DNA of 64,000 nucleotides from Lutibacter profundi (lineage in GTDB: Bacteria; Bacteroidota; Bacteroidia; Flavobacteriales; Flavobacteriaceae): positions 496,001-560,000 of the forward strand of contig NZ_CP013355.1 in the NCBI RefSeq assembly GCF_001543325.1, written 5' to 3'. Each line of letters begins with the position of its first letter. Position 1 is the first letter of the stretch. Below are positions 1 to 64,000 of this stretch, piece by piece. The position numbers and the translations under genes are program-made. The notes beneath the pieces are model-generated. The model saw nothing but the letters and a program-made list of their open reading frames with translations. It had not been told where the DNA came from and made no database searches.

Positions 1-516
1 CTGAATCTTATCTAATAATTTAAATTTTAATCGTTTAAATAAAGATAAATTATATCCCCAAAAATATCCGTTCAATTCCCAAGGGTTAACCTTATACCAC
101 GAATATCCTCTAAAAATAGCAGCTCTATTAAAAGAATCGGCTGACTCTTCTCGTAAAAAATTTAAAGATTGCCCAGTACTTCCAGAAGTACTAGCTTTAA
201 AAACTTTTTTAAATTTAATATTGGTAGTTATGGTTGATTTGTTTTTTATCAAATCTTCTTTAGATAAAATGGGTAATTTTTGAATATCGTCTAAAGTCTT
301 AATATCAGAAGGATTGATTCCAACTTCATCCAATTTATATTTGTAATAATACGATTGTTTATAAGCCAACTGTACTAATTCTTGCAATTTTTTTAATTGA
401 TATTCATAAAGTTCTAATGAAGACCATTTCTCGGTTTTTTTTAGAAACTTTAACCACTTTTTTAAAGATGGATTTCTAAAACTTTGTCCTATTTTAAATA
501 TAAACTTATAAAACAT
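1..516 (-). CDS. PaaK/CapK-like adenylate-forming enzyme, N-terminal part (cut by window edge)
   Basis: The first 172 codons of a phenylacetate-CoA ligase (PaaK/CapK) family protein are visible; the rest lies beyond the left edge. The N-terminus has the family pattern: about 50 basic and aromatic residues, then VGINPSDIKTLDDIQKLPIL, then the Ser/Thr/Gly-rich phosphate loop STSGSTGQ near residues 109-116. CapK-type members are common in polysaccharide loci, where they are thought to activate a carboxylic acid, but the substrate here is unknown. The ATG overlaps the 3' end of the upstream glycosyltransferase by 11 bases, which suggests co-transcription. It is not among the longer complete reading frames because it has no stop inside the window. 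Confidence 0.8.
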   Translation of the reverse strand, partial: MFYKFIFKIGQSFRNPSLKKWLKFLKKTEKWSSLELYEYQLKKLQELVQLAYKQSYYYKYKLDEVGINPSDIKTLDDIQKLPILSKEDLIKNKSTITTNIKFKKVFKASTSGSTGQSLNFLREESADSFNRAAIFRGYSWYKVNPWELNGYFWGYNLSLFKRLKFKLLDKIQ

Positions 517-1528
517 TTCTCAATATTTTCAACCATTCTTTCTTTATGTTTTCACTATCAAAAGTACTTGCTTTTTTTCTCGCATTCATAGAAAGTTTAA
601 TTGCAATTTTAGGGTTTTTAATTAATTTTTCAATTGCTTTAACTATATATTTTTCATTCTTTGGTTCTATTAAAATTCCATCCACATTATCTTCAATTAA
701 ATAAGGTAACCCGCCTACATTTGTAGAAATTACAGGAAATCCCAAAGCCATTGCTTCAATAATACTTACCGGCATATTATCAACATTAGTTGTATTTATA
801 AAAATATCATATTTCTTTGAAAGTTGCTGCCAATCTTCTTTTTTTAACACTCCGGTAAAAGTTATTGAATTAATTATATTTAGTTTTTTTGCCAATTGTT
901 TAGCTTCCATTAAGGAGCCATCTTTATCTGGCCCTACCATGCATAAGGTTGCCTTTGGATATTTTTCTTTTAATTTACATAACACTTTTATGGCTAATAA
1001 AGGATTGTAAATAACATCAAAAGCTCTAACCCATAATAACTTAGGTTGTATATTCTCTCTTAATTTAAAAGTGTAATTTTTTAAATTAATTGAATTTGGT
1101 ATGTAAGAAGTTTTGAAATTTCTTTTTTTAAATTCAAATTCTAAATACTTTGAGGGTGATACATTTAAATAAGCATTATCGAAAATTAATGTTGAAAAAA
1201 ATGGCGTTTTATCTAATCTAATTGGCAAATTTCCTCCGTGTAATATGGGTATGTATCTTAATTTTAAAAATTTAGCTAATTGAGAAGTTATGAACGCATA
1301 CCAGAAATTCAACGTACTAAAAGTATCTATAACTACATAATCTGTACTTTTCCTGTATTTTATTAGGGTTAAACACATCTGTGCCAAACGTATTATTTTA
1401 TTTTGTTTCGAAGAACTTTTTATTACAGTAAACCCCTCAGTAAGTAATAAACTACTCAAGGTTTCCATTGCTGAATGGTACTTGCTTTTTTTAGCAAGAT
1501 TATTCCCTATGTAAATTATTTTTTTCAT
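506..1528 (-). CDS. Glycosyltransferase family 4 (GT-B)
   Basis: A 340-residue cytoplasmic GT-B glycosyltransferase of the GT4 type. The C-terminal nucleotide-sugar-binding half carries the retaining-enzyme signature NMPVSIIEAMALGFPVISTN (residues 251-270, E258), followed by the usual VGG and a DGILIEP loop. The N-terminal half is divergent but has the HGGN acceptor-side motif near residue 97. The start overlaps the end of the polymerase-like gene by 29 bases and the stop overlaps the PaaK-like gene, so the three are probably one transcript. The sugar and acceptor cannot be told from sequence. Confidence 0.88.
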   Translation of the reverse strand: MKKIIYIGNNLAKKSKYHSAMETLSSLLLTEGFTVIKSSSKQNKIIRLAQMCLTLIKYRKSTDYVVIDTFSTLNFWYAFITSQLAKFLKLRYIPILHGGNLPIRLDKTPFFSTLIFDNAYLNVSPSKYLEFEFKKRNFKTSYIPNSINLKNYTFKLRENIQPKLLWVRAFDVIYNPLLAIKVLCKLKEKYPKATLCMVGPDKDGSLMEAKQLAKKLNIINSITFTGVLKKEDWQQLSKKYDIFINTTNVDNMPVSIIEAMALGFPVISTNVGGLPYLIEDNVDGILIEPKNEKYIVKAIEKLIKNPKIAIKLSMNARKKASTFDSENIKKEWLKILRNVL

Positions 1529-2843
1529 TCATTAAAATTATTGAAACACTTAACCCATAAATAAATCCTGGAAATGCTATTCGCATTGCCGAATGATTAA
1601 TGGTTAAAAACCAAAATATAAAAAAGGAGCCTAAAAAAGCTTTAGCCAAAGGAGGTTGATTCCTCATGTTTTTTATAGGGACTACTATGAGTAAGAATAA
1701 AATAACCAAACCAATCATGCCATGTTCACCTAACAATCTACTTATTTCATTATGAGAAGCTACCACTTTATCTAACCTGCCTTCTCTATAAAATTTTCCG
1801 CTTCCTACACCTATTCCAAAAAAAGGATGTTCCATAAATTCTCCCAGTTCACTTTTGAAAATTTGAATTCTACCCGTACTAATGTCTTTTTTAGCAATTC
1901 CAGCAGCATTTTTGTTTGTATATCTGTTTATTAACATCCCCCCTGTTACATTGGCAGCATAAATCCATAAAACAATACCAATCACAAAAATTAATCCAAT
2001 ATATTTAGTAAAATCTTTTATTTTATTTTTAGTTGATAACATATAAAAAAATAAGAAAAAAGCAATGGCTATAAATGCAGTTACCATCCCTCCTCTTGAA
2101 AAAGTAATTAACCCTCTATAAATTAGGTACATAAAAACAAGTACATCTATGAAAAAAAGGAGGAAAAAGCGTTTTTTTAAAACAAGGTGAACACCAAATA
2201 TAAAAACACCTACACCTAAGTTAGTTGCAACTTGATTAGGGCCATAGCCCCCAGATGCAGCAAAATTAGCACTAGTGCCAAAAGCGATACTTTTAATATC
2301 AGGTGTTTTAAAATACAATAAACTCAACATCGAAATTATGGGTAAAGCCATATAAAATAGCATGTTCATTAAATTTTGTAAGGTGATGTTACGTTTATAA
2401 AAATAAATAGCAGAAACACCTAATAAGATGGGGCCACTCAAATTAAACGCAATGGCTTTTCGTATAGATTCATTAAAAGGAATATTGCTAAAAGCAATTC
2501 CAATCAATAATAATAAAATATACACTAAATAAGTAATTGAAATATGGTGTTTTTTTCGCTCCACATATAAACCTGTAACTAAAAAAATAAGTACCGTATA
2601 TTTTGGGAGTTCATAAAAAAACATACCTCCAGACATTCTAAATAACACCTCTGCACCTACCAAATAAGCACTCCACATCATGGCTTGGTTATGTTCATTT
2701 TTAGATTTGATAATAAATAGAATTCCAACAGCAACTATTAATGTAGAATACACCTTTGTAACAATACCTATAAGCAGTAAAATACCTAAAACTAGGTGAA
2801 ATAGAGATAAAAATAATCGACCGTATGTTGAATTACTATTCAA
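1500..2843 (-). CDS. O-antigen ligase / Wzy-type polymerase family membrane protein
   Basis: A 447-residue polytopic inner-membrane protein with roughly 10-12 hydrophobic helices. It has the Wzy_C/O-antigen ligase hallmarks: an SRGG motif at 249-252, a large periplasmic loop with STGR (residues 322-325) and GIGVGSGKF (343-351), and then SHNE (363-366) with LGEHG (371-375) before the final helices. Such proteins polymerise repeat units or ligate glycan to lipid A core or protein, and sequence alone does not separate these roles. The start codon overlaps the stop of the preceding glycosyltransferase by four bases (ATGA). With an ABC exporter also present (Wzm/Wzt at 26311-28978), a ligase role is at least as likely as a polymerase role. 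Confidence 0.8.
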   Translation of the reverse strand: MNSNSTYGRLFLSLFHLVLGILLLIGIVTKVYSTLIVAVGILFIIKSKNEHNQAMMWSAYLVGAEVLFRMSGGMFFYELPKYTVLIFLVTGLYVERKKHHISITYLVYILLLLIGIAFSNIPFNESIRKAIAFNLSGPILLGVSAIYFYKRNITLQNLMNMLFYMALPIISMLSLLYFKTPDIKSIAFGTSANFAASGGYGPNQVATNLGVGVFIFGVHLVLKKRFFLLFFIDVLVFMYLIYRGLITFSRGGMVTAFIAIAFFLFFYMLSTKNKIKDFTKYIGLIFVIGIVLWIYAANVTGGMLINRYTNKNAAGIAKKDISTGRIQIFKSELGEFMEHPFFGIGVGSGKFYREGRLDKVVASHNEISRLLGEHGMIGLVILFLLIVVPIKNMRNQPPLAKAFLGSFFIFWFLTINHSAMRIAFPGFIYGLSVSIILMNEKNNLHRE

Positions 2844-3859
2844 TGATATATTTTAATTAATTTAGAAATATAACTCTCTTTAGAAAAATTATGTTGAATA
2901 TTTTTATATAAATTAGTACCAAAGCTAATTCTTAATTCATTATTACCAATAAGTTTTAAAATTGCATCAGCTAATGTTATCTCATTAGCAGGTTCAACAA
3001 GTAATCCATTAACATTATTTTGTATTACTTTACTGCAATCACCTACATTGGTAACAACTACTGCTAATTTTGCCAATCCGTATTCTAATAAGGAAACAGG
3101 TAATCCCTCTGATTTAGAAGATAATACACCAATTGTTGCTTGTTCTAAAATATTGGATATATCTGAACAGCTACCATATAAAAATACAGAATTCATTATT
3201 TTATTTTCTGTAATAACGTTTTTTATTTTGGTAGAATAAGAATCATTCAAATCTAAGCCTACCAAATGCAAGGTCCAGTCAGGGCTTTTTGCATGTACAA
3301 GAACAAATGCTTTTAATAGGTTTATATGATCTTTTTGCGGACGCAAATTTGCTAAACAAACGATTTTTTTACCTTCTTCTCCTTTCAAAAAGGTGGTTTT
3401 AGGAATATTGATATCTAATGAGGCAAAGTTTGGAACTACATATACTTTTTTTGATTTTAAATGTTGTTTTGCCCATTTTTCTAGTAATTTATTAACTGAA
3501 ATTATACTGTTGAATAAGTTAGACATTATTTTTATAGGAAATATTTTTCGGGACTTTAAATTTTCACTATTACCATAATGATCGTGCCAAATTATTCTAA
3601 TTTTAAGGAAAGTCAGTTTAATTAAAACGGCTATAAAATAAGAAGATGAGTGCGCATGAATTACAGATATTTGATTCTCTTTTATAAATTTTCTTAATTT
3701 TATAAACGCTTTTATATCTAAAACTACTTTCTTCTTTAAAAATAAATAACCTACATCTTCTTTAATTTTAAGTTTTAAATTCCCTTCTTTTCTAGTTGTA
3801 CAAATATAAGATTGAAAACCTGCATTAGCTAGTTCATTAGCTATATTTACAGCCATCAT
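2840..3859 (-). CDS. Glycosyltransferase family 4 whose normal start codon is missing
   Basis: GT4 glycosyltransferase with the E-x7-E signature (EGLPVSLLEYG, E251 and E259) and a VNGLLVEP loop. The first in-frame ATG comes after the N-terminal glycine loop. Upstream codons, read through about 3908, spell IQIIDSLNSGGAE, the first beta strand and GGAE loop expected of the family. No ATG, GTG or TTG exists in that frame before a stop at about 3950. A palindromic repeat begins at exactly this point, so repeat insertion may have removed the original start. Translation could begin at an unusual codon, at this ATG (losing the first strand), or not at all. Coordinates given are for the first ATG. 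Confidence 0.75.
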   Translation of the reverse strand: MMAVNIANELANAGFQSYICTTRKEGNLKLKIKEDVGYLFLKKKVVLDIKAFIKLRKFIKENQISVIHAHSSSYFIAVLIKLTFLKIRIIWHDHYGNSENLKSRKIFPIKIMSNLFNSIISVNKLLEKWAKQHLKSKKVYVVPNFASLDINIPKTTFLKGEEGKKIVCLANLRPQKDHINLLKAFVLVHAKSPDWTLHLVGLDLNDSYSTKIKNVITENKIMNSVFLYGSCSDISNILEQATIGVLSSKSEGLPVSLLEYGLAKLAVVVTNVGDCSKVIQNNVNGLLVEPANEITLADAILKLIGNNELRISFGTNLYKNIQHNFSKESYISKLIKIYH

Positions 3860-3947
3860 TTCAGCTCCTCCAGAGTTTAGAGAATCTATTATTTGTATGA
3901 CTTTTAGTTTTTTGATACTTTTAGTTTTTTTTAAATAATATTTAAAT

Positions 3948-4062
3948 CGTCATGCTGAATTTATTTCAGTATCTGTCAATTCATTCCAAATGATGAGATT
4001 CCGCAACAAGTACGGAATGACGTGTCCGTTTCGTCATGCTGAACTTGGTTCAGCATCTGTTC
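3948..4062. repeat. Palindromic intergenic repeats left of the GIY-YIG gene
   Basis: Two imperfect palindromes (cgtcatgctgaa...ttcag and gagattccgc...ggaatgacg) are followed by a full tgctgaacttggttcagca palindrome. The stretch from about 4018 (tgacgtgtccgtttcg) through the palindrome is identical over about 44 bases to a copy near 4619-4662, on the other side of the GIY-YIG gene. Confidence 0.85.
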
Positions 4063-4080
4063 ATCCGTTTTTAAATTACA

Positions 4081-4365
4081 TTATAATTGATCATACAAAT
4101 CTATTAAATTTGGATTTGTTTCCTTAATTAAATTCCATTCCCATGCTTTATTCCAATTCTTCAATTGTTTTTCTCTTTTTATAGCTAGATTTATATCATT
4201 AAACTCCTCAACATATAATAAATCATGAACATTGTATTTTTTTGTAAATATTGAACCAATACCGTTTTTATGTTCTTCAATTCTCTTAAGTAAATTAGAA
4301 GTCACACCTATATACAGCACTTTTCTATTTTTATTACTAAGTATATAAATAAAATTTTCTTTCAT
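4081..4365 (-). CDS. GIY-YIG nuclease family protein
   Basis: A 94-residue stand-alone GIY-YIG domain protein. The family core is visible: FIYILSN near the N-terminus (the GIY strand), YIGVTSNLLKRIEEH (the YIG strand with its Arg), and an EREKQLK-like stretch (IKREKQLKNWNKAWEWNLI) typical of small Bacteroidota members. The family includes DNA endonucleases, but this short subclass has no established role. It lies between identical palindromic repeats, with its stop about 20 bases from the left copy and its start about 55 bases from the right array. It looks intact, unlike the decayed relative at 13109-13397, and breaks the run of glycosyltransferases. Confidence 0.88.
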   Translation of the reverse strand: MKENFIYILSNKNRKVLYIGVTSNLLKRIEEHKNGIGSIFTKKYNVHDLLYVEEFNDINLAIKREKQLKNWNKAWEWNLIKETNPNLIDLYDQL

Positions 4366-4420
4366 AGCCTTTTTTATTTTATTCTAAAGATTGCTAGTCG
4401 AGCTAGGAATAAAATGTGTT

Positions 4421-4701
4421 CGTCATGCTGAACTTGGTTCAGCATCTATTAATTAGATTTCCAAACCATATTCTAAACTATAACTCATGAGACCCTGAAA
4501 TAAATTCAGGGTGACGTGTCCGTTTCGTCATGCTAAACTTGGTTCAGCATCTCTATTAATTAGATTTTCAATTTATAATTTAAACTGTAAATCATAAGAC
4601 CCTGAAATAAATTCAGGGTGACGTGTCCGTTTCGTCATGCTGAACTTGGTTCAGCATCTGTTTCCTTTTTTAAAAGATTCTCCGCTAAGCTGAGAATGAC
4701 G
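4421..4701. repeat. Tandem array of about 2.7 palindromic repeat units
   Basis: Units start at 4421, 4526 and 4633, giving periods of about 105 and 107 bases. Each unit holds a cgtcatgctgaacttggttc palindrome, an AT-rich spacer, a gaccctgaaataaattcagg palindrome and gacgtgtccgttt. The third unit is cut short and ends in a different palindrome (attctccgctaagctgagaa) directly against the stop codon of the next glycosyltransferase. Confidence 0.9.
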
Positions 4702-4702
4702 C

Positions 4703-6097
4703 TTATTTCAACAACTTACCTATCTCATTTTCAAACCTCTCCAACGTATATTGTCTCGACCATTCCATTGCTTTTTTTACTTGAACGTTATACTTTTCTT
4801 CATTTGCAAGATAACTTTCTACAACTGAAACAATTTCATTTATATTTGGATTAACAATTGTGCCTCTTGTACCATTTCCCAACATATACGGAATGCAAGA
4901 TACATTACTTGTTATTGGTAAACAAGCCCAAAACATAGCTTCTGCAACCACTTTTGGCCAACCTTCAGATTTGGATATAAAAAGCAGGAAATGAGCTTTT
5001 TGATAGGCTTTTTTTACAATTTCTTTCGATGTATTTCCATATAAATGAATTGTCTTTTGCAATTGATTTTCTTTTATATATGCTTCAATGTTATTTCTTT
5101 CTGCTCCGTCACCATATATTTCTAATTGAACATTATAATTTTTATTTTTTAGTTGCTCAACTACTTTTACACTTAATAAGGGCTGTTTTCCTTTGGATAA
5201 AGCTCCTACAAATAAGAAGTTCAACTTAGCGTCATTACGAAGAGGATACGATGAGGTAACCTTTTTATTGGATAAGATAGCTTCACGTTGTTCGCTATGA
5301 CGTTTTACTTCGTCATGCTGAACTTGTTTCAGCATCTCATCATAAGATTCCGCATCAAGTGTAGAATGACGTTCTACTATTTCCTTTTCTGAATAGGTAG
5401 CCGTAAAAAACGGAATTATATTTTTACTTTGGTTTGGCCATTCTCCATATACTAAAACTTTAGAATTTTTAGTTAGAAAAGTATTGCTGAGTATCCACTT
5501 TTGAAGTCTATAGCTTAACGGTTGTTTACTTTTAGAATCCCAATTACCTGCATATTTAATGGTTTTGGGTTTATTTGGAAACAATATTTGTACAATACAG
5601 CTTAACAACCCAATATTACCCGGACATCTCAGGTGAATATGATCTGCCCATTGCATTGCTTTGTATATTACTCCTAAAATTTTTGGGATTTTAAAAATTG
5701 CTATAATTCCATTTTTTAATGATTTTATGTCAAATGACTGAATAGGTATTAATTCAATCCCGTCATTCCCAACTTGATTGGGAATCTGTTTCTTGTATTT
5801 CAAATCATGAGATCCCCAGTCAAGCTGAGGATGACGTTTGTTTTCGTCATTGCGAGGAGTGCGTGACGTAGCAATATTTTCATTGGATGAGATAGCTTCA
5901 CCTTGTTCGCTATGACGTTTATTAAACTGATACTTACTTTCTATTGAAGTAACTTTCTCTTCTGAAATAGGAGCTACAATTTGTACTTCATCTACATATT
6001 TTATCCACAAGTTCATCTCGCGAACATAAGGTTCATAAGCATAAATATGATTATTCTTTAATTTATGTTCAGCATGGGTTATGATTGCAAATTTCAT
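4703..6097 (-). CDS. Glycosyltransferase family 4 with two in-frame repeat insertions
   Basis: GT4-like glycosyltransferase of 464 residues, about 100 longer than its relatives. The family core is present: HIHLRCPGN (153-161), KYAGNWDSKS, the FLFVGALSKGKQPLLSV donor-domain start near 294, and KSEGWPKVVAEAMFWACLPI with the E-x7-E pattern. Two blocks do not belong to the fold: residues 60-113 (KRHSEQGEAIS...QIPNQVGNDG) and 242-290 (ERHSTLDAESYDEM...PLRNDA). Both are translated palindromic repeats that keep the frame and have no stop. Removing them leaves about 361 residues, the normal size. Both sit in probable surface loops: one after the first Rossmann strands, one at the boundary before the C-terminal domain. 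Whether the enzyme works is unknown. Confidence 0.85.
   Translation of the reverse strand: MKFAIITHAEHKLKNNHIYAYEPYVREMNLWIKYVDEVQIVAPISEEKVTSIESKYQFNKRHSEQGEAISSNENIATSRTPRNDENKRHPQLDWGSHDLKYKKQIPNQVGNDGIELIPIQSFDIKSLKNGIIAIFKIPKILGVIYKAMQWADHIHLRCPGNIGLLSCIVQILFPNKPKTIKYAGNWDSKSKQPLSYRLQKWILSNTFLTKNSKVLVYGEWPNQSKNIIPFFTATYSEKEIVERHSTLDAESYDEMLKQVQHDEVKRHSEQREAILSNKKVTSSYPLRNDAKLNFLFVGALSKGKQPLLSVKVVEQLKNKNYNVQLEIYGDGAERNNIEAYIKENQLQKTIHLYGNTSKEIVKKAYQKAHFLLFISKSEGWPKVVAEAMFWACLPITSNVSCIPYMLGNGTRGTIVNPNINEIVSVVESYLANEEKYNVQVKKAMEWSRQYTLERFENEIGKLLK
5228..5374. repeat. Repeat block inserted in frame in a glycosyltransferase (second block)
   Basis: It contains a cgtcattacgaagagg...ttgttcgctatgacg element, a cgtcatgctgaacttgtttc palindrome and a gattccgcatcaagtgtaga element. 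These match the types found between genes elsewhere in the window. It is translated as 49 residues on the minus strand without a stop. Confidence 0.88.
5759..5920. repeat. Repeat block inserted in frame in a glycosyltransferase (first block)
   Basis: Three repeat elements lie end to end: cgtcattcccaacttgattg, gatccccagtcaagctgagg, and a cgtcattgcgaggagtgcgt...ttcgctatgacg element. They are translated on the minus strand as 54 residues with no stop. Confidence 0.88.
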
Positions 6098-6143
6098 TTT
6101 TTTGCTAAATTACCTTTAGACGGTAAATATATTGTTTAAATTA

Positions 6144-7142
6144 TTAAAAGTTCAGCTTTGGCTTATTCAAAAATAAAGAAAACCACCCCACTAATCTACC
6201 AATACCTTCTGTAAATGCTTCTTTTTTATGAGTTCCGTAAAAACTATTTACAAAACGAAGCTTTAATAGTAAAATAACATTTAAATGAAATAACACTTTA
6301 GCTTTAAATGTAGGTTTAGGATACTTAACTCTCCACACATACCATCCATTTCTAACTACCATTTTACCATAGTTAAAATTATTTGGTCTTCCTGCTTCTT
6401 CATGATGATGTTCTAACTTAGCACCTGTATTTACGTATAATTGCCCAATTTTAGATGCTCTTAGGCAAAAATCTAAATCTTCATACAAGCCATAACCTTC
6501 AAAATAGGTTGAAAATTTTATTTTATCAAATACTTCTTTTTTAAATGAAGAAACACCTCCCATAAAAAATTCAACGGGATAGATTTTATTACTTGGCGGT
6601 AAAAAACTTATTGATCGCCCATGCGAAAAACTAGGCATAAACCCAGGTGGCGTTTTATCAATTAATTTTAAAAACTTACGAATCCTAAATCTAAGTCCTT
6701 CTTTTCTTTTAAAGCCATCGATACAATAATATGTTCTAAAACATTTTTCTTCTTTTTGAATCTTCCATTCAACTTCATTGGTAATATATCCACCTATTCC
6801 AACGGCATTCGGATAGTTTGTGTACGAGTGAATTAATTCTTTAAAGTAATTTTTAGCTAAAATGGTATCGTCATCTAAAAAACAAACAACCTCAATAGCA
6901 TCTGTTACTTTTTTAATTCCGTAATTGCGTTGTTTAGTAAGCCCTCTATCCTTTTCCGTTACTTTAAAATAACGGATATTTTTAAAAGGTTTTTTGGTTA
7001 AAATGTTTTTGGTATCATCATCTTCAGAACCATCAACAATTAAAATCTCATTAGGATAAATCGATTGTAATTGTACCGATTTTAAAAGGGTTACAATAGC
7101 TTTTGAACGTTGATATGTACATATAATGAGGCTAAATTTCAT
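6144..7142 (-). CDS. Glycosyltransferase family 2 (GT-A)
   Basis: A 332-residue GT2 glycosyltransferase. The N-terminal nucleotide-binding strand reads FSLIICTYQRSKAIVTLLKS, and the metal-binding acidic cluster FLDDDTIL is at residues 88-95. A GYGLYEDLDFCLRASKIG motif supplies the catalytic-base region, and LEHHHEEAGR follows. No convincing transmembrane segment is present, though a hydrophobic stretch near the C-terminus could bind the membrane. It ends 46 bases before the next glycosyltransferase and starts two bases after the upstream gene stops, so it is probably translated as part of the cluster transcript. Donor and acceptor are unknown. Confidence 0.9.
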   Translation of the reverse strand: MKFSLIICTYQRSKAIVTLLKSVQLQSIYPNEILIVDGSEDDDTKNILTKKPFKNIRYFKVTEKDRGLTKQRNYGIKKVTDAIEVVCFLDDDTILAKNYFKELIHSYTNYPNAVGIGGYITNEVEWKIQKEEKCFRTYYCIDGFKRKEGLRFRIRKFLKLIDKTPPGFMPSFSHGRSISFLPPSNKIYPVEFFMGGVSSFKKEVFDKIKFSTYFEGYGLYEDLDFCLRASKIGQLYVNTGAKLEHHHEEAGRPNNFNYGKMVVRNGWYVWRVKYPKPTFKAKVLFHLNVILLLKLRFVNSFYGTHKKEAFTEGIGRLVGWFSLFLNKPKLNF

Positions 7143-7144
7143 TT

Positions 7145-8680
7145 TTAATTTTTATGAATTAAACGATTTGCCCAGAATATACTTTTATTCCATCTTTTGT
7201 TCATCTCTTTGTAATACTTAAATGGATTTTTAATAGGTTGCAACTTATAAAACTTGAAGAACAAAATGGTTTTATACCCCTCAAATTGCTCTTTAGTCGC
7301 ATGTTTAAGTTTAAAAACCATAATGGTAGGCGATGGTTTTGGCTGAATAGATTCATTATCCCATTTATTTATAATCTTTTTTCTAAATCCACCTATAGGA
7401 GCCTTTAAATGTAGCATAGATACTTTAGGTACTTTTAAAATATCTACCCCATTATTTCTTAGCTGCATTCCAAAATCAGCATCCTCGCCATAACCAAATT
7501 CATAAGCCATATCAAATTTAATATTCTTTAAAGCACTTGATTTAACAATACTGGTTCCTGATCCAAAAGTAGCCGATTGTGTAATATGGTTACTTTTTTC
7601 TGTTTCACCTTCTTGCAAGCAACTAACACTAATTACATCAGCTTTATAAGAGTGGTTATAATTAATTGTTTTTTGAAGAAATAATGAGTCAATTCTAATA
7701 TCATCATCAGCAAAAAATACCCAATCAGAAGTTACTTTACTTAGCCCAATATTTCTTGCGTTGCAAGCCCCCAATTGATAAATAAGTGTATGGTCAATTT
7801 TAAAAGGCCATTTTTCAGATAAAAAATCTAATTTTGAAACTGCTCCTTTAATAGCATTTTGCTCAACAATAATTACTTTAGCAGGTAGTTTCGTTTGCTT
7901 AGCTAAATCGATCAATACATCGTATAAATATTTTTCTCTGCCCAGTGTTGGAATTAATACATCAATAGATTCGTTTACATTTTTAGAAGTGACAGATAAA
8001 GGGGTAAGTTTGCCAGTATTCTTAATTTTTTTCTTAAAAAGTACTCTTAAAAAACTGGCAATGTGTAGCTTATTTTGATAAACAAAATTGTTGAACACAA
8101 ATAGGAATACCCACCTAAATCTATAAGTTGATTTTATAAACCATAGTAGCTCTACAGTAGTAATTTTAGGGATGTTTATTGTACTATGTAGCAGGTTTTT
8201 TTTAACTAGTTGAGGATTGGAATAGCAAATTAATCCTTTTTTCATCCCAATTTTTGCCACTAAATTTATAAAAAAATCAAAACTAACCTTTCGTTTTGTC
8301 AATTCACTAAATGATGTAATTACCGAGGCGTGAATACCACCTATATTTGAAGACATTAGCCAAGTAGGATACTCACATTTTTTATTTACGTTTATAAATG
8401 GTGTATCTTCTACATAACCTATTCTAGCATCAATAAAATTTTCAGATGAAGTATTGTATGAAGCCATTAACAGTTGGTGTTTAAATATGTGCTTCCAAGC
8501 TTCTATATTCATTTCATTTTCTAATTCAATGTGACACCATCCAATAAATTGGGTTGGGTACTTGCCTGCGAGTGTTACCATAACCTCTTGAATGCTACCC
8601 TCTAAATCATTCAATCTTAATTGATTACCACTATTAATGATTTTAACTACTCGATTATTTTTATGAAAAACAAGTATCAC
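7145..8680 (-). CDS. Two-part protein with C-terminal GT2 glycosyltransferase domain
   Basis: A 511-residue protein. The GT2 domain occupies about residues 238-450: IDVLIPTLGREKYLYDVL, the GACNARNIGL strand, FFADDDIRI (323-331) with the metal-binding acids, and EFGYGEDADFGMQLRNNG as the ED motif. Residues 1-225 match nothing I can name. They contain WLMSSNIGGIHASVI and a second set of alternating strands and helices, so they could be a degenerate GT-A module lacking an obvious DxD, or an accessory domain. A hydrophobic helix lies near residues 190-200. The start overlaps the upstream GT4 gene by four bases. Confidence 0.85.
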   Translation of the reverse strand: MILVFHKNNRVVKIINSGNQLRLNDLEGSIQEVMVTLAGKYPTQFIGWCHIELENEMNIEAWKHIFKHQLLMASYNTSSENFIDARIGYVEDTPFINVNKKCEYPTWLMSSNIGGIHASVITSFSELTKRKVSFDFFINLVAKIGMKKGLICYSNPQLVKKNLLHSTINIPKITTVELLWFIKSTYRFRWVFLFVFNNFVYQNKLHIASFLRVLFKKKIKNTGKLTPLSVTSKNVNESIDVLIPTLGREKYLYDVLIDLAKQTKLPAKVIIVEQNAIKGAVSKLDFLSEKWPFKIDHTLIYQLGACNARNIGLSKVTSDWVFFADDDIRIDSLFLQKTINYNHSYKADVISVSCLQEGETEKSNHITQSATFGSGTSIVKSSALKNIKFDMAYEFGYGEDADFGMQLRNNGVDILKVPKVSMLHLKAPIGGFRKKIINKWDNESIQPKPSPTIMVFKLKHATKEQFEGYKTILFFKFYKLQPIKNPFKYYKEMNKRWNKSIFWANRLIHKN

Positions 8681-9831
8681 TTTTTAAGGATAGATTTATA
8701 ATAATTTATGTTTTTAGCTCCGATAACTTCTAAAGAGAAAAATTGATGTATTCTTTCCTTAGCATTTATACCAAAGGTAGCGTTTAACTCTTTATTTTCT
8801 AGTAGTTGTAGAATCTTATCTGCATACAATTGATGCGCTACAGGATTTTCAGTAAAACCAGTTTTGCCATCAATCATTAATTCATTTGCCCAACCAATAT
8901 TAGATGTCACCAACCCTTTCCTCATAGCCATAGCCTCTAGCCAAGTCATTGGAAATGCCTCTGCAAAACTAGGTAATACAATAACGTTAGCCTTCCTAAT
9001 ATGTTCTTTTACTTTCTCATAGGGCACATGATTTATATGTATCACATTTTGTTTCGCTTCGGAAGATAATTTAGTCATAAACAATTCTAAAGTAGATTTA
9101 TTTTCAAAAATATCTATCACATCTTTCCCCAACAGTGTTAATTGCGTACTTGGTCTTTTTTCTACGACTTTATTAAAAATTTTAGCCAGTTCTAATACTC
9201 CCTTTTTTCGAATAACAGAACCAAAGTATAAAATAGTCTCTCCCAATTCTTCTTCAAAATAAAAAGTGTTTTGCCTGTTATAAAACTGGGTAGTATTAAT
9301 ACCATTATATATTACCTTGATTGCTGTTTTAATATTGAAAATTCGTTTTGTTTCTAGAGCTGTAAATTCACTTACAGATGCTATATAATCAGCTGATTTT
9401 AAAGCAACTTTTTCAAAGAAATAATTTTTAATCTTTTGCTTTCTTCCTTCAAGTTTACAAAAATAAGCGTCAGTTCCGTGCAACCGGATTAATAGCGGAC
9501 ATCTGAATTTTATAAATGCTGTAATTCCTGTCCAATCTGGCGCTTCTATTAAGTCAATTTGATTCACTTTAATTATGTTGTTTATATAATTTTGAAGCTG
9601 TTTTCGATATAAATACCAACTAAGCATAGGATATTTTTTATATCCAATTTTATGAATAGAAATACCATTATCCTCAAATATTTCATTTGAATCCTCACTA
9701 TACACAAATACCGTAACTCTATGATTATTCTGTAGTAATTCAACAGCTAAGTTTTTAATACTGGATCCTATTCCCGCTGAATGTGAAGTTTTTGGATGTG
9801 GATATTCAGGTGTTAAAAAAGCTATTTTCAT
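8677..9831 (-). CDS. Glycosyltransferase family 4 (GT-B)
   Basis: A 384-residue, full-length GT4 enzyme. The N-terminus has FLTPEYPHPKTSHSAGIGSS, a typical first strand plus glycine loop. RLHGTDAYF lies mid-domain, and the donor-binding half starts at ETILYFGSVIRKKGV and carries AEAFPMTWLEAMAMRKGLVT with the E-x7-E signature. It overlaps both neighbours by four bases (ATGA junctions), so translation is likely coupled. Predicted soluble or peripheral, acting on the cytoplasmic face. The sugar specificity is not readable. Confidence 0.92.
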   Translation of the reverse strand: MKIAFLTPEYPHPKTSHSAGIGSSIKNLAVELLQNNHRVTVFVYSEDSNEIFEDNGISIHKIGYKKYPMLSWYLYRKQLQNYINNIIKVNQIDLIEAPDWTGITAFIKFRCPLLIRLHGTDAYFCKLEGRKQKIKNYFFEKVALKSADYIASVSEFTALETKRIFNIKTAIKVIYNGINTTQFYNRQNTFYFEEELGETILYFGSVIRKKGVLELAKIFNKVVEKRPSTQLTLLGKDVIDIFENKSTLELFMTKLSSEAKQNVIHINHVPYEKVKEHIRKANVIVLPSFAEAFPMTWLEAMAMRKGLVTSNIGWANELMIDGKTGFTENPVAHQLYADKILQLLENKELNATFGINAKERIHQFFSLEVIGAKNINYYKSILKK

Positions 9832-11222
9832 GATGTAATTTTATCTATAGTTTTCCAGATATTGCTTGAAGCTTCTGTTGGGTTTAATCCTACAACTATT
9901 TCAAACCATTTTTTACCTTCTTTTACATTTGATATTTCACCGTCTAAAATTGCTTTTATAGTAATTGTAAGTTGATTTTTATCTTTACAAAAAAGGGCTG
10001 CATTAATTGAAGGCATAGACCGAAAGTGTATATAATTATAATTCTGACCAATATCACGAATTCCTTTAATTAATTGAGGTTGCTCGTAATTAAAAAATAA
10101 ACATGATTTATTATGTGCAACAAAATCAAATACCATAGAAGATGCTATATTAGCAACAAATTCAGTGTGTTCACAAATATTAGCTTGTAGTGCAAAATCT
10201 TCTTTTGTTGGCATAATTTCATTCCAACTTTCTCCTATAGGTACCCATAAAGGATCAATAACTTTTATTACACTGTTATATTTTTCTATAATAGCAACGT
10301 ATCTATCCGTAAAATCAACAGGGCATTTTCTATAAATAACACCTAAATTATACCCTTGCTTATTTAATTCTATAACTGACAAAGCTAAATCTTCTAAATA
10401 ATATTGATCTAATGGAGATGTTACAACATCGTCACCTGAAAAACAAATATATTTTTTATGCAAATCTAATTGGTGTTCTCTAAAAAATGATTTTCGAGAC
10501 TTTATAATATTCATACTAAAATGGCTTTCAAATTGAGGTGTTCCAGTTATAAAAATTTGATTACCTTCAACATATGAGCAATACTGTAATAATTCCTTTT
10601 TCATATATTCGCTCCAAACCATATAGTAATCCGGTTCTATAAGTGTTGTTGCTTTTGGTAAATTATCCCAAGAGAATATAAACGTGACTGTAGGAATCCC
10701 TAAATCTTGTGCGGCTAGAATAGGTGCAATTGCCTGAGTTGGTCTTGGATTAGTACAAAAAACCATTACTGGTTTATGAATTTCCAATTGTTTTTTACAA
10801 TATTCATATTTCGTGTTTTTCCTTTCTAATTTTTTTATTTTGTTACGTATGTATAAAAATCCCCTATCGCTTGAACAAAGAAGAACCAATATATTAACAA
10901 ATATACTTTTCAATAAATTTTTCAATCCTTTATATGAATGTGGAAAAGTATATGTATTATATACCGTCTCATTAAATTTTTTATCAAACAAATTCAATTC
11001 CACTCTTTTTCTAGCTCTAGTGTAAATAGTGGTTAAGGGATGTAACTTATGATTTTCAATTATAACTTCTTTATAATTGAAATTTTCTTTTAAAGAAAAA
11101 ACAGTATTATTCCAATATACAATTTCATAACCTTTTTCATCTCCCAACTCTTTAAATCTTGTTAATGCAAAATTGCGTAACCCTACACCATCCGGTAAAA
11201 AAATAAAAATCTTTTTTTTCAT
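9828..11222 (-). CDS. Putative GT-B UDP-glycosyltransferase-like protein
   Basis: A 464-residue protein that looks GT-B-like but lacks the standard GT4 signature. Visible features are a PDGVGLRNFALTRF N-terminal loop, FCTNPRPTQAIAPILAAQDLGIPTVTFIFSWDNLPK (a domain that reads as acceptor side), VWSEYMKKELLQY followed by ITGTPQFES, and a late ANIASSMVFDFVAHNKSCLFF, similar to the Ser/Thr-rich donor loop of capsule and teichoic-acid transferases. A hydrophobic segment near residue 110 could be a membrane-associated helix. It overlaps both neighbours by four bases. The role in polymer assembly is inferred from context only. Confidence 0.6.
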   Translation of the reverse strand: MKKKIFIFLPDGVGLRNFALTRFKELGDEKGYEIVYWNNTVFSLKENFNYKEVIIENHKLHPLTTIYTRARKRVELNLFDKKFNETVYNTYTFPHSYKGLKNLLKSIFVNILVLLCSSDRGFLYIRNKIKKLERKNTKYEYCKKQLEIHKPVMVFCTNPRPTQAIAPILAAQDLGIPTVTFIFSWDNLPKATTLIEPDYYMVWSEYMKKELLQYCSYVEGNQIFITGTPQFESHFSMNIIKSRKSFFREHQLDLHKKYICFSGDDVVTSPLDQYYLEDLALSVIELNKQGYNLGVIYRKCPVDFTDRYVAIIEKYNSVIKVIDPLWVPIGESWNEIMPTKEDFALQANICEHTEFVANIASSMVFDFVAHNKSCLFFNYEQPQLIKGIRDIGQNYNYIHFRSMPSINAALFCKDKNQLTITIKAILDGEISNVKEGKKWFEIVVGLNPTEASSNIWKTIDKITS

Positions 11223-12058
11223 CTACAATTATAGTTTGTTGTAAAAGGACAAACCTTTAGCAATCCTTTTTTTAATTCTTCAATATCTTTTTTTAATGGT
11301 AATGATGGTAATTGTTTAAAAAGTTCTTTCAACTCAGAATCAGAATATTGTTGCTCTTTAATTTTTGGTTGATATGATTTTATTTTAACAGATTCCATAT
11401 AATCTTTATATTTAATGTCATCCCCGAAAACATTATTTGAAAATTTTTGCCAAATTGCAGGAATTCTATAGGCATGTGCTATAATGATTCCATGGAGTGA
11501 AGATGATATAATTTTTTCACACCTTAAAAATTCATCAGTCTTAGTTTCTATATCATTTGTCATCATATCAATTATACAAATATCTTCTCTATCAGAAAAC
11601 CAATTATTAATAACTTTTAAATCATTATAATGTGGAACAATACCATATTTATATTTTTTTGATACATTAGGATTGAAATAATTTGGTAGAAGTAATGCAG
11701 GGTCTCCATAAATCTCTGGGACTTTGTAGCCTAAATTAAGTAAATAGTTTCGTGTTTTGGGACCCCTAACTGCCAAAAACTTTGCTTTTTTAATTGGATA
11801 TTGTTCAGATATAATACCACTTCCCCATACAACACAATACTTATTTACATTTGTTAAAACACTTCCTATAGTAACGTATATAGGATAAAACCAATTCCAA
11901 ATTGAAAATTTGGCTGGGCTAACCCATACAACCTTTTTTTTAGAAATTTTCTCAACAAGATAGCGCCCTAATAAGTCTCCATAATTCTCTTTTTGCTTCC
12001 CTTGTAACTTAACTTCATTCCACCAAAAAAGTCGTATCCTATTCTTTTTATTGAACAT
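11219..12058 (-). CDS. Polysaccharide pyruvyl transferase family protein
   Basis: A 279-residue protein of the PS_pyruv_trans (CsaB/WcaK-like) family. The N-terminal NYGDLLGRYLVEKI matches the family's (N)xGD start. A VWGSGIISEQYPIKK segment follows, then AVRGPKTRNYLLNLG with VPEIYGDPALLLP (the conserved GDPALL), and late SSSLHGIIIAHAYRIPAI, the strongly conserved SSRLHG-type motif. Members add a pyruvyl ketal to sugars using phosphoenolpyruvate, but some act as transferases of other groups. It sits just downstream of neuB and shares the cluster direction. Confidence is high for the family and moderate for the reaction. Confidence 0.85.
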   Translation of the reverse strand: MFNKKNRIRLFWWNEVKLQGKQKENYGDLLGRYLVEKISKKKVVWVSPAKFSIWNWFYPIYVTIGSVLTNVNKYCVVWGSGIISEQYPIKKAKFLAVRGPKTRNYLLNLGYKVPEIYGDPALLLPNYFNPNVSKKYKYGIVPHYNDLKVINNWFSDREDICIIDMMTNDIETKTDEFLRCEKIISSSLHGIIIAHAYRIPAIWQKFSNNVFGDDIKYKDYMESVKIKSYQPKIKEQQYSDSELKELFKQLPSLPLKKDIEELKKGLLKVCPFTTNYNCR

Positions 12059-12064
12059 ACTAAA

Positions 12065-12946
12065 TTAAGCCTTTTTATATTTTAATTTATCCCGCTGAAC
12101 TTTTTCAATAGGTAAAACATCTTTGTTTTTGTATGTTAATGATTTATGGACTGCATTTAGATCTCTCGTTAATTTTCTTAATCCCATAGGCTCTAAAGAA
12201 GCTGCATGGTCAGTTCCTTTCCAAGTTCTATCTAAAGTATAATGTCGCTCAATAATTGAAGTTCCTAAAGTATATGCTGCAATGTCAACTGCAATACCTA
12301 AGTGATGACCTGAAAAACCAATATTTTTTACTTTACCTCTATATTTTGATATCAAATTATTTATTTCCAACAAGCATACATCTTCAAAAGGTACAGGATA
12401 ACCAGAAGTACAATTATAAAGTACTAAATTTTTATTTTTCTCTTTTTTAATGAAAAAATTCACTAATTCTTCTATCTCTTTCTTTGTTGTCATACCCGTT
12501 GAAACATGCAACTCTCCCTTATAATTTTCGCATAACCATTCTAACATTTCATAATTATTATTACATGCAGATGGGATTTTTATAAATAATGGATTTAAGG
12601 ACGCTATTTCTTTTGCTGAAGTTGTATCCCAAACAGAAGTTGAATAAATAACACCTATTTCTTCACAAAATTTCTTTAATTCTGAGTGTTCCTGTAAATT
12701 AAACTCAAGATATTCTCTATGTAAACCATAGGTGTCTCCGTATGAATTTGAAGGATTAGGGTGTGGCTGGTTATATTGTTCCTCTGTTAATAATTCCTTA
12801 TTATTTCTTTTTTGAAACTTTACAGCATCAACATTACAAAATATTTTAGCTACTTTAATTAGCTCTTTGGCTATTTCAATATCTCCCTTATGATTACAAC
12901 CAATTTCAGCAATAACAAAGGGCTTATTATAGTTACTATTTTTCAT
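12065..12946 (-). CDS. neuB: N-acetylneuraminate / Kdn-type nonulosonate synthase, catalytic barrel only
   Basis: NeuB-family synthase, which condenses phosphoenolpyruvate with a six-carbon mannose-type substrate to give a nonulosonic acid. Family marks are FVIAEIGCNHKGDIEIAKEL, DAVKFQKR, the GLHREYLEF segment, FIKIPSACNNN, LHVSTGMTT, YNCTSGYPVP, GFSGHHLGIAVDIAAY and IERHYTLDRTWKGTDHAASL. At 293 residues it ends soon after the TIM barrel and lacks the C-terminal SAF (antifreeze-like) domain of about 60 residues found in standard NeuB of 340-350 residues. That domain normally reaches into the partner's active site, so this is a divergent short type or a trimmed one. The CMP-transferase partner is at 13528-14688; no neuC is in the window. 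Confidence 0.88.
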   Translation of the reverse strand: MKNSNYNKPFVIAEIGCNHKGDIEIAKELIKVAKIFCNVDAVKFQKRNNKELLTEEQYNQPHPNPSNSYGDTYGLHREYLEFNLQEHSELKKFCEEIGVIYSTSVWDTTSAKEIASLNPLFIKIPSACNNNYEMLEWLCENYKGELHVSTGMTTKKEIEELVNFFIKKEKNKNLVLYNCTSGYPVPFEDVCLLEINNLISKYRGKVKNIGFSGHHLGIAVDIAAYTLGTSIIERHYTLDRTWKGTDHAASLEPMGLRKLTRDLNAVHKSLTYKNKDVLPIEKVQRDKLKYKKA

Positions 12947-12994
12947 TTATTTTTTTCAAATTTATCATCCAAACGATTCCTCTATATTTTTTTT

Positions 12995-13102
12995 GTCCTC
13001 TCTGCTCCCTAAAACCACCTAAATGACGTTTTTCCGTTTAATTTCAATAGCACGTCTCAATGTTTATTATTACGTCAGTTCGAGTGCGTAGCGTATCTAG
13101 AA
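12995..13102. repeat. Direct repeat, left copy, flanking a decayed GIY-YIG gene
   Basis: It starts at gtcctctctg, includes tacgtcagtt and ends in gtatctagaa. The same markers in the same order are found at 13427-13533, with similar overall spacing (98 and 97 bases between the outer markers). The interior is diverged. Confidence 0.65.
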
Positions 13103-13108
13103 CAAGAA

Positions 13109-13397
13109 TTAGAACTTCTTTTTTGCTAAATTAACTAAAGTCATAAAATCATCATTAATTAATGCTTCTTTTTTTGATTTTAAACACTTTTATATTTGTT
13201 TCTACTTTTTTATTACCATATTATTATTTGTAAATACCACAAAAAAACCAATTCTATTGATCTTCTGGAAGCCATTTAGCTATTTAGGTAAACCCCTAAA
13301 TTATACTTAAACATCCTGTTTTCTAAATTACTAGTAATACCAATGTAGCAGGTATTATCAAAAATATTTTAGGATATTTACATAAAATTAGTTTCAT
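13109..13397 (-). pseudogene. Decayed GIY-YIG nuclease gene
   Basis: No open frame survives, but minus-strand translation in shifting frames recovers the family: CYIGITSNLENRMFKYN near 13320-13360 (the YIG strand), then FVVFTNNNMVIKK, then KSKKEALINDDFMTLVNLAK just before the stop at 13109. Stops appear immediately after the first possible ATG codons and at least two frame changes are needed. It is a second, independent GIY-YIG locus and not a copy of the one at 4081-4365, because its C-terminal tail is of a different subtype. It lies between direct repeats in the gap between neuB and neuA. Confidence 0.75.
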
Positions 13398-13426
13398 TGT
13401 ATTAATTTCTTATCGATACTATTTTA

Positions 13427-13533
13427 GTCCTCTCTGTTTCTTAAAATCAATCGAAGTGATGTTTGTCAACTATTATACGTCAGTTTAAGTGATTTTAATA
13501 TGAATGGAATTCATGCTGAAATTGTATCTAGAA
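13427..13533. repeat. Direct repeat, right copy, flanking a decayed GIY-YIG gene
   Basis: It shares gtcctctctg, acgtcagtt and gtatctagaa with the copy at 12995-13102. Its right end overlaps the stop codon and last codons (RF-stop) of the neuA fusion, so the repeat seems to have supplied that gene's terminus. A ttcatgctgaaat piece inside resembles the tgctgaac palindromes. Confidence 0.6.
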
Positions 13534-14688
13534 TCGCTTATTATACTTCATAATAAACTCACATCCTTCTCTAATAGCGCCGTTACCAGAACCTTTCGTC
13601 AAAATAACATCCGCATGTTGCTTTACTATAGTAGTTGCATTATTTGGTGTTAATGACCAGCCTACACTACACATATTGGCTAAGTCATTTACATCGTCAC
13701 CCATATAAGCAATGTTGCCCATCGCTAAAGATTTTTCTTTTAATAAATAATTTAACAATGCATATTTATCTTTTACGCCAAGGTAAACATTCTCTATCTT
13801 TAATTTTTTCATGCGTTGTGTAACAATATCAGACTGCTCTGAAGTCATAACAAGAATCTCAATACCTTGTTCTCTTAGTATTTCCAACCCCATTCCATCA
13901 CGCATATCAAATTGCTTTGCCATTTCCCCAACGTTTGAATAAAATACAGTACCATTGGTAAATACACCATCAACATCCAATACTAAGTGTGTGATTTTCT
14001 TAGATTCTTTTTGTTTTTTTTGTCGTTCCATTAACAGTTGTTCAACAATTAACCAATCAGATTCTGAATCAATTTCATGCAATGATTCTCCTGGCATTTC
14101 AACCAATCCAATGTTACCACTTACTCTATTTCCTGATGCTATAAAAGCATTTTTTGTTGTACTGTAAACTGCTCCATTTTCTATTAACAAGCCCTCAAAA
14201 TCTTGACGGCGAGGGCGTTTAAATACATCATAATTTGTAGGACTTCCTTTTGTATTCCATGTAAACCTATGTGTATTTACTACAGTTACTACTGAATCAA
14301 AACCTTCCTTTTCAATTTTATTTAAACAATTATTAATATCATTCCTAGTTGTTAGAGGTGAAGTTGCTTGCAACAAACACAATACATCATAGTCATGTTT
14401 TATGCTTTTAGAAAATTCTTCCATTGCAAATTCTGTAGATGCAGTATCTGTAGCAGTTTCTTTACTTCTTAATAGTGCTTTTACTTTAGGTGACCATGCA
14501 TATTCCGTATTAATAAATTCAATTAAGTCTATATCGTCTGTAAATACATACACCTCCTCTAATTTTGAGAAGATAGCTTCACCTAATACCCACATAAACA
14601 AAGATCTTCCAACCATTTTACGAGTATTTTTCCCAACGATACTTTTTGATCCTTTACGAAGTGGAATAATTCCTATTTTTTTAAGCAT
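13528..14688 (-). CDS. neuA: CMP-nonulosonate synthetase fused to a HAD (KdsC/Kdn-9-P phosphatase type) domain
   Basis: A two-domain, 386-residue enzyme. Residues 1-222 form a CMP-sialate cytidylyltransferase: IIPLRKGSKSIVGKNTRKM (compare IPARGGSKGIPGKN), VFTDD at 48-52, LLQATSPLTT at 105-114, NGAVY and EIDSESDW. Residues 232-386 are a HAD phosphatase of the KdsC/NeuA-C type: nucleophile motif LVLDVDGVFTNG (D238, D240), VMTSEQS, the K of GVKDKYALL, and MGDDVNDLANM. Expected to attach CMP to the acid made by the neighbouring NeuB. The HAD part could remove a 9-phosphate first, as in Kdn-type pathways of Bacteroides. The order matches vertebrate CMAS. Gene order and direction support co-transcription with neuB despite the repeat-filled gap. 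Confidence 0.9.
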   Translation of the reverse strand: MLKKIGIIPLRKGSKSIVGKNTRKMVGRSLFMWVLGEAIFSKLEEVYVFTDDIDLIEFINTEYAWSPKVKALLRSKETATDTASTEFAMEEFSKSIKHDYDVLCLLQATSPLTTRNDINNCLNKIEKEGFDSVVTVVNTHRFTWNTKGSPTNYDVFKRPRRQDFEGLLIENGAVYSTTKNAFIASGNRVSGNIGLVEMPGESLHEIDSESDWLIVEQLLMERQKKQKESKKITHLVLDVDGVFTNGTVFYSNVGEMAKQFDMRDGMGLEILREQGIEILVMTSEQSDIVTQRMKKLKIENVYLGVKDKYALLNYLLKEKSLAMGNIAYMGDDVNDLANMCSVGWSLTPNNATTIVKQHADVILTKGSGNGAIREGCEFIMKYNKRF

Positions 14689-14748
14689 TGTTTATTTTTT
14701 AATTGCAAGATATTTATTTTTAATTGTTCTATAAAGAAAACATATAAT

Positions 14749-16233
14749 TTATAATAAAGGATTTACAATTTCAATACTTTTTGTATGTATCCTGTCTTTT
14801 TCCACTTTTTTAATTAAAGTATGAAATTTCTTTTCAAATGTTGTACTATCTTTATTTGAAAAAAACACCAATTTATCATCAATATATTCTTTGAATATTT
14901 CTTTACCAATTTCATGAATCAATAAAGTTGAAATACCCATTAATTGTGCTTCAATTAAGCAACCTGAAAAATTAGTAATATGCAGAATCGTAGAATTAAG
15001 CATATTGGGTAAAGAGACTTCAATTGCATCTTGAATTATTGTATGTTCAAATATACCATTAGATTTTATATATTCCTTTAGATATACTAAATCAATATTA
15101 TTTCTTGGGTGAAGTCTGAGTATCCATTTATAATCAGACTTTTTAATTAAAGAAATTATTTTAGGTGTTAACATCTCTTCAACTGAAAAAATAGGTGCCG
15201 TCTGTAAACTATATAGTATTATTTTATTTTTACTTTTAATGTTATTATGTTTTTTTAACCAATAAGAAATATATGGTTGCCCAACAAATTTAGATTTTGT
15301 ATTATTTGTTAAATTAGCCCACTCATCTATATTCTCTTTAGACTTTTTATCCCAACTCCAAAATTTTAATGGCATCGTATTATATCCATACAATGGAACC
15401 TTAGTCCAACTTGAGAATGCCATATGAACATTTGTTTGAGGACCATGTTGAAAGTCTATTGTGTTAATGTCTAATTTATTAGCCGCTACAAGTGCAGCAT
15501 ATAAATTATCTAAACCGTAATAGCCTAAAAAAAAGATTTTAGAAGGTTTGATTTTTTTATACATTTTAATAAAGAACCCCTCTATAGAATTTATTTTTAT
15601 TGCCCATTTTATTATATTAACTTCAGAAATTCTTAAAGAATTTAAATCTATTTGAATTCCTTCTAAGTTTTTGTAAAATTCAGTATAACCATCTAAAGAA
15701 ACAGTATTTGTTGATTGCTTAAACCTATTAAAAAATTTAAATAATAATTTGTAATCGTTTAAATATTTATTCAAATCTATTATGGCATTTTTATTATATA
15801 TAGATCCATATACAGTTGTATACTCTACCATATAAACATCCTCATGCAGTTTATGATAATCGACCATTGCATCATAAAACCTATTAAAATAGTTGCCATC
15901 TTGTAAAACACGATGATAATGCGCACCATAAAACATTATTTTTTTTCTTTTTAAGGCTAAAAAGAATAATGGCAAACGAAAAAAACTTCTTATTAATTTT
16001 AAAATTGTTACTATTTTACTTCCAAGATTAAAGGTTTTTTTAATTTTAATAGTATTCGTAAAATTTTGTTCAGTTGAATTTTCATGCAATGATGACAACA
16101 AATGAATGTATAATTTAATTCTAACGTAAGGCCAAATATGAACACCATTAACCATCCAACTGTCAACAGCCCATTTGTCTTCTATTTGCAGTATTAGGTT
16201 TTTTATATGCTCTTGGGTTTTTATGCTTTTCAC
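14749..16233 (-). CDS. Unassigned GT-B-like protein, candidate CMP-acid transferase
   Basis: A 494-residue protein I cannot place in a family with confidence. It reads as a GT-B fold: a helical N-terminus with WMVNGVHIWPYVRIKLY, then FFLGYYGLDNLYAALVAANKLDINTIDFQHGPQT (acceptor-side strand with HGP), KFVGQPYISYWLKKHN, and a second half with WILRLHPRNNID and ITNFSGCLIEAQLMGISTLLIHE. An HP motif followed by a Ser-containing loop is the pattern of several bacterial sialyl-, polysialyl- and Kdo-transferases. Immediate neighbourhood to neuA makes a transferase for the CMP-activated acid a reasonable guess, but capsule proteins of other function share such motifs. Confidence 0.5.
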   Translation of the reverse strand: MKSIKTQEHIKNLILQIEDKWAVDSWMVNGVHIWPYVRIKLYIHLLSSLHENSTEQNFTNTIKIKKTFNLGSKIVTILKLIRSFFRLPLFFLALKRKKIMFYGAHYHRVLQDGNYFNRFYDAMVDYHKLHEDVYMVEYTTVYGSIYNKNAIIDLNKYLNDYKLLFKFFNRFKQSTNTVSLDGYTEFYKNLEGIQIDLNSLRISEVNIIKWAIKINSIEGFFIKMYKKIKPSKIFFLGYYGLDNLYAALVAANKLDINTIDFQHGPQTNVHMAFSSWTKVPLYGYNTMPLKFWSWDKKSKENIDEWANLTNNTKSKFVGQPYISYWLKKHNNIKSKNKIILYSLQTAPIFSVEEMLTPKIISLIKKSDYKWILRLHPRNNIDLVYLKEYIKSNGIFEHTIIQDAIEVSLPNMLNSTILHITNFSGCLIEAQLMGISTLLIHEIGKEIFKEYIDDKLVFFSNKDSTTFEKKFHTLIKKVEKDRIHTKSIEIVNPLL

Positions 16234-16248
16234 TTAAATAGTAACTTA

Positions 16249-17382
16249 TTAAATTTTTAAATATGATTCTAAAACTTTTTTCTTTATGAATTCTCTTTCA
16301 AATTGTGGTTTCAAATGTTGTTGGTTTATTTCAAAAGCACCTTTTAATAACATAGTATTTAAAACTACTTGTAAAATAATATTTTTTATCTCATCAATAT
16401 TTTCAAAATCTTCAATTATTAAACCATTCTCTGCATTAACTATAATTTCTTCAGTCACCTTCCCTGGATTAGATTGTATTGGGAAAGCACCCAAGCAAAT
16501 AGCTTCCAATAATGTGTTTGGTATTCCATCAGAATTGCTATTCCCAATATAAATTAACGCTTTCCCCATTAATTTTAAAACTTCAGTATGACTTACTTTT
16601 CCAATAATTGAAAAGTTTTTCCATTGTTTTAATTCAGATTGGTTTGAATAATTTATAACTTCTTCATCTGCACCAAAAACAACTATTTTAAATATTTTTA
16701 GTTGTTCTTGTAATTTTTCAAGTGCTTGTAATACTTGTATCGCTCTTCCAGACCTTCCCTGATACCCCTTAATAATTATGGTATTTCTATTTTCTAATGG
16801 CAATATATAGGTATTCATCATTTCCAAATCAAAACCACCTCCTCCAGGATAAACTCCTAAAAATTCTCCTTTAAAACCATACCTTAGAGATAATTGATAA
16901 TCTCGTCTGCAATCGGAAAATAAATAATCAACTCTTGGTAATACATTTTTAATATCCTCTAAAAAACTTGATTCATTTTGAAAATAGTACAAATCACTCC
17001 CCCAGGAAGAATAAATCCATTTTATATTTTTATAGTGTTGCATAACACTCAAAATAGGCGTACACGAAACATATAACGCAAAACTATGTACTACATCTGG
17101 TTGAATTTCTTTTAGTTTTTTTTCAAAAACGATTGCCACTTTTCTATCATTTAATTTTTGAAAAAATGTATATAATCCTGTCATTTGTTTTTTAAAGAAA
17201 TATCTACCTGGATAATTCCAACGTCTTTTCCAATTGACTATTTGATGTACCCAATCTAACCGTTTTATTTTTTTTCCTCCATCGTTAATGTCAAACCAAT
17301 ACACTTCATGACCTGTATCTTTAAGTTGTTCTGTCCATCTAAAAAAATGAATGGATGCCATAGAAACTAGTAAGATTTTCAT
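16249..17382 (-). CDS. Glycosyltransferase family 4 (GT-B)
   Basis: A 377-residue GT4-like enzyme. The N-terminus reads MKILLVSMASIHFFRWTEQL, with the glycine loop replaced by a divergent segment. HSFALYVSCTPIL and YSSWGSDLYYF are acceptor-side motifs. The donor domain has IIKGYQGRSGRAIQVLQAL and GNSNSDGIPNTLLEAICLGAFPIQSNPGKVTEE, in which the first glutamate of the usual E-x7-E is replaced by Asp. The gene sits 15 bases upstream of the unassigned transferase and one base downstream of the GT2 gene, in line with the cluster transcript. Confidence 0.88.
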   Translation of the reverse strand: MKILLVSMASIHFFRWTEQLKDTGHEVYWFDINDGGKKIKRLDWVHQIVNWKRRWNYPGRYFFKKQMTGLYTFFQKLNDRKVAIVFEKKLKEIQPDVVHSFALYVSCTPILSVMQHYKNIKWIYSSWGSDLYYFQNESSFLEDIKNVLPRVDYLFSDCRRDYQLSLRYGFKGEFLGVYPGGGGFDLEMMNTYILPLENRNTIIIKGYQGRSGRAIQVLQALEKLQEQLKIFKIVVFGADEEVINYSNQSELKQWKNFSIIGKVSHTEVLKLMGKALIYIGNSNSDGIPNTLLEAICLGAFPIQSNPGKVTEEIIVNAENGLIIEDFENIDEIKNIILQVVLNTMLLKGAFEINQQHLKPQFEREFIKKKVLESYLKI

Positions 17383-17383
17383 A

Positions 17384-18448
17384 TTACAATGCTATAATAA
17401 GTTTAATAATATTAATTTCCTTATCCCATTCATAAACATATTTACAATTTCTATATTGAGCTATAATACTAACTAATATTAAATCATTTAACTCTTTAAA
17501 ATCATAACATGCAATAGTCTTTTTATTAAAAACCTTTTTAATATTGTTTTTTAAGGACATACATTCTTTATGAGGTTCAATCTTTAAATATATATTTTTA
17601 TTTTTTATTGTATTTAACAACCCATACAAAAAGGCATCTATTTCGCTTTTTTGATTCGTAATAGAAAATTCTAGCGCATTTTGAATTGATAACTTCCCTT
17701 CTATTGGAAACTCTCCCCAATTAAAAGTTGTGTTTGCCATTACTTTTTTAGTGCTTATTACCATTTGTAAGTATTGGTGATTTATTTTTTCTAAATAAGA
17801 ATGATAGGGTTCTTTACTTTTTGAAGACCTATAAACTTTTGGATGCCATTGATGTAATAGTAAAACTTCCGTATCATAAAACTGCACCTTATATCCGGCA
17901 TTTTTCAATCGGATATGTACATCTGTATCCTCAGCCCCCCATCCATGGTAAAATTCATCATATCCGTTAATGCTTTTCAATAGATTAGTTGGATATAATG
18001 TGATTCCTGTGGCTTCAAAATTAGATACATGTTTTATATTATAATTATGAAATTGTTTTGAAAGCAGTGATTCTTCCCTACTTAAAAAACCAACTTGAAA
18101 ATATATAATTTTGTCGAACTTTTTCTTTTTATTTAAAAATTCAACAAAATCATTTCTATATATCATATCTATATCACCAACAAGTAAGTATGGAGTATCT
18201 GAATGTTTTAAAGTTATATTAATTGCTCTACTTTTATTCCAAAGTTGTCCTTGAGTTGAACAATATATTAATTGTATAAACGAATATGCTTTTATTAATT
18301 TCTTAAGTGGTTTAGCAAACTTATCATCACTTCCATAATCTAACAATATCACTTTAAATTCTTCACTAGTTTGTGTATGTAAAGAATCTAAACATTTTTT
18401 TACGATGCGTATATCTCTATTTCGGTATGTTAGGGCTATGGTAATCAT
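17384..18448 (-). CDS. Glycosyltransferase family 2 with galactosyltransferase-type C-terminal motif
   Basis: A 354-residue GT-A enzyme. ITIALTYRNRDIRIVKKCLDS is the N-terminal strand, LLVGDIDMIYRNDF holds the DxD, and GYDEFYHGWGAEDTDVHIRLKNAGYKVQ is the glyco_transf_7C motif seen in beta-galactosyltransferase-like and chondroitin synthase-like members. The last 100 residues form an extra unassigned domain. Its start codon shares a base with the stop of the methyltransferase-like gene upstream, suggesting coupling. Confidence 0.88.
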   Translation of the reverse strand: MITIALTYRNRDIRIVKKCLDSLHTQTSEEFKVILLDYGSDDKFAKPLKKLIKAYSFIQLIYCSTQGQLWNKSRAINITLKHSDTPYLLVGDIDMIYRNDFVEFLNKKKKFDKIIYFQVGFLSREESLLSKQFHNYNIKHVSNFEATGITLYPTNLLKSINGYDEFYHGWGAEDTDVHIRLKNAGYKVQFYDTEVLLLHQWHPKVYRSSKSKEPYHSYLEKINHQYLQMVISTKKVMANTTFNWGEFPIEGKLSIQNALEFSITNQKSEIDAFLYGLLNTIKNKNIYLKIEPHKECMSLKNNIKKVFNKKTIACYDFKELNDLILVSIIAQYRNCKYVYEWDKEINIIKLIIAL

Positions 18449-19020
18449 TATTTTCTCATTGCCTCACAACAAACCATTTTACCCTTTTCTAACAAATAAA
18501 CCATTTTAACTTCTAAAGTTGAGTATTTTTCAATTTGGTTTTTTAAAGTATACGGACTATACCAACAATTATGATCTGGATGAACAACTTCAATAAATTC
18601 ATTCTTTTCAACATGATAATTTTTAATTCTAGATTTTGAAAAACAGTTTGGAGCTGTTATATAAAATTTTGTAGCATCAATTTTTGAAATAAATTTTAAA
18701 AAATCAGCAACATTATCAACGTGTTCAATACCTTCTTTATCAACATCAAAACCATCAATACTTTTACAGACATTTGCCAGTTTAATATGTAAATTATTTT
18801 TAGAATTAAAAATAGGCCAATCTGTACACCCAAAATGAAGTACATTTTTATTTTTGCATTCTGAAATAAAAAAACTTAAACGATCATCAATTTTCTTATA
18901 AGGTATTTTTTGTACCCAAAAATTATTTGAAGTTTTATAATATGGTTTTCTTATAATAAAGTTATATATGTATAATGTACTCTTTTTTGAGTGAGCCAGT
19001 ATTTTTCTTATTTGATTCAT
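18448..19020 (-). CDS. Methyltransferase-like protein of the polysaccharide cluster
   Basis: A 190-residue protein reading as a class I SAM methyltransferase core with weakened motif I: NVLHFGCTDWP at about 69-79 takes the place of VLDxGxGxG, IDGFDVDKEGIEHV is the acidic second strand, and KFYITAPNC corresponds to motif IV. HPDHNCWYSPYTLKNQIEKY resembles the late region of sugar methyltransferases that act on glycan ends. The glycine loop is short of glycines, so binding of SAM is not certain. It overlaps the next gene by one base. Confidence 0.55.
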   Translation of the reverse strand: MNQIRKILAHSKKSTLYIYNFIIRKPYYKTSNNFWVQKIPYKKIDDRLSFFISECKNKNVLHFGCTDWPIFNSKNNLHIKLANVCKSIDGFDVDKEGIEHVDNVADFLKFISKIDATKFYITAPNCFSKSRIKNYHVEKNEFIEVVHPDHNCWYSPYTLKNQIEKYSTLEVKMVYLLEKGKMVCCEAMRK

Positions 19021-19295
19021 TATTTTTTAAAATTGATTTCTTATAAAAATGATTAATTCTTAAATTTACATTAATATTCCGTGAGTGGGGATTTTTTTTA
19101 TTCAATCTCTTTTCTTTTAAATAATAGCATACTAATAATAAACAAATGTGGTTTAATAACACCTAGAAAACTAAAGTCACATAATTAATAAATAATTTTT
19201 AATCTATTGTAGTTATTTACCTCGCCTTTATTTTTTCTAATCTTAAAACTCATGAAATGCCCAAATAAATTTTTTAGATATAACTCTATTTTAAA
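19021..19295. other. Gap in the glycosyltransferase cluster, possible gene remnant
   Basis: No intact gene. On the minus strand, a stretch translating to NKKNPHSRNINVNLRINHFYKKS (about 19034-19102) recalls the INHYxxKS motif of GT92/DUF616-type glycosyltransferases, and GHFMSFKIRKNKGEVNNYNR lies near 19190-19260. Both are short and in different frames, so a decayed glycosyltransferase is possible but unproven. No repeat or terminator stands out. Confidence 0.3.
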
Positions 19296-20315
19296 CTAAA
19301 AATCTTGTACTTGAGCATCTGTCAAACCTTTCATTTTAAATATTCTTTTTTTTAACCAACCTATTGAGATTAAAAAATTAAAACATTTCTCAGATAACCT
19401 ATAATTTATCAAAGGCTTTTCTAACATTTTAAAATTAAATTTAACATCCGATTTATATTCCTCTTTTAGATTTTTATAAATATCAACCATCCAACCTTCC
19501 AATATATTACCCATATGATATGTATAATTATCTTCGGTTGACAAACGATACCCTCCTTTTTTAATAACAGGTACATCAGTATATATATGTTCACTATTAC
19601 CTCTTATTTTGAATTCAGTATTTTCTGATGGAATTTCTGTAAATACCTCTCTTTTATACGTAGCAACAAAATGAGAGCAACCAACCATTGCAACGGTACC
19701 GTTTGTAGCTTTTAACGTTGCATACACATCTTTATATTTATCATCTAACCAAGGCCAACCAATACTATTGGCAAATTTTGTCATAGCTGCCGGATTTTTG
19801 ACTGGCATAAATTTAAGTCTATTTGAAAATAAATACTTTAACCATATGTTACTTGTTAATTGAAAGTGTTTTCTGAAAACAGGTGTAGGACATACCGCTC
19901 CTGCCTTTGGAAAAGCTTTAAATACATCCAGAATTGCTTGTTCCCATCCATTCACAAATAATACATCTGCATCTGTAATGGTTATAAATCGCTCATCGGC
20001 TGTTCTAAGTGCTTTTAAAACACTGTTGATTTTGCCTATTCCCTCTCTTTCAATTATTAATTCGTCAATGGCATGTTTTTTTTGAAATGCTACTAATTTA
20101 TCATTTACTGCATCATTACAACCATTACTTATTATCGATATTTTTAAGTTAGTAATACTTGTTTTTATTATTGAAGATAGGCAGTATTCAAAAATTTGTA
20201 ATGCATCTTTAAAATAATCGGTTTCATGAGGTATATAAACTGGTACAATTACACGATGTAGCGTTTTGTTAGCTTCAACAATTTTATGATTACTTGGATT
20301 ATTTCCTATTCTCAT
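19296..20315 (-). CDS. Glycosyltransferase family 2 (GT-A)
   Basis: A 339-residue GT2-like protein. RVIVPVYIPHETDYFKDALQ is the first strand, IISNGCNDAV holds the nucleotide-contact loop, and FITITDADVLFVNGWEQAI carries a DAD motif (D116, D118). AVCPTPVFRKHF follows. The N-terminus is about 20 residues longer than usual. The start overlaps the 3' end of the SDR gene by 17 bases. No membrane helix is obvious. The substrate is unknown. Confidence 0.85.
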   Translation of the reverse strand: MRIGNNPSNHKIVEANKTLHRVIVPVYIPHETDYFKDALQIFEYCLSSIIKTSITNLKISIISNGCNDAVNDKLVAFQKKHAIDELIIEREGIGKINSVLKALRTADERFITITDADVLFVNGWEQAILDVFKAFPKAGAVCPTPVFRKHFQLTSNIWLKYLFSNRLKFMPVKNPAAMTKFANSIGWPWLDDKYKDVYATLKATNGTVAMVGCSHFVATYKREVFTEIPSENTEFKIRGNSEHIYTDVPVIKKGGYRLSTEDNYTYHMGNILEGWMVDIYKNLKEEYKSDVKFNFKMLEKPLINYRLSEKCFNFLISIGWLKKRIFKMKGLTDAQVQDF

Positions 20316-21228
20316 AATATTTCATTATTTTTTTTATCCCAACTTCCAACGAAATTAATTCTTTTCCTAAAATTGCTTTCATTTTTGATGTATCTGGACA
20401 ACGCCGTGTCATATCTCCTTCTTCCAAAGCAGGTACATGTATTATTTTAGATTTGGATTTAGTAATTGCTATTAGTTGTTTTGCTAAATCTAAAATACTC
20501 ATTTCAATATCACTCCCTATATTTAGCACATCATTTATACAATTTTTGTCATTCATAGCTTTAATACAAGTTTCTACATTGTCATCTACATAACAAAAAG
20601 AACGTGTTTGTAATCCATCTCCATATATAGTTATAGGCTCATTGTTTAATGCCAACTCTAGAAAGCGTGGAATTACAAAGTCCTCACTTTGGTTAACCCC
20701 ATACGTATTAAAAAATCTAAAAATTGTATATTCCAATCCATACTCTTGATAATATGATTTAAAAAAGGCTTCTCCTACATTTTTAACAATTGCATATGGC
20801 AGACGTGAATTTAAAGGGGTTGTATGTTCATTTTGTGGAATTTCAAAAGGCTCTCCATATACTTCTGACGAACTTGAATAAAATACCCGTTTTACACCTG
20901 AATTTTTTGATAAGGATAATATATTCTTAATCCCTTCAATATCATTTAACACTCGCATTGGATTGTCTAAAGTTCTTTTAACACCAACTACTGCAGCATA
21001 ATGAAAAACATAATCAAAATTATAGCGTCCAAATACAGGTACTATGTCATTATAATTATTTACATCAGATTTTACAAAATGGACATTCTCTTTTTTTGGC
21101 ACTTTGTACAAACTACCTGTTAAAAGGTTATCAATAATTACAACAATATTATTAATATCCTCACTTAATTTTGTAGCCAAAGCACTCCCTATATTTCCTG
21201 CGCCTCCTGTTATTAGTATTGTTTTCAT
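20299..21228 (-). CDS. Extended SDR sugar-nucleotide epimerase/dehydratase
   Basis: A 309-residue NAD(P)-dependent extended short-chain dehydrogenase. The cofactor loop is ILITGGAGNIGSALA (GxxGxxG), the catalytic Ser is in FYSSSSEVYGEP and the catalytic pair in YAIVKN (YxxxK). RFFNTYGVNQ and DGLQTRSFCYVDDNVE are typical of UDP-glucose 4-epimerase, UDP-glucuronate decarboxylase and related enzymes. The FCYVDD and NxYG details lean to the UXS/Gal-epimerase side but do not settle the substrate. It probably provides a sugar nucleotide for the surrounding transferases. Confidence 0.88.
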   Translation of the reverse strand: MKTILITGGAGNIGSALATKLSEDINNIVVIIDNLLTGSLYKVPKKENVHFVKSDVNNYNDIVPVFGRYNFDYVFHYAAVVGVKRTLDNPMRVLNDIEGIKNILSLSKNSGVKRVFYSSSSEVYGEPFEIPQNEHTTPLNSRLPYAIVKNVGEAFFKSYYQEYGLEYTIFRFFNTYGVNQSEDFVIPRFLELALNNEPITIYGDGLQTRSFCYVDDNVETCIKAMNDKNCINDVLNIGSDIEMSILDLAKQLIAITKSKSKIIHVPALEEGDMTRRCPDTSKMKAILGKELISLEVGIKKIMKYYENRK

Positions 21229-22130
21229 CTATTTTTAGAAAAATTAGTTTTTAAATTAAAAAATATTGATTTTAAAAATTCAGAATAAAAAGTAAATAAA
21301 TAATTTGAAAAATAAATTTTTGATATTTTAATAAACATTAACATATTCTTCTTATCATTTAAATAGCATTTATTAATTTTATTCAACAATATTTTTCTTT
21401 GCTCGTCAGTAAATTTATTATATTTTGAAGACAATAAATAATAGTAAAAACTAAAAACAGCTTTTAATTTAATTTTCATATTGTCGCTTCTTCCAGAAAT
21501 ACTTATTTCAGATATGCGAATGTATATTAATGCTGTTTTAATTGAATAAACATTTCCAAAATTTGAAAATTCTAAAACAGCTAAAACATCTGAAAACCAT
21601 CCTAAGGGATAATCTTTAAAGCCAATTGCATTAATCTTTTTTTTATTAAATACATATTCACTTAAAGAACTTCTTGTTTTTCTAAAAAAAAAATCTACTG
21701 CATTTTCAATCTTAGGGTGTTGGTAAACATCGGAAATTAAATTACCCAAATCATTTATTTTACACGTTGAAAACCTAATTACTGTAATATTCTCTTTCTT
21801 AATTTCAGGTAAATTTTTGTAAAATAATTTTACTACATTTTCTCCCAACACATCATCATCTCCCAAAATCATAAGCCAATCTTCCTTATTAGCCATTTTA
21901 ATACAACGCTCCCATTGTTTAACTAATGAAATGCAACCTAAATTATTTTCAAACTTTGTATATACAAAATCAAATTTTTTGCTATATTTTTCTAATATTT
22001 TAGAAGGGTCTTCTGGACTAGCATCATCACCAATATATACCTTGAACCTCTTATCTGTTTGATTTGCTAATGACTTTAAGGTCTCTTCAAAAAATGTAAT
22101 TTTATAATATGGAATTACTATTGCTATCAT
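21225..22130 (-). CDS. Glycosyltransferase family 2 (GT-A)
   Basis: A 301-residue GT2 enzyme. The first strand IAIVIPYYKITFFEETLKSL, the loop VYIGDDASPED, and the metal site WLMILGDDDVLG are clear. The C-terminal 90 residues are very rich in Lys, Phe and Tyr and may lie on the membrane. It overlaps the SDR gene by four bases (ATGA), which suggests the two are translated together. Confidence 0.9.
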   Translation of the reverse strand: MIAIVIPYYKITFFEETLKSLANQTDKRFKVYIGDDASPEDPSKILEKYSKKFDFVYTKFENNLGCISLVKQWERCIKMANKEDWLMILGDDDVLGENVVKLFYKNLPEIKKENITVIRFSTCKINDLGNLISDVYQHPKIENAVDFFFRKTRSSLSEYVFNKKKINAIGFKDYPLGWFSDVLAVLEFSNFGNVYSIKTALIYIRISEISISGRSDNMKIKLKAVFSFYYYLLSSKYNKFTDEQRKILLNKINKCYLNDKKNMLMFIKISKIYFSNYLFTFYSEFLKSIFFNLKTNFSKNR

Positions 22131-22141
22131 AAATCAAATAA

Positions 22142-22969
22142 TTATATTTTTAAAAGTTCATCTATAGCATTATCCATCTTATTAAAATCTGATCTTAGTT
22201 TTTGCCTGCCTTTTAAACCATTTATATAAATATTTGGTAAATGATGAATTAAATTATCTTCAAAATCTGATATACATATTAATTTTTTCATTCCTCCATA
22301 CTTAAAAATATCAGTATTAACCTTACATTTTACGCTGTAAATATTATGCCTTGGTATATTTAAACCTAATTTTCGTTTAACTTTTCTAATAATCAATTCG
22401 AAAACACTTAATTCAAAATCATTTACTAATTCACAAAAATTGATTTTTTTACCAATTTTGATTAATTGTTCTTTAGTTAAGATAAATGTAGCTTGATGAA
22501 CATTATTAAAATGTGCAAATACTTTATCCTCATAGATTTCAACCGAGTTAAAATCCCAGTCAAAATCTAAGTGATATCCTGGATAATACTTTCCAGTTTC
22601 ATCCTCTTCAAATTGAATTAAACCTGAAATTCTAGTTTTAGGTAATATTTTAGAGTATTTAATATGATTATCTATATGTTTTTCAAGAAACAAATGATCG
22701 TTTTCTCCATAAATAAAAATATCAAACTCATTTTTATTCTCCCAAATAACTTTTCTGCAAGTTTGCGGCAATAATTGGTAATCATCTAGTTCAAAGACAT
22801 TTACTTTATCAATACCTTCAATACTCAAATCCATATTTGAATTTACAATTACTGTTACATCATATTTACTAAACCCTTTTAGTTCTTTTACAACTTGCTG
22901 GAGGTAATTAATTTGCTCATCACCATAATTTACTAATACCGCTAAAATTCTAGGTAAACTTCTTATCAT
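22142..22969 (-). CDS. Unassigned cluster protein, possibly a divergent GT-A glycosyltransferase
   Basis: A 275-residue protein. The opening RILAVLVNYGDEQINYLQQVVKEL and VTVIVNSN look like the first two strands of a GT-A fold. IFIYGENDHLFLEKH could stand in for the DxD region, with Glu-Asn-Asp in place of Asp-x-Asp. GLIQFEEDETGKYYPGYHLDFDWDF and HQATFILTKEQL follow. I cannot name a family. It is the first intact gene of the minus-strand glycosyltransferase block, preceded by a broken GT2 gene. Confidence 0.5.
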   Translation of the reverse strand: MIRSLPRILAVLVNYGDEQINYLQQVVKELKGFSKYDVTVIVNSNMDLSIEGIDKVNVFELDDYQLLPQTCRKVIWENKNEFDIFIYGENDHLFLEKHIDNHIKYSKILPKTRISGLIQFEEDETGKYYPGYHLDFDWDFNSVEIYEDKVFAHFNNVHQATFILTKEQLIKIGKKINFCELVNDFELSVFELIIRKVKRKLGLNIPRHNIYSVKCKVNTDIFKYGGMKKLICISDFEDNLIHHLPNIYINGLKGRQKLRSDFNKMDNAIDELLKI

Positions 22970-22981
22970 GATATATAAACC

Positions 22982-23128
22982 TTAATTTTCTAATACTATA
23001 GTTCTCGTATAATTCACAATACATTCCCAGTTGGTATAGGTTTGTGCCAATATACTATCCAACGTTTCACCAATTAAATGAGCTCGGTTATAGGTTGGAA
23101 TGATAATAGATACTAAAGGGGTTTGCAT
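22982..23128 (-). pseudogene. GT2 glycosyltransferase N-terminal fragment
   Basis: 48 codons that begin as a standard GT2 enzyme (PLVSIIIPTYNRAHLIGETL, then DSILAQTYTNWECIV) and then run into NYTRTIVLEN and a stop where VDDGSTD should follow. Another frame reads ELYENYSIRKLRFIYH across the join, as if an internal segment was lost. It lies at the 5' end of the minus-strand block, just past the divergent gap shared with the HU gene, so whatever promoter drives the block reads through it. Confidence 0.8.
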
Positions 23129-23403
23129 ATAATTTAGTTAATTAGCGTAAAAATAGCAATTTAAACTTAGCACCTAAAATTATAACGAAAAGAAATAAAA
23201 TTATAAGAATTATTTTGAAATAAAAACAACATACAACCTTTATTAATATGCGAAAATACAAAATATTTCAGTGTAAAAAAGTCAACTTTTCAACATTAAA
23301 ATGTTATTAAGTAATTTTAATTAAAGACTTTAAACCTTAAATAACATTTATTTTTACAATAATGATTTCAACGAAGAAGTCAGGTTAAATACATATTAAT
23401 AAT

Positions 23404-23787
23404 ATGATTGAAATAAAGTCTATTTCAAGGGGAAACCCGCAGGACGAAACTGCGGTTCCAAAGTATTATGCACACGCTATTTCTACGGGGAAAGTAGATT
23501 TTGAGCGTTTGGCATATTTAGTGTCCAACCAATGTACTGTTCGTGTTCCGGATTGTCTTGCTGTTCTCCGAGCATTGGAGATGAACATGATTGATGAACT
23601 GGAACAAGGTAAAATTGTACAGTTTGGTGAATTGGGAAATTTTCAAATTGGTGTACGTTCAGAAGGGGAAACTCTCACTGAAGAAGTAAGTGGTAACAGT
23701 GTTACTTCAGCACATTTGAATTTTAGACCTGCAAAACGTTTACGCAAAATGCTTAAAACGTTGGAATTTAAATTAAAAGCGAGCTAG
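23404..23787 (+). CDS. HU-family (HU-like) DNA-binding protein
   Basis: A 127-residue HU-like protein of the type common in Bacteroidota: KYYAHAISTGKVDFERLAYLVS, then LRALEMNMIDELEQGKIVQFGELGNFQIGVRSEG, which is the HU beta-arm entry (VxxxGxGxF), then VTSAHLNFRPAKRLRKMLKTL. The N-terminal extension of about 15 residues relative to E. coli HU is usual for this subgroup. It may bend DNA locally. It is divergent from the glycosyltransferase block and followed by a clear terminator. Two decayed relatives of its 3' end or coding part lie downstream (24499-24560, 25376-25594). Confidence 0.9.
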   Translation: MIEIKSISRGNPQDETAVPKYYAHAISTGKVDFERLAYLVSNQCTVRVPDCLAVLRALEMNMIDELEQGKIVQFGELGNFQIGVRSEGETLTEEVSGNSVTSAHLNFRPAKRLRKMLKTLEFKLKAS

Positions 23788-23817
23788 CGCCCTGTAGTTA
23801 ATTTAATTTGATAAAAA

Positions 23818-23847
23818 CCTCGATCGTTCTAGCGACCGAGGTTTTTT
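23818..23847 (+). terminator. Rho-independent terminator of the HU gene
   Basis: cctcgatcg / cgaccgagg stem with a six-base loop (one A-C mismatch), followed by seven T. Confidence 0.85.
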
Positions 23848-24284
23848 TATACGTCATTGCGAACCTTTTGAAAAAAGGAGTGGCAATCTGCAGTAATTTT
23901 AGTTAAATTTGCTATAGCAATTTGCTCAAACTGCTAAGAAGTTTTAAAATATTGCTAAGCGATTTGTTTCAACTGCCAAGCAGTTTTTTATCATGGCTAA
24001 GCAAATTTAAAAATTCCTCAAATTAAGACTAATTCATTGTATGTTTTAGTAAAAATTAGGTAATTAGAGCGTGATTTTTAAGCATTAAAATGAATAGAGC
24101 GTCTATTTATTTGGTGAATGAAGTTCTCAATACAGTTTTTTATCAAAAACTAGTCGAACTGTCATTGTAAATAACTACAAAACACGAAATTACAACAATA
24201 ATTTATTAACGTTTTGACCTCAAAAGTAATAAAATAATATAGAGGTAAGTAGCTAGTTTCATACGATTAATTTAATAAATTCTA

Positions 24285-24363
24285 TTTGTTTGTGTCTGGT
24301 CGAGCGCAGTCGAGACCTATTTATGTGTGCTATAGTTCTCGACTGCGCTCGAACAGACAAATT
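24285..24363. repeat. Inverted repeat
   Basis: tctggtcgagcgcagtcgag on the left faces ctcgactgcgctcgaacaga on the right, with about 21 bases between. It is a near-perfect hairpin of over 20 base pairs containing cgagcgcagtcgag, another recurrent intergenic motif type. Confidence 0.85.
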
Positions 24364-24498
24364 ATTTTGCATTACACTTTTTATATTCAGTGTTTTACCA
24401 TTTCAAATTTATATGTAGTTATCTACTGACCTCTAAAATAATAATTAAATTAGGTGAACTATGAAACTAAAAAACATAAAAAAACTCAATAATTAATG

Positions 24499-24560
24499 GC
24501 TAGCACCCTGTAGTTATTGAGTTATAATTTGATAAAAACCTCGATCAGTTCTAGCTAATC
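24499..24560 (+). repeat. Second copy of the HU gene's 3' flank
   Basis: It repeats the sequence at 23783-23833: gctag, then ccctgtagtta, then ttgataaaaacctcgatc, then gttctagc. In both copies GCTAG near the start can pair with CTAGC at the end. The first copy overlaps the HU stop codon. The second has lost the terminator's right arm. It is either a remnant of another HU gene or a small structured element. Confidence 0.65.
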
Positions 24561-24712
24561 GTTTTATTTAACTGGGTAAAAATAAGATATCAGTTACTAT
24601 ATTTCAACTATTTTTTGCTTTATTTTTGTTTTGTTTGTGAACAAATACACTAATTTGTTAATAAAAAGGTTGCTAGGTATGCTGTTTTATAGGTTTTAGT
24701 AGGTTAGTAAAA

Positions 24713-24900
24713 ACGTCATTGCGAATGAAACGCAGAGGAATGAAGCAATCTGCTGCTATTCATGAAATTGCTTTGTCGTTTGTTCTGCTCTCCCCACAAT
24801 GACGTGTCCAAACGTCATCCTCAGCAGGTCACTGAGCGGAGTTGAAGTGTTAACTGGGAATCTTTTAAAACATACCGTCATTCTCAGCTTGACTGGGAAT
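24713..24900. repeat. Palindromic intergenic elements
   Basis: An acgtcattgcgaatgaaacg...ccacaatgacg element (to about 24806) is followed by cgtcatcctcagcaggtcac...gtgttaactgggaatc and cgtcattctcagcttgactg. These are the same types that occur inside the coding region at 4703-6097. Confidence 0.8.
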
Positions 24901-25375
24901 CTTTTGAATTGTAGTTGAAATTTATAATTAAGTTCTAAAATTTCATTCTTATCAGGTCACTGAGCGGAATCGAAGTGTTAACTACGTAAAACTATAGATT
25001 AAAGGTATGTTTTTAATTGTTGTATTTAGTTTTGAAGTTATTTGTTAATACTTTTTTTCATTGATAAAAAAAGTATTCAAAAAAATCTAGGCTTATGAAG
25101 ATTTATCTAAATTTTTTATTCGATTTCTAAATTTCAGGAACTCGCTTTCTTGATTTTAACAATATAAAACATTCGTTTAGCTCAAACAGCCCGAAATTTT
25201 TAACGAAATTTTCATTTCAAATTTTACGATAAATTTTCAATATGCCGTAATTAAAAATACAGATTGAATAACAAAAAGTGTAGAGCCTGTACTGAGCACA
25301 GTCGAAATATCATCCTCAGCAGGTCACTAAATTTTGAAGAGTTGACTACTATTGTTGCTAGTTGCCATTTATTGA

Positions 25376-25594
25376 TTGCTATTGCGTTTTATTACACCTA
25401 GAAGAAACAATGATACACGAAAAGTTGTACGTTTAGGATGTATAGGCAGTTATCAGTTAGGTGTTTGTTCTAATGGATTTGCAACTGAAAAGCAAGTAAC
25501 ATCCAGTACTATTAACAATGTTAAAATAAATTTTAGAACTGGAAAAGAGTTGAAATAAATGGTGAAAACGTTGATTTATAAGAAAGTAAAATAG
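25376..25594 (+). pseudogene. Truncated HU-family pseudogene
   Basis: It aligns with the C-terminal half of the HU protein at 23404: VVRLGCIGSYQLGVCSNGFATEKQV matches VQFGELGNFQIGVRSEGETLTEEV, and NNVKINFRTGKELK matches AHLNFRPAKRLRK. A TAA at 25556-25558 replaces the Arg-Lys step, after which the frame continues MVKTLIYKKVK to a second stop, matching MLKTLEFKLKAS. The N-terminal half is gone. It abuts, tail to tail, the stop codon of the next minus-strand gene. Confidence 0.8.
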
Positions 25595-26317
25595 TTAAAA
25601 AGATTTTACACTTTTATACTTTTCAGTTCCTAGAACACCTACACTTTTATTACCAGAATATTCCCCCCAATAAATTGTAATACCCTTTTCTTTTAACATC
25701 TTTAAGAGTTCTTGCACAGTTTCCTTTTCCCCAATTCGCTGGTAGTCGTCTATGATTATTATGAATTCATCATTTTTAGTAAAATCTCGTGCCAATTCAA
25801 CAATATCATACCTTGAATAATTTTCACTTCCAAAAGGCCCATCTACAATGTATAAATCAAAATTTTGATTGATAATATCTTCTATTCCTGAATAAGAATT
25901 TACGTCACAATTAAATACTTTTCTTTTATATAATGGACAAATAGCAACTTTAGAAAGTAACGAGAGTTGAAATTTTAATTTAAAATTTTGATGCCAAGTT
26001 TCATCTTGTTCTATAATTAAATGGTTAGAGTTTTTCAACTCATTTTCTAAATAAGTCGAAACAAATTTACTTGATTCTCCCAATCCAAATTCTAAAATAG
26101 AATTAGGTTTAAAATCGGTTAAAATTCTATTCAACAGATAAAAAAACGGGTAATTTCCTGCCCATCTACCAATATTTAAAGGTAATTTTTCTAACCAGTC
26201 TTTACCCCTAATACTGTCGTGATATATATGAGCCCATTCCAATTCTTTCAACTGTAATAAATTTTCTTTATGCAACTGACGGTTTTCTCGTATAAGATTT
26301 TTAATTTTTTTTAACAT
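25595..26317 (-). CDS. Putative SAM-dependent methyltransferase-like protein
   Basis: A 240-residue protein with a Rossmann-type core: NSILEFGLGESSKFVSTYL (motif I with a GLGES loop), HLIIEQDETW (acidic end of strand 2), LYIVDGPFGSENYSRYDIVEL and FIIIIDDYQRIGE. The VDGP and IIDDY features match the Methyltransf_24-like group often found beside Wzm/Wzt exporters. The first 45 residues are a charged helix that may form a coiled coil. It overlaps the wzt-like gene by seven bases, so it may modify the exported glycan or its chain end. Confidence 0.6.
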   Translation of the reverse strand: MLKKIKNLIRENRQLHKENLLQLKELEWAHIYHDSIRGKDWLEKLPLNIGRWAGNYPFFYLLNRILTDFKPNSILEFGLGESSKFVSTYLENELKNSNHLIIEQDETWHQNFKLKFQLSLLSKVAICPLYKRKVFNCDVNSYSGIEDIINQNFDLYIVDGPFGSENYSRYDIVELARDFTKNDEFIIIIDDYQRIGEKETVQELLKMLKEKGITIYWGEYSGNKSVGVLGTEKYKSVKSF

Positions 26318-27582
26318 TCCTTATAATTTAGATTAAAATCCATTAATATTTTACTTTGAACCAATGGTATTTTATTTCCATTATTATAAAAGTCACCTTC
26401 AAATATCTCAAAAGAAAAAGCATTTTGAATATGATCTGCTAATTCTTTATTTACTTCTAAGTAAGTTGTAACATAATAAATTCCTTGGTTTAAATTACAA
26501 CGTTGAATTTCAAAATTCAAAATTTTGAAAATATCATTACTTCCATTTGTTGGTTTTAAAACAGTACTAAACCAAGCTATTCTTTGTCCCATAGCGTCAT
26601 CTATTCGAAAGTCAAATCGTACATCTTTTAATAGTACATTATTTTGATTCTCAAATTGATATTCAAAATTTAATTTAGATCCTGAAATTGCTGAAGAATC
26701 CTTATCATCACCATATACTTCAACACTTTTTGTTTTAATTCTCCCATTTCCTTTTCTGTCCTTAATATCTATTAGGTCTTCAGACGTTAGATTGCCTTTT
26801 AAATAAAACAATATTGCGTTTTCTGTTTTACCATCAAAAACAACTCCACCATTCTCCAACACAATCCCTCTTGTACATAAATTTTGCACCGCCGCCATAT
26901 TATGGCTCACAAATAGCACCGTTCTTCCATCTCCTTTACTAATATCTTGCATTTTACCAATGGCTTTTTTTTGAAACTCGGCATCACCAACAGCTAAAAC
27001 TTCATCTATCACTAAAATATCGGGTTCTAAATGAGCTGCTACGGAAAATGCTAAACGAACCGTCATACCGCTGCTATAGCGTTTAACGGGTGTATCTATA
27101 TATCGTTCACAGCCCGAAAATTCTACAATCTCATCAATTTTGGCGTTTATTTCAGCCTTGGTCATCCCTAAAATAGCGCCATTCAAAAAAATATTTTCTC
27201 TACCGGTAAGTTCAGGGTGAAAACCTGTACCTACTTCTAATAAAGAAGCTATTCGCCCTTTAGATTTAATACTTCCAGTAGTTGGGCCTGTTACTTTTGA
27301 AAGAATTTTAAGTAAGGTAGATTTTCCAGCGCCATTTTTACCAATAATACCTAAAACTTCTCCTTTTTTCACTTCAAAATTAATATCCTTCAAAGCCCAC
27401 ACGTAGTCAGATGTGCCTTTGGTTGCCCTGTCATTTACTTCTCCAACTTTTAAAAAAGGGTCTTCTTTACCACGTACTTTATGCCACCAACGATTTAAAT
27501 CATGGCTTATAGTACCCGTACCAACAGTTCCTAGTCGGTATTGTTTGCTTAAGTTTTCTATTTTTAAAATAACTTCGTTCAT
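26311..27582 (-). CDS. Polysaccharide ABC exporter ATP-binding protein (Wzt type)
   Basis: 423-residue ATPase. The N-terminal nucleotide-binding domain (about 1-250) carries Walker A GIIGKNGAGKSTLLK, the Q-loop region, the signature YSSGMTVRLAFSVAAHLEPD, Walker B ILVIDEVLAVGD and the switch histidine in LFVSHNMAAV. Residues 275-423 look like a Wzt C-terminal carbohydrate-recognition domain, a beta-rich fold that in O-antigen exporters recognises the chain terminus. It pairs with the permease at 28109-28978, from which it is separated by a frameshifted four-helix-bundle gene and repeats. Confidence 0.93.
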   Translation of the reverse strand: MNEVILKIENLSKQYRLGTVGTGTISHDLNRWWHKVRGKEDPFLKVGEVNDRATKGTSDYVWALKDINFEVKKGEVLGIIGKNGAGKSTLLKILSKVTGPTTGSIKSKGRIASLLEVGTGFHPELTGRENIFLNGAILGMTKAEINAKIDEIVEFSGCERYIDTPVKRYSSGMTVRLAFSVAAHLEPDILVIDEVLAVGDAEFQKKAIGKMQDISKGDGRTVLFVSHNMAAVQNLCTRGIVLENGGVVFDGKTENAILFYLKGNLTSEDLIDIKDRKGNGRIKTKSVEVYGDDKDSSAISGSKLNFEYQFENQNNVLLKDVRFDFRIDDAMGQRIAWFSTVLKPTNGSNDIFKILNFEIQRCNLNQGIYYVTTYLEVNKELADHIQNAFSFEIFEGDFYNNGNKIPLVQSKILMDFNLNYKEC

Positions 27583-27612
27583 TGCATTCGTTCAATGTAA
27601 TCTGTTTTGTTA

Positions 27613-27657
27613 GTGAACCGTGAACTGTTATCTGTGAACGCTTCACTCTTCACTTAC
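27613..27657. repeat. gtgaac/ttcac repeat, left of the four-helix-bundle pseudogene
   Basis: gtgaaccgtgaactgt...gtgaacgcttcactcttcac. The same words recur at 28039-28103, on the other side of the pseudogene. Inverted words (gtgaac/ttcac) allow hairpins. Confidence 0.7.
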
Positions 27658-27660
27658 TAT

Positions 27661-28007
27661 TTAAATTTTACTTACTAAATACTTTTTTAATCCAATTAAC
27701 AATTTCCTCACTATCACAATCTCATCAAAAATAGTTGAATCATTTATATATTTTAATCGTTGTGCAATAATCATCTGTGTTTCTAATTCGCTCAATGAAC
27801 CTATAGAAATATTCAAAATCGAACATATTCCTTTTTTGAATCTCTACCAGCACCTTCAGAAATATTGGAAGGAACTGCAACAGCTGACCTTCTCATTTGA
27901 CTTGTAATTCCGTACTCTTCAATTTTCGGAAAAGCCTTTGTCACTTTATATACTTCAGCTACCAAATCAATACTCGTTTTCCATACATCTAAATTTTTAT
28001 GATCCAT
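27661..28007 (-). pseudogene. Frameshifted four-helix-bundle (S23/IVS-type) protein gene
   Basis: The first frame reads DHKNLDVWKTSIDLVAEVYK, then PKIEEYGITSQMRRSAVAVPSNISEGAGRDSKKEYVRF and stops. This is the start of the four helix bundle / 23S rRNA intervening-sequence protein family (about 115-120 residues). Adding one T in the run at about 27829 continues as LNISIGSLSELETQMIIAQRL and on to KKYLVSKI at a stop at 27661, restoring full length. So it is a single-base loss in a T-run, either real or a sequencing slip. It sits between two copies of a gtgaac/ttcac repeat and splits the wzm and wzt genes. Confidence 0.88.
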
Positions 28008-28038
28008 TCTTTTAGCAATTTTTTATTTTTAATTATTC

Positions 28039-28103
28039 GTGAACTATTTTTCTAGGTGAACGGTGAACGGTTCTCACTTCACTCTTCACCCTTAACTCTT
28101 CAC
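28039..28103. repeat. gtgaac/ttcac repeat, right of the four-helix-bundle pseudogene
   Basis: gtgaactatt...gtgaacggtgaacggttctc...ttcactcttcacccttaact. It shares its word pattern and orientation with 27613-27657 and lies directly against the 3' end of the permease gene. Confidence 0.7.
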
Positions 28104-28108
28104 ACTCC

Positions 28109-28978
28109 CTACACCGTATCAATAAAGCTTTTTTCTGTTCTATTAAATATCAATAAACCTACAAAAAATATAACAATGGTAATTATTACTGAATACAAAA
28201 TTCCATAAAAATCAAATTCTCCATCATTTAATAACATTATCCTAGAAGTTTCAATAATATGTGCCATTGGATTATATTCTACAATCCAAGAATAAGTTGA
28301 CAATTTCTCTTTTACTAACGATATTGGGTACATTACTGCAGAAACATACATTAATAATTGCACTCCAAACCCCACCAAAAAAGTTAAATCTCTATATTTT
28401 GTAACCATTGATGAAATTATCATACCCAATCCCAAACCTAGCATTCCCATAATAATTATTAACAGCGGGTATACTAAAACAAATGAATTTGGGGCAATTT
28501 GATATCCATTATAAACGTAATACAGATAAAACCCTATAAATACGCCAAGCTGAATTCCAAATTTTAATAAATTGGAAATTACAATACTCATAGGCATAAT
28601 AATTCTCGGAAAATAAACTTTACCAAATAAACTAGCATTCTTTTTAAAAGTATCAGAAGTGGCTGTTAAACATTCTCTAAAATAGTTCCAACTTGTAACC
28701 CCAGCTAAATTGAATAAAAAGGGAGGAATATTCCCTGTATCAATCCCAGCAATTTTGTTGAATATTATTGTGAATATTATTGATGTAAATAAAGGTTGAA
28801 TTAAGTACCAGAGAGGCCCTAAAATAGTTTGTTTGTATAATGTAACCACATCACGTTTTACAAACAACATCAATAAATCTCTATATTGCCAAACTTCCTT
28901 CAAATTTAAATTGAAGAGTTTATTTTTGGGGGTTATTTCAAATAACCAATTTTCTGTATTTGATTTTTGATTATTCAT
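28109..28978 (-). CDS. Polysaccharide ABC exporter permease (Wzm type)
   Basis: 289-residue ABC-2-type membrane protein with six hydrophobic helices after a cytoplasmic N-terminus. Family marks include WQYRDLLMLFVKRDVVTLYKQTILGPLWYLIQPL, the NLAGVTSWNYFRECLTATSDTF segment, and VTKYRDLTFLVGFGVQLLMY with SAVMYPIS. It should form the export channel with the Wzt-like ATPase downstream. Its own start has no close upstream gene, so a promoter probably lies in the 28979-29227 gap, which otherwise shows only a degenerate tcgattccgctcacgagtga element. Confidence 0.92.
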   Translation of the reverse strand: MNNQKSNTENWLFEITPKNKLFNLNLKEVWQYRDLLMLFVKRDVVTLYKQTILGPLWYLIQPLFTSIIFTIIFNKIAGIDTGNIPPFLFNLAGVTSWNYFRECLTATSDTFKKNASLFGKVYFPRIIMPMSIVISNLLKFGIQLGVFIGFYLYYVYNGYQIAPNSFVLVYPLLIIIMGMLGLGLGMIISSMVTKYRDLTFLVGFGVQLLMYVSAVMYPISLVKEKLSTYSWIVEYNPMAHIIETSRIMLLNDGEFDFYGILYSVIITIVIFFVGLLIFNRTEKSFIDTV

Positions 28979-29227
28979 TATTTAAGCCTCAATTATTTTT
29001 GGGAATATTTTTCATTATCTGCTGTAAATATAGGGTATTGCTTTAGAATTTGAAAATTAATTTTAGGAGTTTGTTTGGTTGCGTAAGTCTAATCTTAGCA
29101 AAGATTTTTTATACCTTATTTTATTTTAAAATACACCTCGATTCCGCTCACGAGTGAAACTACTTTTATACGAGTTCTCTATACTCCTTGGTAAACGTAG
29201 TTACTTGAACTGACAAATATACACTCT

Positions 29228-30289
29228 TTACTTCTCACGCTTCATTCCTTCCAACTCCAAATACCTATCTACAAATGCTTTAATACCTTCTTCAATAGTT
29301 GTTTTAGGTTTAAATCCTATATAATTAAACAAATTCTCTACATTGGCATAGGTAGATTGTACGTCTCCTGGTTGCATTGGTTTAAATATAATTTTCCCTT
29401 TTTTGCCTAAGGCTTTTTCTACTGCATGAACATAATCCATTAGAGCTACCGGACTATTATTTCCTATATTAAATAGTTGGTAGGCTTTAGAACTTTTAGA
29501 GGACACCGGCTTTTTTGGATTAAATGCGGGATTATTTTCTTTTGGTGGGAGCGGTAATAAGCGTTTAACACTTTCTACAATATCACCTACATACGTAAAA
29601 TCACGACTCATATCTCCATTATTAAACACCTCAAAAGGTTTGTCTTCTACCATTGCTTTGGTAAAAATATGCAATGCCATATCAGGTCTTCCCCAAGGGC
29701 CATACACTGTAAAAAACCGTAATCCTGTACAAGGAATACCGTATAAATTAGCATACGAATGCGCCATCATTTCATTGGCTTTTTTACTAGCAGCATACAT
29801 TGCCAATGGATGGTCTGTACAATTATCTTCTTTAAAAGGAATATCTTCACTTAAACCATACACAGAACTTGACGATGCAAACACCAAATGTTCAACAGGA
29901 AATGCTCTACAACTTTCTAAAATATTCAAAAATCCTGTAATATTACTGTCAACATACGAATGTGGATTTTCTAAAGAGTACCTAACGCCTGCTTGTGCAG
30001 CTAAATTAACCACATAACTAAATTGCTGATCTTCAAATAATTGCTTTAAGTTACCTAAATCTGTTAAATCCAATTTTATAAATGAAATAACAGCATTAGT
30101 TAAAAGTTTGTTGTAAGCTATTTCATTAGTATCAAAGCCTAAATCTTGCAAACGTGCTAATTTTAAATTAGGATCGTAATAATCGTTGATATTGTCCAAC
30201 CCTACAACTTCAAAATTTGACTTTACTAATAACTTTGCTAAATGATGGCCTATAAAGCCGGCCATTCCTGTAATTAAAACTTTTTTCAT
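29228..30289 (-). CDS. NAD-dependent epimerase, UDP-glucuronate 4-epimerase type
   Basis: 353-residue extended SDR. Cofactor loop VLITGMAGFIGHHLAK, then NLAAQAGVRYSLENPHSYVDSNITGFLNIL, catalytic Ser in FASSSSVYG, YAASKKANE (YxxxK), RFFTVYGPWGRPDMAL and DMSRDFTYVGDIVE. The GVRYS and GPWGRPDMA motifs are those of UDP-glucuronate 4-epimerases (LspL/Cap1J group). The product would be UDP-galacturonate for the polymer. It is the most upstream gene of the minus-strand polysaccharide region. Confidence 0.9.
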   Translation of the reverse strand: MKKVLITGMAGFIGHHLAKLLVKSNFEVVGLDNINDYYDPNLKLARLQDLGFDTNEIAYNKLLTNAVISFIKLDLTDLGNLKQLFEDQQFSYVVNLAAQAGVRYSLENPHSYVDSNITGFLNILESCRAFPVEHLVFASSSSVYGLSEDIPFKEDNCTDHPLAMYAASKKANEMMAHSYANLYGIPCTGLRFFTVYGPWGRPDMALHIFTKAMVEDKPFEVFNNGDMSRDFTYVGDIVESVKRLLPLPPKENNPAFNPKKPVSSKSSKAYQLFNIGNNSPVALMDYVHAVEKALGKKGKIIFKPMQPGDVQSTYANVENLFNYIGFKPKTTIEEGIKAFVDRYLELEGMKREK

Positions 30290-30338
30290 AAAAATAATAC
30301 ATTCATTGATTTAATATCTTCTAATAGATTTCTAATTA

Positions 30339-30413
30339 CGTCATTGCGAATAAAATGAAGCAATCTGTTTCTCAGAAATCGACTACTTCAGCCATCCCTC
30401 TTTCGTAATGACA
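30339..30413. repeat. Palindromic cgtcattgcgaa repeat
   Basis: acgtcattgcgaataaaatg...tcgtaatgac: inverted ends with agcaatct inside, the same type as at 24713 and 55353. It fills the gap between divergent genes. Confidence 0.8.
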
Positions 30414-30514
30414 ATTAACCATTTCCTCCACAAAAGTAGAATTTAATTGCACAAACAGTTAACATATCTTTTATTTATTTTAAAATAGTATCAACAAAAA
30501 TCAAATTAACTTTC

Positions 30515-30522
30515 TAAATTTG
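30515..30522 (+). promoter_or_regulatory. Candidate -7 box for ftcD
   Basis: TAAATTTG matches the Bacteroidota TAnnTTTG box and stands 21 bases before the ATG. No convincing -33 TTTG is seen at the usual distance. Confidence 0.5.
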
Positions 30523-30543
30523 AAACTTAAAATATAACTTTTA

Positions 30544-32235
30544 ATGAATAAGCAATTAATTGAATGTGTACCTAATATTAGTGAAGGACGCGATACCGTA
30601 AAAATAAATACCATTGCAAGTGTAGTTGAAACCGTTGAAGGTGTTAAATTGTTAGACGTTGACCCTGGAAAAGCAACCAATAGAACCGTTATTACATTTG
30701 TTGGCGAGCCTAAAAATGTAATTGAAGCCGCTTTTAAATTAATTAAAAAAGCTGCTGAATTAATTGATATGAGTAAACATACAGGCGCACATCCTCGTTT
30801 TGGAGCTACAGATGTTTGTCCGTTAGTACCCATTTCAGGAATTACCTTGGAAGAAACAGCTGCTTTCGCACATAAATTAGGTGAACGTGTTGGAAAGGAA
30901 TTAGGAATTCCTGGATATTTTTACGAGAATGCCGCTAAAGAAGAGAAACGAAAAAATTTGGCAAATTGCCGTTCTGGTGAATATGAAGGTTTAAAAGAAA
31001 AGTTAGAAAACACAGCGTGGAAACCTGATTTTGGTCCCGCTGAGTTTAATTCAAGTGTTGTCAAGTCAGGCTGTACAGCTATTTCTGCACGAGATTTTCT
31101 AATTGCTTACAATGTAAATTTAAATACCACATCAACACGTAGAGCCAACGCTGTTGCTTTTGATATTCGTGAAGCTGGTAGAATAAAACGTGAAGGAAAC
31201 CCGTCAACAGGTAAAAAAGTATTGGATAAAAATGGTAATCCTGTTCGTATTCCTGGTAAATTAAAAGCTGTAAAAGGTATTGGATGGTTTATTGAAGAAT
31301 ATGGTATTGCACAAATTTCTTATAATTTAACCAACATTAGCATAACATCAATGCACGTTGCTTTTGATGAAACTGTAAAAGCTGCAACCAAACGAGGTTT
31401 GCGTGTTACTGGTTCTGAATTGATAGGGTTAATACCTCTTAAAGCAATGTTAGATGCTGGAGATTATTTTTTACGCAAACAACAGCGCTCTTTAGGTATT
31501 TCTGAAGAAGAAAAAATTAAAATTGCTGTAAAATCTTTAGGTTTAGACGATTTAAAACCCTTCAATCCAACTGAAAAAATAATAGAGTATTTATTAAAAG
31601 ACAATAGCCAAAAATTAGTAGATTTAACTGTTGCTGGTTTTGCAGAGGAAACAGCCGGAGAATCTATGGCTCCGGGTGGCGGTTCCATTGCTGCTTATGT
31701 TGGTACTTTAGGGGTTTCATTAGGTACCATGGTTGCAAACCTATCGGCTCACAAAGCAGGTTGGGATGCTAAATGGGAGTTTTATTCAAATTGGGCAGAA
31801 AAAGGACAAACCTATAAAAATAAATTGTTGTATTTAGTTGATGAAGACACCAACGCTTTCAATAAAATTATTGAAGGGTTTAGAATGCCTAAAACTACCA
31901 ATGATGAAAAAGAAGTACGAAAACAAGCGATAGAAAAAGCGACAAAGTACGCTACTGAGATACCTTTTCAGGTAATGGAAACAGCTTATAACTCTATGGA
32001 AGTAATGCAAGCCATGCTAAAAGAGGGTTTACAAAGCTCGTTATCTGATGCTGCTGTTGGAATTTTATGTGCTAGAACAGCCGTTATTGGTGCTTATTTC
32101 AATGTTAGAATTAATGCGAAAGATATAAAAGACAGTGTTTTTGCTGAAGACATTTTAGTTCGTGCAAAAAAAATATATGATGCTACAATTACTATTGAAA
32201 AAGAAGTCATGGATTTTATTGATGAAAAAATGTAA
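30544..32235 (+). CDS. ftcD: Glutamate formimidoyltransferase / formimidoyl-THF cyclodeaminase fusion
   Basis: 563-residue bifunctional enzyme of histidine breakdown. The N-terminal formiminotransferase (about 1-325) has IECVPNISEGRD, DPGKATNRTVITFVGEP, KHTGAHPRFGATDVCPLVP and YNVNLNT. The C-terminal cyclodeaminase (about 360-563) has FAEETAGESMAPGGGSIAAYVGTLGVSLG and the all-helical pattern. It moves the formimino group from formiminoglutamate to tetrahydrofolate and then releases ammonia to give 5,10-methenyl-THF. The fusion order is that of mammalian FTCD. No hutH/U/I is visible nearby, so it stands alone. Confidence 0.96.
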   Translation: MNKQLIECVPNISEGRDTVKINTIASVVETVEGVKLLDVDPGKATNRTVITFVGEPKNVIEAAFKLIKKAAELIDMSKHTGAHPRFGATDVCPLVPISGITLEETAAFAHKLGERVGKELGIPGYFYENAAKEEKRKNLANCRSGEYEGLKEKLENTAWKPDFGPAEFNSSVVKSGCTAISARDFLIAYNVNLNTTSTRRANAVAFDIREAGRIKREGNPSTGKKVLDKNGNPVRIPGKLKAVKGIGWFIEEYGIAQISYNLTNISITSMHVAFDETVKAATKRGLRVTGSELIGLIPLKAMLDAGDYFLRKQQRSLGISEEEKIKIAVKSLGLDDLKPFNPTEKIIEYLLKDNSQKLVDLTVAGFAEETAGESMAPGGGSIAAYVGTLGVSLGTMVANLSAHKAGWDAKWEFYSNWAEKGQTYKNKLLYLVDEDTNAFNKIIEGFRMPKTTNDEKEVRKQAIEKATKYATEIPFQVMETAYNSMEVMQAMLKEGLQSSLSDAAVGILCARTAVIGAYFNVRINAKDIKDSVFAEDILVRAKKIYDATITIEKEVMDFIDEKM

Positions 32236-32306
32236 AAAGAGGTTTCTAATAAATTTTAAGCCAGCAATATAAATTATACAACCACATAAATACTAAATTT
32301 CAACTT

Positions 32307-35006
32307 ATGGAAAATAAAAATTTATTCACCTTCTTATTCCTTATCATTACTTTCAATTTTATTGTGACTGCACAGGAAAAAGATAAAACACGTTGGACTC
32401 CTGAAGATATTATAAATACAGAATATATGAAGTCTGTTTCTGTATCTCCAAAAGGAAATATGATTGTGTGGACAAAAAAGAAGGCTGTAAAAAAGAAAGA
32501 TAAATTTGTATCTGATATATATTTAACGCTATTAAATATTCAAGAAAAAGAAACTTTTAAAACTATACAACTTACATTTTCTGATGAGAATGATTTTAAC
32601 CCTATTTTTTCTCAGAATGGAGAATCTATTTATTTTTTATCCGCTCGTGATAAAGGTAAAAAATTATGGAGAATGAGTATTTATGGTGGTGAAGCTGAAG
32701 AGGTGAAAGAATTTAAAAAAGGTATTTCAAATTTACAGTGGCAAAACGAAAATACCCTATTATTTCAATCGAATGAAGGTAAAACACTGTACGAAAAAGA
32801 GCTAGAAGAAATTAAAGATAACGTAACAGTAGTAGAAGATTCATTACACTGGAAACCAACTAGAGTTTATGCCTATAATTTGAAAGAAAAAACAATAAAA
32901 CGCATAACAAATAATAAGAAGCCTTTAAGCGGTTTTGTTATTTCTCCCAATGGGAAATGGTTGGTTTATAGAAAGAATAGAAGTCGTAGCTACGCTTCAG
33001 ATGCGCAAAAAGATCCTTTTAATTACCTTCAAAATTTAGAAACAGGAGACGTAAAACAAATAATAACCGATAGAGGTTTCCCATCTAATTCATTTCAATT
33101 TACTAGAGATAATAAAGGCTTTTACTTTACATCAACCTACGCTTCAAATCCAAAATGGAATGGAGCAGGTATTTCAGAACTCTATTATTATACAATTGCT
33201 ACCAATTCATATAAAAAAGTAAATTTAAAGTGGAATTTAGGCATAGGACGTGGATATCAAGTTGTTGGAAACGATGCAATTGTAACATTAGCAAATAAAG
33301 CGTATTATAAATTGGCGTATTATAAAAAAAATGGAAATGCTTGGGTTAAATCATCTATTAATTTAGGAGCAAAGAACAATCATACTACCATACTTTCTGT
33401 TTCTAAAGATGGTTCAAAAGTAATTTATCAATATTCTACAGCTTCAAAATTACCTACTTATTACATTGCTGACATTAGCAAAAATAAATTTTTAAATGAA
33501 AAAGAAGTTGTAAAACTAAATAAAAAACTAGCTAAAAAACCAATTACAAAAAGTGAAGTAATGGTTTGGAAAGGTTACAATAATGAAGAAGTAGATGGTA
33601 TTTTATATTATCCTTCAACTTATGAAAAAGGAAAACGGTACCCTTTAATTTTATCTATTCACGGTGGGCCAGCAGGTACTGATACGGATATGTGGAGCGA
33701 ACGATGGAGTACTTATCCTAATATTTTAGCACAACGTGGTGCTTTTGTTTTAAAACCTAATTATCATGGTTCATCCAATCATGGGCTTTCGTTTGTAGAA
33801 AGTATCAAAGGGAATTATTACGAACCTGAGCTTGAAGATATAACCAAAGCTATTGCTATTTTAGATAAAAAAGGGTTGATTGATAGAAACCAAATGGGTA
33901 CTATGGGATGGTCTAACGGTGCTATTTTAACTACAATGCTTACAGTTCGATTTCCTGATATGTTTAAATTTGCAGCACCTGGTGCTGGTGATGTTAACTG
34001 GACTTCAGATTATGGCACATGTAGATTTGGCGTTAGTTTTGATCAATCTTATTTTGGTGGTGCTCCTTGGGATGATGTAAATGGTAAATTTTACAATGAA
34101 AATTATATTATTAAATCTCCCCTATTTGAGATTGAAAAAATAAAAACACCTACCATTATTTTTCACGGTAGTAAAGATAGAGCTGTTCCACGTGATCAAG
34201 GATGGGAATATTATAGAGGTTTACAGCAAGTTGGTAAAGCTCCCGTTCGTTTTTTATGGTTTCCTAATCAACCGCATGGTTTAGGTAAAATTACACATCA
34301 ATTGCGTAAAATGAAGGAAGAATTAGCTTGGATTGACACGTACTTGTTTACTAAAAATCCTTCAAAAAATGAGACCTTTAAAAAAGAGAGTCCGTTAGCA
34401 CAACTTTTAGAAATTGAAAAAGCAGCTACAACTACAACTGGAAATTATGGTGTTTTATTCAATGGGAAATTAATTCCTGAAACCGTATTGGTCAAAAAAG
34501 ATTCAATTGAAATAGCACGGTTTGAAGTTACAAATGCTCAATATAAATCGTATAATTCAATGCATAAATATAACGTTGGTTTGGATAACTACCCTGTTAC
34601 AGTAAGTAAAACTGAAGCTACAAATTATGTACACTGGTTAAGTTCAATAACCAATAAGAAGTATAGATTGCCAAATTTAGCAGAAGCTAAAAATTTACAT
34701 AAAAAAGCATTTAAGGCAGCTAAAAATGAAAACACCTTAAATTACTGGGCTGGTTATGCCATTACTATTGATGAAGTAAGGCAATTTAACAACAAACTAG
34801 AGGAAGTGAATACAAATTTATTTAAAAAGGTTGGAGAATTTAAAGGTACATCTATTGTATCTGCAAAAATTTATGATTTAGGAGGGAATGTTGCTGAATA
34901 TTATGATAATGGTATTTATGGTTATAGTGCTTACGACTTTTATGATGCTAATAATTCTGAAATGCTTACTAGTAAGCATGTAGGTATTCGAGTTATTAAA
35001 GAATAA
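32307..35006 (+). CDS. Secreted S9 prolyl-oligopeptidase-type peptidase with SUMF1-like C-terminal domain
   Basis: 899 residues. A Sec signal peptide (about 1-22, ending VTAQ) leads into a WD-like beta-propeller (about 30-400, with PKGNMIVW and NGKWLVY repeats) and a peptidase_S9 catalytic domain (about 430-685). The triad is readable: Ser536 in GWSNG, Asp624 in GSKDRAVP and His657 in NQPHGLGK; HGGPAG near 453 forms the oxyanion region. Residues about 715-899 resemble a formylglycine-generating-enzyme (SUMF1) type domain: PETVLVKKDSIEIARFEVTN, TEATNYVHWLSS, YRLPNLAEA and LGGNVAEYY. The catalytic Cys pair of true FGEs is absent, so that domain is probably a binding module. A S9-SUMF1 fusion of this kind is unusual. 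Confidence 0.88.
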   Translation: MENKNLFTFLFLIITFNFIVTAQEKDKTRWTPEDIINTEYMKSVSVSPKGNMIVWTKKKAVKKKDKFVSDIYLTLLNIQEKETFKTIQLTFSDENDFNPIFSQNGESIYFLSARDKGKKLWRMSIYGGEAEEVKEFKKGISNLQWQNENTLLFQSNEGKTLYEKELEEIKDNVTVVEDSLHWKPTRVYAYNLKEKTIKRITNNKKPLSGFVISPNGKWLVYRKNRSRSYASDAQKDPFNYLQNLETGDVKQIITDRGFPSNSFQFTRDNKGFYFTSTYASNPKWNGAGISELYYYTIATNSYKKVNLKWNLGIGRGYQVVGNDAIVTLANKAYYKLAYYKKNGNAWVKSSINLGAKNNHTTILSVSKDGSKVIYQYSTASKLPTYYIADISKNKFLNEKEVVKLNKKLAKKPITKSEVMVWKGYNNEEVDGILYYPSTYEKGKRYPLILSIHGGPAGTDTDMWSERWSTYPNILAQRGAFVLKPNYHGSSNHGLSFVESIKGNYYEPELEDITKAIAILDKKGLIDRNQMGTMGWSNGAILTTMLTVRFPDMFKFAAPGAGDVNWTSDYGTCRFGVSFDQSYFGGAPWDDVNGKFYNENYIIKSPLFEIEKIKTPTIIFHGSKDRAVPRDQGWEYYRGLQQVGKAPVRFLWFPNQPHGLGKITHQLRKMKEELAWIDTYLFTKNPSKNETFKKESPLAQLLEIEKAATTTTGNYGVLFNGKLIPETVLVKKDSIEIARFEVTNAQYKSYNSMHKYNVGLDNYPVTVSKTEATNYVHWLSSITNKKYRLPNLAEAKNLHKKAFKAAKNENTLNYWAGYAITIDEVRQFNNKLEEVNTNLFKKVGEFKGTSIVSAKIYDLGGNVAEYYDNGIYGYSAYDFYDANNSEMLTSKHVGIRVIKE

Positions 35007-35323
35007 TTAAAATTTAACCCAGTTATTTTTATTTATACTCTTTTTAAGGTAGTATCTAAAGTTCGTAATTTATATTCACGAGATTACTTCAATTGTACCT
35101 CTTTTGCAATGATACGGTTGGTGATTGCATTGTTATTCTTAAATTTTGTATGTGTTAAGGATAGTAGTGACATCCTTTTTAGGCATCGACTAAAAAGATA
35201 TAGCGGATAGCCTGACCCGATAGGGGAACACCCAAAAAATGATGACTGAGGTTTTTATTTAGCTGCATAATACGAATAAGTGTTGCCTAATATTATTCTA
35301 TTTTAGATTGTTTATTTATTAAG
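35007..35323. other. Gap between convergent genes with a structured-looking element
   Basis: No gene. Between about 35168 and 35250 lies a GC-richer patch (catcctttttaggcatcgac, then atatagcggatagcctgacc, then gataggggaacaccc) that can form short stems (aggc with gcct, ccc with ggg). It stands out from its AT-rich surroundings and could be a conserved non-coding element. No plain terminator with a T-run is obvious for either gene. Confidence 0.4.
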
Positions 35324-36805
<1,482 letters not shown>

Positions 36806-36823
36806 TTAGAAATTAATTGCGAG

Positions 36824-36831
36824 CAAATTTA
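36824..36831 (-). promoter_or_regulatory. Candidate -7 box for guaB
   Basis: Reads TAAATTTG on the minus strand, 30 bases before the start codon, matching TAnnTTTG. Confidence 0.5.
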
Positions 36832-36858
36832 AACTAATTATATTAAATAATTGATTTT

Positions 36859-38367
36859 TTATAAACTTTTTAGATATATAATTATAGCTTTTCGAATATC
36901 TTTTGCTATCGCTGTATCTTCATTTTGATAAATTTTAACAACATCTTTGTTTTCAGGTTTTAAAAACGGTATATCAAATCCTTTCAGCAAATAATCACTA
37001 AAGGCTACAGTATAAATTTTAGCATCAATAATTGCTTTGTTATTTACCAACCACTTTTTAGTTATTTTATCATAAGTTGCGTTATAGCGTTGTAAATAAG
37101 TGCCTTTTCCAGCTTTTAGCCTACCGTAATTTAATACTTTTTTTAGTAAACGTCCTTTTAATTCAACTTTCAATACTTCACCACCAAAGGGTAAAACTCT
37201 AAAAATATCTATGCCTGTAATATCTCCCTGTAGTTCATCATCTATTCTTATAGATCCACCATTTACCAATGCGCAATCAACCTTATTATCAAAACTATAA
37301 GCCATTGCTTTTGTAATTAGCAAGCCTAAATTTGTTTGCTTACTTCTAATAGGTGTATCTCTTCCATCTAATGGATTAATTGCTGAATAAATTACTTCAT
37401 TTGGATTAGGAAGAATTTCTTTAATTTTTTCATCGAGTAATACATTCCATTTCTGAACAATATTATCAACTTTTGTGTTTACTCCTATTTCTTTTGTAAT
37501 TGGTATTAACGCTGAATTTATTGTAGTTTCTTTTGTTTTAATATTGTAAGAAATTCGGTGTACATAAACCGTTTTAGCATTCGCATCAGCTTTTGTGATT
37601 TTAGAAGTTCCAACAGGAACAGACATATGCACATGTTCATGACCTCCCATAATTAATGGTACTTTAGGAAACATGTTTGCAAGCATTTTATCTTGCTCAA
37701 TAGTAACATGTGTAAGTCCGAAAACGATAGCTGTCTTTGGTTCTAAGGTATTGTATGCATATTTTGCTGATTCATAAAAATCACCATAGTCTACATAATC
37801 TTTCGGATTTGCATTTATTGTAGCGCTAAAAAAACCTATATTTATTGATTTCCCTTCTTTGTTTTTAATATTGAAAATAACTGTTTTAGGGAGTTCTTTA
37901 TAGATACTATCTTTAAAAATAGTAAAAGGTTTACTAGTTCCATCCTTAAATTTATGAACAGGATTTGTGGCAATCCACTGAAAGTTTGATTCATTTAAAC
38001 GCTGTTGAAATTCTTGTTCATTTAAATCAAATTCATGATTTCCTAAAGCAACTAAATCAAAATTCATAGCGTTCATAACTTCAATCATTTGCTTTCCTTT
38101 AATACGCTCTCCTTTGTATTTAATTGTTCCTAACAGAGATGGATTTAAAAAATCTCCTGCCATAAACATAAAAGTATTGGGATTCTCTTTTAATAAATTT
38201 TGATGTAATTTTTCAACTCTTGCCATTCCTCCTACTTTACCACCTTCTAAAGGTGCTATTTCATACACATCATTTAGTTGTAAAAAAGTAAATTCAACAA
38301 CATTATTTTCTTTTGAACAAGAAACCAATAAACTTAAACTTATTAAAATATAAAGTGCTTTTTTCAT
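36859..38367 (-). CDS. 5'-nucleotidase/UshA-family metallophosphatase lipoprotein
   Basis: 502 residues. A lipoprotein signal peptide ends in LLVSC (lipobox Cys17), so the protein is probably anchored on an outer-membrane or periplasmic face. The metallophosphoesterase domain has FTFLQLNDVYEIAP, MAGDFLNPS, ALGNHEFDLNEQEF, FGLTHV and MGGHEHVHM, which supply the two-metal ligands. The C-terminal 5'-nucleotidase domain has SAINPLDGRDTPIRSKQTNLG, ALVNGGSIRIDDELQG, and ITGIDIFRVLPFGGEVLKVEL. It would hydrolyse extracytoplasmic nucleotides or related phosphoesters. The exact substrate is unknown. Confidence 0.92.
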   Translation of the reverse strand: MKKALYILISLSLLVSCSKENNVVEFTFLQLNDVYEIAPLEGGKVGGMARVEKLHQNLLKENPNTFMFMAGDFLNPSLLGTIKYKGERIKGKQMIEVMNAMNFDLVALGNHEFDLNEQEFQQRLNESNFQWIATNPVHKFKDGTSKPFTIFKDSIYKELPKTVIFNIKNKEGKSINIGFFSATINANPKDYVDYGDFYESAKYAYNTLEPKTAIVFGLTHVTIEQDKMLANMFPKVPLIMGGHEHVHMSVPVGTSKITKADANAKTVYVHRISYNIKTKETTINSALIPITKEIGVNTKVDNIVQKWNVLLDEKIKEILPNPNEVIYSAINPLDGRDTPIRSKQTNLGLLITKAMAYSFDNKVDCALVNGGSIRIDDELQGDITGIDIFRVLPFGGEVLKVELKGRLLKKVLNYGRLKAGKGTYLQRYNATYDKITKKWLVNNKAIIDAKIYTVAFSDYLLKGFDIPFLKPENKDVVKIYQNEDTAIAKDIRKAIIIYLKSL

Positions 38368-38465
38368 ACTATTTTTTAAAGAAAAACAAAGTTATACTTA
38401 TTAATTTATTTAAAAAAAATGTAGGGAGAAAATTTTTTCTAAAATTTGAGCTTCTAAATTACTTG

Positions 38466-39152
38466 CTAGTAGTCAGGTATGTTTAAAAAATTAAGAATGA
38501 GATTGATAAGTTCTTCTCTATGCTCAGATCTAAACATATTTTGGGCATGGGATGCTCCTGAGAATATTTTTAGTTCTTTAGGCTTACTTGATTCGGTGTA
38601 TATTTTATTTACACGAGTAAAAAGACGTTCATTTTTAGAAACTACAAATAACTTTTTTATAGACTTACTTGTAATTCCATCACCACCTGCAGGTGCAAGT
38701 AGTATTACTTTATTTATAACTTTATCGGTTTTTGTATTTAGCGCATTTAAAACTGCTGCACCTCCCATACTTCCTCCTACAATTGCAATTTGATTAAAGC
38801 CTTTTTCTTTTAAAAAATTAATGGCTCCTAATATATCTAATGAGCGTTTATTGGTACTTCCTTTTTTACTTTTTCCATACCCCCTAAAGTCTATACAAAA
38901 AGACGAAACACCCTCTTTTTGTAATTTTTTAGCCATAAAATACCAACTTTCTTTATTGAAAATTGCTCCATGAGCAAAAATAACCACAAGCTTTTTATTT
39001 CCTTTGAAGAATGAAGCCTCAATAGTTCCTCCATCTTCAGTATGATAATTCACCAATTTAAAATGGGTAGTATCAACAACCTTTTTAGATTGTGCATTTA
39101 AGCTTCCTAAAAAAAGGAACAAAAACATAATGTGTACATATTTATTTTTCAT
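38466..39152 (-). CDS. Secreted alpha/beta hydrolase
   Basis: 228 residues with a signal peptide (about 1-20, ending LGSLNAQ). The alpha/beta-hydrolase core shows LVVIFAHGAIFNKESWYFMA (oxyanion HG), FCIDFRGYGKSKKG, the nucleophile elbow IVGGSMGGAAVLNAL (GGSMGG) and a late FSGASHAQNMF with the catalytic His. The acid residue is less clear. The 5' end of this gene and its upstream region are duplicated at 40408-40440. The substrate is unknown. Confidence 0.87.
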   Translation of the reverse strand: MKNKYVHIMFLFLFLGSLNAQSKKVVDTTHFKLVNYHTEDGGTIEASFFKGNKKLVVIFAHGAIFNKESWYFMAKKLQKEGVSSFCIDFRGYGKSKKGSTNKRSLDILGAINFLKEKGFNQIAIVGGSMGGAAVLNALNTKTDKVINKVILLAPAGGDGITSKSIKKLFVVSKNERLFTRVNKIYTESSKPKELKIFSGASHAQNMFRSEHREELINLILNFLNIPDY

Positions 39153-39537
39153 TTTGTGTTTATATTAAGTGTGCGATTATAAATAATGACAATATAAATG
39201 TAATAACTTTAAATAACGTTAAAAATCTTTAAAGCTTCATTGTAGGCGCTTTCAAAACTCATGGCATTAATTCCTGTAAAAGCCTTTTGCTGTTGGAAAT
39301 AAGAAAATAATTTTTCGGTTGGTATATTTCCCGTGAGTTCATCTTTAGCCTTAGGGCAACCACCATAACCTTTAATTGCACCATCAAATCTGCTACATCC
39401 TGCTTTAAACGCAGCATCAACTTTTTCAAACCAAGTTGATGGTGTAGAGCTACCTACTGTATCTGATAATAATAAAATGGTAATACCCATTTTTGATAGT
39501 TTATCAGTCCAATCAGATACAATTTCAACATTCCAAG
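39121..39537. repeat. Direct repeat copy A (hydrolase 5' end, spacer and mvaB 3' part)
   Basis: Near-identical to 40408-40916, same orientation. Differences are scattered substitutions, a 14-base gap near 39195 and a 78-base gap within the mvaB part (between tggtgt microhomologies). The match begins at aaaaacataatgtg and ends at attccaag. Confidence 0.93.
39209..39537 (-). pseudogene. mvaB C-terminal fragment (duplicate)
   Basis: A copy of the 3' part of the intact mvaB at 40507-41370. It reads in frame from FNVI at the stop back to ...NVEIVSDWTDKLSKMGITIL, then runs into unrelated sequence. Twenty-six residues (QIIDYLFSNL...GAHLHTT) are deleted in frame, which removes a metal-ligand His motif. 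It carries a few substitutions (for example GGCPKAKDELTGNIP). The fragment has no start region, and an internal ATG gives a 93-codon frame that is unlikely to be functional. Confidence 0.93.
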
Positions 39538-39538
39538 T

Positions 39539-39619
39539 TGGGTTAATATCGTAGTTGTAGTAATAGCAATTTTAAGTGTTGTTGCGTATTTTAAAAAGAA
39601 AAAATTTAAGCTTAATTAA
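39539..39619 (+). pseudogene. 3' fragment of an unknown membrane protein gene
   Basis: Directly at the end of repeat copy A, the plus strand reads VVVVIAILSVVAYFKKKKFK and LN-stop, a transmembrane helix with a basic tail, followed 17 bases later by a strong terminator. This is the expected look of the last 26 codons of a membrane protein gene cut at the repeat junction. The identification is structural only. Confidence 0.4.
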
Positions 39620-39636
39620 GTTTTAATTTATATTAA

Positions 39637-39677
39637 AAAGACTCTCAAATATTAGATCAGTTTTGAGAGTCTTTTTT
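39637..39677 (+). terminator. Strong rho-independent terminator
   Basis: aaagactctcaaa pairs with ttttgagagtcttt across an 11-base loop, followed by seven T; a run of A precedes it, so it could work in both directions. It appears to belong to the truncated membrane-protein gene just upstream. Confidence 0.85.
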
Positions 39678-39800
39678 TGAAAATTACAAATGGAATTTCC
39701 TATTACTATTAACAGCTAATACTAATTATTAAACTATTGATAATCAGTATAAATTAGCGTGAAAATTCTAAAATAATAATTAAATTAAATGATTTTTAAT

Positions 39801-39808
39801 TAAATTTG
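39801..39808 (+). promoter_or_regulatory. Candidate -7 box for the lipoprotein gene
   Basis: TAAATTTG, 28 bases before the ATG, matching TAnnTTTG. Confidence 0.5.
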
Positions 39809-39836
39809 AGTCATATAATCTTTAAAATTAATTATT

Positions 39837-40316
39837 ATGAAAATTGTTTTTTTACAAATTATGGTCGCCTTTACTATTGTTCTTTTACTAAATTCTTGTA
39901 GTAAAGACAAAAACAATGAATCTGATGAGCCTGTTTTGGTTGGTATGGATGGAAACCCTAGATTTAATTTACAATTTACAAATCCCGACAATGTTGATTT
40001 AGATTTGTATGTTAAAACTCCTAGCGGAGCCATCATTTCTTATTCAAGTCCACAGGCAGATGGTGGCACATTGGATGTTGACTGTTTATGCTCGGATTGT
40101 CCTCAAGGGCCTACTGAAAATATTTATTGGACAAATGGTAGCGCTCCATCTGGAACCTATGAATATTGGGTTAATTATTATGACTATTGTGAATCTGAAG
40201 GTGCTCAGTCTAGCTTTACATTAAGAGTAATTCAAAATGGAGTTGTAAAAGGCACAAAAACTGGAACGATGAGTGTTGTTGATAGCGATACTGAACATTG
40301 GACTTTTGTACAATAA
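39837..40316 (+). CDS. Small lipoprotein with a DUF2135-like beta domain
   Basis: 159 residues. The signal peptide ends in LLNSC (Cys21), followed by a Lys/Asp/Asn-rich linker typical of surface lipoproteins. FNLQFTNPDNVDLDLYVKTPSGAII resembles the DUF2135 (YfaP) motif NxxxVDLDLxVxxPxG, and NIYWTNGSAPSGTYEYWVNYYDYC with SFTLRVIQNG completes a beta-sandwich-like domain. The CLCSDCPQG segment adds three cysteines close together. It is the only plus-strand gene in a minus-strand neighbourhood, has its own promoter box and terminator, and is bracketed by the direct repeats, so it was probably brought in. Confidence 0.8.
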   Translation: MKIVFLQIMVAFTIVLLLNSCSKDKNNESDEPVLVGMDGNPRFNLQFTNPDNVDLDLYVKTPSGAIISYSSPQADGGTLDVDCLCSDCPQGPTENIYWTNGSAPSGTYEYWVNYYDYCESEGAQSSFTLRVIQNGVVKGTKTGTMSVVDSDTEHWTFVQ

Positions 40317-40329
40317 GAAAATTTAATTA

Positions 40330-40369
40330 AAAAAGCTGCTTAAAAATAAATCTAGGTAGCTTTTTTTTT
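40330..40369 (+). terminator. Rho-independent terminator of the lipoprotein gene
   Basis: aaaaagctgctta pairs with taggtagcttttt (two G-T wobbles) and is followed by T residues. Confidence 0.8.
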
Positions 40370-40407
40370 ATAACATCAGAATCATTAAGTTTTAAAAATT
40401 TGTAAAG

Positions 40408-40916
40408 AAAAACATAATGTGTACATATTTATTTTTCATTTTGTGTTTATATTAAGTGTGCGATTATAAATAATGACAATATATGCTATTAAAAAATGTA
40501 ATAACTTTAAATAACGTTAAAAATCTTTAAAGCCTCATTGTAGGCGCTTTCAAAACTCATAGCATTAATTCCTGTAAAAGCCTTTTGCTGTTGGAAATAA
40601 GAAAATAATTTTTCGGTTGGCATATTTCCCGTGAGTTCATCTTTAGCCATAGGGCAACCACCATAACCTTTAATTGCACCATCAAATCTGCTACATCCTG
40701 CTTTAAACGCAGCATCAACTTTTTCAAACCAAGTTGATGGTGTTGTATGTAAATGGGCTCCAAACTCTATATTTGGATAAGCTGGAATTAAATTTGAAAA
40801 CAAATAGTCAATAATTTGTGGTGTAGAGCTACCTACTGTATCTGATAATGATAAAATGGTAATACCCATTTTTGATAGTTTATCAGTCCAATCAGATACA
40901 ATTTCAACATTCCAAG
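40408..40916. repeat. Direct repeat copy B (hydrolase 5' remnant, spacer and mvaB 3' part)
   Basis: Same orientation as 39121-39537. The right part is the 3' half of the intact mvaB. The left 33 bases are the first codons of the hydrolase gene, cut off here. The two copies enclose an 870-base segment with the lipoprotein gene. Confidence 0.93.
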
Positions 40917-41370
40917 GGTCACCATAAGGATTTCCAAAGCCCATAGATAAGTAAGCTACAACTTCTTTATTGGTTTTAACTGAGATATTTAAAAGTTTAT
41001 CTAAAATTGCTATCGATTGCGCTATTGTTTTACCAGTATTACGCATTTGAAAATTTTCTGAAATAGAAAAAGGGTATCCTAAATAATTTATTTCTTCAAA
41101 TTGCGAAGCATCTTCACCACCTCTAACGTTTGCAACAATTGCCAATAATTTGCTCTCTGTATTACTTAAATCTAATTTGGTAAGTACCTCTGCCGTATCA
41201 CGCATTTGAGGAATGGCTTTTGGAGAAACAAAACTTCCAAAATCAATAGTATCAAAACCAACTCTCAATAACGCATTAATGTATTGAACCTTGGCTTCAG
41301 TAGGTATAAAATGTGATTTTATACCTTGCATAGCATCTCTTGGACATTCTATAATTTTCACACTTTGCAT
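40507..41370 (-). CDS. mvaB: Hydroxymethylglutaryl-CoA lyase
   Basis: 287-residue HMG-CoA lyase-type enzyme, which splits HMG-CoA into acetyl-CoA and acetoacetate at the end of leucine breakdown. It shows IIECPRDAMQGIKSHFIPTEAK (in place of the usual ECPRDGxQ), FGSFVSPKAIPQM, YLSMGFGNPYGDPW, LSDTVGSSTP, the metal-binding FGAHLHTTPSTW, and the glycine-rich loop GGCPMAKDELTGNMPTE with the catalytic Cys. A truncated duplicate of its 3' part lies at 39209-39537. Confidence 0.92.
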   Translation of the reverse strand: MQSVKIIECPRDAMQGIKSHFIPTEAKVQYINALLRVGFDTIDFGSFVSPKAIPQMRDTAEVLTKLDLSNTESKLLAIVANVRGGEDASQFEEINYLGYPFSISENFQMRNTGKTIAQSIAILDKLLNISVKTNKEVVAYLSMGFGNPYGDPWNVEIVSDWTDKLSKMGITILSLSDTVGSSTPQIIDYLFSNLIPAYPNIEFGAHLHTTPSTWFEKVDAAFKAGCSRFDGAIKGYGGCPMAKDELTGNMPTEKLFSYFQQQKAFTGINAMSFESAYNEALKIFNVI

Positions 41371-41394
41371 CTATGGTCAAATATACAAAACCAA

Positions 41395-42012
41395 TTAAGA
41401 CAATACTATAAAAATAGCAATTGCAACAAAGATTAAAATTTTAAACCATTTTAGCTTTGTATTAAAAGTTGGATGATTTTTTAAATAGGAAGCAAAATAG
41501 CCTGACAGAAAAGAAACCATTGAAAAAATTAATAAAGCTTGAAACATAAATAAGATTCCTAATACATAAAATTGAATTACTGTATTTTGTGTAGTACTGT
41601 ATAAAAATCCTGGAAAAAAGGCTAAAAAGAAGATAGAAACTTTAGGGTTTAAAACGTTCATTATAAAACCTTGCTTATACAAATTTCTTAAATTTTTCTT
41701 TTTTACTTCTGAATCTAAAAAAATTTCATCTGCAGATTTATAGGTTTGAAATGCTAAATATATTAAGTAAAAAGCGCCAAACAATTTGATTGTAAAATAT
41801 AAATTTTCAGATTGTTTTAGTATTGCTGAAACCCCAAAAGCAACTAAAGATGTGTGAATTAGAATTCCTGACACAAGACCAAGTGCAGTAACTATTCCAT
41901 ATTTTTTTCCATTAGTAATACTTTGAACTAATACATAAATAATATCTGGCCCAGGCATTATTGTCAACAGCATTGAAGCTCCAATAAATGATATAAGGAT
42001 TTCGTAATTCAA
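41395..42012 (-). CDS. LysE/RhtB family amino-acid exporter
   Basis: 205 residues with five or six transmembrane helices. The family signature MPGPDIIYVLVQSITNGKKYGIVTALGLVSG lies near the N-terminus, followed by FGAFYLIYLAFQTYKS and FIMNVLNPKVSIFFLAFFPGF (the conserved NPK segment). It acts in the inner membrane as a probable exporter of amino acids or homoserine-like compounds. It starts one base after the stop of pyrD, so the two are likely co-transcribed. Confidence 0.92.
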   Translation of the reverse strand: MNYEILISFIGASMLLTIMPGPDIIYVLVQSITNGKKYGIVTALGLVSGILIHTSLVAFGVSAILKQSENLYFTIKLFGAFYLIYLAFQTYKSADEIFLDSEVKKKNLRNLYKQGFIMNVLNPKVSIFFLAFFPGFLYSTTQNTVIQFYVLGILFMFQALLIFSMVSFLSGYFASYLKNHPTFNTKLKWFKILIFVAIAIFIVLS

Positions 42013-42013
42013 A

Positions 42014-43069
42014 TCAATTTTTTATTTCTTTAAGCATTTCACGTTTAAGAATAGCCTTGTTAATTTGTTTAATTAAAACTGGACCTTCGTAAATAAAACC
42101 TGTGAAAATTTGAATTAAATCGGCTCCTGCATTTAATTTCTCTAATGCATCTTCCGCTGAATGAATTCCACCTACTCCAATTATAGGGAATGCTTTATTT
42201 GACTTTTTAGCTAAATATTTAATAACTTCCGTACTTCTATCGTTAATAGGTTTTCCGCTCAATCCTCCATTTCCTATTTTTTCTAATTCCCTTTCTGAAA
42301 TTTTTAATCCTTCTCTATGCACCGATGTATTTGAAGCTATAACACCATCAATTTTGGTTTTTATAACCACTGCAATAATTTCATCCAATTGAATTTTATT
42401 TAAATCTGGTGCAATTTTTAATAAAATTGGTTTTTGCTGCTGAAACTTTTTATTTTCTTCCTGAATAGCTGTAATAAGTTCAATTAAATAATCCTTATCA
42501 TTTAATTTAGCATGACTATTTACGTTTGGACAGCTAATATTCAATACAAAATAGTCTACATAAGGGTGTAATTCTTGAAAACACGTTAAGTAATCTTCTG
42601 TATAATTAGTAGGTAAAGTAGTTGTATTTTTGCCAATATTCCCACCAATTATTATTTTTCCTTTGTTCTTTTTTAAATTTTTAACAGCTGCGAAAACGCC
42701 TTTATTATTAAATCCCATTCGGTTTACAATAGCCTTATCCGCTTTCAGCCTAAACAATCTCTTTTTAGGGTTTCCTTCTTGTAATTTTGGAGTTACTGTA
42801 CCAATTTCAATAAATCCAAAACCAAAATTTGCGAATTCATTATATAAAATTGCATTTTTGTCAAACCCTGCTGCTAACCCTACAGGGTTTTTAAATGTTA
42901 AACCAAATAAATTTCTCTCTAGCCTTTTATCTTCAACGGTATATATTTTTCTTATAAAAAATGAAATTCCCGGAATTTTAAAAAGGTTTTTTATAAGAAC
43001 AAAAGTAAAATGATGAACTTTTTCAGGATCAAATAAAAAAAATAACGGACGAATAATTCGTTTATACAT
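42014..43069 (-). CDS. pyrD: Dihydroorotate dehydrogenase (quinone), class 2
   Basis: 351 residues. Membrane-associated enzyme of pyrimidine synthesis, oxidising dihydroorotate to orotate with quinone. The N-terminal helical quinone tunnel ([22 protein letters not shown]) marks class 2. The FMN barrel has [48 protein letters not shown] (the class 2 base is Ser, present here), [11 protein letters not shown] and [33 protein letters not shown]. Standard length. Confidence 0.96.
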
Positions 43070-43206
43070 TGAATTTAATTTCTGTAAAAATAAAAAATAC
43101 TTTCATCTAAAAACAATACTTATAGTATAAACCTTTTAAAATACCAATTATTTTTTTGTGTAGGTATTAATTATAGAGTTATTGACACTTACATTTCCTA
43201 TATGTT

Positions 43207-43450
43207 TTACTCTCTAATTTGCATATACGATTTAGGGTGCAAACAAGCTGGACAACTTCTAATGCTCTTTTACTTTCATAAACATATCCACAATTAATAC
43301 ATTTCCTCCAAACTTTTTCATCTTTTATAAATACGTTGTCTTCCGAAATATTTTGAAGTAATTTTAAATATATCCTTTCATGTTCAGCCTCAACGCTGGC
43401 AATTATTCTATGGGCGATTAATGACCTATTAACTATTATTTCTGAAAAAC
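43207..43450 (-). pseudogene. Rubrerythrin-like C-terminal remnant
   Basis: Minus-strand reading gives HRIIASVEAEHERIYLKLLQ (end of the ferritin-like diiron domain), then KVWRKCINCGYVYESKRALE. After a one- or two-base shift it continues as CPACLHPKSYMQIRE and a stop. The CxxCG...CPAC pattern is a rubredoxin-like iron site. The N-terminal half is missing: the frame runs straight into the 3' end of pheT. One frameshift and a truncation make it a dead gene. Confidence 0.82.
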
Positions 43451-43453
43451 TTT

Positions 43454-45880
43454 TTAGCGTAAAGTAGCACCTATATTTTTTTCAAATGTAAGTTGTAGCT
43501 TTTGCATTATTTTGTCTATCTGCTTATCGTTTAATGTTTTATTATTATCTTGAATTAAAAAGCTAACAGCATATGATTTTTTCCCTTTTTCTAAGTTATC
43601 ACCTTCATAAACATCAAATAAATCAACTTCTTTTAAAAAGTTTTTTTCAGCCTGAAAAGCCAAGTTATAAATCTCATCAAAAGTTACTTTTTCATCTACT
43701 AATAAAGCAAAATCTCTCTTAACTGCTTGAAATTTTGATAATTCTGAAACTTTCACCTTCGATTTACCTCCAATTTTTAATATATTTTCCCAATTAAAAT
43801 CTGCAAATAAAACTTCTTGTTTTATATCAAATTCTTTTAAAATAGAAAATTTAACAACCCCTAAATCTACTAATTTAGTTTTGCCCAAACTCAATGTAAT
43901 TCCTTCTGAAAAGACATCATTTTTAGTTAGTGTTGTTTTTGTTTTTTGAATACCCAAGCGTTGTAACAACGCTGAAACAACACCTTTGAGATAGAAAAAA
44001 TCTGATTTTTTCTGAGTTATATTCCAACCATTCTTTGTTCTTTTACCAGTTATAAAAAGTGTTAAGTGTTTTTGCTCATTGTAACCACTTTCAAAGTGGT
44101 GATATGTTTTGCCAAATTCAAAGAATTTTAATGAGTTATTTTTTCTGTTAATATTGTAAATAACAGACTCTAACCCACTGAATAATAACGACTGACGCAT
44201 TACACCTAAATCACTACTTAAAGGATTCAGCATAACTACATTGTGTTCTTCTTTTAGCATTTCACTTAACGAAATATAATCTGATTTTGTTAAAGAATTA
44301 GCCATAGTTTCATTAAACCCTTGAGAAATTAATTGCGTAGCAACAATATTTTCAATCTTCACATTATTAAAATCAGAAAAAGAAATAGAGGTATTTAACT
44401 TGTGTGAAAACTCTACATTATTGTAGCCATACACGCGCAATATTTCTTCAATTACATCGGCTTCTCTAGTAACATCTACTCTGTAAGAAGGGACTGTTAA
44501 TCCTATACCACCATCTGTAACACTATTAAATTTAATATCTAATGATGCTAAAATATTTTTCACTGTTTCTCTTGGTATTTTTGCTCCAATTAACCGATCC
44601 ATTTTTTCATAAGATAAAAATACTTGGTGATCTTCAATTTTAGTAGGATATAAATCTACAATCTCTGAAGATACTTTACCTCCTGCAACCTCTAAAATTA
44701 AGTTTGTAGCACGTTTTAAAGCGTATTTGGCAATATTTGGATCAATTCCTCTTTCAAATCTAAAAGAGGCATCTGTATTTAAAGCATGCCTTTTTGCTGT
44801 TTTTCGGATTGTAACTGGGTTAAAGTAGGCACTTTCTAAAAAAATTGAGGCAGTATTATTTGTAACTCCAGAATCAATCCCTCCAAAAACACCTGCAATA
44901 CATAAAGGTTCTTCATTTCCGTTACAAATCATTAAATCTTCTTCATGTAACAAACGTTCAACTCCATCAAGAGTTGTGAATTTAGTCCCGTTTGACAGTG
45001 TTTTTACAATTATTTTATTTCCTTTTACCTTAGAAGCATCAAAAGCATGTAAAGGTTGTCCTAATTCATGCAATACATAGTTAGTTACATCAACTACATT
45101 ATTTATAGGTGTTAAACCTATTGCTTTCAATTTGGTTTGAAGCCACTTTGGAGAGTCTTTAACCGTTAAATCTGAGATTGTAATTCCAACATAACGAGGT
45201 GCTTTATCTATATTTTCAACTTCAACATCAAATTTTAATGTTCTGTCATCTACTCTAAAATCACTTACTGAAGGGGAAATTAACTCTAAAGCAATTTCTT
45301 TATGCAATAACCCAGCTCTTAAATCTCGAGCCACACCAAAATGACTCATAGCATCGGCACGGTTTGGAGTTAGCCCAATTTCAAAAACTTCATCAGATTC
45401 TATATTAAATACTTCTGCAGCTTTTGTTCCTGCTTCAATAGCATCATCTAGCACTAAAATTCCTTCATGGCTACTTCCTAATCCAAGTTCATCTTCAGCG
45501 CAAATCATTCCTAAACTTTCTTCGCCTCGTATTTTTCCTTTCTTAATTTTAAATCCTTTTCCCTTTGCATCATATAAAGTAGAACCAATGGTAACTACGG
45601 GTACTGTTTGCCCGGCAGCTACATTAGGAGCTCCACAAACAATTTGTACAGGTTCTCCGTTACCTAAATCTACCGTTGTAACTTTTAATCTATCTGCATT
45701 TGGGTGTTGATTACAAGTTAATATTTTACCTATAACAACACCTTCTAAACTTCCTTTAATAGATTCTACAGTTTCAATCCCTTCAACCTCAAGTCCTAAA
45801 TCGGTTAACAATTCACCTGTTTTTTCTGCTTCCCAATCAACTTTTAAAAATTGTTTTAACCAATTGTATGATATTTTCAT
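43454..45880 (-). CDS. pheT: Phenylalanyl-tRNA synthetase beta subunit
   Basis: 808 residues, the bacterial full-length form. Domains in order: B1/B6 and EMAP-like tRNA-binding region (KILTCNQHPNADRLKVTTVDLG, residues about 52-73), B3/4 editing domain (NRADAMSHFGVARDL onward), B5 domain (VFLSYEKMDRLIGAKIPRE), catalytic-like core, and the C-terminal FDX-ACB anticodon domain (ELSKFQAVKRDFALLVDEKV). It forms the alpha2beta2 enzyme with PheS, which is not in this window. A TATCTTTG box lies upstream. The stop is followed immediately by the rubrerythrin remnant. Confidence 0.97.
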   Translation of the reverse strand: MKISYNWLKQFLKVDWEAEKTGELLTDLGLEVEGIETVESIKGSLEGVVIGKILTCNQHPNADRLKVTTVDLGNGEPVQIVCGAPNVAAGQTVPVVTIGSTLYDAKGKGFKIKKGKIRGEESLGMICAEDELGLGSSHEGILVLDDAIEAGTKAAEVFNIESDEVFEIGLTPNRADAMSHFGVARDLRAGLLHKEIALELISPSVSDFRVDDRTLKFDVEVENIDKAPRYVGITISDLTVKDSPKWLQTKLKAIGLTPINNVVDVTNYVLHELGQPLHAFDASKVKGNKIIVKTLSNGTKFTTLDGVERLLHEEDLMICNGNEEPLCIAGVFGGIDSGVTNNTASIFLESAYFNPVTIRKTAKRHALNTDASFRFERGIDPNIAKYALKRATNLILEVAGGKVSSEIVDLYPTKIEDHQVFLSYEKMDRLIGAKIPRETVKNILASLDIKFNSVTDGGIGLTVPSYRVDVTREADVIEEILRVYGYNNVEFSHKLNTSISFSDFNNVKIENIVATQLISQGFNETMANSLTKSDYISLSEMLKEEHNVVMLNPLSSDLGVMRQSLLFSGLESVIYNINRKNNSLKFFEFGKTYHHFESGYNEQKHLTLFITGKRTKNGWNITQKKSDFFYLKGVVSALLQRLGIQKTKTTLTKNDVFSEGITLSLGKTKLVDLGVVKFSILKEFDIKQEVLFADFNWENILKIGGKSKVKVSELSKFQAVKRDFALLVDEKVTFDEIYNLAFQAEKNFLKEVDLFDVYEGDNLEKGKKSYAVSFLIQDNNKTLNDKQIDKIMQKLQLTFEKNIGATLR

Positions 45881-45903
45881 CCTTTATGCTTTTTTTCGAT
45901 TTG

Positions 45904-45911
45904 CAAAGATA
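45904..45911 (-). promoter_or_regulatory. Candidate -7 box for pheT
   Basis: Reads TATCTTTG on the minus strand, 23 bases before the start codon; a full TAnnTTTG match. Confidence 0.5.
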
Positions 45912-46077
45912 AAAAATAGAATTAAGTTGTTGAATTGTTTGGTCGTTTATTTACTATTAAAGATTTTATGTATTTCTAAAATAGTAAATTGTTGTTTGTT
46001 ATTTCAAATTTTAATGGTGCAATTTGCAATTGTTATTACCAACGCAGTGAAGTAATCTTATGAATTGGAACTGCTAT

Positions 46078-48183
46078 TTAACTAATATTTGACCAAATAG
46101 TACTGTTCTTACTAAGTTCTTGGTAGGCTGCTCTAATAAAAATATTCTCTGGAGATTTTAATATAGGATCCACTGTTAATAAATCAATAGCAAATTTTCT
46201 AGCAGTTTTTAATAATTGAGCATCTTTAACAATATCAGCAATTCTCAAGTTTAATGCCCCACTTTGCTGAGTTCCCATTATATTTCCAGGGCCACGCAGT
46301 TTTAAATCTACTTCAGCTATTTTAAAACCATCACTGGTTTCAACCATTGTATTTAAACGGATTTTAGCCTCGTTTGATAATTTAAAACTAGTCATTAAAA
46401 TACAATAACTTTGTTCTGCTCCTCGTCCTACTCTACCTCTTAGCTGATGTAATTGCGATAAACCAAAACGCTCTGCACTTTCAATAACCATAACACTCGC
46501 ATTTGGAATGTTTACGCCTACTTCAATCACAGTAGTTGCCACCATTATTTGTGTTTCTCCTTTTATAAAACGTTGCATTTCGTATTCCTTATCAGCTGGC
46601 TTCATTTTGCCATGAACAATACTTATTTGATAATCTGGTTTTTGAAATTCCCTTGAAATACTTTCATAGCCATCCATTAAATCTTTATAATCCATAGCTT
46701 CAGATTCATTTATTAAAGGATACACTATATAAACTTGCCTTCCTTTAGCTATTTCTTCTTTTAAAAATTTAAAAACTGATAATCGGTTTGCATCATATCT
46801 ATGTGCGGTTTTAACTTCTTTTCGTCCCGGAGGTAATTCATCAATTACAGAAATATCTAAATCTCCATACACACTCATTGCTAACGTACGTGGTATGGGT
46901 GTGGCTGTCATTACTAAAATATGAGGTGGTAATTCATTCTTTTGCCATAATTTAGAGCGTTGAGCAACTCCAAAACGGTGTTGTTCATCAATAATAGCAA
47001 TTCCTAAATTGTTGAATTTTACTTTGTCTTCAATTAACGCATGTGTTCCAATTAAAATATCCAATTCACCCGATTCTAATGCTGCATGTAATATTCTTCG
47101 TTCTTTAACTTTTACTGAGCCTGTTAACAATTTCACAGAAATATTCATTCCTTTTAAAAGCTCAACTAACGAATTATAATGTTGTGTTGCTAAAATTTCT
47201 GTTGGCGCCATTAAAGCCGCTTGAAATCCGTTATCTATTGCTATAAGCATTGTTAATAAAGCAACAATTGTTTTACCTGAACCTACATCACCTTGTAATA
47301 ATCTATTCATTTGTGCATTTGAACCAATATCTTTTCGAATTTCTTTCAATACCTTTTTTTGAGCATTTGTTAAGTCAAAAGGCAATTTATTTTTATAAAA
47401 ATTATTGAAATGTTCACCTACTTTTTCAAAATTAAAACCTTTAATTTTTGCCTTTCTAACAATTTTTTTCCTTATTAATTGTAGCTGTATAAAAAATAAT
47501 TCTTCAAATTTTAATCGTTGCTGTGCCTTCGTTAATAATTCTTGTTTTTTTGGGAAATGGATATTAAATAATGCCTCACTTTTAGAAATTAAATCTAAAT
47601 TATCAATAATTGATTTTGATAATGTTTCTTTAAATTCCAAACCTAATTCTTTAAATAAATGCTGAATCATTTTTGAAACCAGCCTATTTGAAATCCCTTT
47701 ATTAGTAAGTTTTTCAGTTGAAGCATATATTGGCTGCATAGCTGTTCTTAAACTTTTTTTATAAGTTTCTAACAATTCCATCTCAGGATGAGCCATTGTA
47801 ACCACCCCATTAAAAGAATTAACTTTACCAAAAACAACATAGGGTGTATTTATTTTTACAGCATCTTTTATCCATTTAATTCCTCTAAACCAAACCAGTT
47901 CCATAAAACCAGTTTCGTCTCTAAAAGTAGCAACCAACCTACTTCCTCTTTTTTGTTTAACCGTTTTAATATTGGTTATTTTTCCTATTATTTGAATTTC
48001 TGAATAATTTTGTTGTAACTGATTAATTTTAAAAAATTGTGTTCTGTCTATATACCTATTAGGAAAAAAGTTAAGCAAATCACCAAAAGTATGTATTCCC
48101 AATTCGGTTTTTAACAAATCTGCTCGGTTAGGGCCAACACCTTTTAAATACGAGATAGAAGTATTTAAATTATATAACGACAT
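46078..48183 (-). CDS. recG: ATP-dependent DNA helicase RecG
   Basis: 701 residues. The N-terminal wedge/OB region (IGKITNIKTVKQKRGSRLVATFRD) is followed by the SF2 helicase core: LLQGDVGSGKTIVALLTML (Walker A), LMAPTEILATQHY, GTHALIEDKVKFNNLGIAIIDEQHRFG (DEQH box), MTATPIPRTLAM, then the second RecA domain with ATTVIEVGVNIPNASVMVIE and LHQLRGRVGRG. It remodels stalled forks and Holliday junctions. Standard length and a single gene. Confidence 0.97.
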   Translation of the reverse strand: MSLYNLNTSISYLKGVGPNRADLLKTELGIHTFGDLLNFFPNRYIDRTQFFKINQLQQNYSEIQIIGKITNIKTVKQKRGSRLVATFRDETGFMELVWFRGIKWIKDAVKINTPYVVFGKVNSFNGVVTMAHPEMELLETYKKSLRTAMQPIYASTEKLTNKGISNRLVSKMIQHLFKELGLEFKETLSKSIIDNLDLISKSEALFNIHFPKKQELLTKAQQRLKFEELFFIQLQLIRKKIVRKAKIKGFNFEKVGEHFNNFYKNKLPFDLTNAQKKVLKEIRKDIGSNAQMNRLLQGDVGSGKTIVALLTMLIAIDNGFQAALMAPTEILATQHYNSLVELLKGMNISVKLLTGSVKVKERRILHAALESGELDILIGTHALIEDKVKFNNLGIAIIDEQHRFGVAQRSKLWQKNELPPHILVMTATPIPRTLAMSVYGDLDISVIDELPPGRKEVKTAHRYDANRLSVFKFLKEEIAKGRQVYIVYPLINESEAMDYKDLMDGYESISREFQKPDYQISIVHGKMKPADKEYEMQRFIKGETQIMVATTVIEVGVNIPNASVMVIESAERFGLSQLHQLRGRVGRGAEQSYCILMTSFKLSNEAKIRLNTMVETSDGFKIAEVDLKLRGPGNIMGTQQSGALNLRIADIVKDAQLLKTARKFAIDLLTVDPILKSPENIFIRAAYQELSKNSTIWSNIS

Positions 48184-48264
48184 TTATTTTATTTAAACAC
48201 GAAGGTAATAATTCAAACAGCAAAAAAAAATTATTGCAATTTTAATGTATCTTTATTGCTAGTT

Positions 48265-48765
48265 ATGCGCCAAATGAAAACAGATGAAATTAAAGAATTG
48301 GTAAGAAAGAAACGTTTCTTAATTGAATCTTTTTACTATTCAATAACACTAAATAAAAACAACTCGCGAGATAATGCTTTAGGAATGGCTGTAACTACGC
48401 ATTTTTTACAAGCTATAATAATAGAGTTAATAATTAAAACTCTTTTCGAATTGAATTGTAAAGAAACTGCTCCATATTCTCATAATATTTTAAAAATATT
48501 CAACAATTTGAATCAAGATACGAGAAGCGAACTTGTCATATTATACGATAGAGCAAGAATAAGAAAGCAAGAAATGTTTAAAAAATTCGCAATACCTGAT
48601 GTTCAGTTTCATCCGCTCGAAAAAGTGCTTAAAAATAACGAATTAACAATTAAGAACTTCAAATATGATGCTATGGGAAATGACAGTAACTCTTCATTAG
48701 ATGGCATGTTTATGACTGACGTTTTTACGCTTTTCGATTTAAAAATTAAAGAATTCGGCGCATAA
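48265..48765 (+). CDS. Hypothetical helical protein
   Basis: About 166 residues, all-helical by composition. LGMAVTTHFLQAIIIELIIKTLFELN followed by YSHNILKIFNNLNQDTRSELVILYD recalls the arrangement of HEPN-like helical bundles (a long helix, then H-x-L...L), but the RxxxxH catalytic motif of HEPN nucleases is not visible, so that is only a resemblance. ATG codons exist at 48265 and 48274; an upstream TTG start at 48256 seems less likely. It is followed by about 190 bases without features other than the promoter box of the next gene. Confidence 0.55.
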   Translation: MRQMKTDEIKELVRKKRFLIESFYYSITLNKNNSRDNALGMAVTTHFLQAIIIELIIKTLFELNCKETAPYSHNILKIFNNLNQDTRSELVILYDRARIRKQEMFKKFAIPDVQFHPLEKVLKNNELTIKNFKYDAMGNDSNSSLDGMFMTDVFTLFDLKIKEFGA

Positions 48766-48933
48766 CACTATATAGCATATAATCTTTAGATTGAATTTGT
48801 AAAAACAAATTAGCTTTTTTGTAAAAACTTCTCCTAATAATGGTTTATCACTATAATTTCGTTTATCTCAATATCGTTTCTTCAATTCTGAAAATCAACA
48901 AATTATTAACCCATTTTTAAGTAACTAATTTCG

Positions 48934-48941
48934 TATATTTG
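48934..48941 (+). promoter_or_regulatory. Candidate -7 box for the rRNA methyltransferase gene
   Basis: TATATTTG, 18 bases before the ATG, a full TAnnTTTG match. Confidence 0.55.
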
Positions 48942-48959
48942 CAAACTTAATTTTTTCAC

Positions 48960-50168
48960 ATGAGATTACATAGAAACTTAGTATATACAGTTATTGATTC
49001 AATAAAACTTATTTTTAATGAAGGTGAATATGCCGATAAAGTTGTTCAAAAAGCACTAAAAAGAGATGCTCGTTGGGGAGCTAGAGACCGAAAATTTGTT
49101 GCAGAAACTATTTATGAAATGGTGCGTTGGAAACGGTTATATAATGAAATTGCATCTACAAAATATCATTATTCTACCGAAAATATTTGGAAAAATTTTG
49201 CGGTTTTTGCAGTTTTAAAAGGTTATAAATTACCCGATTGGAATCAATTACAGGGTGTACCTACCAGAAGGATTAAAGGAAAATTTGATGAACTTCAAAA
49301 AGTGAGAGTTTTTAAAGAATCTATTCCTGACTGGATGGATGAAATAGGTGTGACTGAATTAGGTGAAAAACAGTGGAGTAAAGAAATTAGTGCCTTAAAT
49401 AAGCAAGCTGAAGTTATTTTACGCACCAATACGCTTAGAACAATAAAAAAATCTCTTCAGAAAAAATTAGCAGAAGAAGGTATTGCTACCGAATTTATCC
49501 CTGGATATCCCGATGCATTACGATTGGTAGAACGCGCAAATGTTTTTAGAACAAAATGCTTTAAAGATGGACTGTTTGAAGTACAGGATGCCTCTTCTCA
49601 ACTAGTTGCCGCATATTTAGATGTAAAACCCGGAATGCGTGTAATTGACACCTGTGCGGGCGCTGGAGGGAAAACATTACACTTAGCAGCTCTTATGGAA
49701 AATAAAGGGCAAATTATTGCAACTGATATTTATGAAAGTAAATTAAAAAAATTAAAAATAAGAACTCGTAGAGCTGGCGCACATAATATTACCACAAAAG
49801 TAATTGAATCTTCTAAAGTGATGAAGAAAATGAAAGGCACTGCCGACAGAGTTTTAATTGATGCTCCTTGTAGTGGAATTGGCGTATTACGAAGAAACCC
49901 AGACAGTAAATGGAAATTACAGCCTGAATTTGTTGAAAATATTATCAAAACACAAGCTGAAATTTTAGAAAGCTATGCGAAGTTAGTTAAAATTGACGGA
50001 AAATTAGTGTATGCAACATGTTCTATTTTACCTTCGGAAAATGAAAATCAAGTGAAAAAGTTTCTAAAAAATAATACAAATTTTAAACTTTTAAAAGATC
50101 ATAAGGTTTCTCCTTTCAAATCTGGTTACGATGGTTTTTATATGGCTTTGCTTGAACGTATAAACTAG
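48960..50168 (+). CDS. RsmB/NOP family RNA m5C methyltransferase
   Basis: 402 residues. An N-terminal NusB-like helical region (about 1-150) and a SAM-dependent methyltransferase domain: motif I VIDTCAGAGGKTLHLAAL (228-245), IIATDIYESKL, and the two cysteines of the m5C mechanism, Cys304 in LIDAPCSGIGVLRRNPDSKW and Cys354 in VYATCSILPSENENQV. It probably methylates a cytosine in 16S rRNA, as RsmB does. The exact position modified cannot be read. Confidence 0.92.
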   Translation: MRLHRNLVYTVIDSIKLIFNEGEYADKVVQKALKRDARWGARDRKFVAETIYEMVRWKRLYNEIASTKYHYSTENIWKNFAVFAVLKGYKLPDWNQLQGVPTRRIKGKFDELQKVRVFKESIPDWMDEIGVTELGEKQWSKEISALNKQAEVILRTNTLRTIKKSLQKKLAEEGIATEFIPGYPDALRLVERANVFRTKCFKDGLFEVQDASSQLVAAYLDVKPGMRVIDTCAGAGGKTLHLAALMENKGQIIATDIYESKLKKLKIRTRRAGAHNITTKVIESSKVMKKMKGTADRVLIDAPCSGIGVLRRNPDSKWKLQPEFVENIIKTQAEILESYAKLVKIDGKLVYATCSILPSENENQVKKFLKNNTNFKLLKDHKVSPFKSGYDGFYMALLERIN

Positions 50169-50216
50169 TTAACATTAAATTAAACTTACTTTTTTTAATA
50201 ATTAAATATATATATT

Positions 50217-50224
50217 TAAGTTTG
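50217..50224 (+). promoter_or_regulatory. Candidate -7 box for the endonuclease gene
   Basis: TAAGTTTG, 18 bases before the ATG at 50243. It covers the TTG at 50222, which argues against that upstream start. Confidence 0.5.
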
Positions 50225-50242
50225 CCTCCCAAATATTTTTTT

Positions 50243-53068
50243 ATGAAGAAACTAATACTTTTATTTTATCTGATATCATTCTCAATATACAGTCAAATAC
50301 CTGCGGGTTATTATGATACTGCTACAGGAAGTGGTTATACCTTAAAAACACAACTTTACAATATTATTAAAGGACATATAGATAATGGTTATACTCCCGG
50401 ATTATGGGATACCTATCAAACATCTGATAGAGATATCTATTATGAAAATGATGGTACAATTATGGATATCTATTCTGAAAACCCTACAGGTGTTGATCCA
50501 TATAATTTCACTTACTCCACCGATCAATGTGGATCGTATGCCAATGAAGGCGATTGTTATAATCGCGAACATATTATACCTCAATCTGTTTTTAATCAAC
50601 TATCACCTATGCGAAATGATGCTCATTTTGTAATTCCTACAGATGGAAAAGTAAATAGTATACGATCAAATTATCCACATGGAGTGGTTGGTACTGCAAC
50701 CACCACTACCCAAAATGGATCAAAACTTGGAGATGCACTAAACTCTGGATATTCTGCAGGATATTCAGGAACTGTATTTGAACCTATAGATGAATTCAAA
50801 GGCGATGTTGCAAGACTTTATTTTTATTTTGCCACTCGTTATGAAAATGTTCTCACAACTTGGGGTGTTTCTTATGCTATGTTTAATGGTACAACAGATC
50901 AAGTATTTGCTGAGCCTTTTTTAACAATACTTATGACATGGCATACCAATGATCCTGTAAGTAATCTAGAAATAGATAGAAACGATGCAATTTATGCGCG
51001 TCAAAATAATAGAAACCCATTTATTGATCATCCGGAATATGTAAATCAAATTTGGAACCCAACTCCAGATACACAAGCACCAACTGCACCAACAAATTTA
51101 ATTGCATCAAATATTACAAATACAACTGCAGATTTAAATTGGACTGCTTCAACAGATGATGTTGGTGTTACTAGTTATGAAATTTTTAAAGATGGCGTGT
51201 TTTTAGCTTCTACAACAACCAATTCATACAATGTAACTGGTTTAACACAAAATACTAGCTATAATTTTACAGTATATGCTAAAGATGCTGCAGGTAATAC
51301 TTCAACAGTAAGTAATACGGAAACCTTTACAACTACCAATATTATTGATGTAGATCCTCCAACGGTTCCTACAAACCTTATTGTTAGTAACGAAACTAGT
51401 TCTACTTTAGATTTATCTTGGACTGCCTCTACTGATAATGTAGGTGTTACAGGGTATGACATTTATGTTGATGGTGTTTTTAATGGAACAACAAGCACTA
51501 CTGCATTCACAATTACAGGTCTTTCACCTACAACAACATATAGCTTAACCGTTTTAGCTAAAGATGGGGCATCTAATGCTTCAGCTCAAAGTACACCTGT
51601 AAATGGAACAACTATTGCACTCTCTAGTAATTGTGCTTCTGAAACATTTACAAATATTGGAGCTAATAATTCTACATATACAACTGTTAATTGGACTGGT
51701 GATGATGGTGGCTCTTGGTCTTCAACAGATTCTAGAACCGACCAAACACTTACGGGAAAAGCAATTACTATAAGAAATGGTATATTAACAGCTCCAACAA
51801 CTGCAAATGGTATTGGAGATTTAACCGTTACAACCCAGTTGGTGTTTTCTGGTTCTTCGGGATCTTTTAATTTGAAAGTTAATGGCGCAATTGTAGGTTC
51901 TATACCTTATAGTTCAGCGTTACAAACTACAACTATTACAGGAATCAATGTCTCTGGAAATGTTACTATCGTGTTTGATGGTAATAGCGGAACTTCAAAT
52001 AGAGTAATATTTGATGATTTATCTTGGACATGCTTTGCAGGAACACCTGATACAGAAGCTCCTTCAGCAATAGTAGATTTAAGTAGTAGTAACACCACAA
52101 GTACAACAACAGATTTAGCTTGGAGTGCTTCAACTGACAATGTTGGAGTAACCTCGTATGAAGTTTTTAAAGATGGTGTGTTTTTAGCCTCTACAGCAAC
52201 TAATTCATACAATGTAACTGGTTTAACAGCAAGCACTTCATATAATTTTACAGTATATGCTAAAGATGCTGCAGGTAATACTTCAACAGTAAGTAATACA
52301 GTAGCCGTAACAACTACAGCTGCCACTACTGGTAGTACTGAATTATTTATTTCTGAATATATTGAAGGTAGTGGTAACAATAAAGCCATAGAAATTGCGA
52401 ACATTACTGGAAGCTCTGTTGATTTATCTAATTATTCTATAAAAAAACAAGTTAATGGTGCTGGAAGCTGGGTAAATGAATTAATATTAAATGGTATTTT
52501 AAACACCAATAATGTGTATGTTGTTGGAAATGGAGGCTCAGCTACTGGAATAACAGATGTATCTGATTTAATTATAACAGGTGCACCAATTGATTTTAAC
52601 GGAAACGATCCAGTTGGATTATTTAAAAATGGTGTTTTAATTGACGTTGTTGGGAATTTTAATGGTGGCTCAGCTAATTTTGCTAAAGATGTTACTAAAA
52701 GAAGAATAAATACCATAACTTCTCCAAATACAACGTATACACCTAGTGAGTGGAATGATTTTGCTGTTGATACCTTTAGTGACTTAGGTCTTTATAATGT
52801 TACACTATCTATTTTAGAGTTTAAACCCAACCTATTTAGTGTATATCCAAATCCTGCAACAGCTTCTAAGATAACTATTTTAGTTGAAGATAATACTGAA
52901 GTTAGTGCGATTCAATTTTATAATTTACTTGGTCAACAAATTATTAATATTCAACAACCAAAAATTATACAAAATAGAATTGAGGTACAAAATTTACCTG
53001 TTGGAATGTATATTGTTAAAATAATTAATGAAAAATCTTATTCTACCAAAAGAATAATCGTAAAATAA
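50243..53068 (+). CDS. Secreted endonuclease I with FN3, lamin-tail and T9SS sorting domains
   Basis: 941 residues from this ATG. Signal peptide 1-17. Endonuclease I (EndA/NucM-like) domain about 20-270 with CYNREHIIPQSVF (His-Asn type nuclease core at 105-117), RNDAHFVIPTDGKVNS and FKGDVARLYFYFATRY. FN3 domains lie at about 278-365, 372-460 and 612-695. A jelly-roll-like region with a single Cys lies around 465-605 (CASETFTNIGANNSTY...TLTGKAITIRNG). A lamin-tail domain (ELFISEYIEGSGNNKAIEIA) covers about 700-830. A Por/T9SS type A tail ends the protein (SVYPNPATASKITI...PVGMYIVKIINEK). It is expected to be exported by type IX secretion to degrade extracellular DNA. FN3 1 and 3 are nearly identical at the DNA level. 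Confidence 0.92.
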   Translation: MKKLILLFYLISFSIYSQIPAGYYDTATGSGYTLKTQLYNIIKGHIDNGYTPGLWDTYQTSDRDIYYENDGTIMDIYSENPTGVDPYNFTYSTDQCGSYANEGDCYNREHIIPQSVFNQLSPMRNDAHFVIPTDGKVNSIRSNYPHGVVGTATTTTQNGSKLGDALNSGYSAGYSGTVFEPIDEFKGDVARLYFYFATRYENVLTTWGVSYAMFNGTTDQVFAEPFLTILMTWHTNDPVSNLEIDRNDAIYARQNNRNPFIDHPEYVNQIWNPTPDTQAPTAPTNLIASNITNTTADLNWTASTDDVGVTSYEIFKDGVFLASTTTNSYNVTGLTQNTSYNFTVYAKDAAGNTSTVSNTETFTTTNIIDVDPPTVPTNLIVSNETSSTLDLSWTASTDNVGVTGYDIYVDGVFNGTTSTTAFTITGLSPTTTYSLTVLAKDGASNASAQSTPVNGTTIALSSNCASETFTNIGANNSTYTTVNWTGDDGGSWSSTDSRTDQTLTGKAITIRNGILTAPTTANGIGDLTVTTQLVFSGSSGSFNLKVNGAIVGSIPYSSALQTTTITGINVSGNVTIVFDGNSGTSNRVIFDDLSWTCFAGTPDTEAPSAIVDLSSSNTTSTTTDLAWSASTDNVGVTSYEVFKDGVFLASTATNSYNVTGLTASTSYNFTVYAKDAAGNTSTVSNTVAVTTTAATTGSTELFISEYIEGSGNNKAIEIANITGSSVDLSNYSIKKQVNGAGSWVNELILNGILNTNNVYVVGNGGSATGITDVSDLIITGAPIDFNGNDPVGLFKNGVLIDVVGNFNGGSANFAKDVTKRRINTITSPNTTYTPSEWNDFAVDTFSDLGLYNVTLSILEFKPNLFSVYPNPATASKITILVEDNTEVSAIQFYNLLGQQIINIQQPKIIQNRIEVQNLPVGMYIVKIINEKSYSTKRIIVK

Positions 53069-53076
53069 CTAAAGAC

Positions 53077-53213
53077 AAAGAGGCTGTCTAAAAAGTGTCA
53101 TTCTGAATGTAAATGAAGAATCTTCTTGAAATTAAACACTTGTATATCAATATGTTGAGATTTTTCACTTTGTTCAAAATGACAAGTATAATTGCTTTTC
53201 AGATAGCCTCTTT
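53077..53213. repeat. Inverted-repeat element between convergent genes
   Basis: The outer arms aaagaggctgtctaaaaag and cttttcagatagcctcttt are complementary with few mismatches. Inside, gtcattctgaatg and caaaatgac add a second nested pair. The 137-base element could act as a bidirectional terminator. Its right arm contains the last codons and the TGA of the DUF2461 gene. Confidence 0.85.
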
Positions 53214-53885
53214 ATCTATTGTAGAAACACCATTTAAATCGGTGGTTAAAATTTCGCTCATATAATTAAAAAAAGGTCGCATTGCTATAAAATAATTATT
53301 CACTTTTTCTAAAAAATCAGCTGATAATACTTCTTCATCAGTAAATTTATGTGTTACTATAAATTGCTTCATTTTAATTAAATCCATATCTGGATGTTCT
53401 TTATCAAAACCTCGTGGAGCTGTTTTTAATGCATTTCCTTTTAATTCGCCAAAATGAGTTACAAAAGTTGTATCCTCAATAATTTCTCTAATTTCTGTGG
53501 CATCCATTTCAAATTCTTTCCGAATGCGAAACAAATCCTCTTTATTTGGAGCCCAAAACCCACCAGCCAAAAAAGATTCTCTCGGACTTATTTGTAAATA
53601 GTAACCTCCTCGTAATCGGCTAGTTGCTCGCACAAAATGACCTCCAAAATGAGTTTTATAGGGAGTTTTATCTTTTGAAAAACGCACATCTCTATAAATT
53701 CTAAATACTTTTAATTTTTCTATTGCATCATGAGTATTTAGCTTTTCGTTTAAAGCAGCATAAAATACGTTTACCTTATCTTGTTCAGCTATAAACACTG
53801 CTTTATGTTTATTAAACCAATCTCTGTTATTATTTTTCTTTAACTTATATAAAAATTCTAAAGTTTTTTTGTTTATTAAGTTCAT
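53199..53885 (-). CDS. DUF2461 (TIGR02453) family protein
   Basis: 228 residues. Family marks are LEFLYKLKKNNNRDWFNKHK, FRIYRDVRFSKDKTPYKTHFGGHF, and GGYYLQISPRESFLAGGFWAPNKEDLFRIRKE. The function is not known. The last five codons (KEAI and stop) lie inside the arm of an inverted repeat, so the native C-terminus may have been replaced. It follows hisIE by 44 bases in the same direction and could be the last gene of the his transcript. Confidence 0.9.
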   Translation of the reverse strand: MNLINKKTLEFLYKLKKNNNRDWFNKHKAVFIAEQDKVNVFYAALNEKLNTHDAIEKLKVFRIYRDVRFSKDKTPYKTHFGGHFVRATSRLRGGYYLQISPRESFLAGGFWAPNKEDLFRIRKEFEMDATEIREIIEDTTFVTHFGELKGNALKTAPRGFDKEHPDMDLIKMKQFIVTHKFTDEEVLSADFLEKVNNYFIAMRPFFNYMSEILTTDLNGVSTIDKEAI

Positions 53886-53929
53886 TTTTAAGTTATTTAA
53901 AACTTCCCATTTATAAAAAATATTTTCTA

Positions 53930-54529
53930 CTAATGTCTTCCTTCTAAAACATCCACAACATCTTTCAATGCAAACCCTTTTGCTTGTAATAAAATTAAAT
54001 AGTGAAATAGTAAATCAGCCCCTTCATTTAAAAATAAATCATCATTATTATCCTTAGCTTCAATTACAATTTCTACTGCTTCTTCTCCAACTTTTTGAGC
54101 TATTTTATTAATCCCTTTTTTAAACAATGAAGCTACATAGCTTTTTTCTGAATCGGCAGCTTCTCTCCTACTTTGAATCACCTTTTCTAACTCAGATAAA
54201 AAACCGAAAGATTGATTGTTGGTTTCACCCCAACACGTATCAGTTCCCTTATGGCAAGTTGGACCAACAGGATTTACTTCAATTAACAAGGTATCATTAT
54301 CGCAATCATTTTTTATGGAAACTACATTTAAAAAGTGACCACTTTCTTCACCTTTAGTCCACAATCTATTTTTAGTTCGGCTAAAAAAAGTTACTTTATT
54401 TGAATCAACAGTTTTTGTATATGCTTCTTCATTCATATACCCTAACATTAATACATTTTTTGTTAAAGCATCTTGTATAATTGCAGGCACTAAGCCATTT
54501 CCATTTTTATTAAAATCTATGTTCATCAT
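53930..54529 (-). CDS. hisIE: Phosphoribosyl-AMP cyclohydrolase / phosphoribosyl-ATP pyrophosphatase
   Basis: 199-residue bifunctional protein for steps 2 and 3 of histidine synthesis. The N-terminal HisI has MLGYMNEEAYTKT, FFSRTKNRLWTKGEESGHFL and CDNDTLLIEVNPVGPTCHKGTDTCW with the metal-binding Cys. The C-terminal HisE has SRREAADSEKSYVASLFKKG and KVGEEAVEIVIEAK. The fusion is standard in Bacteroidota. It is the last his gene of the operon. Confidence 0.96.
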   Translation of the reverse strand: MMNIDFNKNGNGLVPAIIQDALTKNVLMLGYMNEEAYTKTVDSNKVTFFSRTKNRLWTKGEESGHFLNVVSIKNDCDNDTLLIEVNPVGPTCHKGTDTCWGETNNQSFGFLSELEKVIQSRREAADSEKSYVASLFKKGINKIAQKVGEEAVEIVIEAKDNNDDLFLNEGADLLFHYLILLQAKGFALKDVVDVLEGRH

Positions 54530-54555
54530 TTAATTTTATTAATTTTTTATTTAAA

Positions 54556-54583
54556 GCTCATTTTGATAAGCTCAGTGTGACAT
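54556..54583. repeat. Short gctcagtgtgaca repeat between hisF and hisIE
   Basis: gctcattttgataagctcag followed by tgtgaca. The same word type is found in frame inside purL (62957-62984). Confidence 0.7.
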
Positions 54584-54584
54584 T

Positions 54585-55340
54585 TTATAATCTAACAGGT
54601 ATGTTATTTTTTTGCAACTCTTTCTTTAAATCTATAATTTCAATTTCTTTAAAATGAAAAACACTTGCTGCCAATGCTGCATCTGCATTTCCTTTGATAA
54701 ACGTATCTGTAAAATGTTGCATGTTTCCAGCTCCTCCAGAAGCAATGATAGGGATATTTACCAACTCACTTAAATGTGCCAACTCTTCATTTGCAAATCC
54801 GTTTTTAGTACCATCGTGATCCATTGAAGTAAATAAAATTTCTCCTGCACCACGTTGCTCAACTTCTTTAGCCCAATCAAATAATTTAATTTTTGTTGGC
54901 TCTTTTCCTCCTACCAAATGCACTATCCATTCATTATTAATTTGTTTGGCATCAATGGCTACAACAATACACTGACTTCCAAATTTAGCGGCTAAATCAT
55001 TTATAAGTTGCGGATTTTTAACTGCGGAAGAGTTTATAGAAACCTTATCGGCTCCTGAATTCAACAATACTTCTACATCTTCAACTGATGAAATTCCACC
55101 ACCAACTGTAAATGGAATATTTATTGTTGAAGCAACGTCCATTACTAATTTAATCAATGTTTTTCTCTTCTGCTCCGTTGCTGTAATATCTAAAAACACC
55201 AATTCATCGGCTCCATTATTCGCGTAAATTTCAGCCAATTCAACAGGATCTCCTGCATCACGTAAATCAACAAAATTCACACCTTTAACAGTTCTCCCAT
55301 TTTTAATATCTAAGCACGGTATTATTCTTTTTGTTAACAT
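54585..55340 (-). CDS. hisF: Imidazole glycerol phosphate synthase, cyclase subunit
   Basis: 251 residues from the ATG giving [20 protein letters not shown], the normal HisF start and length. An upstream in-frame ATG at 55406 would add 22 residues translated from a palindromic repeat and is rejected as the start. The TIM barrel has catalytic Asp11 (CLDIKNG) and Asp in [12 protein letters not shown], with phosphate loops [12 protein letters not shown] and [11 protein letters not shown]. It works with HisH at 56283. Confidence 0.96.
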
Positions 55341-55352
55341 TCTATGTTTAAT

Positions 55353-55431
55353 TTCGTCATTGCGAATGATAATGAAGCAATCTCTTTCTTTCAAACAGAT
55401 TACCACGTCGTTTCACTCCTCGCAATGACAA
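55353..55431. repeat. Palindromic cgtcattgcgaa repeat between hisA and hisF
   Basis: cgtcattgcgaatgataatg...cgtttcactcctcgcaatgaca, inverted ends, with agcaatctc inside. It extends to within a base of the hisA stop codon. Confidence 0.85.
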
Positions 55432-56178
55432 TTAATTATTCAATATATAATTTTCAATTTCTTTCATACTAATTTTATGCTCGTAAATGGCTTTTCCAAT
55501 AATAGTTCCTTCACATCCCATTGCGGCCAATTTTGGCAATTCATCAAATGTTGAAATTCCTCCCGAAGCTATTAATTTTATATTCTCGACTTCGCTCGAT
55601 GTGACATTAATTTCATTTAAAATTTTTTGATACAATTCAAATGAAGGCCCTTGCAACATGCCATCTTTAGAAATATCTGTACAAATTACATACCTAATTC
55701 CTTCTTTTACATAGTTTTGAATAAAAGGAATTAATTCCTCATCAGATTCTTCTAACCACCCACCCACAGCCACCTTTTCGTTGTTTGCATCTGCACCCAA
55801 TATAATTTTATCGGTACCAAATTTTTGCAACCAACTTTTAAATACAGCTGGTTTTTTAACTGCAATACTACCTCCCGTAATTTGATTTGCACCCGATTCA
55901 AAAGCAATTCGTAAATCTTCATCAGATTTTAATCCACCGCCAAAATCAATGCTTAAATTTGTTTTGGCTGCAATGGTTTCTAACACTTTATAATTTACAA
56001 TATGACTTGCTTTTGCGCCATCTAAATCAACCAAATGCAAATAGTTAACTCCGTGATTTTCAAACATTTTAGCTACTTCTAACGGATTTTCATTATAAAT
56101 TATTTTTGTGCTATAATCTCCTTTTGAAAGGCGTACACATTTGCCGTTTATAATATCTATTGCGGGTATTATTCTCAT
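55432..56178 (-). CDS. hisA: Phosphoribosyl-formimino-AICAR-P isomerase
   Basis: 248-residue TIM-barrel isomerase. [20 protein letters not shown] carries the catalytic Asp8; [15 protein letters not shown] and [14 protein letters not shown] are the phosphate loops, and [15 protein letters not shown] holds the second Asp. Between helix and strand, [17 protein letters not shown] contains VTSSEVE, the translation of an 8-codon cgaagtcgag-type repeat word (55584-55607) absent from standard HisA. It remains in frame and near a surface loop, so function is plausible. Confidence 0.95.
55584..55607. repeat. Short repeat word in frame within hisA
   Basis: tctcgacttcgctcgatgtg plus acat; the arms tcgac/tcga and ctcgacttcgctcga-like symmetry match an intergenic repeat type. 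It adds about eight residues to HisA. Confidence 0.55.
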
Positions 56179-56196
56179 TTTTATTGTTTATTTATT

Positions 56197-56275
56197 CGTC
56201 ATGCTGAACTAGTTTCAGCATCTCATGATTATTGTACCTTTTAGTTTGTGACCCTGAAACAAGTTCAGGGTGACG
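56197..56275. repeat. Palindromic repeats between hisH and hisA
   Basis: cgtcatgctgaactagtttc palindrome, AT-rich spacer, then gaccctgaaacaagttcagg followed by gtgacg. It has the same two-part layout as the units of the tandem array at 4421-4701. Confidence 0.85.
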
Positions 56276-56282
56276 TTTATTT

Positions 56283-56864
56283 TTATAACGCTAAAAAATT
56301 CTTTAATATTTGTTCCCCAGCCTTGCTACTTTTTTCTGGATGAAATTGAGTTCCATAAAAATTATCTTTTTGCAATGCAGAAGCATATTTTATTCCATAA
56401 TCTGTAATTGCAATGGCTTCATTATTTAATGGAACATAAAAACTATGTACCAAATACATATACTCTTTTTCCTTAATTCCTTTAAATAAATCCGATTTTA
56501 AATTTTCAATTTGATTCCATCCTATTTGAGGAACTTTAACGCTATTGTTAAACTTCACAACGTCACAATCAAAAATACCTAAGCCTTGTGTATTGCCCTC
56601 TTCACAATAATTACACATTAACTGCATTCCTAAACAAATTCCTAAAACAGGTTGTTTCAACGTTGGTATTAACCTATCTAAACCGCTTATTTTTAGCTTT
56701 TTCATAGCGCTACTTGCCTCTCCAACACCAGGGAAAATAACTTTATCTGCCGTTTTTATGGCTACTGCATCATCCGATAAAATTGCTTCATAACCCAAAC
56801 GCTGAATGGCAAATTTTATAGATTGGATATTTCCTGCTCCGTAGTTTATAATTACTATTTTCAT
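56283..56864 (-). CDS. hisH: Imidazole glycerol phosphate synthase, glutaminase subunit
   Basis: 193-residue class I glutamine amidotransferase. NYGAGNIQSIKFA starts the protein; the catalytic Cys is in VLGICLGMQLM and the His-Glu pair in GTQFHPEKSSKAG. It supplies ammonia to HisF. It is separated from hisA by a palindromic repeat block. Confidence 0.96.
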   Translation of the reverse strand: MKIVIINYGAGNIQSIKFAIQRLGYEAILSDDAVAIKTADKVIFPGVGEASSAMKKLKISGLDRLIPTLKQPVLGICLGMQLMCNYCEEGNTQGLGIFDCDVVKFNNSVKVPQIGWNQIENLKSDLFKGIKEKEYMYLVHSFYVPLNNEAIAITDYGIKYASALQKDNFYGTQFHPEKSSKAGEQILKNFLAL

Positions 56865-56931
56865 TCTATAGTATTGTGTATTAAGTATTGAATAAAAAAT
56901 TAAAATCTAATATTTCAATTCTCACATCTTT

Positions 56932-58068
56932 TTATAGCATTCCTTTTGTACTTGGTAAAATCATTTTTTCTGAATCTCTTTTTACAGCGGCTTTTATAGC
57001 TTTTGAAAATGCTTTAAAAATGGCTTCAATTTTATGATGTTCGTTAGTTCCCTCAGCTTTTATATTTAAATTACATTTGGCACCATCGGTAAACGATTTA
57101 AACAAGTGGTAGAACATTTCAGTTGGCATTTCACCAATTTTTTCACGTTTAAAATCTGCATCCCAAACCAACCAATTTCTACCTCCAAAATCAATAGCAA
57201 CTTGTGCCAAACAATCATCCATTGGTAAACAAAAACCATAACGTTCAATGCCCAGTTTACTTCCCAAAGCTTTAGCATAAACTTCACCCAAGGCAATCAT
57301 AGTATCCTCTATTGTATGATGTTCATCAACTTCTAAATCTCCTTTTACTTGTAGGGTTACGTCCATATTTCCGTGACGTGCAATTTGATCGAGCATATGA
57401 TCAAAAAAAGCAATTCCTGTTGAAATATCACTTTTCCCTGTTCCATCTAAATTTAGTTTAATATAAATTTTAGTTTCGTTGGTATTACGAGTTAGTTCAG
57501 CAGTACGATTTTTCAGTTTTAAAAATTCGTAAATTTGTTGCCAATTGTTGCTTTCCAGAGCAATAACATCATTTAATTCGTCTCTTTTTACCGTGATTTC
57601 GCTAGTTCCTAAATTGGTATTATCATTGATAAAGATTCCTTTTGAACCTAAATTTTTAGCCAATTCAACATCTGTTAATCGATCTCCAATTACATAAGAG
57701 TTTTCTAAATCATAATCTTCAGAAAAATATTTCGTTAGTAATCCTGTTCCCGGTTTACGTGTATTTGCATTTTCATGTGGAAAAGTTCTATCTAAAAAAA
57801 CTTCATTAAATACAACGCCTTCATTTTCAAATGATTTCATTATAAAATTGTGAACAGGCCAAAAAGTATCTTCAGGAAAAATTGCTGTACCTAAACCATC
57901 TTGATTGGTAATCATCACCAATTCAAAATCTAACTCTTTTGCTATTTTTCCTAAATATGTAAATACTTTAGGGTAAAATATCATTTTATCAAATGCGTCA
58001 ATTTGTTCATCAACAGTTTCTTTAATTAGTGTGCCATCTCTATCTATAAATAATACTTTTTTCTTCAT
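56932..58068 (-). CDS. hisB: Histidinol-phosphatase / imidazoleglycerol-phosphate dehydratase
   Basis: 378-residue bifunctional protein. The N-terminal HAD phosphatase (about 1-165) starts [12 protein letters not shown] with the nucleophile Asp pair and includes [11 protein letters not shown] and [11 protein letters not shown]. The C-terminal IGPD dehydratase has [31 protein letters not shown] and [19 protein letters not shown], with the metal-binding His repeats. The enzyme covers steps 6 and 8 of the pathway. The gene ends one base before hisC's stop in the reverse sense, so coupling to hisC is close. Confidence 0.97.
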
Positions 58069-58069
58069 T

Positions 58070-59119
58070 TTATAACTCTTTTAATGCATTTATCAATTTT
58101 ATATTTTCACTTTTTGTTCCAACGGTTAAACGCAAGGTGTTTTTACACAAAGGCTGTGTTGTTCTATTACGAATTACAATTCCTTTTTCAATTAATTGAC
58201 CATACCTTTTAGTGGCATCATCTACTTTAACCAACACAAAATTTGCATCTGTTGGATATACTTTTTCAATAAAAGAAATCAATTTTAATTTAGCTATCAA
58301 CTTATCTCGTTGTTCTAAAATTTTTTCAATTTCATTTCTAACTTTATTTTTTGTTAAAATTCGCTTTAAAGCTCTTTGTTGCGTTAATTCATTTACGTTA
58401 TAAGGAGGTTTAATTTTATTTAACACCGCAATAATTTCTTCGGAAGCATAACAAATTCCCAATCGTATTCCTGCCATACCATAGGCTTTTGACAAGGTTT
58501 GTGTAATAATTAAATTCGGAAATTCACTTAAACGTTCTAACCAACTTTTTTGGGAAGAAAAATCGATATAAGCTTCATCAATCACCACCAATCCGTTAAA
58601 AGATTTTAATAGTTTTTCAACACTTTCATTAGAAAATGAATTTCCTGTAGGGTTGTTAGGTGAACATAAAAATAACAGTTTAGAATTGGCGTTAGCAACT
58701 TTTAAAATTTCATCAACATTAGGTTCAAAATTAGTAGTTAATAAAACCTCATTATCTTCAATATTATTAATGTTTGCCAACACTTTATACATTCCATACG
58801 TTGGCGGTAGTGTAATAATAGTATCTTGTTTTGGTTCACAAAATGCTCTAAAAATTAAGTCCAATACTTCATCACTTCCATTTCCTAATAAAATTTGATT
58901 TATAGGAACTCCTTTTAAATCAGACAACTTATTTTTAACTCTTGTTTGTTGCGGATCAGGATAACGATTTACACCATTTTCAAACGGATTTTCATTTGCA
59001 TCTAAAAATACCATTTCATTATCAAAATCCTTAAATTCATCTCTTGCAGATGCATATGGTTTTAGTGATTTGATGTTTTCACGAACTAAATTGGTGATGT
59101 TAAATATATTTGCTTCCAT
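58070..59119 (-). CDS. hisC: Histidinol-phosphate aminotransferase
   Basis: 349-residue fold-type I PLP aminotransferase. It shows [75 protein letters not shown] and the PLP lysine motif [16 protein letters not shown]. The short N-terminus before the core is normal for Bacteroidota HisC. It lies two bases from hisB. Confidence 0.96.
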
Positions 59120-59233
59120 TTATTACATTCTATACTTAATTTAAAGTCTCATTTAAAATTATTTCTCATTTACTGTGGCAATCTCAATCTTTAAAACCCA
59201 TTATCACGTCACTATTATTCCTTATAATAACAT

Positions 59234-60523
59234 TTACTTCAAACTATTTAAGCGTAAAGTTACTGCATTTTTATGCGCATCTAAGCCTTCAGCTTCCGCC
59301 ATTAGTTCAATTGTATTTCCAATATTTTGAATTCCTTTTTTTGAAATTTTTTGAAATGTAATAGCTTTTAAAAACGAATCTAAATTTACTCCTGAGTAGG
59401 CTTTTGAATAGCCATTTGTTGGCAACGTATGGTTTGTTCCTGAAGCGTAATCTCCTGCGCTTTCTGGCGTGTAATTTCCAATAAATACAGAACCTGCATT
59501 TTGAACTCCATCTATATAAAAATCGTTATCATTTGTACAAATTATAAAGTGTTCAGGGCCGTATTCATTAATTAATTCTAAAGCAGTTTCTTTAGTTTCA
59601 AGATATATTAATTTTGAATTTTCGATTGCTTTTTCAGCAATCTTCTTTCTAGACAAATTCAGAATTTGCTTCTCAATTTCATTTTCTATTGCTTCTAATT
59701 TAGTTTTAGATGTTGATACTAAAATTACCTGACTATCAATACCATGCTCTGCCTGACTTAACAAATCGGAAGCCACAAAACTTGCATTTGCTGTTTCATC
59801 TGCAACCACTAACAATTCACTTGGCCCAGCAGGCATATCAATAGCAACTCCGTATTTTGTTGCCAATTGTTTGGCTGCTGTTACATATTGATTTCCTGGT
59901 CCAAAAATTTTATAAACCTGTGGGATGGTTTCCGTTCCAAAAGTTAAACTTGCAATTGCTTGTATGCCTCCTACTTTTAATATTTTAGTGATTCCACATA
60001 AATTTGCTGCATATAAAATAGCGGGATTTATTTTTCCTTTTTTAGTAGGTGGTGTAGCTAAAATAATTTCTTTACAACCTGCAATTTTAGCTGGAACAGC
60101 TAACATTAACACTGATGAGAATAAAGGAGCTGTTCCGCCAGGAATGTATAAACCCACTTTTTGAATAGGCCTTTTTTCTTGCCAACAAACAACACCTTCA
60201 ACAGTTTCTACAACTACTTTTGAAGTTTTTTGAGCAATATGAAATTTTTCTATATGTTGCTTCGCAATTTTAATTGCTTCTTTTAAATCATCTGAAATCA
60301 TATTTTCAGCTGCTGTAATTTCTTCTTTAGAAACAAAAAAATTAGTTAATTCTACGCCATCAAAAATAGAAGAATATCGCAATACACCATCATCTCCATT
60401 TCTTTTGATATCACTAAATATAGAAATAACCGTCTCTTCAATAGATTCAAAAGATTGTGTAGGTCTCTTCAATATTTCAGACCACTCTTTTTTTTCTGGT
60501 TTTATTATTTTTTTCATGTTCAA
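59234..60523 (-). CDS. hisD: Histidinol dehydrogenase
   Basis: 429 residues (or 427 from the ATG two codons later). Zn- and NAD-dependent, catalysing the last two oxidations to histidine. It has GLYIPGGTAPLFSSVLMLAVPAKIAG, KVGGIQAIASLTFGTETIP, KIFGPGNQYVTAAKQ, DMPAGPSELLV, DLLSQAEHGIDSQVILVS (Zn ligands and catalytic His region) and GTNHTLPTNGYSKAYSG. It precedes hisC with a 114-base gap holding a degenerate repeat (ggcaatctcaatc...cacgtcac). Confidence 0.97.
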   Translation of the reverse strand: MNMKKIIKPEKKEWSEILKRPTQSFESIEETVISIFSDIKRNGDDGVLRYSSIFDGVELTNFFVSKEEITAAENMISDDLKEAIKIAKQHIEKFHIAQKTSKVVVETVEGVVCWQEKRPIQKVGLYIPGGTAPLFSSVLMLAVPAKIAGCKEIILATPPTKKGKINPAILYAANLCGITKILKVGGIQAIASLTFGTETIPQVYKIFGPGNQYVTAAKQLATKYGVAIDMPAGPSELLVVADETANASFVASDLLSQAEHGIDSQVILVSTSKTKLEAIENEIEKQILNLSRKKIAEKAIENSKLIYLETKETALELINEYGPEHFIICTNDNDFYIDGVQNAGSVFIGNYTPESAGDYASGTNHTLPTNGYSKAYSGVNLDSFLKAITFQKISKKGIQNIGNTIELMAEAEGLDAHKNAVTLRLNSLK

Positions 60524-60535
60524 GTATTAACAAAT

Positions 60536-61393
60536 TTACAATACCATTTTTTCAATTGGAATTACTAATAAACCTTCTGCACCTTGTGCTTTTAATTCAT
60601 CTAAAACTTCCCAAAATGAATTTTTTTCAATTACCGTATGAATAGAGCTCCAACCTTCTTCAGCTAAAGGTAAAACAGTTGGACTACGCATTCCTGGTAA
60701 TAATTTAATAATTGCTTCAATTTTATTATTTGGAGCATTCATTAAAATATATTTTGATTTCCGTGCTCTTAATACAGCTTGAATTCTAAACTGAAGTTTA
60801 TCAAGATTTTTTTGATTTTCACTAGAAATTTTTGGAGATACTGCTAAAACCGCCTCACTTTTCAGCATTACTTCAACTTCCTTTAAGTTGTTTTTAAATA
60901 AGGTACTCCCGCTTGAAACAATATCGCAAATAGCATCAGCCAACCCAATATTTGGTGCAATTTCAACGGAACCATTAATTAAGTGAATATCAGGCGTTAC
61001 ATTGTATTTTTTGAAGTAATTTAATACTGTATTTGGGTATGAAGTGGCTATTCTCATTCCATCTAAATCCTCAATACTATTGTAAGTGTTTTCTTTTGGT
61101 ATTGCAATAGAAACTCTGCATTTTGAAAATCCTAACTTTTCAGCAATGCCAATATCTGTTCCTTTTTCAATTAATACATTTTCACCAATAATAGCAATAT
61201 CTACTACTCCATCTCTTAAATATTGAGGAATATCGCCATTTCTTAAATATAAAACTTCTAATGGAAAATTACTTGCTATTGCCTTTAATTGATCTTTACC
61301 ATTATCAATTGAAATTCCACAATCTTTAAGTAATTTCAAAGAATCTTCATTTAATCTACCTGATTTTTGAACTGCGATTTTAATTTTTTTCAT
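60536..61393 (-). CDS. hisG: ATP phosphoribosyltransferase (long form)
   Basis: 285 residues from the ATG giving MKKIKIAVQKSGRLNEDSL, the usual start; an in-frame upstream ATG at 61459 would begin inside the attenuator hairpin and is rejected. It catalyses the first step, joining ATP and PRPP. The catalytic domains show RDGVVDIAIIGENVLIE, LGFSKCRVSIAIP and DIVSSGSTLFKNNLKEVE (PRPP loop). The HisG_C regulatory domain (about 210-285: MNAPNNKIEAIIKLLPGMRS, IPIEKMVL) marks the long, histidine-inhibited form. It is the first structural gene after the leader. Confidence 0.97.
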   Translation of the reverse strand: MKKIKIAVQKSGRLNEDSLKLLKDCGISIDNGKDQLKAIASNFPLEVLYLRNGDIPQYLRDGVVDIAIIGENVLIEKGTDIGIAEKLGFSKCRVSIAIPKENTYNSIEDLDGMRIATSYPNTVLNYFKKYNVTPDIHLINGSVEIAPNIGLADAICDIVSSGSTLFKNNLKEVEVMLKSEAVLAVSPKISSENQKNLDKLQFRIQAVLRARKSKYILMNAPNNKIEAIIKLLPGMRSPTVLPLAEEGWSSIHTVIEKNSFWEVLDELKAQGAEGLLVIPIEKMVL

Positions 61394-61433
61394 TTGTTTA
61401 TTATATGTGTTAAAGAAAATCAAGTAGTGTTCA

Positions 61434-61468
61434 ACAAAAAACCCGCTTGATTTACTCAAACGGGTTTA
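61434..61468 (-). terminator. Attenuator terminator of the his operon
   Basis: On the minus strand aacccgtttga pairs with tcaagcgggtt across a five-base loop, then six T. It lies between the his leader peptide and hisG. The left arm's TTTGAGT can pair instead with ACTCAA in the leader codons (about 61506-61512), giving a possible antiterminator. Confidence 0.9.
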
Positions 61469-61498
61469 AAATATATTTTTAATTTATTCAATACATTT

Positions 61499-61555
61499 TT
61501 AGCTCACTTGAGTGTAAGTATAAAAATGATGATGATGTGATTGAATAAAATTCAT
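61499..61555 (-). CDS. hisL: His operon leader peptide
   Basis: 18-codon frame, MNFIQSHHHHFYTYTQVS, with four consecutive CAT/CAC His codons at positions 7-10. It lies just before the attenuator hairpin and hisG, and just after a TATATTTG promoter box. The layout is the classic one: when charged tRNA-His is scarce, the ribosome stalls on the His run, the leader pairs with the terminator's left arm, and transcription continues into hisG. It is too short to be seen as a normal gene. Confidence is high because peptide, hairpin and operon order all agree. Confidence 0.92.
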   Translation of the reverse strand: MNFIQSHHHHFYTYTQVS

Positions 61556-61573
61556 TAATCTAGTTTTGTTGTG

Positions 61574-61581
61574 CAAATATA
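61574..61581 (-). promoter_or_regulatory. -7 box of the his operon
   Basis: TATATTTG on the minus strand, 18 bases before the leader ATG. It matches TAnnTTTG fully. No clear -33 TTTG at the expected distance. Confidence 0.6.
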
Positions 61582-61852
61582 TAAATTAGTTTTAAATCTT
61601 CACTAATCATTGTTATTAATTTAACAAAAAGGTACTTTCTGTTAAAATAAATTTTAAAAGTCAGTAGATAATTATTTAAAACTATAAAATGTGGGATATA
61701 AAATAGAAGAATATTTCGACTGCACTCTACCTGACACTCATAAAGAGAATTACTCAATTCTTAATATGAAATTCAATTAAATTGTTTACAACTCCTTAAT
61801 AACTTCAACCTTTTAACTTCGTTTGGTTTTAAGCAATTATGAATTATTTATT

Positions 61853-61860
61853 TAAATTTG
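61853..61860 (+). promoter_or_regulatory. Candidate -7 box for purL
   Basis: TAAATTTG, 33 bases before the ATG. A TTTG at 61822-61825 lies somewhat farther away than the usual -33 spacing. Confidence 0.5.
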
Positions 61861-61893
61861 TGCATTCTAACAACACACTAAATAAATCAATTT

Positions 61894-64000
61894 ATGATTC
61901 TCTTCTTTGGAAACACAAACAGTAAAATATACGCTGTACAAACGTCAAAAGAACTTTCGCAAGAAAACACGCTAAAATTAATCTGGCTTTTTGGAAATTT
62001 ACAACTACTATCTAAGGCATCTATTGATGCTTTTTTTATTGGTCCACGTGCAGCTATGATTACTCCTTGGAGTACAAATGCTGTTGAAATAACCCAAAAT
62101 ATGGGTATAAAAGGTATTCTACGAATTGAAGAATTTATAGCTTCAAACAAAGATGAAGATTTTGATGCAATGATTTTTCAAAAATATAAAGAATTGAATC
62201 AAGATATTTTTAGAATTGATGTAACACCTGAACCTATTATAGAAATCGAAGATATTCAAGCTTATAATCAACAAGAAGGATTATCCTTAAACAAGGAAGA
62301 AATTGATTATTTAAATAAACTAAGTACCAAAATTGGTCGGAAATTAACTGATTCTGAAGTGTTTGGATTTTCACAAGTGAATTCTGAACACTGTCGGCAT
62401 AAAATATTTAATGGCACATTTATTATTGATGGTAAAGAAATGCCCTCTTCACTATTTAAACTCATTAGAAAAACTTCAGAACAAAACCCTAACGGAATTG
62501 TTTCAGCATATAAAGACAATGTTGCCTTTGTTAAAGGGCCAACCGTAGAGCAATTTGCACCAAAATCTGCCGACAAACCCGATTTTTATGAGAAAAAAGA
62601 ATTCAATTCAGTAATTTCTTTAAAAGCTGAAACACATAATTTTCCAACAACCGTTGAACCTTTTAATGGTGCAGCAACGGGTTCAGGAGGTGAAATTAGA
62701 GATAGACTTGCCGGAGGAAAAGGCTCCTTGCCTTTAGCAGGAACTGCTGTTTACATGACTTCGTATTCTCGTTTAAATGACACTTCAACTCCGCTCAGCA
62801 ACCATAACAGACCTTGGGAGCAAGCTATGCAAGAACGTAAATGGTTGTACCAAACACCCATGGATATTTTAATAAAAGCTTCAAACGGAGCTTCTGATTT
62901 TGGTAATAAATTTGGACAACCCCTAATTACAGGTTCGGTACTTACTTTTGAGCACGAATACTTCGACAAGCTCAATATGACATCTCGTAAATTAGGTTAC
63001 GATAAGGTAATTATGCAAGCTGGAGGTATTGGATACGGAAAAGCGGAACAAGCATTAAAAGACAAACCTGCCAAAGGTGATAAAATTATTATTTTAGGTG
63101 GTGATAATTATAGAATTGGTATGGGTGGTGCCGCTGTATCTTCTGCTGATACTGGTGAATTTGCAAGTGGTATTGAATTAAACGCCGTACAACGTTCCAA
63201 TCCTGAAATGCAAAAAAGAGCTGCAAATGCCATTCGTGGAATGGTTGAAAATGATGTCAATACCATTGTTTCTATTCACGATCACGGTGCTGGCGGACAT
63301 TTAAACTGCTTATCTGAATTGGTTGAAGAAACAGGCGGATTAATAGATTTAGATAAATTACCAATTGGTGACCCTACGCTGTCGGCAAAAGAAATTATAG
63401 GAAACGAATCTCAAGAACGGATGGGATTGGTTATTGGAGAAAAAGATGCTGAATATTTGCATAGAATTGCAGATCGTGAACGCGCTCCTTATTATGAAGT
63501 TGGAGAAGTTACCAATAACAATCGTTTTACTTTTGAATCTAAAACTACAGGCGAAAAACCAATGGATTTAGATTTGTTTGATATGTTTGGAAGTTCTCCT
63601 AAAACAATTATGAGAGATCAAACTATTGTTTACAATTATACGGATTTAGAGTATTCAATAAGAAATATTTCAACCTATTTGGAACAAGTACTTCAATTAG
63701 AAGCTGTTGCTTGTAAAGATTGGTTAACCAATAAAGTTGATCGTTGTGTGGGCGGAAAAGTTGCTAAACAACAATGTGCCGGTCCTTTACAATTACCTTT
63801 AAATAATTGTGGTGTTATGGCGTTGGATTACAATGGGAAAGAAGGAATTGCTACTTCTATTGGGCACGCTCCTATTGCTGCATTAATTGACCCAGCGGCC
63901 GGAAGTAGAAATGCCATCGCTGAATCTTTATCAAATATTATTTGGGCACCTATAAAAGATGGTTTAAATGGAATTTCTTTGTCTGCAAATTGGATGTGGC
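61894..64000 (+). CDS. purL: Phosphoribosylformylglycinamidine synthase, large form (partial, runs off the window)
   Basis: The first 702 codons of PurL (FGAM synthase; the family is about 1220 residues in this clade), a purine-synthesis amidotransferase. Readable motifs are FGFSQVNSEHCRHKIFNGTF (ATP-grasp-like start with the conserved EHCRHK), AETHNFPTTVEPFNGAATGSGGEIRD, RDRLAGGKGS, ASNGASDFGNKFGQP, GDKIIILGGDNYRIGMGGAAVSS and HDHGAGGHLNCLSELVEETG. Two short stretches look foreign: NDTSTPLSNH (residues 295-304) and YFDKLNMTS (356-364). Both are translations of intergenic repeat words and stay in frame. The gene is divergent from the his operon. Confidence 0.96.
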   Translation, partial: MILFFGNTNSKIYAVQTSKELSQENTLKLIWLFGNLQLLSKASIDAFFIGPRAAMITPWSTNAVEITQNMGIKGILRIEEFIASNKDEDFDAMIFQKYKELNQDIFRIDVTPEPIIEIEDIQAYNQQEGLSLNKEEIDYLNKLSTKIGRKLTDSEVFGFSQVNSEHCRHKIFNGTFIIDGKEMPSSLFKLIRKTSEQNPNGIVSAYKDNVAFVKGPTVEQFAPKSADKPDFYEKKEFNSVISLKAETHNFPTTVEPFNGAATGSGGEIRDRLAGGKGSLPLAGTAVYMTSYSRLNDTSTPLSNHNRPWEQAMQERKWLYQTPMDILIKASNGASDFGNKFGQPLITGSVLTFEHEYFDKLNMTSRKLGYDKVIMQAGGIGYGKAEQALKDKPAKGDKIIILGGDNYRIGMGGAAVSSADTGEFASGIELNAVQRSNPEMQKRAANAIRGMVENDVNTIVSIHDHGAGGHLNCLSELVEETGGLIDLDKLPIGDPTLSAKEIIGNESQERMGLVIGEKDAEYLHRIADRERAPYYEVGEVTNNNRFTFESKTTGEKPMDLDLFDMFGSSPKTIMRDQTIVYNYTDLEYSIRNISTYLEQVLQLEAVACKDWLTNKVDRCVGGKVAKQQCAGPLQLPLNNCGVMALDYNGKEGIATSIGHAPIAALIDPAAGSRNAIAESLSNIIWAPIKDGLNGISLSANWMW
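62776..62805. repeat. Repeat word in frame within purL (first)
   Basis: gacacttcaactccgctcag followed by caaccat: a cacttcaactccgctcagc-type intergenic word, adding NDTSTPLSNH between SYSRL and NRPWEQ where relatives run straight through. Confidence 0.65.
62957..62984. repeat. Repeat word in frame within purL (second)
   Basis: acttcgacaagctcaatatg plus acatc, one base different from the acttcgacaagctcagtatg intergenic word type (compare 54556-54583). It adds YFDKLNMTS between TFEHE and RKLGYDKV. Confidence 0.7.

Follow-up and report, generated by a model that had tools for sequence, protein, structure and literature searches.

In-frame CGTC-type repeats in a glycosyltransferase gene of Lutibacter and their possible link to an adjoining GIY-YIG nuclease

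A glycosyltransferase (GT) gene of Lutibacter profundi contains palindromic repeats that also lie between genes of the same genome, and these repeats are read in frame with the rest of the gene. How did intergenic repeats come to be coding sequence at this locus, and is the interrupted gene still a working one? We addressed these questions in a window of 64,000 nucleotides (contig NZ_CP013355.1, positions 496,001 to 560,000), in orthologues of the gene from related genomes, and in the small GIY-YIG nuclease gene that adjoins it. Unless stated otherwise, positions are those of the window.

Results

Structure of the GT gene and its two repeat blocks

The GT gene (4703..6097, minus strand) has an ATG start and encodes 464 residues. 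The Pfam profile PF00534 (Glycos_transf_1) matches the protein with an E value of 6.4e-26 from residue 288 onward, and the core includes columns that are invariant among the aligned orthologues, in agreement with the assignment to GT4. E378 and E386, which we take to be the EX7E motif, are among the invariant residues.

The initial annotation described repeat blocks that are translated without a stop inside an otherwise normal GT4 gene, and this holds for both blocks, whose boundaries we place at 5230-5371 and 5761-5920. Block 1 (5761..5920, minus strand; residues ~61-113) lies in the N-terminal part of the enzyme and consists of a CGTC inverted pair (5761-5836) and a GTCATTGCGA-type palindrome (5845-5920). 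Block 2 (5230..5371, minus strand; residues ~243-289), just before the C-terminal GT domain, has a GTCATTGCGA-type palindrome (5230-5305) and a CGTC inverted pair (5311-5371). The two GTCATTGCGA-type palindromes are 76 bp each and 79% identical, and the inverted pairs are built of 25-bp hairpins, each starting with CGTC. When the four composite elements were folded as single-stranded DNA, the z-scores were -2.77, -1.95, -3.69, and -2.94.

Alignment with 49 uninterrupted relatives places the inserts at two sites. At site 1, between P43 and H153, the protein has gained 53 residues relative to a segment that measures 55-58 residues in all 49 relatives. At site 2, between S236 and G298, the gain is 40 residues relative to a segment of 22-23 residues in 45 of the 49 (26, 27, 31, and 49 residues in the other four). 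Between the other anchors, segment lengths differ by no more than two residues, except for one truncated start. The repeats do span about 103 codons, as originally stated, but the net added length is 93 residues (53 + 40); therefore, the insert at site 2 seems to have taken the place of about ten linker residues. The alignment with the best solved relative, WlaC (6eji), begins at about residue 288, directly after site 2.

Identity and distribution of the repeats

The hairpin detector found 17 hairpins in the window compared with 0, 4, 0, 1, and 0 in five mononucleotide shuffles, and the hairpin at 17179 is probably a chance match. As noted at the outset, the same elements occur between genes elsewhere in the window, at 3948-4056, 4421-4701, 24876, and 56197-56275. 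The first of these regions holds three hairpins on the far side of the nuclease gene. The second is an array of six hairpins in the gap between the nuclease and the GT gene, and each of its six frames is interrupted. With a strict CGTC pattern, we obtained 24 matches in the 2.97-Mb genome, and the reversed pattern gave none.

Members of the CGTC REP family carry an unpaired CGTC (or TGTC, CCTC) tag at one end and a stem of 8-9 bp, with AT at the first two positions, around a loop of 4-5 nt. The four in-gene hairpins and 16 of the 17 window hairpins, found with a detector that requires a CGTC or TGTC tag, start with CGTC. All four GT hairpins have a stem of 8 bp that starts with AT and a loop of 5 nt; some intergenic stems in the window start with AC, and some hairpins are best scored as a stem of 9 with a loop of 3. 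In these features, in their arrangement as inverted pairs, and in the presence of some copies within genes, the elements resemble the CGTC REPs described by Di Nocera, De Gregorio and Rocco (2013; PMC3733652). They differ in the tail, which is CT in the window and CCA in that description, whereas nearly all alphaproteobacterial CGTC matches in our plasmid set (see below) end in CCA or CCC.

Repeats of two families cluster around their own nuclease genes in this genome. Thirteen of the 24 strict CGTC elements, including the four in the GT gene, fall in a stretch of 1.9 kb surrounding one nuclease gene. A second family, the GGCTGAGC-type elements, has six of its nine copies within 5 kb of its own nuclease, two of them in the mvaD gene. 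The GTCATTGCGA-type elements give 14 matches in the window genome, in which we recognised no nuclease matching them. Elsewhere in the window, three stretches (79, 250, and 98 bases) occur as near-identical copies (98-99%) in 39118-39537 and 40405-40916, at a spacing of about 1.3 kb.

GT inserts across Lutibacter

We compared 14 GT orthologues identified as Lutibacter, namely that of the window, those of eleven relatives and of Lutibacter flavus, and that of NORP37. Extra residues are present at site 2 in 13 of them, and site 1 is also extended by at least 10 residues in seven of these 13 carriers; the NORP37 protein has no extra residues at either site. The open frames of the carriers range from 409 codons (G008) to 761 (G024), and the frame of G019 is at least 950 codons long, where the contig end cuts an array of 6.7 identical 240-bp units. 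The repeat content of the inserts varies by species. CGTC hairpins are recognisable in the GT gene of ten carriers; the inserts of G008, G010, and G021 have no detectable CGTC hairpin, and translated remnants alone suggest their repeat origin. In Lutibacter flavus strain DSM 27993, both sites carry inserts, in which a single hairpin can be recognised, and the pattern is thus not confined to metagenome bins.

Among the orthologues searched, we saw no sign that unrelated genera carry the same extra residues. The matches listed include 75 additional orthologues (G030, NORP37, and 73 others); none of these has an in-gene CGTC hairpin, and their open frames span 370-402 codons. This group leaves out five loci: four that duplicate G007, G002, G021, and G014, and one in which no GT was detected. 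Two of the 75 (L059 and L060) have longer linkers, but of other sequence. Because the 75 include Flavobacteriaceae bins, more Lutibacter may hide among them.

Selection, frame, and reading phase

The core of the gene (360 codons or columns; pairs with pN under 0.25 and finite dS) has dN/dS values of 0.066-0.198; many of the dS estimates are above 1 and only approximate, but the most closely related pairs give concordant values. By these sequence tests, the GT core is under purifying selection and the gene remains a working one. The idea that the gene is dead, or that the blocks are excised from mRNA or protein in the manner of introns or inteins, is accordingly very improbable. GIY-YIG nucleases are often intron-resident, which would suit an intron, and the adjoining nuclease does match an NCBIfam intron endonuclease profile, but at 19.2 bits, far under the cut-off of 56.05. 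A search of 3800-6300 with Rfam gave nothing above cut-off, which rules against an intron or known RNA element. The dN/dS range of the core (0.07-0.20) and its two invariant glutamates argue against a pseudogene, and the frame is intact across 13 species.

Between genes, most frames of such repeats are closed. In 12 intergenic REP arrays of at least 130 bp, only three of 72 frames are open, compared with at least one open frame, including the coding frame, in all four in-gene arrays. Furthermore, all 47 in-gene CGTC hairpins are read in one phase, which gives peptides such as RHSTLDAES in the sense orientation (26 of 26) and MLKQVQHD in the antisense orientation (21 of 21). Among the 29 distinct in-gene hairpins, 19 have another open frame, and the frame used is the more hydrophilic in every one of these 19 cases (mean -1.14 for the used frame versus +0.57 for the other open frame). 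Because the hairpins share descent, and many have been copied from others, the number of independent events is below 19. Even so, the repeat-encoded peptide seems to be under selection, at least against hydrophobic loops.

In-frame repeats in other genes

Six of the 24 strict CGTC matches lie in frame within genes: four in the GT gene and a single one each in mvaD and an ATPase-like gene. The remaining matches looked intergenic, with frames checked for all but the one at 1214547, beside a second nuclease gene. The mvaD gene (L259:631-1776; G000:C1 about 1266030-1267175) has an in-frame insert that combines CGTC and GGCTGAGC-type palindromes. Its identity is based on Pfam and on a TIGR01240 match at 160 bits, just below the 171-bit cut-off. 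The 150 positions of its N-terminal profile are spread over 185 residues, as expected of an insert. The ATPase-like gene has weak family matches only and was read without an alignment to an insert-free homologue. Since elements cluster with a nuclease around both GT and mvaD, a matching nuclease is near two of the three genes that hold in-frame repeats.

We also inspected 12 further regions of G024, in which two hairpins overlap a gene. One is upstream of the likely true start, and we take the other, a TGTC match, as chance. In G008, seven GTCATTGCGA-type repeats stand in a row 3' of the GT gene (L031 ~5966-6163), partly in frame with the next gene.

The GT inserts are not a single accident, as the series across species, the uniform phase, the two further genes that seem to hold in-frame repeats, and the adjoining REP-flanked nuclease show.

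A GIY-YIG nuclease gene next to the GT gene

Directly 3' of the GT gene is the gene for a single-domain GIY-YIG nuclease of 94 residues (4081..4365, minus strand; PF01541, E value 8.6e-18), which we regard as a candidate partner of the CGTC repeats. CGTC hairpins flank it on both sides. The distance from the GT gene to the next gene is about 100 bp in NORP37 and L. flavus, versus about 750 bp of repeats plus the nuclease in the window. A REP-flanked small GIY-YIG gene occupies the same position in six further species. Among the matches listed, some of which have short flanks, a GIY-YIG gene lies within 1 kb of GT in seven of the 13 carriers versus none of the 75 others. No intact nuclease was found within 1.7 kb 3' of GT in G008, G010, G014, G021, G024, or L. 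flavus.

A phmmer search of solved structures (E value 0.01) gave no sequence match to the GIY-YIG protein. In GIY-YIG homing endonucleases, the gene is able to spread with its own site. The nuclease described here has the same domain, and its gene might likewise spread with its own site; in contrast to those enzymes, it is a stand-alone protein of 94 residues, with no intron found and with multi-copy palindromes flanking it.

Two further features of such loci were observed. The window genome has a second nuclease of the window type (L121, G000:C1:1214647-1214844) with an internal stop and CGTC REPs on both sides. A GTAAG-N19-CTTAC inverted repeat (N23 in L233) is found near the start of the nuclease gene in 12 of 28 Bacteroidota loci (L232-L237, L239-L241, L244, L245, and L249), nowhere else within the same loci, and in none of 76 Lutibacter and Flavobacteriales loci. 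It is possibly a leader hairpin or an operator.

Association of nuclease genes with palindromic repeats

We collected 81 small GIY-YIG genes from 40 related genomes and that of the window, using short-frame picks made by hand among the matches listed; the L131 nuclease (873-codon frame) was excluded, and identical G017 copies were counted twice. A CGTC REP lies within 300 bp of 18 of the 81 and on both sides of 13. For the window-type nucleases (score of at least 124), these numbers rise to 13 and 11 of 21. Of the eight window-type nucleases without a CGTC REP within 300 bp among these matches, seven, including G010_C71_226950, are labelled with the GTCATTGCGA type. The UvrC control (22 loci) contained no REP in 89 kb.

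A motif-free test gave a similar picture. In 73 of 91 small GIY-YIG genes among the matches listed (the 81 plus 14 plasmid genes, minus four of these 95 with short flanks), the two 250-bp flanks have an exact repeat (minimum 13 bp) in common, compared with 11 direct repeats and one inverted repeat in 285 random segments; tandem gene copies may add some of the shared repeats. Coding DNA makes up most of the UvrC and random controls, and the nuclease flanks are intergenic, so the contrast is somewhat overstated.

A second Bacteroidota set, comprising the best matches of 29 other genomes (L257 dropped), has a shared flank repeat in 18 of 28 loci versus two of 84 controls, and a CGTC REP is near 16 of the 28, on both sides of 12. 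The plasmid set covers 14 of 33 plasmid records from three phyla. Nine of its 14 loci, all in Pseudomonadota, have a CGTC REP within 300 bp of the nuclease gene, seven on both sides. We counted 21 plasmid REPs in 8.4 kb near nuclease genes versus 46 in 215 kb farther off; a Photobacterium plasmid, with one REP near and 29 far, shows no enrichment. No CGTC REP was found near the nuclease on the plasmids of Rhizobium tumorigenes and Sinorhizobium K101. By eye, GTC-tagged palindromes can be seen at the Novosphingobium, Planktothrix, and Spirosoma nuclease loci and not in Rhizobium tumorigenes. The nuclease gene lies between sufB and sufC in Azospirillum lipoferum and among DISARM genes in Planktothrix, as expected of a mobile unit.

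To relate repeats to nucleases, we distinguished seven palindrome families, six of which were named by eye from the same flanks, with counting done by script. The tree holds the 62 nucleases scoring at least 75 (19 of the 81 score below) and has few columns and many open forks. On it, the 51 labelled nucleases require 10 family changes versus at least 27 in 300 shuffles, with the 11 unlabelled ones left out of the count. Without seven rows that are GT neighbours or duplicates, 44 genes still require 10 changes versus at least 25 in the shuffles. The REP family follows the nuclease clade, a match that could reflect nuclease and repeats being inherited or carried together.

At the genome level, the number of REPs within the genus is not significantly related to a matching nuclease (medians 24 and 7 in 11 and 14 genomes, with groups compiled by hand; p = 0.089). 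In G024, we counted 79 pattern matches; its contiguous inserts are the largest, and it has no matching nuclease among the matches listed.

Discussion

Proposed origin of the GT inserts

We think it probable that CGTC REPs entered the GT gene and are read in frame, and that a mobile system of nuclease and REPs seeds these repeats. The GT blocks would be CGTC-type REPs together with the related GTCATTGCGA-type palindrome, inserted and read through, and each block would be translated and form part of the enzyme. The nuclease may cut at or near the palindromes and so help copies into nearby DNA; cleavage at a palindrome followed by repair copying would be the likeliest mechanism. Insertions that broke the gene would be lost, and the survivors would be those at two permissive places, in frame and in the hydrophilic register. 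The 240-bp units of G019 suggest that arrays may then grow by tandem duplication in steps of a multiple of three bases. No gain of function need be assumed for the enzyme.

A wider reading, which we favour by a smaller margin, is that single-domain GIY-YIG nucleases are the mobility enzymes of GTC-tagged palindromes, clade-specific and cassette-borne, with the GT loops as fallout. The GTC-tagged super-family would then comprise the CGTC REPs, their sister families, and possibly some of the Rickettsia palindromic elements (RPEs). Each nuclease clade would recognise its own palindrome family and spread it mainly near its own gene, and the nuclease gene itself would be a palindrome-bracketed cassette that enters operons. 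The in-frame GT loops would be a by-product of this local spread, retained only in the hydrophilic register.

The strongest competitor is passive tolerance, in which the repeats are spread by a host process and the nuclease is a mere passenger of repeat-rich intergenic DNA. The non-significant genome-level correlation and the six of 13 carriers without an intact nuclease near GT would fit it, and so would the finding of the 2013 catalogue that no transposase is linked with CGTC repeats (PMC3733652). In addition, our controls were limited to UvrC loci and random segments. However, the results of those same controls, the matching of family to clade, the close flanking in Pseudomonadota, and the local clusters in the window genome all speak for a nuclease that takes part, and we consider passive tolerance unlikely.

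Less likely again, and in our view improbable, is that the inserts are functional, namely variable linkers that tune acceptor choice or domain movement, with arrays providing reversible, frame-keeping length variation. The use of the same two sites genus-wide, a single reading phase, and the identical 240-bp units at the G019 contig end would suit such a role. On the other hand, the repeat content varies by species, NORP37 and other relatives retain the GT without inserts, and avoidance of stops and hydrophobic loops explains the phase as well. An assembly or chimera artefact is scarcely credible: metagenome bins account for several of the relatives and the G019 contig is broken at its array, but the window genome is one 2.97-Mb contig and contiguous cases exist in G007, G009, G020, G024, and L. 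flavus DSM 27993.

Comparison with known systems

In-frame REPs are already known from Rickettsia and other bacteria (PMC3733652, PMC10969869). The catalogue of CGTC REPs includes Bacteroidetes among the host phyla and reports in-gene inserts of 20-30 residues for dimers or grouped elements and 43-82 residues for the largest clusters, as well as one recB insert whose position is roughly shared by two Xanthomonas species (PMC3733652). By comparison with those cases, the GT series involves two sites, 13 species, and up to about 200 residues per site or more.

The initial annotation likened the inserts to the Rickettsia elements and proposed tolerated in-frame insertion, and the extra residues in 13 of 14 Lutibacter orthologues with their constant reading phase support that proposal. 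It also placed the inserts in surface loops, a prediction based on their position in the sequence. As in Rickettsia (PMC10969869), palindromes lie in frame within genes of unrelated function, here the GT gene in 13 species, mvaD, and the ATPase-like gene. The Rickettsia elements are about 150 bp long according to the same review, versus 61-76 bp for the composites here, and the two are likened by description; the present inserts also differ in that they recur at the same fixed positions of a single gene and belong to a genus of Bacteroidota. The earlier view that the repeats are different from those of Rickettsia is only partly true. RPE-4 and RPE-6 belong to the CGTC super-family according to the catalogue (PMC3733652), and the analogy is therefore closer than first thought.

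The nuclease loci can be compared with REP/RAYT systems (REPtrons), which also have a palindrome-bracketed gene for a DNA-processing enzyme in repeat-specific versions (PMC3733652). The candidate system has repeats on both sides of the nuclease gene in 11 of 21 window-type loci among the matches listed, 12 of 28 loci in the second Bacteroidota set, and 7 of 14 plasmid loci. It differs from REPtrons in having a GIY-YIG nuclease rather than an HUH tyrosine transposase and GTC-tagged rather than GTAG-tagged repeats (PMC3733652). We recognised no literature linking GIY-YIG nucleases with REP or CGTC repeats among the papers listed, a set that has most subscription papers and all preprints outside it. 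As far as these searches reach, the same-site series, the single hydrophilic phase, and above all the nuclease association are new.

Implications

CGTC repeats span several phyla, and the work that catalogued them found no association with transposase genes, so that no mobility enzyme was known for them at the time (PMC3733652). A matched nuclease family makes their mobility directly testable in vitro. The GT series is a natural experiment on mobile DNA turning into coding sequence, with thirteen species, two entry sites, and an open frame, one phase, and a hydrophilic peptide as the rules of survival; in some of the inserts, the repeats have decayed towards an ordinary-looking linker.
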